Below, piece after piece: positions 1-38,632 of a stretch of 38,632 bases of DNA. The notes beneath the pieces were generated by a model. That model searched no databases. It was not told where the DNA came from and worked only from the letters and a program-made list of their open reading frames with translations. The DNA comes from Parcubacteria group bacterium Gr01-1014_29. Its GTDB lineage: Bacteria > Patescibacteriota > Minisyncoccia > Ryanbacterales > 2-02-FULL-48-12. Position 1 is the stretch's first letter; every line of letters starts with the position of its first letter. The DNA lies in the NCBI GenBank assembly GCA_007376195.1, contig VMFT01000005.1, positions 1 through 38,632 of the forward strand. Reading direction: 5' to 3'. A program made the position numbers and the translations under genes.

Positions 1-416
1 CATCTGACACAATCTTTAACGGGTGGGGTGGGGCTTGTTCAGGTACCGGAGTCTGTGATGTCACCATGAACGAAGCAAGGAATGTGACCGCGACGTTTAC
101 ACCAGCAGCGCCAGATCCCTGCGCGGGCGATTCAGGTCGACCGGATGCATGCACTTGCACTCTTGATTTGCAATGTTTTTCAGGTACTTGTATGCCCGAT
201 CTTGGGATTTGCGCGGCCAGTGGATGTGATCGGGGAAACGGACCTTGTGGGAATTCGGGCCAATGTTGTTCAGGATTTTGCAATGGATTTGCCAATCAAT
301 GTACCCCGGTGGGTGGGTCATCTATAATTGGATGGCCTTGTGACAGGCATACCCATTGTGCGCCACCATTGGTATGCCGCAACATGCCCAGTGGAACGAG
401 CTGTCAGTTGCCCTAG
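1..416 (+). CDS. C-terminal end of a Cys-rich surface protein (5' partial)
   Basis: The reading frame is open from the left edge (first full codon at base 3) to TAG at 414-416, so the ATG at 66 is internal. The upstream part reads GWGGACSGTGVCDVTM followed by NVTATFTP. This is the signature of the bacterial extracellular beta-repeat (InlB B-repeat/Flg_new-like) found in large secreted proteins. The tail is a Cys-rich module with pairs such as CSGTC, CCSGFC and CAPPLVC, resembling small disulfide knots. It is probably exported, with the disulfides formed outside. Function is unknown. The missing N-terminal part lies outside the window. Confidence 0.7.
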   Translation, partial: SDTIFNGWGGACSGTGVCDVTMNEARNVTATFTPAAPDPCAGDSGRPDACTCTLDLQCFSGTCMPDLGICAASGCDRGNGPCGNSGQCCSGFCNGFANQCTPVGGSSIIGWPCDRHTHCAPPLVCRNMPSGTSCQLP

Positions 417-609
417 TAATATTTCTGTGCTTCTGACTACGGAAGTGGTGGTGGCAGAAATGCCGAAGAAAGAAACACCCCCGATGTCCGGAGCCGGCGG
501 TATGGGGGATTATTAGTTGAAATACCCTCCTTCTCCCGGTTACACCGGGATTCGGCAGGGTTATTCGCTTCTGATTGGTATAAGAAAAAGGTGCGCGAAT
601 AAAAAAAGA

Positions 610-642
610 CCCGGTTCCGGCGTTGCCGAGAATCGGGTTTTT
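610..642. terminator. Bidirectional terminator between convergent genes
   Basis: The stem CCCGGTTC (610-617) pairs with GAATCGGG (630-637) with one G-U pair. A CGGC/GCCG inner stem sits inside it. An A-run precedes the hairpin and a T-run (638-642) follows. It sits between the rightward surface-protein gene and leftward pyrC and can serve both. Confidence 0.75.
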
Positions 643-655
643 GGTTTGTTTGTAG

Positions 656-1726
656 TTATATTTCCAAACTCCAATCTATTGTCTGCCCGGCCCAGAATGG
701 TTCAACTTTCCACGGGCCGACTTCATAAGAAGCAGGAATAGTGAACGGCTTTTTGATGAGTTGCCACATTCGCGAAGCGGGTGGGAGTCCGAACACCTTC
801 CGTGCATTGCGGCTTGTGAAGTTTACAAACACATCACTTGCGTCGCGAGGATAAACTCCGGGGTGTGTCTTAAGCAGACTGGAAAGCGCGTGCGCATAGA
901 GTGGCAGGAGAAAGGGCGCGGTATAGGCGCCGCAGGCGCATCTTCCGGTCACATGCTTTGCTTTGATGTCATGAGGGGCATCATCTGCACCCGCTATAAC
1001 CCAGGGGTGATTCTCGGCAACGAGTTGTACAAGCTGTTCCCGATCCCATCGTGTTTTGATAGGGGGCTTGCATGTCGCGCCAACGTCGCCAAACACAGCG
1101 TCTTCATCAGTTGCAAGGTGATGGGCAGTAAGTGTCACATAGAATCTGCCAGTGCGAGCCATTTCTTTCCAGAATGGAATACAACGCGCATCAGATCCGT
1201 GTTCCCAAAAGATTACCGCAGAACTCGCATCCAGTAACATACGCGCAATGGGCAAAAATAAGTATTCCGCATCTCGATTAGGAACAAGAAGCCACGGATG
1301 TTCTGGATGAAGATGCACTCGTATTCCATACACCCCCGCCGTGCATACCGTGTGGATAATGCGATGATATTTCTCCACGCCAAAGTTTGACTTGGTTGTG
1401 CGTCCGCGGGGATACACTTTGATGTCATGAATATCGGCACGCATACATCGGTCAAGTGTGATGTCGCCGGTTTCTTCTGTCATCATGAGATACGGGATAA
1501 ACTCTGCTATATATTCCGGGGGAACCAGTGATTTTACAAGACCCATGTATTGGGTCACATCTTCTGCGGTGTGAAGCCCTTTTTCCGTATTTGGCATGAG
1601 CCCTAACGTATCCACGCCACCTTGGAGAGCAAGTCGAACGAGCGGTCCCATCACATCTCCTTCCCGCAAGTGCGAATGAGGGTTTACCATTGCCGGAACT
1701 TCTATCGCGGTACTTGTCTGTTCCAT
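656..1726 (-). CDS. pyrC: Dihydroorotase, PyrC type
   Basis: Zn-dependent amidohydrolase interconverting carbamoyl-aspartate and dihydroorotate, the third step of pyrimidine synthesis. The 356 residues match the E. coli PyrC plan throughout. Visible sites are the metal ligands H17 and H19 (NPHSHLREGD), the lysine expected to be carboxylated K103 (DIKVYPRGRTT), H138, H176, and catalytic D248 in GADDAPHD. The C-terminal FWAGQTIDW matches the family end. The start is fixed by GGAGG six bases upstream of the ATG. It lies 48 bp downstream of pyrD on the same strand and is probably co-transcribed with it. Confidence 0.93.
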   Translation of the reverse strand: MEQTSTAIEVPAMVNPHSHLREGDVMGPLVRLALQGGVDTLGLMPNTEKGLHTAEDVTQYMGLVKSLVPPEYIAEFIPYLMMTEETGDITLDRCMRADIHDIKVYPRGRTTKSNFGVEKYHRIIHTVCTAGVYGIRVHLHPEHPWLLVPNRDAEYLFLPIARMLLDASSAVIFWEHGSDARCIPFWKEMARTGRFYVTLTAHHLATDEDAVFGDVGATCKPPIKTRWDREQLVQLVAENHPWVIAGADDAPHDIKAKHVTGRCACGAYTAPFLLPLYAHALSSLLKTHPGVYPRDASDVFVNFTSRNARKVFGLPPASRMWQLIKKPFTIPASYEVGPWKVEPFWAGQTIDWSLEI

Positions 1727-1774
1727 TGAATACCTCCTTCGTCGTATTCGTTATGTGAATTTGCCTGCTCCTCG

Positions 1775-2869
1775 TTATACAGTATGGAGTTTTTCCAGAA
1801 TTTCATGTATCAGAATAGGGCCACGGAACACCAGACCAGTATATATCTGGACTGCTTTTGCTCCCAATTCTATTTTTTCCCGCGCGTGTTCGCCGCATGA
1901 AATACCGCCAACGCCTATGAGATCTATGCGGTTTGCCGCTTTCGCGTGAACCGAGAGAATGCGGAGTGTGTCATTTGCAAGAGTGCGCAATGGTTCACCG
2001 GAAAGTCCACCTTCTTCCGTAATCCCGTACTCTTTTTTGAGTGCCGGATTTGATGTGGTATTGGTCGCTTCTAGCGCGGTAATACCTCTCCGGACTGCCG
2101 TTTCTACCATGTTGCGGTACTGATCGGGAGCTATGCCGTCTGGCGGCACTTTCAGATATATCGGTACGTCCCATGTTGCTATCAGGGAGATTTTCTCAAA
2201 AAGTTCCGCAAGAAATTCATCGAGCCGATCGAACAGCGCGCGAAGCCCCGGTGTGTTGGGTGAGCTGATATTGATTTTTATGTAATCAATACCGGGCCGT
2301 AGTACCGGATACATAGTGGTAAACGCAGACACGTAGTCATCCACGGCACGTTCATCTGGTGTGTCTTTGTTTTTTCCCAGAGAGACACCAATGGGGCATG
2401 TAATGTGAAATCGCGCATGCGTGTTTCGAATATTTTCTGCCACAGCAATTGCGCCGTCCGAGTTGAAGCCATACTTGTTGACGATTGCCCCATTTTTTGG
2501 ATAACGGAACACGCGCGGCTTCGGATTGCCTTTTTGCGGTTGTGGCACTATGGTTCCTACCTCTTGAGAGCCGAAACCAAATGCATCCATAACCGCCATA
2601 ACTTCAGCGTTCTTATCGAAGCCTGCCGCAAGCCCTACTTTGTTTCTCCATACAACATCTCCAACGAGCGTCATGTTTTTAATCTCGTGAGCATGATTGC
2701 CATGGAACAGAAAGCGTATCAACGGTATCAATCCGGACCGCTGGATTTCTCGGAGTGTCTTTATGGTAAAAACATGCGCTTCCTCCGGGTCTTTTCGGAA
2801 AAGATATGGTTGTATTCCTTTTTGCCAAAGAACATTGCCGACTCGAAGCCGAAACGGTATATTGTTCAT
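1775..2869 (-). CDS. pyrD: Dihydroorotate dehydrogenase, class 2 (quinone type)
   Basis: FMN enzyme oxidising dihydroorotate to orotate, the step after PyrC. An N-terminal helical region of about 65 residues marks the membrane-associated class 2 form. Then follow AAGFDKN (81-87), NKYGFNSDG, and NISSPNTPGLR (200-210) with the class 2 catalytic serine. Near the end is the FMN phosphate region GVGGIS plus the GAKAVQIYTGLVF segment. An ATG three codons further upstream (2878) touches the GGAGG, so I chose the ATG at 2869, which has nine bases of spacing. The presence of a quinone-dependent enzyme is notable in a lineage usually lacking a respiratory chain. Confidence 0.93.
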   Translation of the reverse strand: MNNIPFRLRVGNVLWQKGIQPYLFRKDPEEAHVFTIKTLREIQRSGLIPLIRFLFHGNHAHEIKNMTLVGDVVWRNKVGLAAGFDKNAEVMAVMDAFGFGSQEVGTIVPQPQKGNPKPRVFRYPKNGAIVNKYGFNSDGAIAVAENIRNTHARFHITCPIGVSLGKNKDTPDERAVDDYVSAFTTMYPVLRPGIDYIKINISSPNTPGLRALFDRLDEFLAELFEKISLIATWDVPIYLKVPPDGIAPDQYRNMVETAVRRGITALEATNTTSNPALKKEYGITEEGGLSGEPLRTLANDTLRILSVHAKAANRIDLIGVGGISCGEHAREKIELGAKAVQIYTGLVFRGPILIHEILEKLHTV

Positions 2870-2943
2870 AAATAGCATCCTCCGTGTTGTGATTTCTTCT
2901 GTGGCATTCTATACTATAAGCATTATTAAGTAAAGCTATTCAT

Positions 2944-3501
2944 ATGGGATTTACAACAATTTTTTTGATTATTGTCGGTGTTGTTATTTTATGGGTTATT
3001 CTCGCGTATAACGGCTTAGTGCGATTGCGTTATCGGGTTAAAGAAGCGTGGTCGGATATTGAAGTGCAGTTAAAGCGGCGGTATGATTTGATTCCTAATC
3101 TTGTGGAAACGGTAAAAGGGTATGCTCAGCACGAAACGTCGGCGTTTGAAAACGTAACCAAAGCGCGCGCGGCCGCCATGGGTGCGACTACCGCGAAAGA
3201 ACACGCGGCTACTGAAAACATGCTCACAGGAGCATTAAAGTCGCTGTTTGCGATTGCTGAAGCCTACCCGGATTTAAAGGCAAACCAGAACTTTCTTGAG
3301 CTTCAGCGTGAGCTTTCCGACACAGAAAACAAAATCCAGGCCGCTCGCCGCTTTTACAACGGCAATGTCAAAGACATGAATACCCGCGTTGAGCAATTTC
3401 CCACAAACGTAATTGCGGGCGCATTCGGTTTCGGCAAAGAAGAATTTTTTGATCTTGATGAGACACCAGCACAACGCGAACCGGTGAAAGTAAGTTTTTA
3501 G
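2944..3501 (+). CDS. lemA: LemA family membrane protein
   Basis: 185 residues with one N-terminal membrane segment (about 4-24), followed by the conserved LemA helical region. This includes [37 protein letters not shown] and [20 protein letters not shown]. LemA commonly neighbours HtpX, as here, and the pair is thought to act in envelope stress or membrane-protein quality control; the molecular role of LemA is not settled. The stop codon TAG at 3499-3501 is itself formed by the start of the inverted-repeat arm described next. Confidence 0.92.
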
Positions 3502-3522
3502 GCTCTAGGCGTTAGGCTTTAG
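3499..3522 (+). repeat. Left arm of the inverted repeat enclosing a four-helix-bundle gene
   Basis: A 24-bp arm built of TAGGCTCT and TAGGCTTT units. It matches the reverse complement of 3874-3897 at 22 of 24 positions, and one of the two differences still gives a G-U pair in RNA. It supplies the lemA stop codon. Related sequence occurs at 11931-12011, 14047-14077 and 31211-31243. Confidence 0.85.
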
Positions 3523-3528
3523 GAAAAA

Positions 3529-3891
3529 ATGATAGCGCATACGTACAAAGATTTGGTTGTTTGGCAAAGAGCTGTTGAGTTGGTGTTGGAAGTTTATGCT
3601 GTTACCAATCAATTTCCTAAGGAAGAAGTATATGGATTAACTTCTCAAATGCGGCGAGCGGCTGTATCAATTCCCTCTAATATTGCTGAAGGAAAATTGC
3701 GCAGAAGCCAAAAAGAATTTAGACAGTTTTTACTTATTGCTTTTGGTTCAGGAGGAGAACTAGAGACACAAATTTTTATTTCTAAGAAATTGCCAAAATT
3801 AAAAGAGCTAGATTACTCGAAAGTAGATGGGTTACTTTTGGAGGTTATGAAAATGCTTAACAAAATGCTTTCTCTAGAGCCTAAAGCCTAG
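3529..3891 (+). CDS. Four-helix-bundle protein, S23/23S-rRNA-IVS family
   Basis: 120 residues carrying the family pattern: DLVVWQRAVELV, FPKEEVYGLTSQMRRAAVS, IPSNIAEG, then a GSGGELETQIFISKKL helix. The fold is a four-helix bundle that assembles into rings. Members are encoded inside 23S rRNA intervening sequences, occur as Avd proteins of retroelements, and are common and multicopy in CPR genomes; a cellular role is not established. The last residues (SLEPKA) and the TAG stop are encoded by the right repeat arm. The gene interrupts the usual lemA-htpX pair, and the whole ORF sits in the loop of a 24-bp stem. Confidence 0.88.
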   Translation: MIAHTYKDLVVWQRAVELVLEVYAVTNQFPKEEVYGLTSQMRRAAVSIPSNIAEGKLRRSQKEFRQFLLIAFGSGGELETQIFISKKLPKLKELDYSKVDGLLLEVMKMLNKMLSLEPKA

Positions 3892-3897
3892 AGCCTA
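3874..3897 (+). repeat. Right arm of the inverted repeat
   Basis: CTAGAGCCTAAAGCC-type arm, the reverse complement of 3499-3522 (22/24). It encodes the C-terminal tail and stop of the four-helix-bundle protein and ends three bases before the htpX ATG. Confidence 0.85.
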
Positions 3898-3899
3898 AT

Positions 3900-4808
3900 A
3901 TGGCTACATTGTGGACACAACGCGATTCCAATATTCGAAAAACATGGTTATTGATGACCGTGTTTTTCATCGTGGTGATGACCATCGGCTGGGTATTTTC
4001 GCAAATCTATGGCAACCCAGGGATTTTGGTGTTTGCGGTATTTTTTAGCATTATCATGAGCCTTGGATCTTATTGGTGGTCGGATAAAATCGTGATTATG
4101 ACAACTGGCGCGCGACCATTGCGCGACGAAGAAGCGCCGGAAGTGCACAACATTATTGAAAATCTTTCCATCACGGCAGGGCTTCCAAAGCCGAAAATTT
4201 ATATGGTGGATTCTCCCCAGCCAAACGCGTTTGCTACGGGTCGCAACGCGGAACACGCAGTGGTCGCGGTTACTACTGGAATTTTGCGGATTATGAACCG
4301 CACTGAGCTTGAAGGAGTGCTCGCGCATGAGATGAGCCATATTGGTAATCGCGACATGCTCATCTCCACGGTGGTAGTGGTGCTTGTGGGGTTTATTCAG
4401 CTTCTTTCGGACATGTTTTTGCGTTCTATGTGGTGGGGGAGAATGGGTGGGGGGGATCGCGATAACAATTCATCTCACATGGTGTTTCTTTTGATAGGCA
4501 TAGTCCTTGCGATTTTAGCGCCCATCGCGGGAATTTTAATGCAACTTGCGGTTTCCCGCAGGCGTGAATATCTAGCTGATACGTCAGGAGCGTTGCTCAC
4601 GCGCTATCCCGAAGGACTTGCGTCTGCTTTAGAAAAACTTGCGCGGGACCATACGCCTATGCGCCAAGCTAACCACGCCACGGCCCATCTGTGGCTTGAT
4701 GACCCATATCAAGGCAAAGAAAAGAAAACATCGTTTATCACCCGTATATTCATGACCCACCCGCCGATAGAGGATAGGATAAAGAGGTTACGCGGGATGG
4801 GTGTATAA
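3900..4808 (+). CDS. htpX: HtpX-like membrane zinc protease (M48)
   Basis: 302 residues. Two membrane segments (about 15-35 and 40-60) are followed by the cytoplasmic protease core. The zinc site is H143-E144-x-x-H147 (AHEMSHIGN), with the third ligand E223 in RREYLADTSG. Further hydrophobic stretches lie at about 155-175 and 193-218. HtpX degrades misfolded membrane proteins. It probably forms one transcript with lemA across the inserted four-helix-bundle cassette. No Shine-Dalgarno sequence is visible; the ATG directly follows the repeat arm. Confidence 0.92.
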   Translation: MATLWTQRDSNIRKTWLLMTVFFIVVMTIGWVFSQIYGNPGILVFAVFFSIIMSLGSYWWSDKIVIMTTGARPLRDEEAPEVHNIIENLSITAGLPKPKIYMVDSPQPNAFATGRNAEHAVVAVTTGILRIMNRTELEGVLAHEMSHIGNRDMLISTVVVVLVGFIQLLSDMFLRSMWWGRMGGGDRDNNSSHMVFLLIGIVLAILAPIAGILMQLAVSRRREYLADTSGALLTRYPEGLASALEKLARDHTPMRQANHATAHLWLDDPYQGKEKKTSFITRIFMTHPPIEDRIKRLRGMGV

Positions 4809-4865
4809 ACATGGTAAACTCCTTACGAGAGATTTTCTTGTCCTCTTTCATTCCAGCCTTTTGGG

Positions 4866-4875
4866 TGGTAAACTA
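4866..4875 (+). promoter_or_regulatory. Possible extended -10 promoter for the tRNA gene
   Basis: TGGTAAACT fits an extended -10 element about 20-30 bases ahead of the tRNA 5' end. No convincing -35 is present. This is a weak call. Confidence 0.35.
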
Positions 4876-4896
4876 ACAATGAATTAGATCCTACAT

Positions 4897-5225
4897 CGCG
4901 GGATGGAGGAGCAGTACCTCGTCAGGCTCATAGTTTAATCTGTGACCTTCCATAGTAATGTGGAACGGAAAAATTTCCGAAATTGCTGGAAAGTCGTGAG
5001 AGCTTTTCTTGCTACAGCGTAATCTGAAAGGATAAGCGCGAATGCGTGAAAAAAGAAAAGATTCGACAATCAGCAGCCAAATCTCAATGTAAATTGGGAG
5101 AGGTTCAGAGACTATAATGGAAATCTCCTATCATGAGATAGGAGAGTGGTATAGTCCATTCTTTCTGGAAACAGGAGGTGTAAAAGAACCTGAAGGCGCC
5201 GGTGCAATTCCGGCTCCCGCAACCA
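4897..5225 (+). tRNA. Initiator tRNA-fMet(CAT), split by a group I intron
   Basis: Exons are 4897-4931 and 5187-5225, joined between the anticodon's last base (U36) and A37. The acceptor stem CGCGGGA/TCCCGCA leaves C1 opposite A72, the initiator hallmark, and CCA is encoded (5223-5225). The D stem GAGG/CCTC, anticodon stem TCAGG/CCTGA with CAT at 4929-4931, and T stem GCCGG/CCGGC all pair. Odd points: A29-U41 replaces the third G-C pair of the initiator anticodon stem, the D loop is only seven bases and lacks GG, and the T loop reads T-G-C where T-T-C is normal. A hairpin directly downstream (5223-5259) pairs the CCA end with GCGTGG. Confidence 0.9.
4932..5186 (+). ncRNA. Group I self-splicing intron in tRNA-fMet
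   Basis: 255 bases with no ORF. All four conserved group I core elements are readable: P (AATTGCTGGAAA, 4981-4992), Q (AATCAGCAGCCAA, 5068-5080), R (GTTCAGAGACTA, from 5103) and S (GGTATAGTCC, 5148-5157). A P8-type hairpin CTCCTATC/GATAGGAG lies between R and S. The 5' exon ends in U, which can pair with a G in GTGACC (from about 4940) as P1 requires, and the intron ends in G. Excision restores a seven-base anticodon loop. It should self-splice with a guanosine cofactor. Confidence 0.9.
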
Positions 5226-5289
5226 CGCAAAGTGAATTGCTTTGCAATTCACCGCGTGGCACGCAGCAAATGCAAAGTGTCACGCGAGG

Positions 5290-5315
5290 AAAAACCGCCA
5301 AAAGGCGGTTTTTCC
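5290..5315 (+). terminator. Terminator after the tRNA gene
   Basis: Perfect ten-base arms AAAAACCGCC (5290-5299) and GGCGGTTTTT (5304-5313) around AAAA. Confidence 0.85.
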
Positions 5316-5334
5316 GTTTGTTTTGGAAAAGAAA

Positions 5335-5363
5335 AAGCCCGATCGGTTTTGCCGAAAGGGCTT
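5335..5363 (-). terminator. Terminator for the leftward gene at 5388
   Basis: AAGCCC (5335-5340) pairs with GGGCTT (5358-5363), with an inner CGG/CCG. Read leftward it ends in a T-run. Confidence 0.7.
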
Positions 5364-5387
5364 GGGACGATGTGGGTGGAGGAAAAG

Positions 5388-5828
5388 TTACATGTGTTTT
5401 ACTTCAACAAGGTCTACTTTGCTGGTCGTAATCCAGACATCCAGTGGCAGGCGCAAGACAACCTTTGTTTTTTCCAAACTCTGAATACTCGCTGGAGTTT
5501 GGGGTCGTCTGGACGCTGAAAGGTTTATGCCTCCCGTCACATTGCCGCGAATAGCAATACCACCAGCTCCCGCTGCAACCGCCCCTTCTCCGATAGCAAC
5601 TCCTCTGCTATGTGGAGTCTCTACCATGGAGTCAATGTACACCTCGAGATTTTTGGCGTAGTGGGAGTAGTTTACCTCGCCTTGTAAAACCTCTAGCTCT
5701 ACTCCTTCCCCCCTACCAGAGAACTCTACAACAACCTCCGGGATCCAGCTTACCTCCACTAGTTCCACGTTTCCTTTTTTGAACGTGGTTTTCGAGGACA
5801 CTTTGTTGAGTTTCCCGTTTAGAGCCAT
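5388..5828 (-). CDS. Unknown protein with a Gly/Ala-rich repeat-like segment
   Basis: 146 residues, first gene after the tRNA. GGAGG four bases before the ATG and a consensus promoter (5860-5888) support it as a real gene. The N-terminal half alternates short beta-like segments (VELVEVSW, VVVEFSG, VELEVLQGEV). Residues around 75-100 read VAIGEGAVAAGAGGIAIRG, a pattern seen in beta-helical or adhesin-head-like stretches; the rest is beta-prone. There is no signal peptide or membrane segment. I do not recognise the family. Confidence 0.75.
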   Translation of the reverse strand: MALNGKLNKVSSKTTFKKGNVELVEVSWIPEVVVEFSGRGEGVELEVLQGEVNYSHYAKNLEVYIDSMVETPHSRGVAIGEGAVAAGAGGIAIRGNVTGGINLSASRRPQTPASIQSLEKTKVVLRLPLDVWITTSKVDLVEVKHM

Positions 5829-5859
5829 TCTACCTCCTTAATGGAATAGATTCTTTGAC

Positions 5860-5888
5860 ATTATCTCAGCATGTTTAATGTTTGTCAA
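5860..5888 (-). promoter_or_regulatory. Sigma-70 promoter for the gene at 5388-5828
   Basis: On the minus strand TTGACA (5883-5888), 17 bases, then GATAAT (5860-5865). Confidence 0.75.
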
Positions 5889-5952
5889 CCCCACCGTAAT
5901 GTTTCAATACCTTCGCAACACAGTTTCGTTGAATTTTCCCAAAGCAACAATA

Positions 5953-5993
5953 TCCCGAAAAATCTGGTTCCAAGTAACTCCGGCTCCCGCAAC
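5953..5993. repeat. Copy of the tRNA-fMet 3' end (att-like), degenerate R2
   Basis: The last 15 bases, TCCGGCTCCCGCAAC, are identical to the end of the tRNA-fMet gene through the first C of CCA. The start (TCCCGAAA) resembles the start of the R2 repeats at 8253 and 9213, with the middle missing. Confidence 0.65.
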
Positions 5994-6113
5994 AAAGTCG
6001 GACTCGCTATCCGTATTATCGCGAAATAGCGTTAGTACAGGCGACAAAACGGCGGTGCACCAAGCATCGTTTGTTTTGTTTACTTCTGAAACGCTTTATG
6101 ATAGATTAGGCTT

Positions 6114-6347
6114 ATGAAAAAAAATGATATAAAAATTTCATACGATGCTGATGCGGATGTAATGAGTTGGGAGACGACACAAAAAGGAAAAATCGACTAT
6201 GCAACAGAAATTGGTAATTTTGTGGTACATTTTTCAAAAGACAATAAGCCACTGCTTATAGAAGTTTTGGAAGCCTCAAAAATTCTCAAAAAAAGTGAAC
6301 GGAAAATTGAGAAAGCTCGTGAGCATGAAGTCGTTGGCACTCGTTAA
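6114..6347 (+). CDS. DUF2283 family protein
   Basis: 77 residues. ISYDADADVMSWE, then IGNFVVHFSKDNKPLLIEVLEAS, is the DUF2283 pattern, a small domain of unknown function often near toxin-antitoxin or mobile genes. The C-terminal 20 residues are a basic helix. No Shine-Dalgarno is present; TATGAT ends about 12 bases before the ATG, so the mRNA probably has almost no leader. It is the only rightward gene of this accessory block. Confidence 0.75.
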   Translation: MKKNDIKISYDADADVMSWETTQKGKIDYATEIGNFVVHFSKDNKPLLIEVLEASKILKKSERKIEKAREHEVVGTR

Positions 6348-6360
6348 ATTTTAAGAACAA

Positions 6361-6388
6361 AAAAGCCTCGCTCGTAAGCGAGGCTTGC
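6361..6388. terminator. Bidirectional terminator
   Basis: GCCTCGCT (6365-6372), CGTA loop, AGCGAGGC (6377-6384). An A-run on the left becomes a T-run for leftward transcripts. It separates the DUF2283 gene from the convergent genes at 6442-7255. Confidence 0.85.
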
Positions 6389-6441
6389 TCAAAGATTTGA
6401 GTGGCCGAACGGATTGTTCCGATTGGGCTGTATGGAAGTTG

Positions 6442-6813
6442 TTATTTTAATTCGGAATGACTCCAGAAAAAGGGGTCTTTAAATCCTGCCCATTCTCCAA
6501 TTCCTTTTACAATGTCTCGGGAGTCTAATTTCGTCACAACAGCAAAACGAAGTGTTGCAAGAAGAATAGCCACTACAATAGATTGAGCATTAGGCGCTAA
6601 ATCTTTATGCAGCAATTGTTTGAAAGAATTAATGTTCAGGGGCGCACCGTTTTCAAGGAGTTCTGCAAGACGACCCGTTTCTATACTGAGATGTCTGAGT
6701 ACTTCGCCCGTATAGGATTTTAGATTGTCATCGGTCAATCTCGGGTGACGTTTACTGATAACATACATTATATTCCTAATGTCTGCAGGCATGCCGCCGT
6801 CTATAATTGCCAT
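6442..6813 (-). CDS. Unknown small helical protein
   Basis: 123 residues from the ATG at 6813, chosen because GGAGG lies seven bases upstream. An in-frame ATG at 6855 would overlap the previous gene and has no such site. The protein is mostly helical, with no signal peptide. The segment SIVVAILLATLRFAVV (about 83-98) is hydrophobic but looks like a buried helix. It follows the gene at 6833-7255 by 19 bases, so the two form an operon. Family not recognised. Confidence 0.7.
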   Translation of the reverse strand: MAIIDGGMPADIRNIMYVISKRHPRLTDDNLKSYTGEVLRHLSIETGRLAELLENGAPLNINSFKQLLHKDLAPNAQSIVVAILLATLRFAVVTKLDSRDIVKGIGEWAGFKDPFFWSHSELK

Positions 6814-6832
6814 AACGAATCCTCCCTGTTGT

Positions 6833-7255
6833 TTACTTCGTTGTAGGAAGTTCATACGTTCCTGACACCATTGGCGTTTTGATTTTCTTCTTTTTGTCCA
6901 GCGAATCTGTTTCCATAATCATTACGTTAGGTGTATCTACCAACGTTTTTTCTTTTCCTTGATATCTCTGCTCATATCGTTCAGCATGGAGAACTGCTTC
7001 CTCGCCAACTTGTCGCTTAACACCGATACCTTCTAGCTTTGCCACATAACCACCGCCATAAGCGATAAAATCATCCAGAGGAATCGTTCTGTATCCTCGC
7101 TTTGCGTATTCAGCTTCCCACTTTTTCCATTTTTCAAAGAGCTCGTCAAAGCCTACGCACTTGCCCATGTAGATATAGCTTACTGCATCTCCAAAGGCAG
7201 TACCCGTTTTTACATACTCTCTTTTTACAAGAGCGAACGGCAATAGCTGCTTCAT
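6833..7255 (-). CDS. Unknown protein, first gene of a two-gene operon
   Basis: 140 residues with GGAGG eight bases before the ATG. Charged and soluble, with an aromatic-rich helix (ELFEKWKKWEAEYAKRGY, about 39-56) and a Lys-rich C-terminal region. I do not recognise a family. A plausible promoter (7291-7319) overlaps the edge of repeat R1. Confidence 0.7.
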   Translation of the reverse strand: MKQLLPFALVKREYVKTGTAFGDAVSYIYMGKCVGFDELFEKWKKWEAEYAKRGYRTIPLDDFIAYGGGYVAKLEGIGVKRQVGEEAVLHAERYEQRYQGKEKTLVDTPNVMIMETDSLDKKKKIKTPMVSGTYELPTTK

Positions 7256-7290
7256 AGTTCACACCTCCAAAAATATGTAGTTCTTGGATA

Positions 7291-7319
7291 TTCATACCAT
7301 GCGATATAAACTATTGCAA
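7291..7319 (-). promoter_or_regulatory. Probable promoter for the 7255-6442 operon
   Basis: Minus strand TTGCAA (7314-7319), 17 bases, TATGAA (7291-7296). A weak match. Confidence 0.5.
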
Positions 7320-7322
7320 TTA

Positions 7323-7463
7323 CACCAAAAACGGCACCCCCCGCCACTTCTTGAAATCTATCAAGTCCTGTACAATCTGGTGCACATTCCGTCCCAGAGC
7401 CGCAACATTCAAGAAAACAGTCGCATGGCGCGACTGTTTTCGTTTTTGAAAACAAAAAAGCCC
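7323..7463. repeat. Repeat R1, copy A
   Basis: 141 bp matching 8644-8784 without length change. The left 90 bp are diverged and the right 50 bp almost identical. It contains a perfect 12-bp stem hairpin (7413-7441) followed by T-rich then A-rich sequence, so it works as a back-to-back terminator. Each copy lies downstream of a leftward gene that is preceded by repeat R2. Confidence 0.8.
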
Positions 7464-7489
7464 CTCCTCCGTTAAAACTTCGGAAGGGC
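7457..7489 (-). terminator. Terminator for the gene at 7536-8180
   Basis: GCCC (7460-7463) and CCG pair with CGG and GGGC (7481-7489). Leftward it runs into TTTTTTG. Confidence 0.6.
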
Positions 7490-7535
7490 AGGCCGTACGG
7501 ATGTCCGATTGGGTTGTGGTACCTGGAGATATGTA

Positions 7536-8180
7536 TCATGCAGTTAGGTTGGACGGTGTTCGCTCCTTGGTATCAATGTTGATATCAAGTTCTGAAATAT
7601 CTTCTCCGATGCTGTGTAGATATGACTGATACAAACGGAGCATATTTCTTAGTTCGTGACGTTCGCTCAAACTGGTAATCTTCTGTGAATTTCTGAGGAC
7701 AATCACAATGAAGTTATGAACATCTTCTGGTGGTACCGTTGTACCATCTGCGAGGCGACTATTCAGGCCATCATATAGACGCATGAACTCGTAAAAATAA
7801 TTGCTCCACCATTCTTCTTTGTCTGTTTCCATCCATTCACTGGCTAACCGATATTCATGCAACGCCGACTTCTCGCCCCAAACCATGAGTACATTGATTT
7901 TCTCTTTTGGATACCAACTGAAATGTGCTCTACCAGCGTGATGCCGTATTTCTTGGGGTGTTACAATCTGTAAATTGTGACCCTCGTTTGCAAGAGAAAG
8001 AGATGCAGAATTGAGGGCGAGGTGGCTTATAACCTGATTACGTGTAAGTGGCCGCCAAAAATGGTAGCCATGATGACTCCTGAATGCGTATGCAAAATCC
8101 GTGGAAATCAGAGCTAGCTCATTTATCAAAGGAGAGTAATCTTCCTCGCGAGGAATCTCTTTCCTGAATTTCTTGTCCAT
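7536..8180 (-). CDS. Unknown 214-residue protein
   Basis: GGAGG six bases before the ATG and a promoter at 8209-8237 support this gene. It is soluble, rich in His and Trp (RSHHGYHFWRP, IRHHAGRAHFSWYP, EEWWSNYFYEF), and predicted mainly helical, with an acidic C-terminal tail. The His-rich N-terminal half could bind metal, but no known catalytic motif is present. It stands as a single gene between R1 and R2. Confidence 0.75.
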   Translation of the reverse strand: MDKKFRKEIPREEDYSPLINELALISTDFAYAFRSHHGYHFWRPLTRNQVISHLALNSASLSLANEGHNLQIVTPQEIRHHAGRAHFSWYPKEKINVLMVWGEKSALHEYRLASEWMETDKEEWWSNYFYEFMRLYDGLNSRLADGTTVPPEDVHNFIVIVLRNSQKITSLSERHELRNMLRLYQSYLHSIGEDISELDINIDTKERTPSNLTA

Positions 8181-8208
8181 CGTTCACCTCCGTTCATTTT
8201 CTAAATGT

Positions 8209-8237
8209 TATATAGCACTTATTTGTTTATTTTGCAA
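8209..8237 (-). promoter_or_regulatory. Promoter for the gene at 7536-8180
   Basis: Minus strand TTGCAA (8232-8237), 17 bases, TATATA (8209-8214). Confidence 0.6.
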
Positions 8238-8252
8238 TGATATGATACTTAT

Positions 8253-8368
8253 TTCCCGAAACTCCGTCCATGCAACAATTTTCTGAAACATACGGTTTCC
8301 CGACCTTCGCTAAACCGACCGGCAGACAAAGCTACGGTGGGCAAGCAAGCAATTCCGGCTCCCGCAAC
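8253..8368. repeat. Repeat R2, copy A, ending in a tRNA-fMet 3' copy
   Basis: About 115 bp matching 9213-9321. The central part (CTTCGCTAAACCGACCGG to GGTGGGCAAGCAAGC) is identical in both copies and is a degenerate palindrome. The last 20 bp (8349-8368) are identical to tRNA-fMet 5204-5223, T loop to CCA start. Confidence 0.85.
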
Positions 8369-8392
8369 TAAAAATTATTGTTACTGTTAAAC

Positions 8393-8421
8393 AAAAAACT
8401 CCATTCAGCACGGAGTTTTTT
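8393..8421. terminator. Terminator beside the tRNA-like RNA
   Basis: AAAAAACTCC (8393-8402) pairs with GGAGTTTTTT (8412-8421). Symmetric, so usable on either strand. Confidence 0.75.
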
Positions 8422-8425
8422 GGTG

Positions 8426-8503
8426 TGGACCCGGCGGGACTTGCACCCGCTTTCCCGAGTGACAACAACGGTGTGTTACTTTATACACAACGGGCCCGGA
8501 TCC
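8426..8503 (-). ncRNA. tRNA-like RNA lacking a D arm
   Basis: On the minus strand GGATCCG (8503-8497) pairs with CGGGTCC (8433-8427) as a seven-bp acceptor stem, including one G-U pair that exists only on this strand, followed by a discriminator A. Directly adjacent is a perfect T arm GCGGG, TGCAAGT loop, CCCGC (8450-8434), with the same T-G-C loop start as the tRNA-fMet here. The middle cannot form a D arm or a seven-base anticodon loop; instead CCCG pairs with CGGG around a TGTGT/ACACA hairpin. It may be a degenerate tRNA, a tRNA mimic, or the tRNA-end of an inserted element. A terminator follows at 8393-8421. Confidence 0.45.
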
Positions 8504-8518
8504 ACGGAAGTATCGTAA

Positions 8519-8595
8519 AATAGAAAAAGCCCTTTTTCAAGGACTCTTTCTGTGTCACTCGGGATTGCCCGTAGTGTTACGAACATCCGTTGTAT
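8519..8595 (-). ncRNA. Putative short RNA with promoter and terminator
   Basis: A consensus promoter (8602-8629) predicts a start near 8595. A ten-bp stem with a GAAA tetraloop and U tail (8525-8548) would end the transcript after about 75 bases. No ORF of note lies inside. It contains an 11-base segment (8553-8563) perfectly complementary to 8454-8464 in the tRNA-like RNA. If the terminator is read through, both would be in one RNA and the pairing would compete with the tRNA-like fold. It may instead be the shell of a gene cassette that lost its gene. Confidence 0.4.
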
Positions 8596-8601
8596 GCCTC
8601 A

Positions 8602-8629
8602 ATCTTATCAAATTGTGAATTATTGTCAA
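8602..8629 (-). promoter_or_regulatory. Sigma-70 promoter for the short RNA
   Basis: Minus strand TTGACA (8624-8629), 16 bases, TAAGAT (8602-8607). Same design and flanking bases (TATTGACAA-like) as the promoters at 14493, 15491 and 16699. Confidence 0.65.
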
Positions 8630-8643
8630 TAGCAAGAACCGTT

Positions 8644-8784
8644 CACCAAAGACGGCAGTTCCTGCCACTTCTTTGAATCCAGCAAATCTTGCACAATCTG
8701 GTACACATTCCGTCCCAGAGCCGAAATATTCAAGAAAACAGTCGCATGGCGCGACTGTTTTCGTTTTTGAAAACAAAAAAGCCC
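8644..8784. repeat. Repeat R1, copy B
   Basis: Second copy of the 141-bp R1 element (see 7323). The 29-base hairpin is at 8734-8762. It is followed by a leftward terminator-like stem GCCC/GGGC around CGGATGTCCG (8781-8805). Confidence 0.8.
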
Positions 8785-8899
8785 GCACGGATGTCCGATT
8801 GGGCTTTGTAATGGATTTAGTAAATCTGTTTCTACCGAAACGTGTATTTGAATCCGAAGCGGGGATATACATCTCCGCCGATTACCTGCAGTTCTGTTC

Positions 8900-9133
8900 C
8901 TAGGGGAAAAAGTCCATCGGGTTTTCACTTGGCGGTTGAGCCATCTCTTTTTCAAGTTGGTAGAGTTCCTTTTTTATTTCCTCCATTGTCATGGAGGGTA
9001 TGGCAGCGTATTTATGAACCTCATTTTCTGCGTTTATTCTAGCGACCTCTTTATAAGGTGCCAGAAAGATTACCAGTAAAGTGAATACCATAGCGACGTA
9101 CAGCCATCCAACGTGAATACCTTTAACTTTCAT
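8900..9133 (-). CDS. Small membrane protein with coiled tail
   Basis: 77 residues with GGAGG eight bases before the ATG and a consensus promoter at 9174-9202. One membrane helix (about 9-25, WLYVAMVFTLLVIFLAP), then a charged helix (EEIKKELYQLEKEMA) probably in the cytoplasm, and a short Pro-rich end. Family not recognised. It occupies the same slot between R1 and R2 as the gene at 7536-8180. Confidence 0.75.
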   Translation of the reverse strand: MKVKGIHVGWLYVAMVFTLLVIFLAPYKEVARINAENEVHKYAAIPSMTMEEIKKELYQLEKEMAQPPSENPMDFFP

Positions 9134-9173
9134 ACCAGTTTCCTCCTTTTCAAGGTGAATTAAAGTCGGTCAA

Positions 9174-9202
9174 ATTGTATATCTTTCATGACGATTTGTC
9201 AA
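9174..9202 (-). promoter_or_regulatory. Promoter for the gene at 8900-9133
   Basis: Minus strand TTGACA (9197-9202), 17 bases, TACAAT (9174-9179). Confidence 0.7.
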
Positions 9203-9212
9203 CCGTTACCAC

Positions 9213-9321
9213 TTCCCGAAACTGCGTCCATGCAACATTCTGAAACACATGGTTCCCCGACCTTCGCTAAACCGACCGGCAGACAAAGCTACGGTGGGCA
9301 AGCAAGCAATTCCGGCTTCCC
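9213..9321. repeat. Repeat R2, copy B
   Basis: Second R2 copy. It ends in GCAATTCCGGCTTCCC, a one-base-changed and shortened version of the tRNA-fMet 3' end. Confidence 0.8.
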
Positions 9322-9385
9322 AAAATTTTTGTTTTGGTGTAGTCTGATTATTGAGAGTACCAAATTGTCTGAAAGGAGTTTCTGT

Positions 9386-9724
9386 ATGCAAAAACAGAGG
9401 AGTAGTTGCTTTCTTTGGTTGGTGTTGCTGATTGTATTGCTGGCGGGATGCGCTTCCGGACCGCTCACGAAACGTGAGAAAGGAGCGCTCTTGGGAGGCG
9501 CGGGCGGTGCGGGCGTTGGCGCGTTGTTGGGCGGCGGCAAAGGCGCTGTCATTGGCGGAGCGCTGGGAGGGCTCGGCGGAGCTCTTTTAGGGGATCAGTT
9601 TCAACGGCGGGAACAGGAGCAGTGGGAACAGCAGCGTGAATTGGAAAATCAACAACGCGAGATCGAACGACAGCGAAAAGATCTCGAGCGGCTCAAGCGC
9701 CACAATTACTACAAGGGATACTAA
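9386..9724 (+). CDS. Glycine-zipper lipoprotein
   Basis: 112 residues. A signal peptide ends in the lipobox LLAGC with C22 as lipidation site. Then comes a Gly/Ala-rich zipper (about 35-70, GALLGGAGGAGVGALLGG and related) that can insert in membranes, and a Gln/Glu/Arg-rich coiled-coil tail. The start at 9386 follows AAAGGAG; an upstream in-frame extension into repeat R2 is not credible. It resembles the 17-kDa/YMGG-type surface lipoproteins. CPR cells are thought to have one membrane, so it probably faces outward from the cytoplasmic membrane. Confidence 0.82.
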   Translation: MQKQRSSCFLWLVLLIVLLAGCASGPLTKREKGALLGGAGGAGVGALLGGGKGAVIGGALGGLGGALLGDQFQRREQEQWEQQRELENQQREIERQRKDLERLKRHNYYKGY

Positions 9725-9750
9725 GGTCGGACAGAGCTAAGAACATTTTT

Positions 9751-9779
9751 AGAGATGGTATGTGCGCCATCTCTTTTTT
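9751..9779 (+). terminator. Terminator of the lipoprotein gene
   Basis: AGAGATGG (9751-9758) pairs with CCATCTCT (9767-9774), followed by a T-run. Confidence 0.85.
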
Positions 9780-9883
9780 AATATAATCAATTGGATAGGA
9801 AACAGAGCACATGAAATGAATTTTTGTAAGGCATCCTCGCTGTATATTTGTTTTCGTGATATATTTACCATGAGAGGTGTTCT

Positions 9884-10780
9884 ATGAAAACATATAGACA
9901 GATGATTGCCCTTTTTTGCTGTATAACGTTGTTTTTGGTGTTTACTCCTCCGCTTGTGCGGGGGGAAGTTTTACAAAAAGAAAACCCCTGGTGGCCGTCG
10001 ACGGTTATAAACCCCCCCGAACTTGAGGCATTTTTTAGAGTACTAGACGAAAAAGCAAAAGGTGTGTTTGTGCTTCCGAAGACCACATATGATCCGCGTA
10101 TGATGTTGATAGAACCGGAGCCGAATGCTGTCTTAAATATGGAAGGAAGGTTAATCGGGTTTACTATTTCAGTTGCGGTGACAAAACGCGTAAAAAACAG
10201 GTATGTGTACCGCAAGTTTTTGTATCACAATGTATGGGCCAGTGATATTGAGGAGATATTTTACGACGTGTCATTTCTTGACCGTACGATTGATGAAAAC
10301 AAGAAATTGGCACTCAACGAAAATGGTACCGCCTACGAGAATCTCGTAAAAGTGTCAGCTGCCAATGTAAAACAGGAAGCGGTGGATAATGCTCTCAAAG
10401 CCTGCCGTGCGATTATCACGGACATCGCAAAAGGGCTGGCGCCGATAGCGCCAGAACATAGTAACTTAGATTTATTTGCCCGGCGCGTGGATCACTACTT
10501 CAGCCAAGCCTTTGAACCGTATCTGGCATTTGGGCCGTACGATCCGGCAACATATATTCTCGTGTTTGATTACGATCCCTTGGGTGCGAATACGTTTTTA
10601 TTAAAAATTGCCCGTGTGTTTCTGGTGCCATCACCAAGCGGTACTACGCTTCCGTTATTTGGTCGGGCGCAGCTCGTGGCGAAGGTTGTCTCAACAGACG
10701 CATCTTCCGTTTCCGGAGATACTCTCGCAAAACAGACATTCCGCGCACTGCTCGCTTTGCACAATAGCGGAAGAAAATAA
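9884..10780 (+). CDS. Secreted protein of unknown function
   Basis: 298 residues. A signal peptide covers about 1-27 (IALFCCITLFLVFTPPLVRG, cleavage near GE). The mature part has mixed helix and strand, with several aromatic-rich segments (YVYRKFLYHNVWASDIEEIF, DHYFSQAFEPYLAFGPYDP) and no membrane anchor. I do not recognise a family and see no catalytic motif. A GAGAGG sequence precedes the ATG and a strong terminator follows, so it is a single-gene unit. Confidence 0.75.
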   Translation: MKTYRQMIALFCCITLFLVFTPPLVRGEVLQKENPWWPSTVINPPELEAFFRVLDEKAKGVFVLPKTTYDPRMMLIEPEPNAVLNMEGRLIGFTISVAVTKRVKNRYVYRKFLYHNVWASDIEEIFYDVSFLDRTIDENKKLALNENGTAYENLVKVSAANVKQEAVDNALKACRAIITDIAKGLAPIAPEHSNLDLFARRVDHYFSQAFEPYLAFGPYDPATYILVFDYDPLGANTFLLKIARVFLVPSPSGTTLPLFGRAQLVAKVVSTDASSVSGDTLAKQTFRALLALHNSGRK

Positions 10781-10792
10781 ATACTATCAAGA

Positions 10793-10816
10793 CCGGTGTC
10801 CTGACACCGGCTTTTT
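10793..10816 (+). terminator. Terminator of the secreted-protein gene
   Basis: CCGGTGTC (10793-10800) and GACACCGG (10803-10810) followed by CTTTTTC. Confidence 0.88.
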
Positions 10817-10832
10817 CTTTTTCTCCAGACTG

Positions 10833-10861
10833 TTGTGTATCCAGTAGACGTTGAGTATTAT
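10833..10861 (+). promoter_or_regulatory. pheS promoter giving a leaderless mRNA
   Basis: TTGTGT (10833-10838), 17 bases, TATTAT (10856-10861). The expected start point falls on the A of the pheS ATG at 10868, which agrees with the absence of a Shine-Dalgarno. Confidence 0.6.
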
Positions 10862-10867
10862 ATATAT

Positions 10868-11926
10868 ATGCAGAATTTGGAAGAATTAAAACAAGAAGCT
10901 CTTACTGCCATACGGGGGGCGGAACGTATGGTGGATTTGCGGGACGTGGAAGTGAAATATCTTGGGCGGAGAGGATTGCTTACGGAGGTATTACGAGGAT
11001 TAAAAGATGTACCGGAGAAAGAACGGAAAGAGAAGGGGATGGAAGCAAACACACTTCGGGAACTATTGGAGCTCGAAATAGCAACACGCCGATCGCAATT
11101 GCAAGATGCGGAGTATCCGCGGCAGTTAGAGGCCGAAAAAATTGATATTACTCAACCCGGCCGCAAATATCACACAGGCAGTCTTCATCCTCTTACACTT
11201 GTTCAACGCGAGGTCCAAGATATTTTAGGGAAGATGGGGTTTTCCACAGTTCGCGGTCCCGAAGTGGAACTTGAGTGGTATAACTTCGACTCGCTCAATT
11301 TGCCGAAATATCATCCTGCGCGCGACATGCAAGACACGCTCTGGCTCGACGAGAAACCAGTCGCGCTCAAAAAGCGGGGAGAAAATATTCTCTCGCGCCT
11401 CCTCATGCGCACGCAAGTCACTTCAATTCAGGTGCGTTTTATGGAAAAAAATAATCCCCCGTTTGCAATTGTTATGCCCGGAAATGTTTTCCGGCGTGAA
11501 GCCTCTGACGCATCGCACGAAAGCCAGTTTTCCCAGATGGACGGGCTCGCAGTGGGACCGGACGCGTCGCTTGCAAATCTGAAGTGGGTGATGGAAACGG
11601 TGATGAAAAAATTGTTTGGCTCGGGCGTCAAAACGCGTTTGCGTCCCAGTTATTTTCCGTTTACCGAGCCGTCCGTGGAACTGGACATGGAGTGTTTAGT
11701 ATGCCAAGGCCGCGGGTGTTCTGTATGTAAAAAAACAGGCTGGATTGAAGTATTACCCGGCGGTATGGTACATCCGAGAGTTTTTGAGGCGGCCGGATAT
11801 AATCCGCGCGAGAACCAAGGATACGCTTTTGATATTGGCATTGATCGCATTGCCATGATGAAATATGGCGTTCCTGATATTCGCCTGTTTCGCTCGCAGG
11901 ATTTACGATTCATTAACCAGTTTTAA
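10868..11926 (+). CDS. pheS: Phenylalanyl-tRNA synthetase alpha subunit
   Basis: 352 residues. An N-terminal coiled-coil region (about 1-85) binds tRNA; the class II catalytic core follows. Visible are GRKYHTGSLHPLTLVQREV, the motif 2 region FRREASDASHESQFSQMDGLAV, and the Cys cluster CLVCQGRGCSVCKKTGWIEV ahead of GMVHPRVFEAAGY, typical of bacterial PheS. Motif 3 (GIDRIAMMKYGVPDIR) is near the end. I chose the ATG at 10868; an in-frame ATG at 10835 lies inside the promoter. It pairs with PheT to form the alpha2-beta2 enzyme charging tRNA-Phe. Confidence 0.95.
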   Translation: MQNLEELKQEALTAIRGAERMVDLRDVEVKYLGRRGLLTEVLRGLKDVPEKERKEKGMEANTLRELLELEIATRRSQLQDAEYPRQLEAEKIDITQPGRKYHTGSLHPLTLVQREVQDILGKMGFSTVRGPEVELEWYNFDSLNLPKYHPARDMQDTLWLDEKPVALKKRGENILSRLLMRTQVTSIQVRFMEKNNPPFAIVMPGNVFRREASDASHESQFSQMDGLAVGPDASLANLKWVMETVMKKLFGSGVKTRLRPSYFPFTEPSVELDMECLVCQGRGCSVCKKTGWIEVLPGGMVHPRVFEAAGYNPRENQGYAFDIGIDRIAMMKYGVPDIRLFRSQDLRFINQF

Positions 11927-11930
11927 AAAA

Positions 11931-12011
11931 GGCGCTAGGCTTTAGGAATTAGGCTCTAGAACGATGTTGCTGTCTCTAGTCCTAAAGCCTAAAGCCTAAA
12001 ACCTAAAGCCT
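11931..12011. repeat. TAGGCTTT-family hairpin between pheS and pheT
   Basis: The left arm (about 11934-11960) carries TAGGCTTTAGG and TAGGCTCTAG; the right arm (about 11974-12011) carries four imperfect CCTAAAG units. The arms pair around a loop of about 13 bases. It is an empty version of the inverted repeat enclosing the four-helix-bundle gene at 3529. It starts just after the pheS stop and ends at the pheT ATG. Confidence 0.8.
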
Positions 12012-14048
12012 ATGAAATTTTCGTATACATGGCTGAAAGAATATATTCCTTCACTTCCTCCTCCCAAAAAAGTGGCGGAGCTTTTGCTTATGTATTCCTT
12101 TGAAGTGGAGAGTGTAGAAAAAAAAGGCCGCGATACTGTTTTTTCCATAGACATTCTCCCAAATCGTATTGCCGATGCTTCCGGGCACCGCGGAGTAGCG
12201 GGGGAGCTTTCTGCTATTTTGCAAAAACCCTGTAAAGTTCCAAAACGTTCCTTCAAAGAAGCAGCAGAGTCAACCACGGCGTTCGTTCATATAGATGTAA
12301 GAGATACACAAGGTTGTCCGCGTTATGCGGCGCGCATGTTGAAAGACGTACATGTTGCCGAAGCACCCGCATGGCTGCAGGAACGCCTCGGCGCGTGTGG
12401 TATCAAATCTATCAATAATGTTGTCGATGTTGCGAATTATGTCATGTTGGATATGGTGCAGCCGCTTCATGTGTTTGACGCTGATAAAATCGGGGGCGGG
12501 ATAATTGTACGCAGAGCTGTGTCGGGTGAAAAGTTTGTAAGTTTGGACGGCGAGACATACACGCTCGACTCGCGCGATTTGGTTATTGCTGACAACAAGG
12601 GGCCGCTGGCTTTGGCGGGTATTAAAGGTGGCAAGTGTGCAGAAGTAAACGAAGAAACAAAAAACATTATAATAGAATCCGCTAATTTTGATCCCGAATC
12701 CATTGAGCGGACAGCGAAAAAAGTAAATCTGCTTACGGACGCGGCGGTGCGTTTTCGGGTGGGAATTGACCCTAATCTTACCGTGCTTGCCATCAACGAA
12801 GCAGCTTCACTCATTCAAGAAATCGCGGGTGGCAGATTGCTTCGGGGTATAGTAGATACCGGAAAAAATACGCCCGCAAGAACAATTGGTATCCACAAAG
12901 AAAAGGCAAACAGTGTGTTGGGGATTAGTTTGTCTGAAAAAGAAATGGTTGCTATTTTTAAGCGGCTGGGGTTTGGCGTGACAAGACAAAAAGAATATAT
13001 ACAGGTGCGTATTCCTTCGATTCGCGTGGATTTACAAGGTGAAGAAGATCTTATAGAAGAGCTTGCGCGCATGTATGGATTCTTTAACATCAAGCCCGTT
13101 GCTCCGCGTATTACATTTATGGAAGTGGGGGACACCCGGCGCGAGAAATTCCGCGAACGCGTGCGTGAACGAGTGGCGGCATTTGGGTACAGCGAAGTAT
13201 ACAGTTACGCATTTGCGGGAGAACGCGAGATGAGTCTGTATACGGGGCAAGCTGGTGTTCTTTCACTTTTGAATCCGCTCCGCCCCGACATGAAGTATCT
13301 CCGAGCAAATCTTATAGGTTCTTTGCTTTCGGCGCTTGCAAAAAATCAGCAACAGGACGCGGCGCGCGTGTTTGAAGCGGGAAATGTTTTTTCACGCCCT
13401 GCAAAAAGTATTCGTGATACGACTGAACTTGAGGAAGAGCGTATCGCATTCGGTTTTTTTACAAAAGACTTACATGAAAGTTCTTATTTTGAGTTAAAGG
13501 GGGTTGTTTCATCACTTTTTGAATCTTTCGGGATTGATGACATGTATTTTGACGACGCTGATCCGGGTTCTTCTAACCTATTTCATCCGTTCCGATCTGC
13601 CCAAATAAAAACCGATACCCAAACGATTGGCATAGTGGGCGAAGTTCATCCGCGTGTGAGAGACCTGTTTGGGATACGCGGCGGTGTGGGGATTGCCGAG
13701 CTCTCGTTTGCAAAACTGTTTGAGGCCGCTTCCGCCGAGCTCCGCTATCAGGAAATATCAAAATACCCAAGCGTTATGCGCGATGTCGCGCTTTTGGTGC
13801 CGATGGATACACGCGTGGCAGAAGTGGAAGACATTATAGAAAACACAGGGGGTGAACTATTAGCGGATACGGATATTATAGATATATATGAAGGCGCAGA
13901 ACTTCCCGACGGCAAAAAGAATTTCGCGTTTCGATTGGTGTTCCAATCGCCCGATCGCACATTGAAAGACGAAGAAGTGAACGCGATTGTGGAGAAGATA
14001 ACAAAAACACTCGAGGAGACGAATGAGGAGTGGGAGGTGAGGGGGTAG
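12012..14048 (+). CDS. pheT: Phenylalanyl-tRNA synthetase beta subunit, short form
   Basis: 678 residues against about 795 in E. coli. MKFSYTWLKEYIPSLP starts normally, but residues 37-50 run from FEVESVEKK straight into FSIDILPNRIADASGHRGVAGEL. The roughly 115-residue OB-fold (EMAPII-like) tRNA-binding domain inserted there in most bacteria is therefore absent. The B3/B4 editing region (CPRYAARML, INNVVDVANYVMLDMVQPLHVFD), the B5 domain, the catalytic-like core and the C-terminal FDX-ACB domain (SKYPSVMRDVALLVP, LVFQSPDRTLKDEEV) are present. The usual RYERGVDP reads RFRVGIDP here. Confidence 0.93.
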   Translation: MKFSYTWLKEYIPSLPPPKKVAELLLMYSFEVESVEKKGRDTVFSIDILPNRIADASGHRGVAGELSAILQKPCKVPKRSFKEAAESTTAFVHIDVRDTQGCPRYAARMLKDVHVAEAPAWLQERLGACGIKSINNVVDVANYVMLDMVQPLHVFDADKIGGGIIVRRAVSGEKFVSLDGETYTLDSRDLVIADNKGPLALAGIKGGKCAEVNEETKNIIIESANFDPESIERTAKKVNLLTDAAVRFRVGIDPNLTVLAINEAASLIQEIAGGRLLRGIVDTGKNTPARTIGIHKEKANSVLGISLSEKEMVAIFKRLGFGVTRQKEYIQVRIPSIRVDLQGEEDLIEELARMYGFFNIKPVAPRITFMEVGDTRREKFRERVRERVAAFGYSEVYSYAFAGEREMSLYTGQAGVLSLLNPLRPDMKYLRANLIGSLLSALAKNQQQDAARVFEAGNVFSRPAKSIRDTTELEEERIAFGFFTKDLHESSYFELKGVVSSLFESFGIDDMYFDDADPGSSNLFHPFRSAQIKTDTQTIGIVGEVHPRVRDLFGIRGGVGIAELSFAKLFEAASAELRYQEISKYPSVMRDVALLVPMDTRVAEVEDIIENTGGELLADTDIIDIYEGAELPDGKKNFAFRLVFQSPDRTLKDEEVNAIVEKITKTLEETNEEWEVRG

Positions 14049-14077
14049 GGATTAGGCTCTAGGCCCTAGGCTTTAGG
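14047..14077. repeat. Solo TAGGCTTT-family arm after pheT
   Basis: Three units (TTAGGCTCTAGG, CCCTAGG, CTTTAGG) beginning at the pheT stop codon. It has the orientation of the left arm at 3499; no right arm is present. Confidence 0.75.
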
Positions 14078-14082
14078 AAAAT

Positions 14083-14117
14083 AAAAAAGCCCGGCCATGG
14101 GAGATGGCGCGGGCTGG
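14083..14117 (-). terminator. Module terminator, copy 1
   Basis: GCCCG-GCCAT, GGGAG loop, ATGGC-(G)-CGGGC; leftward it ends in a T-run. Nearly identical copies occur at 14976 and 16271, each just downstream of a leftward small gene. Confidence 0.85.
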
Positions 14118-14131
14118 GGGCGAGGTACAAA

Positions 14132-14461
14132 TTACCGACGGGGTATAAGGTATTCTGCCTCAAGACGTAGAGGGGTGATATCCTTAACGATGTCCTCCGG
14201 CATGAATACCACATATTGGTCTTCCTTGTCTTTTTTAATTCTCAAGACAAGAGAACCTGCTGTGGCATCCTGCACCTTTATCGGCAGGACGAAGACGTCA
14301 ACCACCTTTTCACAGGGCTTAAGATTTGCTGCATAATTCCAAGCCTGCATATGCAGGGCGTTGAGTTTTTGCGCTGGCTTGGCCTGCAAAACCGCCTCCA
14401 AAACAGCTCCCACTACAAAAGACCCAATAACAACCAACACAACATTAAACCATTTGACCAT
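14132..14461 (-). CDS. Small single-pass membrane protein, module 1
   Basis: 109 residues with GGAGGAGG upstream of the ATG. One N-terminal membrane helix (about 4-24, WFNVVLVVIGSFVVGAVLEAV), then about 85 residues that look like a compact alpha/beta domain outside the membrane (VDVFVLPIKVQDATAGSLVLRI). Unknown family. It has its own consensus promoter (14493-14520) and terminator (14083-14117). Confidence 0.75.
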   Translation of the reverse strand: MVKWFNVVLVVIGSFVVGAVLEAVLQAKPAQKLNALHMQAWNYAANLKPCEKVVDVFVLPIKVQDATAGSLVLRIKKDKEDQYVVFMPEDIVKDITPLRLEAEYLIPRR

Positions 14462-14492
14462 ACTGAATCCTCCTCCCTACAAATTTGTTTTC

Positions 14493-14550
14493 ATTATACA
14501 CAATTTATTCTATTTGTCAATAGTGCTGGTGTGAGGTGGAAGTGATAGTA
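14493..14550. promoter_or_regulatory. Divergent promoter block, module 1
   Basis: Leftward: TTGACA (14515-14520), 16 bases, TATAAT (14493-14498), a full consensus. Rightward: an extended -10 TGATAGTAT (14543-14551) ahead of hicB. The 31-bp block at 14514-14544 recurs at 15512-15542 with one base change, and its first 15 bp at 16720. Confidence 0.8.
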
Positions 14551-14557
14551 TATATTC

Positions 14558-14758
14558 ATGAAATATTTGATACTCCTGCGTAAAAGTGAATATGGATATG
14601 ATGTTCATGTACCCGCTTTACCGGGGTGCCACAGCCAGGGCGATACGGAACCGGAGGCATTAGAAAATGTTAAGGATGCTATTTCAACTTATCTAGGGAT
14701 GGAGGCGGACGAATCACATGGAGCGGAGGTTCGCGAGGTTGAGGTCACCATTGCGTAA
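14558..14758 (+). CDS. hicB: HicB-type antitoxin
   Basis: 66 residues. YLILLRKSEYGYDVHVPALPGC, then GDTEPEALENVKDAISTYL, is the partial RNase H fold of HicB, which binds and blocks HicA. The usual C-terminal DNA-binding domain is absent, so this short form may not autoregulate by itself. hicB precedes hicA by three bases. The leader is very short. Confidence 0.85.
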   Translation: MKYLILLRKSEYGYDVHVPALPGCHSQGDTEPEALENVKDAISTYLGMEADESHGAEVREVEVTIA

Positions 14759-14761
14759 CGT

Positions 14762-14977
14762 ATGCTTTTTACCGATGTCTCTGCAGAGCGTGCTATAAAA
14801 GCGTTTGAAAAAGGGGGATTTTGGTTGTACAAACACCGCGGAGCAAAGCACGCTGGGATGACAAATGGCACAAGAAAAATCACCATACCGCGGCACCCAC
14901 GTTTGAATCCCTACACGTTGAAAGGGATTATTCGTGATGCGGGTCTCATTGACGAGGAGTTTAAAAGATTGTTGTAA
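14762..14977 (+). CDS. hicA: HicA-type mRNA interferase toxin
   Basis: 71 residues with the small dsRBD-like HicA fold. AIKAFEKGGFWLYKHRGAKHAGM holds the conserved His region, KITIPRHPRLNPYTLKGIIRDAGL the P-x-H and C-terminal helix. HicA proteins cut mRNA when unbound. The toxin stop codon lies at the start of the next module's terminator (14976), so the module boundary is tight. Confidence 0.85.
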   Translation: MLFTDVSAERAIKAFEKGGFWLYKHRGAKHAGMTNGTRKITIPRHPRLNPYTLKGIIRDAGLIDEEFKRLL

Positions 14978-15010
14978 AAAAGCCCGGCCATAGGAGATGG
15001 CGCGGGCTGG
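14976..15010 (-). terminator. Module terminator, copy 2
   Basis: Same 35-base hairpin as 14083 with one change in the loop; serves the leftward gene at 15027. Confidence 0.85.
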
Positions 15011-15026
15011 GTAGGGTGTGGAAGTT

Positions 15027-15455
15027 CTAAAATTCTTCATCTTCGGGAGAGGCCCACGATTTGTCGGAGGTGCTCCAATCTTCGAACACATCATCGTCTT
15101 TCTTTGCCTCTTCCACTTCTGCCCTCAACATCGGATCAATGGCATATGCCCATGCCCGCTCTCCAAAGTATTCGAGAGCGGATTCCTCGGTGAGGAATAC
15201 GCCGTGCCATTGGTTTGTTATGTCGCTTACGTAGAAGTGATCCTCTACCATGGTGCCAGGATTTAAGAAGGAGGGACTGTCATAAAAAATTTTCACATCC
15301 TTTATCCCAAAAAACGGGCTGTCTTCCATGCGCTTGATTGTGTGCGGCTCATCCACCCCAATAGGTTTACAGTCTAAACTCATCATCCACCAGAATGTGT
15401 CTCCCACCTTTAAATGAGTGAGGAACTCCTCTACGCTGTCGATAACGTATGCCAT
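15027..15455 (-). CDS. Unknown acidic protein, module 2
   Basis: 142 residues from the ATG at 15455, chosen because GGAGG lies six bases upstream; an in-frame ATG at 15518 falls on the -35 of its own promoter. Soluble, no signal peptide. It has VGDTFWWMMSLD, two stretches reminiscent of small beta domains, and a strongly acidic tail (VEEAKKDDDVFEDW, ASPEDEEF). No family recognised. Confidence 0.72.
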   Translation of the reverse strand: MAYVIDSVEEFLTHLKVGDTFWWMMSLDCKPIGVDEPHTIKRMEDSPFFGIKDVKIFYDSPSFLNPGTMVEDHFYVSDITNQWHGVFLTEESALEYFGERAWAYAIDPMLRAEVEEAKKDDDVFEDWSTSDKSWASPEDEEF

Positions 15456-15490
15456 TATGGGCCTCCTTTTTCCCCCGCAAATTTGTTGTA

Positions 15491-15550
15491 AGTATATCCT
15501 ATTTTGTATGTTTGTCAATAGTGCTGGTGTGAGATGGAAGTGGTATTATG
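15491..15550. promoter_or_regulatory. Divergent promoter block, module 2
   Basis: Leftward: TTGACA (15513-15518), 16 bases, TATACT (15491-15496). Rightward: extended -10 TGGTATTAT (15541-15549) for the DUF5678 gene. Confidence 0.8.
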
Positions 15551-15555
15551 TGGTT

Positions 15556-15816
15556 ATGACAAAAGTAAGCGAGAAAACAAAACGGTCCTATGGACGTGTT
15601 AAGGGGCAGGGATATAAAAGTGTCAAGGTTCCCGTGATAGACGTAAAAAAATATGGCGGGTTGCAGGTTGCTATTGTGAATGGAAAAATAATCGCTGAAG
15701 GACGTACATGGGAAGAAGTACTGCAAAACACGCAAGAAAAATTTCCTGACACGCCTCTTAGTGAGATACGGGTGTTTTCTGTTCCAAAAAGTTTGCATGT
15801 TATTTACTATGCGTAA
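15556..15816 (+). CDS. DUF5678-like small protein
   Basis: 87 residues. VIDVKKYGGLQVAIVNGKIIAEGRTW, then EEVLQNTQEKFPD and VFSVPKSL, fits DUF5678, a small domain that commonly precedes retropepsin-like proteases in CPR and archaea. The N-terminus is basic. Its last codons overlap the start of the next gene (ATGCGTAA), suggesting translational coupling. It may be an antitoxin-like or substrate partner of the protease; that is inference from pairing only. Confidence 0.75.
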   Translation: MTKVSEKTKRSYGRVKGQGYKSVKVPVIDVKKYGGLQVAIVNGKIIAEGRTWEEVLQNTQEKFPDTPLSEIRVFSVPKSLHVIYYA

Positions 15817-16264
15817 ATCATGCTTGTTTTCATATGGTATTACCCTGCGAGATACCGGAGACGTGACGGTGTTTCCAGTTGCAGAAGTTCTCTTTCAACA
15901 TAATAAAGGTTGGATACCTGCTTTTTTACTAATAGATTCCGGGGCAACTATTTCTGCGCTGCCAAAAAGTGATGCATCGGTATTGGGTGTTGTGGCAGAA
16001 CAGGGCACTCATATGGCAGTGAAAGGTATTGGTGGCGCGCCTATTTCCGGATGGCGGCACGATATTCGAGTTAAATTGGGAAAGAATATGTTGAAAATCC
16101 CTCTTGTTTTTTTGGATGATTCGCAGGCACCGCGCGTGTTGGGGCGTGCTGGTGTATTTGAAAAATTTTTAGTTGTTTTTGAAGAAAGCAAACGTCGTAC
16201 GGGTTTGCTTGGAAAGCAAACCAAGGAGGCACAGATTGTTTCCGGTGTGCTTAATAAAATTTGA
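15809..16264 (+). CDS. Retropepsin-like aspartic protease
   Basis: 151 residues from the ATG at 15809, which overlaps the previous stop. LLIDSGATISALPKSDA holds the catalytic D-S-G motif of single-domain aspartic proteases, followed by the flap-like GIGGAPISGW and a second conserved hydrophobic stretch (PLVFLDDSQAPRVLGR). It would act as a homodimer. No signal or membrane segment is present, so it is probably cytoplasmic. It forms a two-gene unit with the DUF5678 gene. Confidence 0.82.
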   Translation: MRKSCLFSYGITLRDTGDVTVFPVAEVLFQHNKGWIPAFLLIDSGATISALPKSDASVLGVVAEQGTHMAVKGIGGAPISGWRHDIRVKLGKNMLKIPLVFLDDSQAPRVLGRAGVFEKFLVVFEESKRRTGLLGKQTKEAQIVSGVLNKI

Positions 16265-16270
16265 GAATAT

Positions 16271-16303
16271 AAAAAAGCCCGGCCATGGGAGATGGCTCGG
16301 GCG
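16271..16303 (-). terminator. Module terminator, copy 3
   Basis: Same hairpin as 14083 and 14976 with a GCTCGGGC variant on the right side. It lies 85 bases beyond the stop of the leftward gene at 16388. Confidence 0.8.
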
Positions 16304-16387
16304 GGCTTTAGAGGAGGCGAATATTTTGTCAGTTATTTATAGATAAAACATTATGAACGTGCGCCAAGATGCTAGAGTGTCCTTGTT

Positions 16388-16669
16388 TTATAAGCAATTC
16401 TTGGTGCGTTTTCTGGATGTGATGTCTATAAATATTCCAGTTTTGGCCCGACGGTTTACCTCGTACGCGTTGGCAATTTTAAGCGTTTCAAGCTCACAGG
16501 GTTCGCCATTCTTATCGATGAGTGCACAATCAAGCGCTTTGTTATACGCTATGTTCTCTAGAGGGACTCGTCCGTAACGTTGAATGGCAATGTTAAACGC
16601 AGTCAAGGTTGAATTATCGAAACTTTCTAATGCTAGTACCATAGCTGTTGCCAGTGTTTGTTCGTCCAT
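16388..16669 (-). CDS. Unknown small protein, module 3
   Basis: 93 residues with GGAGG seven bases before the ATG and a consensus promoter (16699-16726). Soluble, mostly helical N-terminal half (TLATAMVLALESFDNSTLTAFNIAIQRYG), basic C-terminus. No family recognised. Divergent from gyrB. Confidence 0.7.
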   Translation of the reverse strand: MDEQTLATAMVLALESFDNSTLTAFNIAIQRYGRVPLENIAYNKALDCALIDKNGEPCELETLKIANAYEVNRRAKTGIFIDITSRKRTKNCL

Positions 16670-16698
16670 TTTTTGACCTCCTAGTTTGATTTGTATTC

Positions 16699-16750
16699 AT
16701 TATGTACAATTTAGAACACTTGTCAATAGTGCTAGCGGAACGAAAAAATG
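16699..16750. promoter_or_regulatory. Divergent promoter block, module 3 / gyrB
   Basis: Leftward: TTGACA (16721-16726), 16 bases, CATAAT (16699-16704). Rightward: extended -10 TGCTAAAAT, ending about 11 bases before the gyrB ATG. Begins with the shared TTGTCAATAGTGCT. Confidence 0.75.
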
Positions 16751-16768
16751 CTAAAATAAACCTGTAGT

Positions 16769-19700
16769 ATGCCCAAAAAAGAGCCGAAAAATAAAAAAGT
16801 TGCAGAAGAAAAGTCTTCCGACTATGGGGCGAAGGATATTTTTGTTTTGGAAGGGTTGGATCCGGTGCGGAAGCGCCCGGGGATGTACATTGGTTCTACG
16901 GGACCGGATGGCCTACATCATTTGATTTGGGAGATCGTGGATAATTCAATAGACGAAGCGATGGCGGGATATGCAAAGAATATCGAAATCATTCTTCTTC
17001 CCAAAAACCGCGTTCAAGTATCAGATGACGGTCGTGGTATTCCTGTGGATACACATAAGCAGACAAAGAAGTCGGCGTTAGAGACCATTATGACAACGTT
17101 GCATGCCGGAGGGAAATTCGGTGGCGGGGCATATAAAGTATCGGGCGGGTTGCATGGCGTGGGCGCATCAGTGGTAAACGCGCTTTCGGTCTGGATGCGC
17201 GTGGAGGTATGCAAAGAGGGGGGCTTGTACGTGCAGGAGTATCAACGCGGAAAACCAAAAGCGGCTGTGAAAAAAATTGGAACGTGCGGGGCCAACAGTA
17301 CCACGGTTACATTTGAGCCGGACCAGGAAATTTTTAAGGAGATAGAAGAATATAATTGGAAACGCGTGCTCGACCGCCTGCGCCAGCAGTCGTACCTTAC
17401 GCGCGGCATTCGCATGACGCTCCGCGATGAGCGCAAAGATACGCCAACCAGCGGACAAGGCTACGGGTTTTACTTTGAAGGCGGTATTGCTTCATTTGTG
17501 AAATATCTCAACCGCGACTTAACGGCGGTGCATGATACGATTTTTTATGCCGCAAAGACCGTAAACGACATCCAGATAGAACTTGCGTTGCAGTATGCTG
17601 ATGATCTGCAGGCGCGCGAGATGGGGTTTGCGAACAACATTTACACACAGGAAGGCGGTATGCATATTACGGGCTTCCGTACGGCGCTTACCCGCGTGTT
17701 GAACGATTACGCCCGAAAGAATTCATACCTAAAGCAGGACGAAGAAAACCTTATCGGCGAAGATGTGCGTGAAGGTCTTACGGCCATTGTATCCTTGCGG
17801 CTTAAAGAAACGCAGTTTGAAGGCCAGACAAAGTCAAAGCTTGGCAATCCCGAAGCGCGTACGGCAGTTGAATCTTTTTTTGCGGAAGCATTTGGCGCGT
17901 ACCTTGAAGAAAATCCGGCTGACGCACGGGCCATTGCCGGAAAAGTGATCCTTGCCGCAAAAGCCCGCAAAGCCGCAAAAGCCGCAAAAGATACCATTTT
18001 ACGAAAGGGGATACTTGATGGCATGACGCTTCCCGGCAAGTTAGCCGATTGCCAGTCGAAAAGCGCGGAGGAGTCAGAACTCTTTTTGGTGGAGGGCGAC
18101 TCGGCTGGTGGTTGTTTTTCTGGAGATACAAAAATTGCACTTACCGATGGACGCGCCATTACATTTCAAGAACTTGTTGAGGAGTGTCAACAGGGAAAGA
18201 AAAATTATTGTTACACTATTGCCGAGAACGGGTCTATTGCTGTAGGAGATATTACTAATCCGCGCGTGACTAAAAAGAACACAAAAGTTGTTAAAGTTGT
18301 GCTCGATAATAGAGAGGAGATAACCTGTACTCCAGAGCATAAATTTATGCTCCATGACGGAACGTTTAAAGAAGCTCAACACCTTACTCAACATGATTCT
18401 TTAATGCCTCTCTATCGCAAGTATTCAGAAATTGCCGGAAATATCACTATCAGGGGGTATGAAATGATATTTGATCCGTCTAAGCATCGTTGGATATTTA
18501 CGCATATTCTTTCAGATGTCTATAATCTTCTCCGGGGAATATATGCTGAAGTACAGGGTCCCCATCGACATCATCAGGATTTTAATAAGATTAATAACAA
18601 TCCAGACAATCTCGTTCGGCTCTCTCGCGAGGAGCATTTAGAAACACATCGCAGATTAGTAAAATATACACTGCATAGACCTGATGTACTCGAGAAGGTG
18701 CGAGAGCTTCATAAAACTCCAGAATTCAGAGAGAAAATACGCAAGGCAATGACAACTCCCAAAATGCATAAACTATTGAGTGTACGAGCAAAGAAGCAGT
18801 GGGAAAATGCAGAATATAAGAAATTTATGATAGAGAAATTTCTTGATTTCTATCAGAAAAATGAAAGTTATAGAGAGGTTTCCCAAAAGATATTGGCGCA
18901 AGCACAGGAAGCATATTGGAGTAGCGAAGAGAATCGGCAAGAGCAAGCAAAGCGTGTGCGCGAGCATTTTAAGAATAATCCTGAGCGCAAAGTGTGGCTT
19001 GCTGATATTGCACAAAAACAATGGGATAATAAAAAACTTCGAATGTGGCGGAGTGAAAAAACAAAAGAGCAATGGACTCCGAAATTTCGCATGCAACGGA
19101 AAGTCGCTTATAACAAGACGTATTATGAACATTCAGTAGGAGCTTTGTATGAGATATATAGAACGAGAGGCAGTGTTGATTCTCAGGAATATGAAACACG
19201 AAGAAAAAAGACTCAAAATAAAAATTTGTTGAAGTATGATACTATTCTTGATCGGTTTTTTGCGGGCGATACAAGAGAGCTTACAACTGCAATCCAGAAT
19301 TACAACCACCGAATCAAGAGTGTAATGAGACTAGAAAAAAAGATTGATGTATACGATATTGAAGTTCCGGGTACGCATAATTTTGCACTTGCATCTGGCG
19401 TATTTGTGCACAATAGTGCAAAGGGCGCGCGGGATCGCCGCATACAGGCGATTTTGCCGCTGCGGGGAAAAATTTTGAATGTGGAGCGGGCGCGGCTTGA
19501 TAAAATGCTTGCCTCAAAAGAGATAAAGGCGCTTGTTATCGCGTTGGGGGCTGCCATCGCGGATGAGTTTAATCTTGAAAAAATCCGGTATCACAAAATC
19601 GTAATCATGACGGATGCCGATGTGGACGGCGCGCATATCAGGACGCTTCTTTTGACGCTATTTTACCGCTATTACCGGCCGGTGGTGGAGGCGGGGTATT

Positions 19701-20149
19701 TGTATATTGCCCAACCCCCGTTGTATAAAATAAGCAAAGGACGCGAATTCCGGTATGCATACACCGAAGCAGAAAAAGAAAAAGTTCTTGAAGAAATGCA
19801 GCACGTGCGCGAAGAAAAAAAGAAGGTTGGCAAAGGAACCACAAAAATAATGGTGGAAGAAGATGAGTCTAAAGATGCAAAAGAAGATGAAGTCATTACC
19901 AGCGAGGAAGGAATAGGCGAGATGTACAAGGGTTTCAACATCCAGCGCTATAAAGGTCTTGGTGAGATGAACCCCGATCAATTATGGGAGACTACCATGG
20001 ATCCGGCGCGTCGGGTGCTTCTGCAGGTAACGGTGCGCGATGCTCAAGAGGCCGACCACATTTTTGATATCCTTATGGGCGATGAAGTTGCGCCCCGAAA
20101 GTCCTTTATTCAAACCCATGCCAAAGCGGTGAAGAATTTGGATATTTAA
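16769..20149 (+). CDS. gyrB: DNA gyrase subunit B with an intein
   Basis: 1126 residues encode GyrB (692 after splicing) plus a 434-residue intein at 449-882. The GHKL ATPase has E55 and N59 (WEIVDNSIDEA), SDDGRGIP and GLHGVGASVVNAL. The Toprim acidic motif LVEGDSAGG (440-448) is split from SAKGARDRRIQAILPLRGKIL by the intein. The metal-binding DADVDGAHIRTL and C-terminal QRYKGLGEMNPDQLWETTMDP follow. An acidic/basic insert (EEKKKVGKG to KEDEVITSEEG) lengthens the tail domain. GyrB hydrolyses ATP to drive negative supercoiling with GyrA, which is not in this window. Active gyrase requires the intein to splice out. Confidence 0.96.
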   Translation: MPKKEPKNKKVAEEKSSDYGAKDIFVLEGLDPVRKRPGMYIGSTGPDGLHHLIWEIVDNSIDEAMAGYAKNIEIILLPKNRVQVSDDGRGIPVDTHKQTKKSALETIMTTLHAGGKFGGGAYKVSGGLHGVGASVVNALSVWMRVEVCKEGGLYVQEYQRGKPKAAVKKIGTCGANSTTVTFEPDQEIFKEIEEYNWKRVLDRLRQQSYLTRGIRMTLRDERKDTPTSGQGYGFYFEGGIASFVKYLNRDLTAVHDTIFYAAKTVNDIQIELALQYADDLQAREMGFANNIYTQEGGMHITGFRTALTRVLNDYARKNSYLKQDEENLIGEDVREGLTAIVSLRLKETQFEGQTKSKLGNPEARTAVESFFAEAFGAYLEENPADARAIAGKVILAAKARKAAKAAKDTILRKGILDGMTLPGKLADCQSKSAEESELFLVEGDSAGGCFSGDTKIALTDGRAITFQELVEECQQGKKNYCYTIAENGSIAVGDITNPRVTKKNTKVVKVVLDNREEITCTPEHKFMLHDGTFKEAQHLTQHDSLMPLYRKYSEIAGNITIRGYEMIFDPSKHRWIFTHILSDVYNLLRGIYAEVQGPHRHHQDFNKINNNPDNLVRLSREEHLETHRRLVKYTLHRPDVLEKVRELHKTPEFREKIRKAMTTPKMHKLLSVRAKKQWENAEYKKFMIEKFLDFYQKNESYREVSQKILAQAQEAYWSSEENRQEQAKRVREHFKNNPERKVWLADIAQKQWDNKKLRMWRSEKTKEQWTPKFRMQRKVAYNKTYYEHSVGALYEIYRTRGSVDSQEYETRRKKTQNKNLLKYDTILDRFFAGDTRELTTAIQNYNHRIKSVMRLEKKIDVYDIEVPGTHNFALASGVFVHNSAKGARDRRIQAILPLRGKILNVERARLDKMLASKEIKALVIALGAAIADEFNLEKIRYHKIVIMTDADVDGAHIRTLLLTLFYRYYRPVVEAGYLYIAQPPLYKISKGREFRYAYTEAEKEKVLEEMQHVREEKKKVGKGTTKIMVEEDESKDAKEDEVITSEEGIGEMYKGFNIQRYKGLGEMNPDQLWETTMDPARRVLLQVTVRDAQEADHIFDILMGDEVAPRKSFIQTHAKAVKNLDI
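18113..19414 (+). other. GyrB intein with HNH endonuclease
   Basis: Begins with Cys (block A CFSGDTKIALTDGR), block B ITCTPEHKFML, and ends VYDIEVPGTHNFALASGVFVHN before the +1 Ser. All splicing residues (C1, the block B T and H, the final His-Asn, Ser+1) are present, so splicing should work. The middle holds an HNH homing endonuclease (GPHRHHQDFNKINNNPDNLV with EHLETHRR). Several NUMOD3-like basic repeats (SVRAKKQWENAEYKK, RSEKTKEQWTPKFRM) probably bind DNA. Insertion in the Toprim EGDSAGG/S motif targets the most conserved point. The insert is visibly more AT-rich and uses more AGA codons than the surrounding gyrB. Confidence 0.94.
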
Positions 20150-20158
20150 GTTTGTATA

Positions 20159-20455
20159 ATGAACATATATATAAAATGGGGATTGAGAGGAGCGGCGTTG
20201 GGGTTACTTTTGTGGCTTACTGTTATTGGTATTCAGTTACTCTATGTTTTTGATATCATTGCATATACCAATATTGATGAAGGAACTATGCTGTTCATAG
20301 CTTCGCCATATTGTGGATATGCATGGGGGGATAGTGTTGAGGCACGAGCGTGGTGCTGGCTTTTTGCAGGCCATGTAACAAATATCGTAGGAGGATTTTT
20401 TGTCGGGGTAGTTAGTGTCCATATAAAGAACTTGTTGACATCACAGAAGAAGTAG
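20159..20455 (+). CDS. Small membrane protein
   Basis: 98 residues, starting nine bases after gyrB. There are two clear membrane segments (about 8-33 and 65-90) with a Cys-containing loop (ASPYCGYAWGDSVEARAWCW) between them. No family recognised. Probably read through from gyrB; a terminator follows. Confidence 0.65.
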   Translation: MNIYIKWGLRGAALGLLLWLTVIGIQLLYVFDIIAYTNIDEGTMLFIASPYCGYAWGDSVEARAWCWLFAGHVTNIVGGFFVGVVSVHIKNLLTSQKK

Positions 20456-20472
20456 AGTACTGTATAAGCTAT

Positions 20473-20490
20473 AAGGCCTGTGGGCCTTTT
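20473..20490 (+). terminator. Terminator between the membrane gene and secE
   Basis: AAGGCC, TGTG loop, GGCCTTTT. Confidence 0.7.
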
Positions 20491-20504
20491 AAGTTGGTAT
20501 TAGT

Positions 20505-20690
20505 ATGGTAGACAAATTTATAAATTATCTTCGCGACACCAAGACCGAACTCAAGCGGGTTGTTTGGCCTTCGCGCCAAGATACGATCCAATATACGCTT
20601 GCGGTGATCGGTATATCAGCGGCGGTTGCGATATTTTTGGGCGCGCTGGATATTTTATTTCAGTTTCTGTTGAAAACATTTATTTTGTAG
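20505..20690 (+). CDS. secE: Preprotein translocase subunit SecE
   Basis: 61 residues, the short bacterial form. The amphipathic helix FINYLRDTKTELKRVVWPSR, including the conserved W-P, is followed by one membrane segment (about 29-57). It stabilises SecY in the translocon. It begins a secE-nusG-rplK block. Confidence 0.93.
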   Translation: MVDKFINYLRDTKTELKRVVWPSRQDTIQYTLAVIGISAAVAIFLGALDILFQFLLKTFIL

Positions 20691-20700
20691 AAGTTAGGTG

Positions 20701-20746
20701 ATCCCTCGTCGCTTTGGTCGCTACGCTTCCAAAGCTCGCTCGGGAT
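20701..20746. repeat. Palindrome in the nusG leader
   Basis: ATCCC (20701-20705) pairs with GGGAT (20742-20746), and GCTTTGG (20711-20717) with CCAAAGC (20729-20735). A second inverted pair, AAAAATTA/TAATTTTT, lies before the nusG start. It may be a leader structure or a dispersed repeat. Confidence 0.55.
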
Positions 20747-20787
20747 GCTCAAAAATTATAGTCGTTTTACTCCTTAATTTTTGGCAC

Positions 20788-21333
20788 ATGCCAAAACAAA
20801 CATCAGAATTTGGAAAAAACTGGTATGCGGTGCATACGTATTCGGGCTATGAAGACGCGGTAGCCCGCAATTTGCGTCAGCGCATCGAATCTATGGGCAT
20901 GGAGGACAAGATTTTTAATGTGCTTGTGCCCACGGAAAAAAAGATAAAAATAAAAGGCGGCAAACGCCGCGTGGTGGAGGAAAAAATTTACCCCGGGTAT
21001 GTGCTGGTGGAGATGATTGTAACGGATGATTCATGGTATGTGATCCGCAACACGCCGCGTGTTACCGGGTTTGTCGGTTCAGGTACAACGCCGACACCGT
21101 TGAGCCAGGAAGAGATGGATGTGCTTCTTGGGCGCATGAATCAGGACGAGCCGCGGCACAAGATTGACTTAGTGGCGGGGGATGCGGTAAAAATTACTGA
21201 CGGGCCGTTTAAGGACTATGAAGGCCGTGTGTCGGAGGTTGACGAAGAACGGGGCAAGACAAAAGTGCTCGTTTCAATCTTTGGCCGTGAGACACCCGTG
21301 GAGTTGGACTTTTTACAGGTGGCGAAGATCTAA
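20788..21333 (+). CDS. nusG: Transcription antitermination factor NusG
   Basis: 181 residues from the ATG at 20788; an upstream extension would translate the palindrome. The NGN domain shows [20 protein letters not shown] and [15 protein letters not shown] precedes the linker. The KOW domain ([20 protein letters not shown]) is at the C-terminus. It binds RNA polymerase and couples it to Rho or the ribosome. Confidence 0.95.
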
Positions 21334-21335
21334 AA

Positions 21336-21758
21336 ATGAATAAACCAATTAAAACAATACTCAAGCTTCAGCTTCCAGCTGGCAAGGCGACGCCAGCTCC
21401 TCCTGTTGGCACTGCGTTAGGACCGCATGGCATCAACATCGGCGATTTTGTCAATAAATTTAATCAGGCAACAGCCGACAAGGGAGATGCAATTATTCCG
21501 GCAGAGGTCACCATCTACCAGGACAGAACGTTTGATTTTAAGCTCAAAACTCCGCCGGCGTCCGATTTGTTGCGTAAAGCAGCCGGTGTGGAAAAAGGGT
21601 CCGGAAACCCGCTTCGCAATAAAGTTGGCACCGTACCACGCGCAAAGATACGCGAAATTGCCGAGATAAAAATGGAAGATTTGAACGCGTATGATGTTGC
21701 CGCCGCTTCAAAAATAATTGAGGGCACGGCACGTTCAATGGGTATTGAGGTAAAATAA
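21336..21758 (+). CDS. rplK: 50S ribosomal protein L11
   Basis: 140 residues. [20 protein letters not shown] and [11 protein letters not shown] are the L11 N-terminal signature. The C-terminal rRNA-binding domain follows ([24 protein letters not shown]). It forms the GTPase-associated centre of the ribosome. Two bases separate it from nusG. The usual next gene, rplA, is not here. Confidence 0.96.
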
Positions 21759-21777
21759 ATTACGTTTTGTGTTACCT

Positions 21778-23091
21778 ATGTCTGCACTAAAGATACGAAT
21801 ACTAGCAGTTGCCTTGCTATTACTTGGTATTCTTGCCGGTATTTTTGCATTGCCGGGTACTTTTGCGTTTTTACCTGATATTCCTTATCGCCTCGGGCTT
21901 GATTTGCAGGGTGGCACGCACTTGGTATACCAAGCGGATGTATCGAATGTGCCGGCGGGAGAAGTGAATGAATCTATGGCGGGCTTGCGCGATGTCATTG
22001 AGCGCCGGGTGAACGCGTTTGGTGTCTCAGAGCCGGTGGTGCAAGTGGAAGAGGCGGGGAACGACCAGCGGCTTATTGTGGAGCTTGCGGGTGTGCGTGA
22101 AATTAGCGAGGCAATACGGCTTATCGGTGAGACGCCGTTTTTGGAATTTCGGACGGAAAGACCCGCCGAAGAGCGGCAGGCGATTCTTGAGGCCCAGGCT
22201 GCGGGCGGACGTATGATGGAAGATGCGTATTTTGTGCCGACAGATCTTACTGGGAAGTATCTTGAGCGCGCAGATGTTTCATTTGGACAGACGGCAATTC
22301 AGTCTTTGGTGACGCTTCGTTTTAACGAAGAAGGAGCGCGTATTTTTGAAAAGCTAACGGAAGAAAATGTGGGCAAGCAGCTTGCGATTTATCTTGATGG
22401 GTTTCCTATTTCGGCACCTGTGGTGCAGCAAAAAATTACCGGTGGGCAAGCGCAAATTACCGGGAACTTTACTATTGAAGAAGCCCGCGATTTAGTACGC
22501 CGGTTAAATTCCGGCGCATTGCCGGTGCCTATTGTGCTCGTCAGTCAACAGAGTGTGGAAGCGTCTTTAGGAAGGGTGGAATTGACACGGAGTCTGAACG
22601 CGGGCGTGTATGGTCTGTTGGCGGTAGCCTTGTTTATGATTCTGTGGTACCGATTGCCCGGCCTCATGGCGGTGATCGCTCTTCTTATATATATAGCCCT
22701 TCTGCTTACTATTTTTAAATTGGTGCCTGTTACGCTTACCGCGGCGGGTGTGGCCGGATTTATTCTTTCCATTGGTATGGCGGTGGACGCGAACATTCTT
22801 ATATTCGAACGCTTTAAGGAAGAAATGAAAGCAGGCCGCATGTTGGCCGGTTCCATTGAAGAAGGATTTAACCGGGCATGGATGTCCATTCGTGATTCAA
22901 ACGTATCAAGTCTTATTACGGCCGGCATTTTATATTGGTTTGGCACCAGTTTAATCAAAGGTTTTGCGCTTACCCTGGGCCTTGGCGTTATGGTAAGTAT
23001 GTTTTCCGCGATTACCATTACGCGCACATTTTTCCGCGCGTTAAAATTATCAGAAAGTAAAACGGTTCGGTTCCTATTTGGAGCCTCATAA
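21778..23091 (+). CDS. secD: Protein translocase subunit SecD
   Basis: 437 residues from the ATG at 21778; a GTG three codons earlier is less likely. N-terminal membrane segment (about 5-25), YRLGLDLQGGTHLVYQAD, a large external P1 domain, then LDGFPISAPVVQQKITGGQAQITG. Five more membrane segments follow, with GMAVDANILIFERFKEE in the fourth membrane region. With SecF it uses the proton or sodium gradient to complete protein export. Confidence 0.95.
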   Translation: MSALKIRILAVALLLLGILAGIFALPGTFAFLPDIPYRLGLDLQGGTHLVYQADVSNVPAGEVNESMAGLRDVIERRVNAFGVSEPVVQVEEAGNDQRLIVELAGVREISEAIRLIGETPFLEFRTERPAEERQAILEAQAAGGRMMEDAYFVPTDLTGKYLERADVSFGQTAIQSLVTLRFNEEGARIFEKLTEENVGKQLAIYLDGFPISAPVVQQKITGGQAQITGNFTIEEARDLVRRLNSGALPVPIVLVSQQSVEASLGRVELTRSLNAGVYGLLAVALFMILWYRLPGLMAVIALLIYIALLLTIFKLVPVTLTAAGVAGFILSIGMAVDANILIFERFKEEMKAGRMLAGSIEEGFNRAWMSIRDSNVSSLITAGILYWFGTSLIKGFALTLGLGVMVSMFSAITITRTFFRALKLSESKTVRFLFGAS

Positions 23092-23092
23092 T

Positions 23093-24013
23093 ATGGACTT
23101 CATCGCCTGGCGAAAATTACCATATACGATATCCGGCATCCTCGTGCTTGCGAGTCTTGGGATGCTTTTGCTATGGGGATTGCCGCTTGGTATAGATTTT
23201 ACCGGCGGGTCCCTTATGGAGCTTGAGTTTGCTCATGCGCTACCCGCGCAAGATTCAATTCATGAGCGTATTGCTTCGCTTAACTTGGGTGATGTGCAGG
23301 TTCAGCAAACAGGGGAACGCGGCATGTTGCTCCGCGCGCGCGACATCGATGAAGAAACCCATCAAAACGTTCTTACGGCATTACGCGGCATAGATAGGAG
23401 TGTTGAGGAAAAACGTTTTGTATCCATCGGCCCTACCATTGGCAATGAGCTCAAACAAAAGGCGATCTGGGCGCTTATGTTAGTGCTCGCGATGATTATT
23501 GTCTATATTACGGCTGTATTTCGACATGTTTCCCGCCCGCAAGGAATGTTCACCGGACATTCCTTGCCTTCATGGAAATACGGAGTTGTTGCTATTATTG
23601 CGCTGATTCATGACGTTACCATTCCCCTGGGGCTCTTTGCTTATTTGGGAAAATTCCAGCATGTGGAAATAAGCGCTTTGTTTATAAGCGCGCTGTTAAC
23701 TATTTTGGGTTTTTCTGTGCACGACACCATTGTGGTATTTGACCGCATTCGCGAGAATTTGCGCAAGCGCGCGAGTGCACGTTTTGAAGATATCATAAAC
23801 ATCAGTATTCACGAAACCATGACGCGGTCTATCAACACGTCATTAACGCTTCTTTTTGTGCTTCTTACGTTATTTTTCTTGGGCGGTGAATCTACTAAAT
23901 ATTTTTCATTGGCGCTTATTGTGGGAACTGTTGTCGGCGTATACAGTTCCATTTTTATCGCAAGCCCGCTTTTGGTGACATGGCAGAAGTGGCAAGGAAG
24001 GAAAACAGAATAA
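23093..24013 (+). CDS. secF: Protein translocase subunit SecF
   Basis: 306 residues. It begins one base after the secD stop. LGIDFTGGSLMELEF is the SecF signature. The membrane domain includes ALLTILGFSVHDTIVVFDRIREN and NTSLTLLFVLLTLFFLGG. Six membrane segments are expected. It forms SecDF with the preceding gene. Confidence 0.95.
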   Translation: MDFIAWRKLPYTISGILVLASLGMLLLWGLPLGIDFTGGSLMELEFAHALPAQDSIHERIASLNLGDVQVQQTGERGMLLRARDIDEETHQNVLTALRGIDRSVEEKRFVSIGPTIGNELKQKAIWALMLVLAMIIVYITAVFRHVSRPQGMFTGHSLPSWKYGVVAIIALIHDVTIPLGLFAYLGKFQHVEISALFISALLTILGFSVHDTIVVFDRIRENLRKRASARFEDIINISIHETMTRSINTSLTLLFVLLTLFFLGGESTKYFSLALIVGTVVGVYSSIFIASPLLVTWQKWQGRKTE

Positions 24014-24029
24014 GTAATTGCTTGCATAT

Positions 24030-24135
24030 TGTCATTCCTGCGTAGGCTGGAATCCAGTCAAAACAACAAGATTCTCCGGATCCCCGTTTTTCCGCCAGAG
24101 GCGGATCTGCCTCTGGCATGACACGGGGATGACAG
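24030..24135. repeat. Palindromic dispersed repeat after secF
   Basis: Starts TGTCATTCCTGCG and ends ACGGGGATGACAG, with an inner GCCAGAGGC/GCCTCTGGC hairpin and GGATCCCCGT facing ACGGGGAT. It resembles the GTCATTCC...GGAATGAC palindromes scattered in intergenic regions of many bacteria. Confidence 0.75.
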
Positions 24136-24221
24136 TGGTATGAATGGTTACCAGAGTAAGTATTGCAAAGCAATCTCGGGCATGGTATACAAGTAATAAA
24201 TCTAGTTGTCAGGAGGATTGT

Positions 24222-24653
24222 ATGACAAAAAAATTGAAGCTCCGTCTCGCGGCGGATATCGTCATGTTCCATTTGGAACAACGGCCTACACAGTCTGGGA
24301 GAGGGTTCTTTATTGGTACGACCGAAGAGATGCAGCGAATGGTGCTCATGATGTCTTCGGACATGATGAGTGCGCGTTTGTTCGATGGCGACCATTTTAA
24401 GCGCATTACCAAGAAGGATACTGCGCCGGTGGTTTCGAAGGTGCTGTTTGGTTGTCTCGAAGTGTTTGCCCGACGCGGGGCTAACTATTGGAGTAAGCTC
24501 TTTATTCCCAGAGATATGGTAGAAGATCTTCGTTCGCGCATCAGTGTGGACCTGTGTGCTGCGGACGTCATAGATTGTCATCCGTATTATAAGACTCTGT
24601 TTCTCTCGACTCTCCTAACTGCGGATGTACCTGAAGCCCATCAAGCTGCATAA
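24222..24653 (+). CDS. Unknown 143-residue protein
   Basis: Start at 24222 with GGAGG six bases upstream. Soluble, helical, with a Met-rich stretch (MQRMVLMMSSDMMSARLF, about 38-55). There is a basic first turn (MTKKLKLRLAADIVMFHLEQR) and no signal peptide. I do not recognise a family. It is a single-gene unit with a terminator at 24692-24738. Confidence 0.7.
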   Translation: MTKKLKLRLAADIVMFHLEQRPTQSGRGFFIGTTEEMQRMVLMMSSDMMSARLFDGDHFKRITKKDTAPVVSKVLFGCLEVFARRGANYWSKLFIPRDMVEDLRSRISVDLCAADVIDCHPYYKTLFLSTLLTADVPEAHQAA

Positions 24654-24691
24654 AAAAGCTTTTTGAGACTACAGAGGGTAGCTAGTCATCA

Positions 24692-24738
24692 TTTTTCAGC
24701 GGCGCGTGGAATTTTTTCACTGCCGCTTTTTTGTTTTC
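24692..24738 (+). terminator. Terminator related to the mutY-like 3' end
   Basis: AGCGGC pairs with GCCGCT followed by TTTTTT. The 47 bases match 25984-26030, inside the mutY-like gene, at 41 positions, including a compensatory pair change in the stem. Confidence 0.7.
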
Positions 24739-24772
24739 TTTAGGTTTCTTTACACCTGTTTCTGTTTTATAT

Positions 24773-24811
24773 TGATAAACGAATTTGCAACGATCGTGAA
24801 TATTTGTTATA
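24773..24811. promoter_or_regulatory. Operator-like palindrome over the paaX-like promoter
   Basis: TGATAAACGAATTT, then ACGATCGT at its centre, then ATTTGTTAT. Within it TTGCAA (24785-24790), 17 bases, TATACA (24808-24813) form a promoter, with the ACGATCGT palindrome between -35 and -10. The sequence is repeated in inverted orientation at 25431-25471. Confidence 0.75.
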
Positions 24812-24820
24812 CATGAAACC

Positions 24821-25411
24821 ATGTCAGATTTAATCAAAATTAAAAAACGAAGTCATGTTCCGTATCAAAAAATTATCATTGAAACCATCGCTCTTGCGGG
24901 TATTATCAGCATGGCTGTTCTTGCACCGAATGCTCTTCAGTCTCTTTCGTTATTCGGATACGGCAAACGCGGAATTTCAAGACGCAACCTTCAGACTGTA
25001 AGAAGTACGGTATATAGACTCCAGAAGGAAGGTATTGTGGATGCGGAAGAACAAGAAGGAGATATACAAGTGTCTCTTACGAAAGCCGGAGAACGAAAAC
25101 TTGCGTATTATCGTGCGCATACGTTGAAAGAAGAATTTGTTCCAAAACAATGGGACGGTAAGTGGCGCATGGTGGTTTTTGATATTGCCGAACGAAAGCG
25201 TAAGCGTCGTGATTGGCTTCGTCGTGAATTGTGGCAGGTTGGGTTTGTGCGGTTACAAAACAGCGTATGGATAACACCCTATCCGTGCGAAGAGTTTATC
25301 TCCTTACTCAAAGTAGATGGAAAGCTTGGTGTAAGTACACTGTTTGCCATGGTGGAAAAAGTGGAAGGTGATCAGTGGCTCAAAAAACGGTTTCAGCTGG
25401 TGCAGGAATAA
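24821..25411 (+). CDS. PaaX-like regulator with a Cas2-like domain
   Basis: 196 residues. An N-terminal helix-rich part leads to a winged-helix region (about 45-90; KRGISRRNLQTVRSTVYRLQKEGIV, then VSLTKAGERKL). A ferredoxin-like domain follows with WDGKWRMVVFDIAERKRKRRDWLRRELW and FVRLQNSVWITPY, typical of the PaaX family and its Cas2-like fold. Such genes are often mislabelled as Cas2; no cas genes or array are near. It probably binds the palindromes on both sides and represses itself. What signal it senses is unknown. Confidence 0.82.
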   Translation: MSDLIKIKKRSHVPYQKIIIETIALAGIISMAVLAPNALQSLSLFGYGKRGISRRNLQTVRSTVYRLQKEGIVDAEEQEGDIQVSLTKAGERKLAYYRAHTLKEEFVPKQWDGKWRMVVFDIAERKRKRRDWLRRELWQVGFVRLQNSVWITPYPCEEFISLLKVDGKLGVSTLFAMVEKVEGDQWLKKRFQLVQE

Positions 25412-25430
25412 CAGGGGTTCTTATTTTTGC

Positions 25431-25471
25431 TGATAAACAAAAATTCACGATCGTCGTAAATTCGTTTATCA
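25431..25471. promoter_or_regulatory. Second operator-like palindrome
   Basis: TGATAAAC and GTTTATCA arms around a central ACGATCGT, 41 bp. It is close to the reverse complement of 24773-24811. It lies just upstream of a TATACA -10-like box (25479-25484) that could transcribe the gene at 25604. Confidence 0.75.
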
Positions 25472-25603
25472 TTCTTTTTATACATGTAGTATTGTGGAAG
25501 TTTTGTATTGCGTAGAGTTCGTGCCAGATTGTGATAGTAGGTCTTTACAAACCACACTGCACTATGATATAGAAGAAGAAATTCGTTCGCAGGAGGAATA
25601 CAT

Positions 25604-25864
25604 ATGCAGACGACAGAGCAGGCAACGAAACATCCTTTTCACGAGACGATCGTTGAGGTTATCGGCCGTGCCTCCAGCAGAGATCTGGAGTGTCTGGGGG
25701 CACTCATTAAAGCGACCAACGTTCCGAAAGGGCACGATGAGATCATTGCGGCATGGGAGAAACGACGGCAAGAACTGGGCTGGATGCCTCGGCAGGATCT
25801 CGGCGTACCGGCTGATCTTCTCAAGCAAAAACAAGCAGGAACTATCTCCCCGTATACAGTGTAA
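25604..25864 (+). CDS. Unknown small protein, probable regulator target
   Basis: 86 residues with GGAGG seven bases before the ATG. Soluble, helical, no signal. GRASSRDLECLGALIKATNVPKGHDEIIAAWEKR looks like a compact helical domain. No family recognised. It lies about 130 bases downstream of the second operator-like palindrome, so it may be controlled by the PaaX-like protein. It converges with the mutY-like gene. Confidence 0.68.
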   Translation: MQTTEQATKHPFHETIVEVIGRASSRDLECLGALIKATNVPKGHDEIIAAWEKRRQELGWMPRQDLGVPADLLKQKQAGTISPYTV

Positions 25865-25874
25865 CCAGAAAGAA

Positions 25875-26708
25875 TTAAGCAATCCGAAAAGTAACTCCTG
25901 ATAGCATAACAAGATGTTCTTTCTGTAATCTTGTGAGTACCCGGCGCACATCGCTTTCAACTAATTTCGTAAGGTGTTTATCTTTTTTCAGCGACGCGTG
26001 GAGTTGTTCCGCTGTCGCTTTTTTGTTTTCCAGCAAATATGAAATTATTTTTGCGCGAATGTAGCGTGGGGATCCTTCAAACCGAGATTGTTTCGCGTAG
26101 TGTTTGCTTTTTCGGTTTGCGTTGGGGACGCCTTTTAACGCTTCGCGTCCATAATCCATGAGCGCCCAATACCATTCACGCTGGCATCTGGATGGCTGAA
26201 TATGCTGGAGTACTTGAAGAATTTTCTCGTCGTGCACGTGTTCTTTCTTTGGGAAAAATTCATGAATGATGACGCGACGGATATTTGTTTCTATAAACGG
26301 TTCACATATGTCATACGCGAAGCAGGCGATCGCGCGTGCAGAATAGGGGCCGATTCCGGGAAGCGCATCAAGGACTGATATATCTTTTGGGATGTTCCCT
26401 TTGTGTTCGCGTAGTATTATGTGTGCTGATTGTTGCAGATAGAGCCCGCGTCGGTTATAGCCCATTCCGTGCCATGCGGAAAGTATGCGAGACAATGGTG
26501 CTCTGGCAAGAAATTGAATTGTAGGGAAGGTTTTGATGAACTCGGGATATTTTATAAGTACCCGTGGAATCTGTGTTTGTTGGAGCATCACTTCAGAGAT
26601 GAATATATGGTAGGGATCGGCAGTTTCACGCCAAGGGAAGCGCGGGGCGTGTCTGCGGTACCACTCCCGGATTTTCCGGCGGAGACTTTGACTTTGGTAG
26701 GCGTTCAT
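25875..26708 (-). CDS. MutY-like HhH DNA glycosylase without an Fe-S cluster
   Basis: 277 residues. ISEVMLQQTQI holds the catalytic Glu of adenine glycosylases (E39). GMGYNRRGLYLQQSA and the helix-hairpin-helix LPGIGPYSARAIACFAY follow. Two departures: the position of the catalytic Asp (LDGN in MutY) is E140 (IETN), and the four Cys of the iron-sulfur loop after MDYGREALKG are missing. Instead a C-terminal winged-helix-like tail (about 215-277) is present. The C-terminal oxoG-recognition NUDIX-like domain is also lacking. It probably excises a base, but whether it is adenine opposite oxoG is uncertain. TATAAT ends seven bases before the ATG, suggesting a leaderless mRNA. Confidence 0.85.
   Translation of the reverse strand: MNAYQSQSLRRKIREWYRRHAPRFPWRETADPYHIFISEVMLQQTQIPRVLIKYPEFIKTFPTIQFLARAPLSRILSAWHGMGYNRRGLYLQQSAHIILREHKGNIPKDISVLDALPGIGPYSARAIACFAYDICEPFIETNIRRVIIHEFFPKKEHVHDEKILQVLQHIQPSRCQREWYWALMDYGREALKGVPNANRKSKHYAKQSRFEGSPRYIRAKIISYLLENKKATAEQLHASLKKDKHLTKLVESDVRRVLTRLQKEHLVMLSGVTFRIA
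25984..26030 (+). terminator. Terminator-like hairpin inside the mutY-like gene
   Basis: On the plus strand AGCGAC pairs with GTCGCT followed by TTTTTTG. It can end the convergent transcript of the gene at 25604 while coding for ENKKATAEQLHASLKK on the other strand. Confidence 0.55.
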
Positions 26709-26770
26709 GGTTAGTATTATAATACAAACAAGTTCTAGAGGGGGCTTTACAAATTTTTAATACTATTGTT

Positions 26771-27295
26771 ATGTGGGAACGCATGAAGGAAAATAAGGAT
26801 TTGATTGTTGTTGCAATCGCCTCTTTTTTTATCGGGTTTGGAGCTGCTTCGTTTTTTGGAGATACCGAAGAAGCGTCGGTTCCGGACGGGATAATCAGTG
26901 AAAAGGAAGATAGAGCGCCGTTGGTGTTGTCTCGTACCCAGCCGGAAAATAAAACAGAAACACTGACGGTTGAAAATCAGCGCGCGGGGTCGTCGGTTCA
27001 AGTGCTGAATACAGAACTTACCGAGCCGCAATGGGTTGTTGTGCGCGAAGTTTCTGAAGATGGAAAGCCGGGAAATTTCCTTGGCGCAGCATGGCTTCCG
27101 GCCGGAGTTCATAACGATGTTTCTGTTGCGCTGTTGGGCAATACGGTCGGCGGGGAACAGTATATTGTCGCGTTGTTTTCTGATGAAGGGGCTGATAAGA
27201 AATTTGACCATACCGTTGATAAGGCGTTTGTGGATGCGGCCGGAAATGAAATTACGGCGAAATTCTCTACTGTCGCAAGCCCTACTGGTTTTTAA
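26771..27295 (+). CDS. Membrane-anchored extracellular protein, DUF7282-like
   Basis: 174 residues. One N-terminal membrane helix (about 10-28, DLIVVAIASFFIGFGAASFF), an acidic low-complexity spacer, then a beta-rich domain with VVVREV, GKPGNFLGAAWLPAG and VSVALLG. YIVALFSDEGADKKFDHTVDKAF follows. This pattern is seen in DUF7282-type extracellular domains of CPR and archaea, function unknown. It is three bases from the DHH gene and is probably co-transcribed with it. Confidence 0.75.
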   Translation: MWERMKENKDLIVVAIASFFIGFGAASFFGDTEEASVPDGIISEKEDRAPLVLSRTQPENKTETLTVENQRAGSSVQVLNTELTEPQWVVVREVSEDGKPGNFLGAAWLPAGVHNDVSVALLGNTVGGEQYIVALFSDEGADKKFDHTVDKAFVDAAGNEITAKFSTVASPTGF

Positions 27296-27298
27296 TCT

Positions 27299-28156
27299 AT
27301 GAAAAACCATACAGTACACACTCCAAAGCGCATCACGGTATTGTATCACGCGGATTGCGCGGACGGGTTTGGCGCTGCTTGGGCGGCATGGAAAAAATTT
27401 GGCAAAAAAGCGGTATATATCGCCGTACCTCCAAGTAATCGTGAGCTTCCGCGTTCAGCACGCGGAACCGATTTATACACGCTCGACTACGCTATTCCTT
27501 TAGATGCGGTTGACGAGATTCGTAAACAGGTTTTGTCGCTTACGGTAATTGACCACCATGTTTCAAACAAAGCGTCTGCTGAAAAAGCCGATGAACGATT
27601 GTTTCAATTGGAAAATTCCGGGGCGGTGCTGGCATGGAAGTTTTTTCACGGTTCAAAAAAGGCGCCGCGGCTCTTGCGGCACATTGAGGATTCCGACTTA
27701 TGGAAATTCCATCTGAAGCATACGCGCGAGATTACCGAGGCGCTGATGCTATATGACATGAATTTTAAAACATGGGATAAGCTGATACGCGATTTCGAGA
27801 ATAAAAAAGAAAAGAAATATATTGAGGAGGGTAAAGTACTCCTGCGCTTGCGGGAACGCCGCATCGGCCGGCTTATCGGTTTTGGCGAGAAGCGTACGTT
27901 TGAAGGATACAAAGCGCTGGTGGTAAATTCACCCTTTTACGTTTCGGAAATAGGCCACTCCATTGTAAAACACGGCACACCGGTTGCTATAATTTGGTCG
28001 TACCGGGAAGGAAAAATTGTTGTTTCGTTGCGTTCGGATGGCAAAGAAGTCAATGTGGCCGAGCTTGCGGAGCTATATGGCGGCGGTGGCCATCCGGCAG
28101 CAGCAGGGTTTACATTTAAGGTGAAAGATTTTTTGAAGTTTAAGAAAAAGAAATAA
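27299..28156 (+). CDS. DHH/DHHA1 phosphoesterase
   Basis: 285 residues. Metal-binding motifs HADCADGFGAA (17-27), TLDYAIP and VIDHHVS mark the DHH domain; the DHHA1 domain ends with the nucleotide-binding GGGGHPAAAGF. It is short like oligoribonuclease/NrnA-type or c-di-nucleotide phosphodiesterases and lacks the extra domains of RecJ. Likely manganese-dependent. The substrate cannot be told from sequence: nanoRNA, pAp or a cyclic dinucleotide are all possible. Confidence 0.88.
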   Translation: MKNHTVHTPKRITVLYHADCADGFGAAWAAWKKFGKKAVYIAVPPSNRELPRSARGTDLYTLDYAIPLDAVDEIRKQVLSLTVIDHHVSNKASAEKADERLFQLENSGAVLAWKFFHGSKKAPRLLRHIEDSDLWKFHLKHTREITEALMLYDMNFKTWDKLIRDFENKKEKKYIEEGKVLLRLRERRIGRLIGFGEKRTFEGYKALVVNSPFYVSEIGHSIVKHGTPVAIIWSYREGKIVVSLRSDGKEVNVAELAELYGGGGHPAAAGFTFKVKDFLKFKKKK

Positions 28157-28165
28157 GCGCATTGC

Positions 28166-28254
28166 AAAAAACCGGGAAAGCACATGGAAGAAGTCCTCGG
28201 ATCTCCTTCGCTATCGCTCGGCCAGACTTCTTTCATGTGCTTTCCTGGTTTTTT
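28166..28254 (+). terminator. Long hairpin/terminator element
   Basis: Arms 28166-28195 and 28225-28254 pair over 30 positions. The only two differences are G-U pairs in the rightward RNA. A T6 run ends the right arm. The loop holds CTCGGATCTCC and TCGCTATCGCTCGG. It is much longer than an ordinary terminator and may be a palindromic mobile repeat used as one. Confidence 0.85.
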
Positions 28255-28298
28255 CTTGTCTTGTGGGATAGCTATCTCTTGTGTTATAATGGTTCTAT

Positions 28299-29255
28299 AT
28301 GACAGAACAAACATACAAAACATCTCCCAAAGATATATTTCTGCAGTTATTGGCTATTGTAACGCTCTATGGCAGCGCGGCAGGCGTGCTGACGCTGCTG
28401 TTTCAATTCATAAATGTCCAGTTTCCGGATCCGCTCGAGTATTACAGTATGACAAGCGCTTACAGTTCTATCCGGTTTGCAGTTTCTTCGCTTATCATTG
28501 TATTTCCGGTATATCTATGGGTTATGCGCTTTTTGGAAAAGTTATACACCAAGGAGCCGGAGCGCAAAGATATCCGCATTCGAAAGTGGCTGGTAAATTT
28601 CACACTCTTTGCCGCGGGGCTTATTATCATGGGCGACTTGGTGGCGCTGGTAAACAGTTTTCTTGGCGGCGAGTTAACCGTGCGATTTGTGCTCAAGGTT
28701 TTTTCCGTGTTTTTGGTAAGCGGTGCGATATTCTGGTATTACTACTGGGACATGAAAGACACGGAACCTCCAGGTGGTCTGAAGTTCTTCATCTGGGTGG
28801 TTATAGGCGCCGTGTGTGTTGGTGTAGTATCCGCGTTTTTTGTGATCGGCTCTCCCCAGCAGGAGCGTCTTCGCAAGTTTGACAACCAGCGCGTTGGTGA
28901 TTTGCATACAATCCAATGGCAAATTGTAAATTATTGGCAGCAAAAAGGAACATTGCCGGAAACTCTGTCGCTTCTTGAAGATACCATCAGCGGGTTTCGT
29001 GTGCCATCCGACCCGGATACCGGTAGGGCCTACGAATATGTGCTAAAAAGTGAACGGGCGTTTGAATTGTGCGCGGTGTTTGTTCTTGCGAGCGTTAAAG
29101 AAGTAAGAGATCCGCAGACGGTGCCGTTTATGCCGGATTCGGAATTTGGTACAAACTGGGATCACGCCGCGGGTCGTACTTGTTTTGAGCGTACTATTGA
29201 TCCAGACCTCTATCCACCGCGGGAGAAGATTGACAAACCAATTCCTGCAAGGTAA
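28299..29255 (+). CDS. DUF5671 multi-pass membrane protein
   Basis: 318 residues. The first 180 contain four to five membrane segments (about 16-38, 56-78, 98-120, 128-148, 160-182) with SPKDIFLQLLAIVTLYGSAA and SSLIIVFPVYLWVMRFLEK, the DUF5671 signature. The C-terminal 130 residues (LRKFDNQRVGDLHTIQWQIVNYWQQKGTLPETL) resemble the soluble part of type II/IV pilin-like proteins and should be outside the cell. Common in CPR; role unknown. Confidence 0.85.
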   Translation: MTEQTYKTSPKDIFLQLLAIVTLYGSAAGVLTLLFQFINVQFPDPLEYYSMTSAYSSIRFAVSSLIIVFPVYLWVMRFLEKLYTKEPERKDIRIRKWLVNFTLFAAGLIIMGDLVALVNSFLGGELTVRFVLKVFSVFLVSGAIFWYYYWDMKDTEPPGGLKFFIWVVIGAVCVGVVSAFFVIGSPQQERLRKFDNQRVGDLHTIQWQIVNYWQQKGTLPETLSLLEDTISGFRVPSDPDTGRAYEYVLKSERAFELCAVFVLASVKEVRDPQTVPFMPDSEFGTNWDHAAGRTCFERTIDPDLYPPREKIDKPIPAR

Positions 29256-29373
29256 GTCAATTGTACTCATATGAAAAACTACGCAAAGCTTGGTAATCGG
29301 CAGGGGAGAACAGCATATCGCACGCCCTCCTCATTTCGTTACCGGAAAACTCTTGAAAAACAAACTCACGATT

Positions 29374-30786
29374 ATGCCAAAATCCATAGCGTTTCATTTC
29401 GAAAACAACACAAAACAAGCAATTGATCCCAATGTGGTGCGTGTTCGCCTTGTGCCGGGAAAGGAATCTATGCTAGTTCGCGAAGGCAGCATCCGTAGGC
29501 TCGAAGTTGGCACGGGGATTGAAGTTGCTGACATGACGCGTCGGAAGCTGGTTCTCGTGGCGCGTAAAGTTATTGCCGAAGCCCGCGCGCATAGCGTTCA
29601 AAAACTGTCTGTGGATATTGCGGATTTTTCTTTTCCGCATCTTCACCTGAAAGACGAAGACTTCGTGGAGTTGCTTTCGGTGAATATGGAACTTGCGAAC
29701 TTTGAATTCGTGAAGTATAAGTCGGAGCCAAAAGAGGGTTGGAAGTTCGTGCGCGAAGTGTTTGTGGCGGGATGCAAATCAAAACAAATGCGCGAGGCAC
29801 TTTTACGCGGGCAGATTATTGCCGACGAAGTAAACGCATGCCGCGCCCTGGCAAACACTCCCGGCGGCGAGATGACGCCAAAACTTCTGGTGGTAGGCGC
29901 GCGATCAGCGACGAAAGGTTTGCTGGTAAAGGTAACGGTGCTGGGGGAACGCGAAATGAAAAAACTCGGGATGGGCGGTGTTTTAGGGGTGGCAAAAGGA
30001 TCGGACGAAGAGGCGCAGTTTATTATTCTTGAATATAAGGGTGGGCAGGCAAAAGAGTGGCCCATCGTATTTGTCGGCAAAGGCGTAACGTTTGATACCG
30101 GCGGTCTTAATCTCAAGCCGTCGGATGCAATTTATGAAATGCATATGGATATGTCGGGGGGCGCGGCGGTCATTCACGCGGTTGTGCTTGCGGCGAAACT
30201 GCGTTTGAAGAAGAACGTGATTGGTCTTGTCCCTGCCGTAGAGAATATGCCATCGGGTTCCAGTTACCATCCGGGAGATGTTTTGAAATCTCTTTCCGGC
30301 AGAACGATTGAGGTGTTGAACACGGATGCAGAAGGGCGCATTATTCTTGCAGATGGCATTACCTACGCAAAGCGGTACAATCCACGGCTGGTGGTTGATG
30401 TAGCTACTTTGACAGGTGCCGCAATGGCCGCACTCGGGCAGCGATGCTCCGCTATATTTACGGAGGACGAAAAATTGGAGCATATACTTCGTGAACTTGG
30501 CGAAAAATCGGGCGATTACGTCTGGCCACTTCCGTTATGGGATGAGTATGAAGAGGAGATTAAAGGAACATTCGGCGATGTGGCGAACGTTGGAAAAACG
30601 CGCTACGGCGGCGCTATTACGGCAGCAAAGTTTTTGCACACGTTTGCGAAAGATCTTTCATGCCCGTGGGTGCATATTGATATGGCGCCGCGGATGACGA
30701 GCATTGAAGGGGAATACTTGGCGAAAGGCGCGGCTGGCGCGCCAGTGCGACTCTTGGTGAAGTTGTTAGAACAAGTAATTTTATGA
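29374..30786 (+). CDS. pepA: Leucyl aminopeptidase (M17)
   Basis: 470 residues from the ATG at 29374; an upstream TTG start would add an unsupported N-terminus. The dinuclear metal site is complete: K236 and D241 in VGKGVTFDTGG, D259 in MHMDMSGGAA, D318 and E320 in NTDAEGR. K248 and R322 are the catalytic partners. The N-terminal domain is shortened relative to E. coli PepA. A hexameric cytosolic exopeptidase for peptide turnover. Its stop overlaps the next start (ATGA). Confidence 0.94.
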   Translation: MPKSIAFHFENNTKQAIDPNVVRVRLVPGKESMLVREGSIRRLEVGTGIEVADMTRRKLVLVARKVIAEARAHSVQKLSVDIADFSFPHLHLKDEDFVELLSVNMELANFEFVKYKSEPKEGWKFVREVFVAGCKSKQMREALLRGQIIADEVNACRALANTPGGEMTPKLLVVGARSATKGLLVKVTVLGEREMKKLGMGGVLGVAKGSDEEAQFIILEYKGGQAKEWPIVFVGKGVTFDTGGLNLKPSDAIYEMHMDMSGGAAVIHAVVLAAKLRLKKNVIGLVPAVENMPSGSSYHPGDVLKSLSGRTIEVLNTDAEGRIILADGITYAKRYNPRLVVDVATLTGAAMAALGQRCSAIFTEDEKLEHILRELGEKSGDYVWPLPLWDEYEEEIKGTFGDVANVGKTRYGGAITAAKFLHTFAKDLSCPWVHIDMAPRMTSIEGEYLAKGAAGAPVRLLVKLLEQVIL

Positions 30787-31220
30787 ATATTTCAAGCTTT
30801 GCGTTTCAAAACACAACACCCATTCCCGCAGAGTTTACTTGCGATGGTGAAAACAAGAATCCCACGCTTACCATTAGTGATGTGCCAGCGGGTACAAAAA
30901 GCCTAGCTCTTATTGTGGATGATCCAGATGCGCCGGGCGGCATTTGGGTACATTGGACAGTGTGGAACATGAGTCCCGCGACACGTGAGATAAAAGAAGA
31001 TTCGGTTCCTCCCGGCGCAATCCAAGGAAAAACCAATCGTGCCAACTCTTATCACGGCCCGTGCCCGCCGAGCGGCACGCACCGGTATTTTTTCAAGCTC
31101 TATGCGTTGGATACCTTGCTGAATATCCCGCTTACATCAGAAGCGCGTGCCGTGGAAGAAGCCATGAAAGGGCACATAGTCGCGGATGCCAAGCTGATGG
31201 GAACGTATTCTAGGAATTAG
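30783..31220 (+). CDS. YbhB/YbcL family PEBP-like protein
   Basis: 145 residues. PIPAEFTCDGENKNPTLTI, LALIVDDPDAPGGIWVHWTVWN and YHGPCPPSGTHRYFFKLYALD are the anion-binding-pocket motifs of phosphatidylethanolamine-binding proteins. The bacterial members have no agreed substrate. Translationally coupled to pepA. Confidence 0.92.
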   Translation: MNISSFAFQNTTPIPAEFTCDGENKNPTLTISDVPAGTKSLALIVDDPDAPGGIWVHWTVWNMSPATREIKEDSVPPGAIQGKTNRANSYHGPCPPSGTHRYFFKLYALDTLLNIPLTSEARAVEEAMKGHIVADAKLMGTYSRN

Positions 31221-31243
31221 GCAGCTAGACTCTAGGCATTAGG
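31211..31243. repeat. Solo TAGGCTTT-family arm
   Basis: TAGGAATTAGGCAGC, CTAGACTCTAGGC and ATTAGG, starting inside the last codons of the PEBP gene and forming its TAG stop. Same orientation as the arms at 3499 and 14047. Confidence 0.7.
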
Positions 31244-31250
31244 AGAAATA

Positions 31251-31274
31251 AAAAAAGCACCAGTTTTCTGATGC
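31251..31274 (-). terminator. Terminator for the leftward gene at 31300
   Basis: GCACCAG, TTTT loop, CTGATGC with one mismatch; A6 on the left gives a T-run leftward. Confidence 0.6.
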
Positions 31275-31299
31275 TCGGTACAAGAGTTCTGATAAATGA

Positions 31300-31521
31300 C
31301 TATGTGTGAAATACAGGATGATCAGGGTTGAGTGGGTTGTCCCAATCTTCGAAAACTATATATTTTCTATTGTCGTCATCAATCCGTTCGACTAATCGTA
31401 TACCAGATATCTTTGTAAAACGATTATCAAGGAGTAGTTTAAGAATGTTACTATCATTGTTATCAACTTCGAAAGTATTAACTGTCTGCCCAGCTTTTCC
31501 TGCGTAACAAATATATTTCAT
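31300..31521 (-). CDS. Unknown small protein coupled to the GT39 gene
   Basis: 73 residues. Its ATG overlaps the stop of the upstream glycosyltransferase (ATGA), and AGGAG precedes it. The protein is small, acidic and probably alpha/beta (YICYAGKAGQTVNTFEV, ISGIRLVERIDDDNRKYIVFEDW). No family recognised; the coupling suggests co-expression with the membrane enzyme. Confidence 0.68.
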   Translation of the reverse strand: MKYICYAGKAGQTVNTFEVDNNDSNILKLLLDNRFTKISGIRLVERIDDDNRKYIVFEDWDNPLNPDHPVFHT

Positions 31522-33293
31522 TTCAACTCCTTTCTGTAAATCCGAAATATAGGTTCGGATCGTTTATTTTCAATAATAGTATACGGTTCCAAACCGTTTT
31601 TTGTCAATGCCTGTTCCAGCTTTGCGCCAATATCCGTCAAATGCGTTTTTTTCCATGGAACGTTTTCTGTGGGGAATATAAAATATATCTCTTTGAAACC
31701 GGAGCGTTCAAAATAATCCGCCCCTTTTTCATTGAGAAATTTCACATACGTATCAGCAGTGATAATGGGCCACGCATGGTAGATTTGCAGGCGATCCAAA
31801 ATCCAAAGCTGCGCGGTGCTTTGTACGTTCTTGTCGTATACAAAGAGTGTTGCGAGCGGTTCTTTGCCGGCGCGCTCATCAGCTGCGAGCGCTTGCTTAT
31901 GAATTTCTTCGATGAAGTGATATTTCTGCTCAAACGCGAGTGCTGGCATACGGTCATCTGTTTGTTTGCGCATCCATTCGTCAAGTTCCTGGTATCCCCA
32001 GTTATAGTTTTCCATTCGTACGCCTGACCATGTCCATAATTCCGGGCCTTTGGGGTAGGGAATAAGTTGAGAGTTGAAGGTATAGAGGATTTCAAAAGAT
32101 ATGATTATGCCTATGGCAATATTTCGGAAGTCCCACTTCCGCATATTGGTAATATACGGAAGTGGGACTTCCGAAAATTTAACAAGTGTGATTGATATGC
32201 CGAGTGCCAGAAATGGCGTAAGCATAGCCAGAAACCGCAGGGAGGGGCCTATGGTGCCGATGATGAGGAGAAGAAGCCAGAAAAAAGAGATGAGGAGAAA
32301 GGCATGCACTGAAAAAATCCCTCCCAGCCCCCCTTTTTCAAAGGGAGGAGTTTCCCCCTTTAGAAAAGGGGGATAAAGGGGGATTTTTTTTGTGAGAGAA
32401 AAAACGAATGTTATCAAACTTCCTGCAAACAAAACCAAAAACATCCACGAATTAAATTTTATAAGATTTGGCAAAAATGCAGACGCGCGCGCGGCGAGCG
32501 TGGGAAATTCTTCTTTGCCCGGTTGTATGCTCCATACTTCAGGGTTTTGCCCGACAATATAAGAAAGCTGAAAATCAAAATGTCCAACAGCGCGGAATAG
32601 CCGGTAATTGTAGTACAGAACCGGGCTAAAAAGCATAAGAGCGAGAGCAGTGCCGATCCATACGTGCGGTATTGCAAAATCTTTGCGCCGAAAGAACATA
32701 AGATAGGTAAAAAATATAGGAAGAAGAATCAGCGTTGTATATTTTGTGAGCGCCGCAAGCCCAAGCGCCGCACCAACGCCGATGTAGAACTTTTGTTGTT
32801 CGCCTGCTCGGATGAAAAAAAAGATCGCCAACAGAATAAAAAAGATAACATATGATTCTTGCAGGCCGAGGCGCGAAATAACAACGTGATTTACCGTAAC
32901 GCCGAGGAATGCGGCGGCGAACAATCCCACCTTTTCGCTGTAGAGATGTTTACCGATGAGATAGAGAAGATAGACTGAAGCAATGCCAAAGAGAGCCGAC
33001 GGCAGGCGAAACGTAAATGGCGTCTCGCCAAAGATACGCATGAACACATGCTGTATCAGAAATACCAGTGGCGGGTGGTCGTGAAAAGAGAATTTGGTCC
33101 ACGAAGGAATGTATGGGTCGAACCATTCAAGTGGTGTTGTCTGATCGGCTGCTTCGTCAAAATCTAGCATACCGACGGCGCGAAATGAGTACAAAACTTC
33201 ATCGGAGAGTGTATCACCGCTCCCGAGAGACCAAATGCGGAGGAGTGAAGCAAGAAGTAAGATAATGAACAATATTTGTTTAGTGTTATACAT
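31518..33293 (-). CDS. GT39/ArnT-like membrane glycosyltransferase
   Basis: 591 residues from the ATG at 33293. A multi-pass GT-C fold: the first external loop carries DTLSDEVLYSF (the D-E motif near the first membrane segment) and FSFHDHPPLVFLI. About ten further membrane segments follow, then a C-terminal external domain. Such enzymes move a sugar, typically mannose, from a polyprenol-phosphate to surface proteins or lipids. The polyprenol-phosphate mannose synthase next upstream would supply the donor. Two palindromic DNA repeats sit in frame inside the gene and code for SEVPLPYITNMRKWDF and IPLYPPFLKGETPPFEKGG. Confidence 0.87.
   Translation of the reverse strand: MYNTKQILFIILLLASLLRIWSLGSGDTLSDEVLYSFRAVGMLDFDEAADQTTPLEWFDPYIPSWTKFSFHDHPPLVFLIQHVFMRIFGETPFTFRLPSALFGIASVYLLYLIGKHLYSEKVGLFAAAFLGVTVNHVVISRLGLQESYVIFFILLAIFFFIRAGEQQKFYIGVGAALGLAALTKYTTLILLPIFFTYLMFFRRKDFAIPHVWIGTALALMLFSPVLYYNYRLFRAVGHFDFQLSYIVGQNPEVWSIQPGKEEFPTLAARASAFLPNLIKFNSWMFLVLFAGSLITFVFSLTKKIPLYPPFLKGETPPFEKGGLGGIFSVHAFLLISFFWLLLLIIGTIGPSLRFLAMLTPFLALGISITLVKFSEVPLPYITNMRKWDFRNIAIGIIISFEILYTFNSQLIPYPKGPELWTWSGVRMENYNWGYQELDEWMRKQTDDRMPALAFEQKYHFIEEIHKQALAADERAGKEPLATLFVYDKNVQSTAQLWILDRLQIYHAWPIITADTYVKFLNEKGADYFERSGFKEIYFIFPTENVPWKKTHLTDIGAKLEQALTKNGLEPYTIIENKRSEPIFRIYRKELK
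32122..32176. repeat. Near-perfect palindrome inside the GT39 gene
   Basis: 20-bp arms (32122-32141, 32157-32176) plus ATATT/AATAT around a GGT loop. Each arm is itself palindromic (GGAAGTcccACTTCC). Confidence 0.88.
32312..32391. repeat. CCCCCTTT-type palindromic repeat inside the GT39 gene
   Basis: AAAAAATCCC on the left faces GGGGGATTTTTT on the right, with CCCTTTTTCAAAGGG and CCCCCTTTAGAAAAGGGGG within. On the coding strand it gives PPFLKG and PPFEKGGLGG, the peptide trace of a dispersed repeat known in several bacterial phyla. Confidence 0.85.
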
Positions 33294-33295
33294 TT

Positions 33296-33415
33296 TAAAC
33301 TCAAATTTCAAAATCCAAATGTCAAATCAATGCCAAAACCGAAAATCTAAAACAAGACATATTTTTGACATTTGAACTTTGGATTTGATTTGGCATTTGA
33401 GCTTTGTCATTTGGA
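33296..33415. repeat. AT-rich TTGGATTTG/CAAATCCAA-type inverted repeat
   Basis: The 134-bp gap between the two glycosyltransferase genes. It is filled by words such as CAAAATCCAAATGTCAAAT and their reverse complements (TTTGACATTTGAACTTTGG), forming a long imperfect palindrome. No promoter or gene seen in it. Confidence 0.7.
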
Positions 33416-33428
33416 ATTGTCCTACATT

Positions 33429-34151
33429 TTATTTTCTAAATCGTAAAAGTAGCACTTTCCAAAAGCTTTCTACAATAATCCCCACGTTGAATTTTGACGT
33501 TCCCTGTTTGCGCTCCGTAAAGATTATCGGGATTTCGCATATTTTTAATTTGTTCCGGTGCGCGTAATAGGTTGTTTCTATCTGAAAATTATATCCGACA
33601 GAACTAATGTTCGTAAAGTCGATTGCTTCAAGAACTTCCCGGCGAAAACATTTAAATCCGCTGGTAAGATCGCGGTATGGTATGCCGAGTACCAGTGAAG
33701 CATATATGTTGCCGAAGCGGCTTACCATGCGGCGGATCAAAGACCAATTTTCTATACCGCCACCACGCGTATAGCGCGATCCCAGCACAACATCGCATGA
33801 TTCTATTTTTTCCAGGAACCGTGGAATGCTTGCGGGGTCGTGGGAAAGATCAGCATCCATTTGGATTATGTAGTCCGGTTTTGTCTCCGGCCCGAGCGCG
33901 AGAACTTCTTTGAAGGCATGGATATACGCTTTTCCCAAGCCTTCTTTTTTTGCGCGATGAATTACACGAATTGGATATTGCTGCCCAAGCCTTTCCGCGA
34001 GCGATCCTGTGCCGTCGGGAGAGTTATCGTCTACCACAACTATATCAAGATTTTCGATGTGGAGGTCGTGTATGCGTCGAATTAATTCCGCGATAGATTC
34101 TTTTTCGTTATAGGTGGGAGTAATTACAGTTACACGAGGAGATTCTAACAT
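33429..34151 (-). CDS. Polyprenol-phosphate mannose synthase (DPM1-like GT2)
   Basis: 240 residues, GT-A fold. VTVITPTYNEKESI, VVVDDNSPDGTG and the metal-binding MDADLSHDP are in order, then GSRYTRGGGIENW, LTSGFKCFRREVL and FTERKQGTSKF. It transfers mannose from GDP-mannose to a polyprenol phosphate. There is no C-terminal membrane domain, as in the soluble DPM1-like form. It is transcribed with the GT39 enzyme that would use its product. Confidence 0.92.
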   Translation of the reverse strand: MLESPRVTVITPTYNEKESIAELIRRIHDLHIENLDIVVVDDNSPDGTGSLAERLGQQYPIRVIHRAKKEGLGKAYIHAFKEVLALGPETKPDYIIQMDADLSHDPASIPRFLEKIESCDVVLGSRYTRGGGIENWSLIRRMVSRFGNIYASLVLGIPYRDLTSGFKCFRREVLEAIDFTNISSVGYNFQIETTYYAHRNKLKICEIPIIFTERKQGTSKFNVGIIVESFWKVLLLRFRK

Positions 34152-34186
34152 GTTTTGAGTGTATCATGGAGTGAAAATAGGAGCTA

Positions 34187-34215
34187 TTGACTTATTAATA
34201 TAGTTCATATATACT
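34187..34215 (+). promoter_or_regulatory. Promoter of the rlpA-like gene
   Basis: TTGACT (34187-34192), 17 bases, TATACT (34210-34215). Confidence 0.75.
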
Positions 34216-34265
34216 GCTGACTTGTCAAGGGTGATACTCGCTTAGCGGGATCCGACTTGGCAATT

Positions 34266-34925
34266 ATGTCGAAAAAACATGTATTTGCAAGCAGTTTCTT
34301 TACCATGTCGTCTCTGCTCTCAATGTTTTCTGTGCAAGAGAAAACACCAGCGGTTGATGACCTTGTGCGCGAGATCACGAACGTAATTTCTGCCGTAGAG
34401 ATTGAGCAAGATTATTCCCCGAAAGGTCTTGGCGAGCATTACAAGATAAAAGGGGAAATTTCATACGCGGTTCGCGAAGGCGACAATATTTATGCTGTTG
34501 CTGCCACTCTGAGGCGAGCTGGCGTGTGGGTGAAACCAAAACAGATTATTGAGTGGAATAATCTTACTCCTCCTCACTACTATTTGAAACCCGACACGGC
34601 GCTTACGTTGTATGATCTTGTGTGGGAACCGCAGCTCGTGGTAGCTTCCTGGTATGGACCAGGATTTCATGGCAAGTTGATGGCGAACGCTAAGATTTTT
34701 GACCAAAACGATATCGTTGCCGCACACATGTATTTGCCGTTAGGTATGAAGGTGCGCGTAACAAATGTCGAAAATGGCATATCCATCGAAGTGCCTATTA
34801 CGGACCGCGGTAATTTTGAAAAATACGAACGAGGTATCGATCTCTCAAAGCAAGCGGCAAAAGTTCTTGGGTATCACAACTCTGGAACTGCGAAAGTTCT
34901 TATAGAACCATTGCCAAGCTTATAG
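34266..34925 (+). CDS. RlpA-like protein with a LysM-like region
   Basis: 219 residues from the ATG at 34266. A weak hydrophobic N-terminus (HVFASSFFTMSSLLSMFS) could be an export signal. A LysM-like segment (about 57-105, YAVREGDNIYAVAATLRRAGVW to LKPDTALTL) would bind peptidoglycan. The double-psi beta-barrel follows: VVASWYGPGFHGKLMANAKIF, AAHMYLPLGMKVRVTN and ITDRGNF with the expected Asp, then GIDLSKQAAKVLG. RlpA proteins bind or cut denuded glycan strands at division sites. Single-gene unit with its own promoter and terminator. Confidence 0.88.
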   Translation: MSKKHVFASSFFTMSSLLSMFSVQEKTPAVDDLVREITNVISAVEIEQDYSPKGLGEHYKIKGEISYAVREGDNIYAVAATLRRAGVWVKPKQIIEWNNLTPPHYYLKPDTALTLYDLVWEPQLVVASWYGPGFHGKLMANAKIFDQNDIVAAHMYLPLGMKVRVTNVENGISIEVPITDRGNFEKYERGIDLSKQAAKVLGYHNSGTAKVLIEPLPSL

Positions 34926-34965
34926 AAAACAAATGTTCGAAACTCGGTTTCGAACATTTGTTTTT
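34926..34965. terminator. Strong terminator after the rlpA-like gene
   Basis: Perfect 18-bp arms (34926-34943 and 34947-34964) around TCG, ending in T5. Confidence 0.92.
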
Positions 34966-34991
34966 GCGGATAATTTTATTACTATAGGTGC

Positions 34992-35522
34992 ATGCGCTCG
35001 CGCATTCTCCCAAAAGAATTTTTCATCCGTCCGGCTCTTTTCGTTGCTCGCGAACTGCTGGGCAAATTTCTTGTTGTCTCTAAAAATGGCAAAACGATAA
35101 GCCGCATGATAACCGAAGTGGAAGCGTATGACGGATTTCGGGACAAGGCGTCGCATGCGTCTCGCGGAAAAACAGAGCGCAACGCGCCAATGTTTTCAAC
35201 GGGAGGCATCTGGTATGTGTATTTTGTATACGGCATGCATGAAATGTTAAATATTGTAACAGGCCCCAAAGAGTATCCTGCGGCAGTATTATTGCGTGGT
35301 ATCGAAGGTTATTCTGGGCCTGGGAAACTTACAAAACAGCTCGGTATTTCGCATGTCTATAATGGTCTTTCAGCATCTCGGAAAACTGGATTGTGGATTG
35401 AAGACCGGGGAGTCTATATACCAACATCACGCATAAAAAAATCCCCGCGTATTGGGGTGGACTACGCGGGCCCCGTGTGGGCGAAGAAGAGGTATAGATT
35501 TTTTATTTTTCCGCGCATATAA
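34992..35522 (+). CDS. mpg: 3-methyladenine (alkyladenine) DNA glycosylase, AAG/MPG type
   Basis: 176 residues. TEVEAYDG holds the catalytic Glu (E44) and Tyr (Y46); SHASRGKTERNAPMF, GGIWYVYFVYGMHEMLNIV (with the Tyr that enters the helix) and AVLLRGIE follow the human AAG order. GPGKLTKQLGI and RIGVDYAGP complete the fold. It removes alkylated purines. No Shine-Dalgarno; ACTATAG upstream suggests a short leader. Confidence 0.93.
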   Translation: MRSRILPKEFFIRPALFVARELLGKFLVVSKNGKTISRMITEVEAYDGFRDKASHASRGKTERNAPMFSTGGIWYVYFVYGMHEMLNIVTGPKEYPAAVLLRGIEGYSGPGKLTKQLGISHVYNGLSASRKTGLWIEDRGVYIPTSRIKKSPRIGVDYAGPVWAKKRYRFFIFPRI

Positions 35523-35562
35523 TGAATATGATGTTACATTGATATAGAAAGGGGGTCTTTGT

Positions 35563-36060
35563 ATGTCAGCTATCACTTGTCGTGTTCCGTTCCATGGCGA
35601 GTGGAGCGGCAATAAGTTTGCAGATAGATACTTTCGAAAGTTAACAAGAATATTTTGGAAACATGTATCTCAAATTGTCCCAAAAGAACGACTAAAGCAT
35701 GACTATCTTCCCACGCATTTTAAAGAGAGGGAAGACATTCTTCATGGTCGTCTCGATAAGAAAGTACGGATTGATGGATTTGAACGCCTTGTAAATATTA
35801 TATACATCAATCCTCGCGGCAAAGATGCAAATGGTTGGCAAGATCCCGGGAGCATTATTGTGCACGAGTTATTGCATTGGTTAGATTCTCAAGTAAAAGA
35901 ATCTATAGTTTCACACAGGGAAGAAATGCTCTGGCATGAATTTACAGGAGACCAGCGGAATTATTTCTACGTATGTATGTTTGCTAAGCTTATTCAACCC
36001 GATCGCGGTATTCGTATCAAAGTAACCGTTCCGCGGAAATCTCGAAAGAGGCGGGAATAA
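35563..36060 (+). CDS. HExxH protein, putative metalloprotease
   Basis: 165 residues with AAAGGGGG before the ATG. IIVHELLHWLD gives H101-E102-x-x-H105, and EEMLWHEFTGD about 18 residues later could give the third ligand. No signal peptide; the N-terminal half is basic and Trp/His rich, the C-terminus strongly basic. The layout is like small minimal-zincin proteins; family and substrate unknown. Confidence 0.72.
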   Translation: MSAITCRVPFHGEWSGNKFADRYFRKLTRIFWKHVSQIVPKERLKHDYLPTHFKEREDILHGRLDKKVRIDGFERLVNIIYINPRGKDANGWQDPGSIIVHELLHWLDSQVKESIVSHREEMLWHEFTGDQRNYFYVCMFAKLIQPDRGIRIKVTVPRKSRKRRE

Positions 36061-36073
36061 TCTCGCCTTTTTA
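36049..36073 (+). terminator. Terminator after the HExxH gene
   Basis: AGGCG and CGCCT with a T5 run, overlapping the stop codon. Confidence 0.65.
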
Positions 36074-36097
36074 TTTTTCCCGTAGTATGATATCCCT

Positions 36098-36565
36098 ATG
36101 GATTTAAGAACTGGAATCAAAGCGCCCAATTTTATCCTTCCCGATCAAAACAGAGAGTCTCATAAGTTGTCTGACTACAAAGGCAAATGGGTACTTTTGT
36201 ATTTTTACCCGAAGGATGACACGCCCGGATGTACCAAAGAAGCATGCGGCATCCGTGACAATTTTCCGAAATTTAAAAAGATAGATGCGGTTGTATTTGG
36301 CATAAGCGCGGATTCGATCGAACGGCACAAAAAGTTTGCGGATAAATATAAGTTGCCGTTTACGTTGTTGTCAGACGAAAATAAAGATACAATCAAAGAA
36401 TACGGCGTGTGGGCAAAGAAAAAGTTTATGGGACGGGAGTACATGGGCATTCTGCGGACATCCTTTTTGATAAATCCGAAAGGTGTTATTATGAAAATAT
36501 ACGAGAACGTAAAGCCAGATACACATGCGGAGGAGGTATTGAAGGATTTGCAGATGTTTCAGTAA
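36098..36565 (+). CDS. bcp: Thioredoxin-dependent peroxiredoxin, Bcp type
   Basis: 155 residues. FYPKDDTPGCTKEACGIRD contains the peroxidatic C45 and the resolving C50 typical of Bcp/PrxQ. FGISADS and FTLLSDENKDTIKEYGVW follow. It reduces hydrogen peroxide and organic peroxides using thioredoxin. Confidence 0.95.
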   Translation: MDLRTGIKAPNFILPDQNRESHKLSDYKGKWVLLYFYPKDDTPGCTKEACGIRDNFPKFKKIDAVVFGISADSIERHKKFADKYKLPFTLLSDENKDTIKEYGVWAKKKFMGREYMGILRTSFLINPKGVIMKIYENVKPDTHAEEVLKDLQMFQ

Positions 36566-36582
36566 AGATAACGCTATTTTTT

Positions 36583-37752
36583 ATGCACACCAAAAATCAA
36601 TTTTTTAGGATCATAACGTATATAGCTCTTGCTTTAGTCTTGCGTTTTTTGGTTGTAGATCGGATTTTGGAAGGTGCGGAGTTTTGGTGGTTGCAAGCCG
36701 CGGCCATTATAATAGTTTTTGGTGTCGGTATTGGTTATGTTTTCCGTGGTACCGCAAAAATCATTGAGGAAACAACTGATATTCTTAAAGATAGGACAAA
36801 ATTGGCTGGTGGATTTCTGCAAGCTTTTGGAACTGCCTTCCCAGATATGGTAATTGGCATAGTGGCCGCCGCGGCATCTTTACAGGTGAGGAATACGGAT
36901 TATGTGCGTGCTATTAATTTAGCTATTATTGCCGCATCAACTACGTTTGGTTCCAATATCTACAACATATTACACGCGACTTGGTGTGTATATCGACAGA
37001 ACATAGCAAATACAAAACACAGGGCCGTATTAATGTTTCCGTTTTTCAGAGCTGGCGGAAGCTTAACACCAATTACAAAACATACTCTGAAGCCATCAGT
37101 CAAAGAGATGGACAGTGCAATCCGCATTTTGATGGCTTTAACAATGCTAACAGCTTTTGTGGCAATTAGTATGGTCGTATTTGGTCAAGTCAGAGGCGTA
37201 GAGGATAAAATCGTAGGTGATTTATATCAATTAATTGTGCCGGTAGGTTTTATCTTGTTTCTTCTTTGTGTGGGTGTTTTGTATTATTTCCGCAAAAGCC
37301 ATCACCCTGAATCGCCGGTTAAAGAGGTTATTGCAGAAGAACGATATTATGAGAAACAAAGCACGAAACGAATTTGGTTGGATCTTGTTTTTTCCGGCGT
37401 AGCTATTTTGTTCACAGCGGAAAGTATGGTCAAGACCATGGAGGTTTTTTCGCAACTCACTCATATTTCGTTTGTTGTTGTGGGCGTTATGGCAGGACTT
37501 ATTGGTTGTTTTGGTGAAATGGTGGTGATACATAATTTTTCGGTCAATCCCAAAGGTCGCGTTGGTGATGCTATTGTGGGCGTGGCTATGGATAATATTG
37601 TTACCATCTTGGGCGCAGCAATCGTAGCTATTATGGGCGGTATTTTTTTGGGCAGCAACTCCCTTATTTTAATGTTCATTATTATTTTAGCAGCCAACAC
37701 GCTTCTCATTGAGCAGATTTCTAAATTAAAAAATAGTTTGATTAAAACATAA
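36583..37752 (+). CDS. Cation/calcium exchanger family membrane protein
   Basis: 389 residues from the ATG at 36583, which follows the bcp stop; longer in-frame reading would overlap bcp. About ten membrane segments in two halves. The alpha-repeats are GTAFPDMVIGIVAAAASLQ and GCFGEMVVIHNFSVNPKG, the latter followed by GDAIVGVAMDNIVTILG. These carry acidic residues in the places expected for the CaCA superfamily, but the sequences are divergent, so the ion (calcium, sodium or other) is not predictable. Confidence 0.82.
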   Translation: MHTKNQFFRIITYIALALVLRFLVVDRILEGAEFWWLQAAAIIIVFGVGIGYVFRGTAKIIEETTDILKDRTKLAGGFLQAFGTAFPDMVIGIVAAAASLQVRNTDYVRAINLAIIAASTTFGSNIYNILHATWCVYRQNIANTKHRAVLMFPFFRAGGSLTPITKHTLKPSVKEMDSAIRILMALTMLTAFVAISMVVFGQVRGVEDKIVGDLYQLIVPVGFILFLLCVGVLYYFRKSHHPESPVKEVIAEERYYEKQSTKRIWLDLVFSGVAILFTAESMVKTMEVFSQLTHISFVVVGVMAGLIGCFGEMVVIHNFSVNPKGRVGDAIVGVAMDNIVTILGAAIVAIMGGIFLGSNSLILMFIIILAANTLLIEQISKLKNSLIKT

Positions 37753-37780
37753 GACCTTTATTGGTATAATTGCAAAAAGT

Positions 37781-38035
37781 ATGGGCAAGGTTTCAAGAAG
37801 AGAATTTCAAAAGTCTGCCACAAATTTGCGCGCTAAAGGGTTAAGTAGTTCGGATATTGCAAATATGAAAAAGATTTTTCGAGGTGATTTAGACGAAGGT
37901 ACAGCGCTTACGCGTGGTATTGATCCAAAGGAATTAGATCGAGGTGTAAAATGGATGCGCGAGAATATGAGTAAGCACACGCTTTCCAAAAATCAAGTAA
38001 ACAAATTAGAAGAAAATTTACGAAAAAAATTGTAA
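37781..38035 (+). CDS. Unknown small basic protein
   Basis: 84 residues, soluble, basic and helical (NLRAKGLSSSDIANMKKIF, ELDRGVKWMREN, KNQVNKLEENLRKKL). No family recognised; TATAAT is found shortly upstream. It ends before a bidirectional terminator. Confidence 0.65.
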   Translation: MGKVSRREFQKSATNLRAKGLSSSDIANMKKIFRGDLDEGTALTRGIDPKELDRGVKWMRENMSKHTLSKNQVNKLEENLRKKL

Positions 38036-38075
38036 TGCATGTATGTTTGTATGATTATGTTTCTTGCAAAGAAAA

Positions 38076-38098
38076 AAGAAGGCGATGGGCGCCTTCTT
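38076..38098. terminator. Bidirectional terminator
   Basis: AAGAAGGCG (38076-38084), ATGGG loop, CGCCTTCTT (38090-38098); A-rich left side gives a T-run leftward. Confidence 0.8.
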
Positions 38099-38113
38099 GT
38101 GGGTTCAACATGG

Positions 38114-38260
38114 CTAAAGTATTGGAAAAATAAAAGAGGGTGGGGGAAGGTACTGAGAAGATGAGAGAATATAGGTGAGTACGACCATGAGAACAGTCAG
38201 TAGTAGAACAAGGATAATTGGTATCAGGATTCCGGACATACGACAAGTATGTTTATCCAT
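38114..38260 (-). CDS. Small membrane peptide
   Basis: 48 residues from the ATG at 38260, with AGGA about eight bases upstream. One strongly hydrophobic helix (GILIPIILVLLLTVLMVVLTYIL) flanked by a basic Cys-containing N-terminus and a Pro-rich end. Followed by a terminator. A longer in-frame start at 38323 has no ribosome site. No family recognised. Confidence 0.5.
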   Translation of the reverse strand: MDKHTCRMSGILIPIILVLLLTVLMVVLTYILSSSQYLPPPSFIFPIL

Positions 38261-38311
38261 AGATGTATCCTTTTGAGAACATGATTTTCTAGTGTAAGGG
38301 TAGTATTTTTT

Positions 38312-38479
38312 ATGAAAAAACACAATGCTCTAAGCGAATTTTCTTGCCGGGTCTATGCTATTGTTTCCCTGATATCACATGGTGAGACGCGTACTTACAA
38401 AGAGGTTGCGGCGAACACCGGACGGCAAAAGGCGTGGCGCGCGGTAGAGAGTATTCTTAATGGATTTTATTTTGCGTGA
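38312..38479 (+). pseudogene. Truncated MGMT/ATL-like DNA-binding domain
   Basis: 55 residues. RVYAIVSLISHGETRTYKEVAANTG, then KAWRAVESIL, matches the start of the alkylguanine transferase C-terminal domain (alkyltransferase-like proteins). The frame then ends at TGA (38477-38479) before the PCHRV or PWHRV active-site loop. It is probably a decayed gene; a role for the isolated winged helix cannot be excluded. Confidence 0.65.
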
Positions 38480-38528
38480 TACGATAAAATTGGTCGAAAA
38501 GAAGTTATTAGACTAAGAACAAAAATGT

Positions 38529-38632
38529 ATGGGTTTCGAGTCTTTAAAAAATATGCCGCAAGGGGAACCTAGTAATAAGCAGGAAGAATCAAAAGAAAAG
38601 CAAGATACTCCAGCTGAGGTACTGTCTGAGGC
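38529..38632 (+). CDS. Start of a gene cut by the right edge
   Basis: An ATG at 38529 opens a frame to the window end: MGFESLKNMPQGEP followed by a Lys/Glu/Gln-rich stretch. No clear ribosome site. Product unknown. Confidence 0.45.
   Translation, partial: MGFESLKNMPQGEPSNKQEESKEKQDTPAEVLSE

Follow-up and report, generated by a model that had tools for sequence, protein, structure and literature searches.

An initiator tRNA gene split by a group I intron in a Parcubacteria genome, and same-site relatives in its class

In a 38,632-nt stretch of DNA from Parcubacteria group bacterium Gr01-1014_29 (contig VMFT01000005.1; hereafter the window), a first-pass annotation made from the sequence had placed a group I intron inside the gene for the initiator tRNA, between U36 and A37. 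This raises the questions of whether an essential tRNA gene is split at this locus, whether the cell has another copy of it, and where such an intron came from.

The split gene, its intron and its copy number

With introns allowed, ARAGORN called a tRNA-Met(CAU) with a 255-nt intron at positions 4897–5225; with introns disallowed, it made no tRNA calls in the window. A covariance-model search, proposed with the annotation as a check, matched the Rfam group I family (RF00028, Intron_gpI; gathering threshold 50 bits) at 4922–5178 with 79.8 bits (E = 7.2e-19) over the full length of the model (1–253). Read by hand, the exon junction is U4931|A5187, i.e. exactly U36|A37. The tRNA call, the family match and the hand-read junction agree with the annotated intron and its site, and we conclude that 4897–5225 is an initiator tRNA gene split by a group I intron. 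The intron was also correctly described as lacking an endonuclease gene, its longest stop-to-stop stretch being 65 codons. The parts of the gene and the helices of the intron are as follows.

4897–4931, + strand: tRNA-fMet 5' exon, tRNA positions 1–36, anticodon C34-A35-U36 at 4929–4931 (ARAGORN with introns, in silico exon joining, cloverleaf)
4932–5186, + strand: group I intron, 255 nt, without ORF, omega-G at 5186 (RF00028 match and boundaries)
5187–5225, + strand: tRNA-fMet 3' exon, from A37 on, CCA encoded at 5223–5225 (ARAGORN, exon joining, cloverleaf)
4928–4945, + strand: P1, exon U33-C34-A35-U36 and A4932-G4933 against the internal guide 4940–4945 (CUGUGA)
4948–4965, + strand: P2 hairpin, 4948–4952/4961–4965, compensatory change in 5 of 5 pairs
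4973–5124, + strand: P3, core pseudoknot, 4973–4978 with 5119–5124, compensatory change in 5 of 6 pairs
4983–5076, + strand: P4, 4983–4988 with 5071–5076 (canonical pairs and covariation alignment)
4993–5067, + strand: P5 and extended P5a domain, 4993–4996/5064–5067 and 5003–5010/5053–5060, with a small hairpin at 5022–5033
5082–5099, + strand: P6, 5082–5088/5093–5099 (canonical pairs and covariation alignment)
5110–5156, + strand: P7, expected guanosine-binding helix, 5110–5115 with 5151–5156, nearly invariant
5125–5144, + strand: P8 hairpin, 5125–5132/5137–5144, compensatory change in 6 of 7 pairs
5161–5178, + strand: P9 hairpin with GAAA loop, 5161–5167/5172–5178 (canonical pairs and covariation alignment)

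All core helices from P1 to P9 consist of canonical pairs, and both the U-G wobble at the 5' splice site (U36, at 4931, with G4942) and the terminal G are present, so that the core elements and the two splice junctions can be read as had been claimed. The wobble is invariant across six aligned same-site homologues. In that alignment 96.8% of cells are paired, and sliding the helix partners lowers pairing to 41–49%. Double-sided changes occur in 44 of 85 pairs, compared with 19.0 ± 3.0 in shuffled alignments, and none of 500 shuffles reached as high a number. The compensatory changes in these six relatives support the predicted fold, including the P3 pseudoknot. A by-eye search for P10, the pairing of the guide with the 3' exon, found it poor or absent.

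When the exons are joined in silico they form a cloverleaf tRNA-Met with an encoded CCA, a CAU anticodon, a C1-A72 mismatch and A11-U24. Bacterial initiator tRNA-fMet has a CAU anticodon, an unpaired 1:72 position and A11-U24; hence the mismatch and A11-U24 mark this tRNA as an initiator. Three G-C pairs from 29:41 to 31:39 are usual, if not invariable, in bacterial initiator tRNAs; here the first is replaced by A29-U41, and G30-C40 and G31-C39 are kept. The uninterrupted fMet gene of a genome from the same order (L109) also has A-U at this pair, which shows that the deviation is not confined to the interrupted gene.

A second, uninterrupted tRNA-fMet gene was named at the outset as the finding that would lessen the significance of the intron. 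We found none in the assembly, a draft of 1.08 Mb in 52 contigs that is given as 100% complete. A blastn search with the spliced gene as query returned only the gene's own two halves and a 20-nt fragment, and a junction pattern, with up to three mismatches allowed, matched only the interrupted gene. The other CAU tRNA (contig C39) is an elongator, with a paired G1-C72. As no intact copy was found, initiation of translation should depend on splicing of the fMet intron, to judge from the assembled sequence; in a draft of 52 contigs, a collapsed or missing intact copy is conceivable.

Other features of the window were seen in passing. An exact 20-nt copy of the fMet 3' end (tRNA positions 53–72; the original ends before 5222) lies 3.1 kb downstream, at 8349–8368, and in a related genome (G002) two copies of this kind are separated by 4 kb (L149; G002:C76:102-121 and 4117-4135). 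These repeats look like the attachment sites of a small integrated element at 5226–8368, whose ORFs matched no Pfam or NCBIfam family. Two ORFs, at 7252–7539 and 8555–8872 (−), have a repeated peptide in common (FLFSKTKTVAPCDCFLE...). The DNA gyrase B gene at 16769–20149 contains an intein, with the splicing domain at residues 457–882.

A family of introns at the same site

RF00028 matches were found in 32 of 54 relatives, many of them within tRNA genes, and a search with the spliced fMet gene across 238 genomes of the class revealed split fMet genes. Using a covariance model of the 3' half, we identified matches above 70 bits in 26 of 384 class genomes, the source genome included. Every one of these introns lies at U36|A37 of tRNA-fMet, with U36 before the intron, a terminal G and a GUGA or GUGG guide. 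The locus had been put forward as an example in a CPR-like genome worth recording; the U36|A37 intron stands, as one case among these 26 rather than as a one-off. The longest open stretch in any of the 26 introns is 94 codons, too little for an endonuclease gene. In three genomes of one family, C33 in the exon is matched by GUGG in the guide, so that exon and intron have changed in a compensating way. U33 is near-universal in tRNA; the initiator tRNAs of these three genomes (L261, L262 and L266, in G068, G252 and G184) have C33 with a guide changed to match. When 380 genomes sampled from the phylum were searched, matches from outside the class reached no more than 62 bits, and those that we inspected are apparently in other tRNAs or in fMet at U33|C34. 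A 3'-junction pattern had no matches in named genomes.

The tree of the 26 introns requires nine host-family changes, the fewest possible, compared with 18.6 when host labels are shuffled, and the source genome (G000) is weakly placed in it (85/25). The sequences thus suggest inheritance mostly within host families, a pattern that is only partly resolved. In two members of the host's own family the fMet gene is uninterrupted (G001 and G003; empty sites L103 and L104), indicating that the intron was gained in the window lineage or lost in theirs. These empty sites are what would be expected of a mobile intron that entered the source genome alone, and recently. We nonetheless regard such an insertion as unlikely relative to inheritance within an old family, given same-site homologues in 25 other genomes of the class that cluster by host family, with an endonuclease in none of them. 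A further case is genome G037, where fMet is split across two contig ends (end of C4, L127; start of C6, L141) with an overlap of ~22 nt, as would be seen if the population contained one fMet version without an intron alongside another; its genus-mate G081 carries the fMet intron.

Relation to cyanobacterial, phage and other introns

Group I introns in tRNA-fMet are known from cyanobacteria (PMC8450103; PMC4033280), where they have been described as recent gains via lateral transfer (PMC4033280; see also PMC8450103); that of Synechocystis PCC 6803 is 655 nt long, with the enzyme I-Ssp6803I (PMC1995217). The Synechocystis intron and that of the window are both group I introns in the anticodon loop of the initiator tRNA. 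By contrast, the window intron is 255 nt long and has no ORF, and the two sites are compared here through non-cyanobacterial relatives of I-Ssp6803I, which lie at U33|C34.

We observed fMet introns at U33|C34, with another guide, in G078, G188, G316, G302, G533, G448 and G523. Introns at U33|C34 of fMet also occur in contigs of Omnitrophota (L167/L226), Planctomycetales (L174) and Nitrospirales (L242). Some U33|C34 introns were misread by ARAGORN as tRNA-Leu(CAA); for these we corrected the boundaries manually, by the rule of a U-G pair and a terminal G. The U33|C34 group shares with the window intron the tRNA gene and the group I type, and both sites occur within one class; it differs in lying three bases upstream, in its guide and, for some members, in carrying a PD-(D/E)XK nuclease gene. 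The Omnitrophota intron L167 encodes a PF11645 nuclease (E = 1.7e-43) near PDB entry 2ost (E = 6.5e-47), which we take to be I-Ssp6803I, the nuclease associated with the Synechocystis fMet intron. The matches to a 5'-exon pattern were for the most part Met genes of Bacteroidetes, either intact or in repeat arrays, together with the Omnitrophota, Planctomycetales and Nitrospirales introns at U33|C34; no cyanobacterium was among them. Some members of the cyanobacterial fMet intron family lack the PD-(D/E)XK nuclease gene; the window intron has none, with no open stretch longer than 65 codons. Because nucleases like I-Ssp6803I are found in U33|C34 introns of other phyla, the cyanobacterial element is probably a relative of the U33|C34 family and not of the family to which the window intron belongs. 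The cyanobacterial parallel drawn in the first-pass annotation therefore holds for the gene, whereas the intron family may differ.

The P4–P6 stretch of the window intron (4981–5080) shares 80% identity over 100 nt (E = 2e-16) with introns of Lactococcus phage AM3, within the tape-measure gene, and of Providencia phage PSTCR6, adjoining the DNA polymerase gene. A Vibrio phage match (75% over 139 nt) is flanked by the major capsid gene and an HNH nuclease gene. Across the phage group I introns (Vibrio phage 1.232.O, ICP1, AM3 and PSTCR6) the likeness is 71–80% over 100–139 nt of P4–P6/P5a, a region on which the phage link rests and where conserved structure could inflate similarity. These introns interrupt or adjoin phage protein genes, and some have a nuclease gene as a neighbour, whereas that of the window is in tRNA-fMet. 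The tRNA-Phe intron of the source genome has far weaker phage matches (best 54 bits), one U33|C34 intron had none, and the P7-P8-P7 pattern of the U36|A37 family had no matches in viral contigs. The likeliest history is that a phage-type ancestor entered tRNA-fMet and lost its nuclease. Lateral acquisition of a member of the cyanobacterial I-Ssp6803I family would fit the identical host gene and the lateral gains described for cyanobacteria; we consider it improbable, since introns with I-Ssp6803I-like nucleases were seen at U33|C34 with another guide, ORFs are absent from the U36|A37 family, and the window core resembles phage introns where the one U33|C34 intron searched had no phage match.

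A second tRNA gene of the source genome, tRNA-Phe(GAA), also contains a group I intron, 227 nt long and inserted at U33|G34 (G000:C40:22177-22476; L002:1479-1778), and no further tRNA-Phe was found among the RF00005 matches of the genome. At least six relatives, including one from the same order, likewise have introns in tRNA-Phe. Two weak group I matches adjoin rRNA genes of the source genome, one of them between two 23S pieces. At L052:1-1443 the 3' end of the 16S rRNA aligns poorly and a group I match lies ~700 bases downstream, which suggests an intron near the 16S 3' end. Three odd tRNA-like sequences (G000:C22:5456-5519, C43:15003-15066 and C34:42603-42674) have a short or odd D-arm or anticodon loop, and two of them adjoin normal tRNA genes.

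The rRNA genes of CPR bacteria have been described as rich in group I introns, roughly half of which have no ORF (PMC11270868). These introns are of the same type and from the same bacteria as the window intron; they differ in their rRNA sites and in the many LAGLIDADG nucleases, and tRNA is unmentioned in the main text of that study, whereas the intron described here is in a tRNA. To judge from its citation in PMC12641178, a 2025 preprint by Nakagawa et al. has the tRNA group I introns of Patescibacteria as its topic, and it may already cover the U36|A37 family. The fMet intron of the window is thus one of many in the class and of a kind already known.

Proposed splicing and significance

We propose that transcription of the fMet gene yields a ~329-nt precursor, in which the GUGA of the guide would pair with U33-C34-A35-U36, so that the initiator anticodon itself would be the 5' substrate strand of P1. 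By analogy with the group I family, a guanosine bound in P7 would attack after U36, and the freed U36 would then attack after G5186 and be joined to A37. The product would be a normal initiator tRNA with the C1-A72 mismatch, A11-U24, CAU and the encoded CCA. Overall, we assign a probability of about 0.93 to the account in which the window holds a self-splicing fMet intron of an endonuclease-free family of the class, passed on mostly within host families and of probable phage-type ancestry, with splicing and phage origin predicted from sequence comparison. That the intron has been kept as a control on the amount of initiator tRNA, through its need for guanosine and a core built on the anticodon, which would make a former phage intron a regulator of translation initiation in the class, seems to us a long shot. 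It is less credible still that the split gene is a pseudogene and that the cell uses another initiator tRNA outside the assembly: repeats can collapse in a 52-contig draft, and G037 may hold two fMet versions, but both exons are whole and bear the marks of an initiator, the intron has an intact core that covaries, the arrangement is kept in 26 genomes, and no further fMet appears at up to three mismatches.

For the self-splicing account, the consequence is that fMet and Phe, two essential and apparently single-copy tRNAs, would both rely on ribozyme splicing in one streamlined genome. A tRNA finder run without an intron option overlooks both genes, and a 'missing fMet' in such genomes may therefore be an annotation gap. 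The 26 same-site, endonuclease-free introns, set against a second fMet site at which some members bear a nuclease, offer a clean set for studying how introns settle in essential genes.
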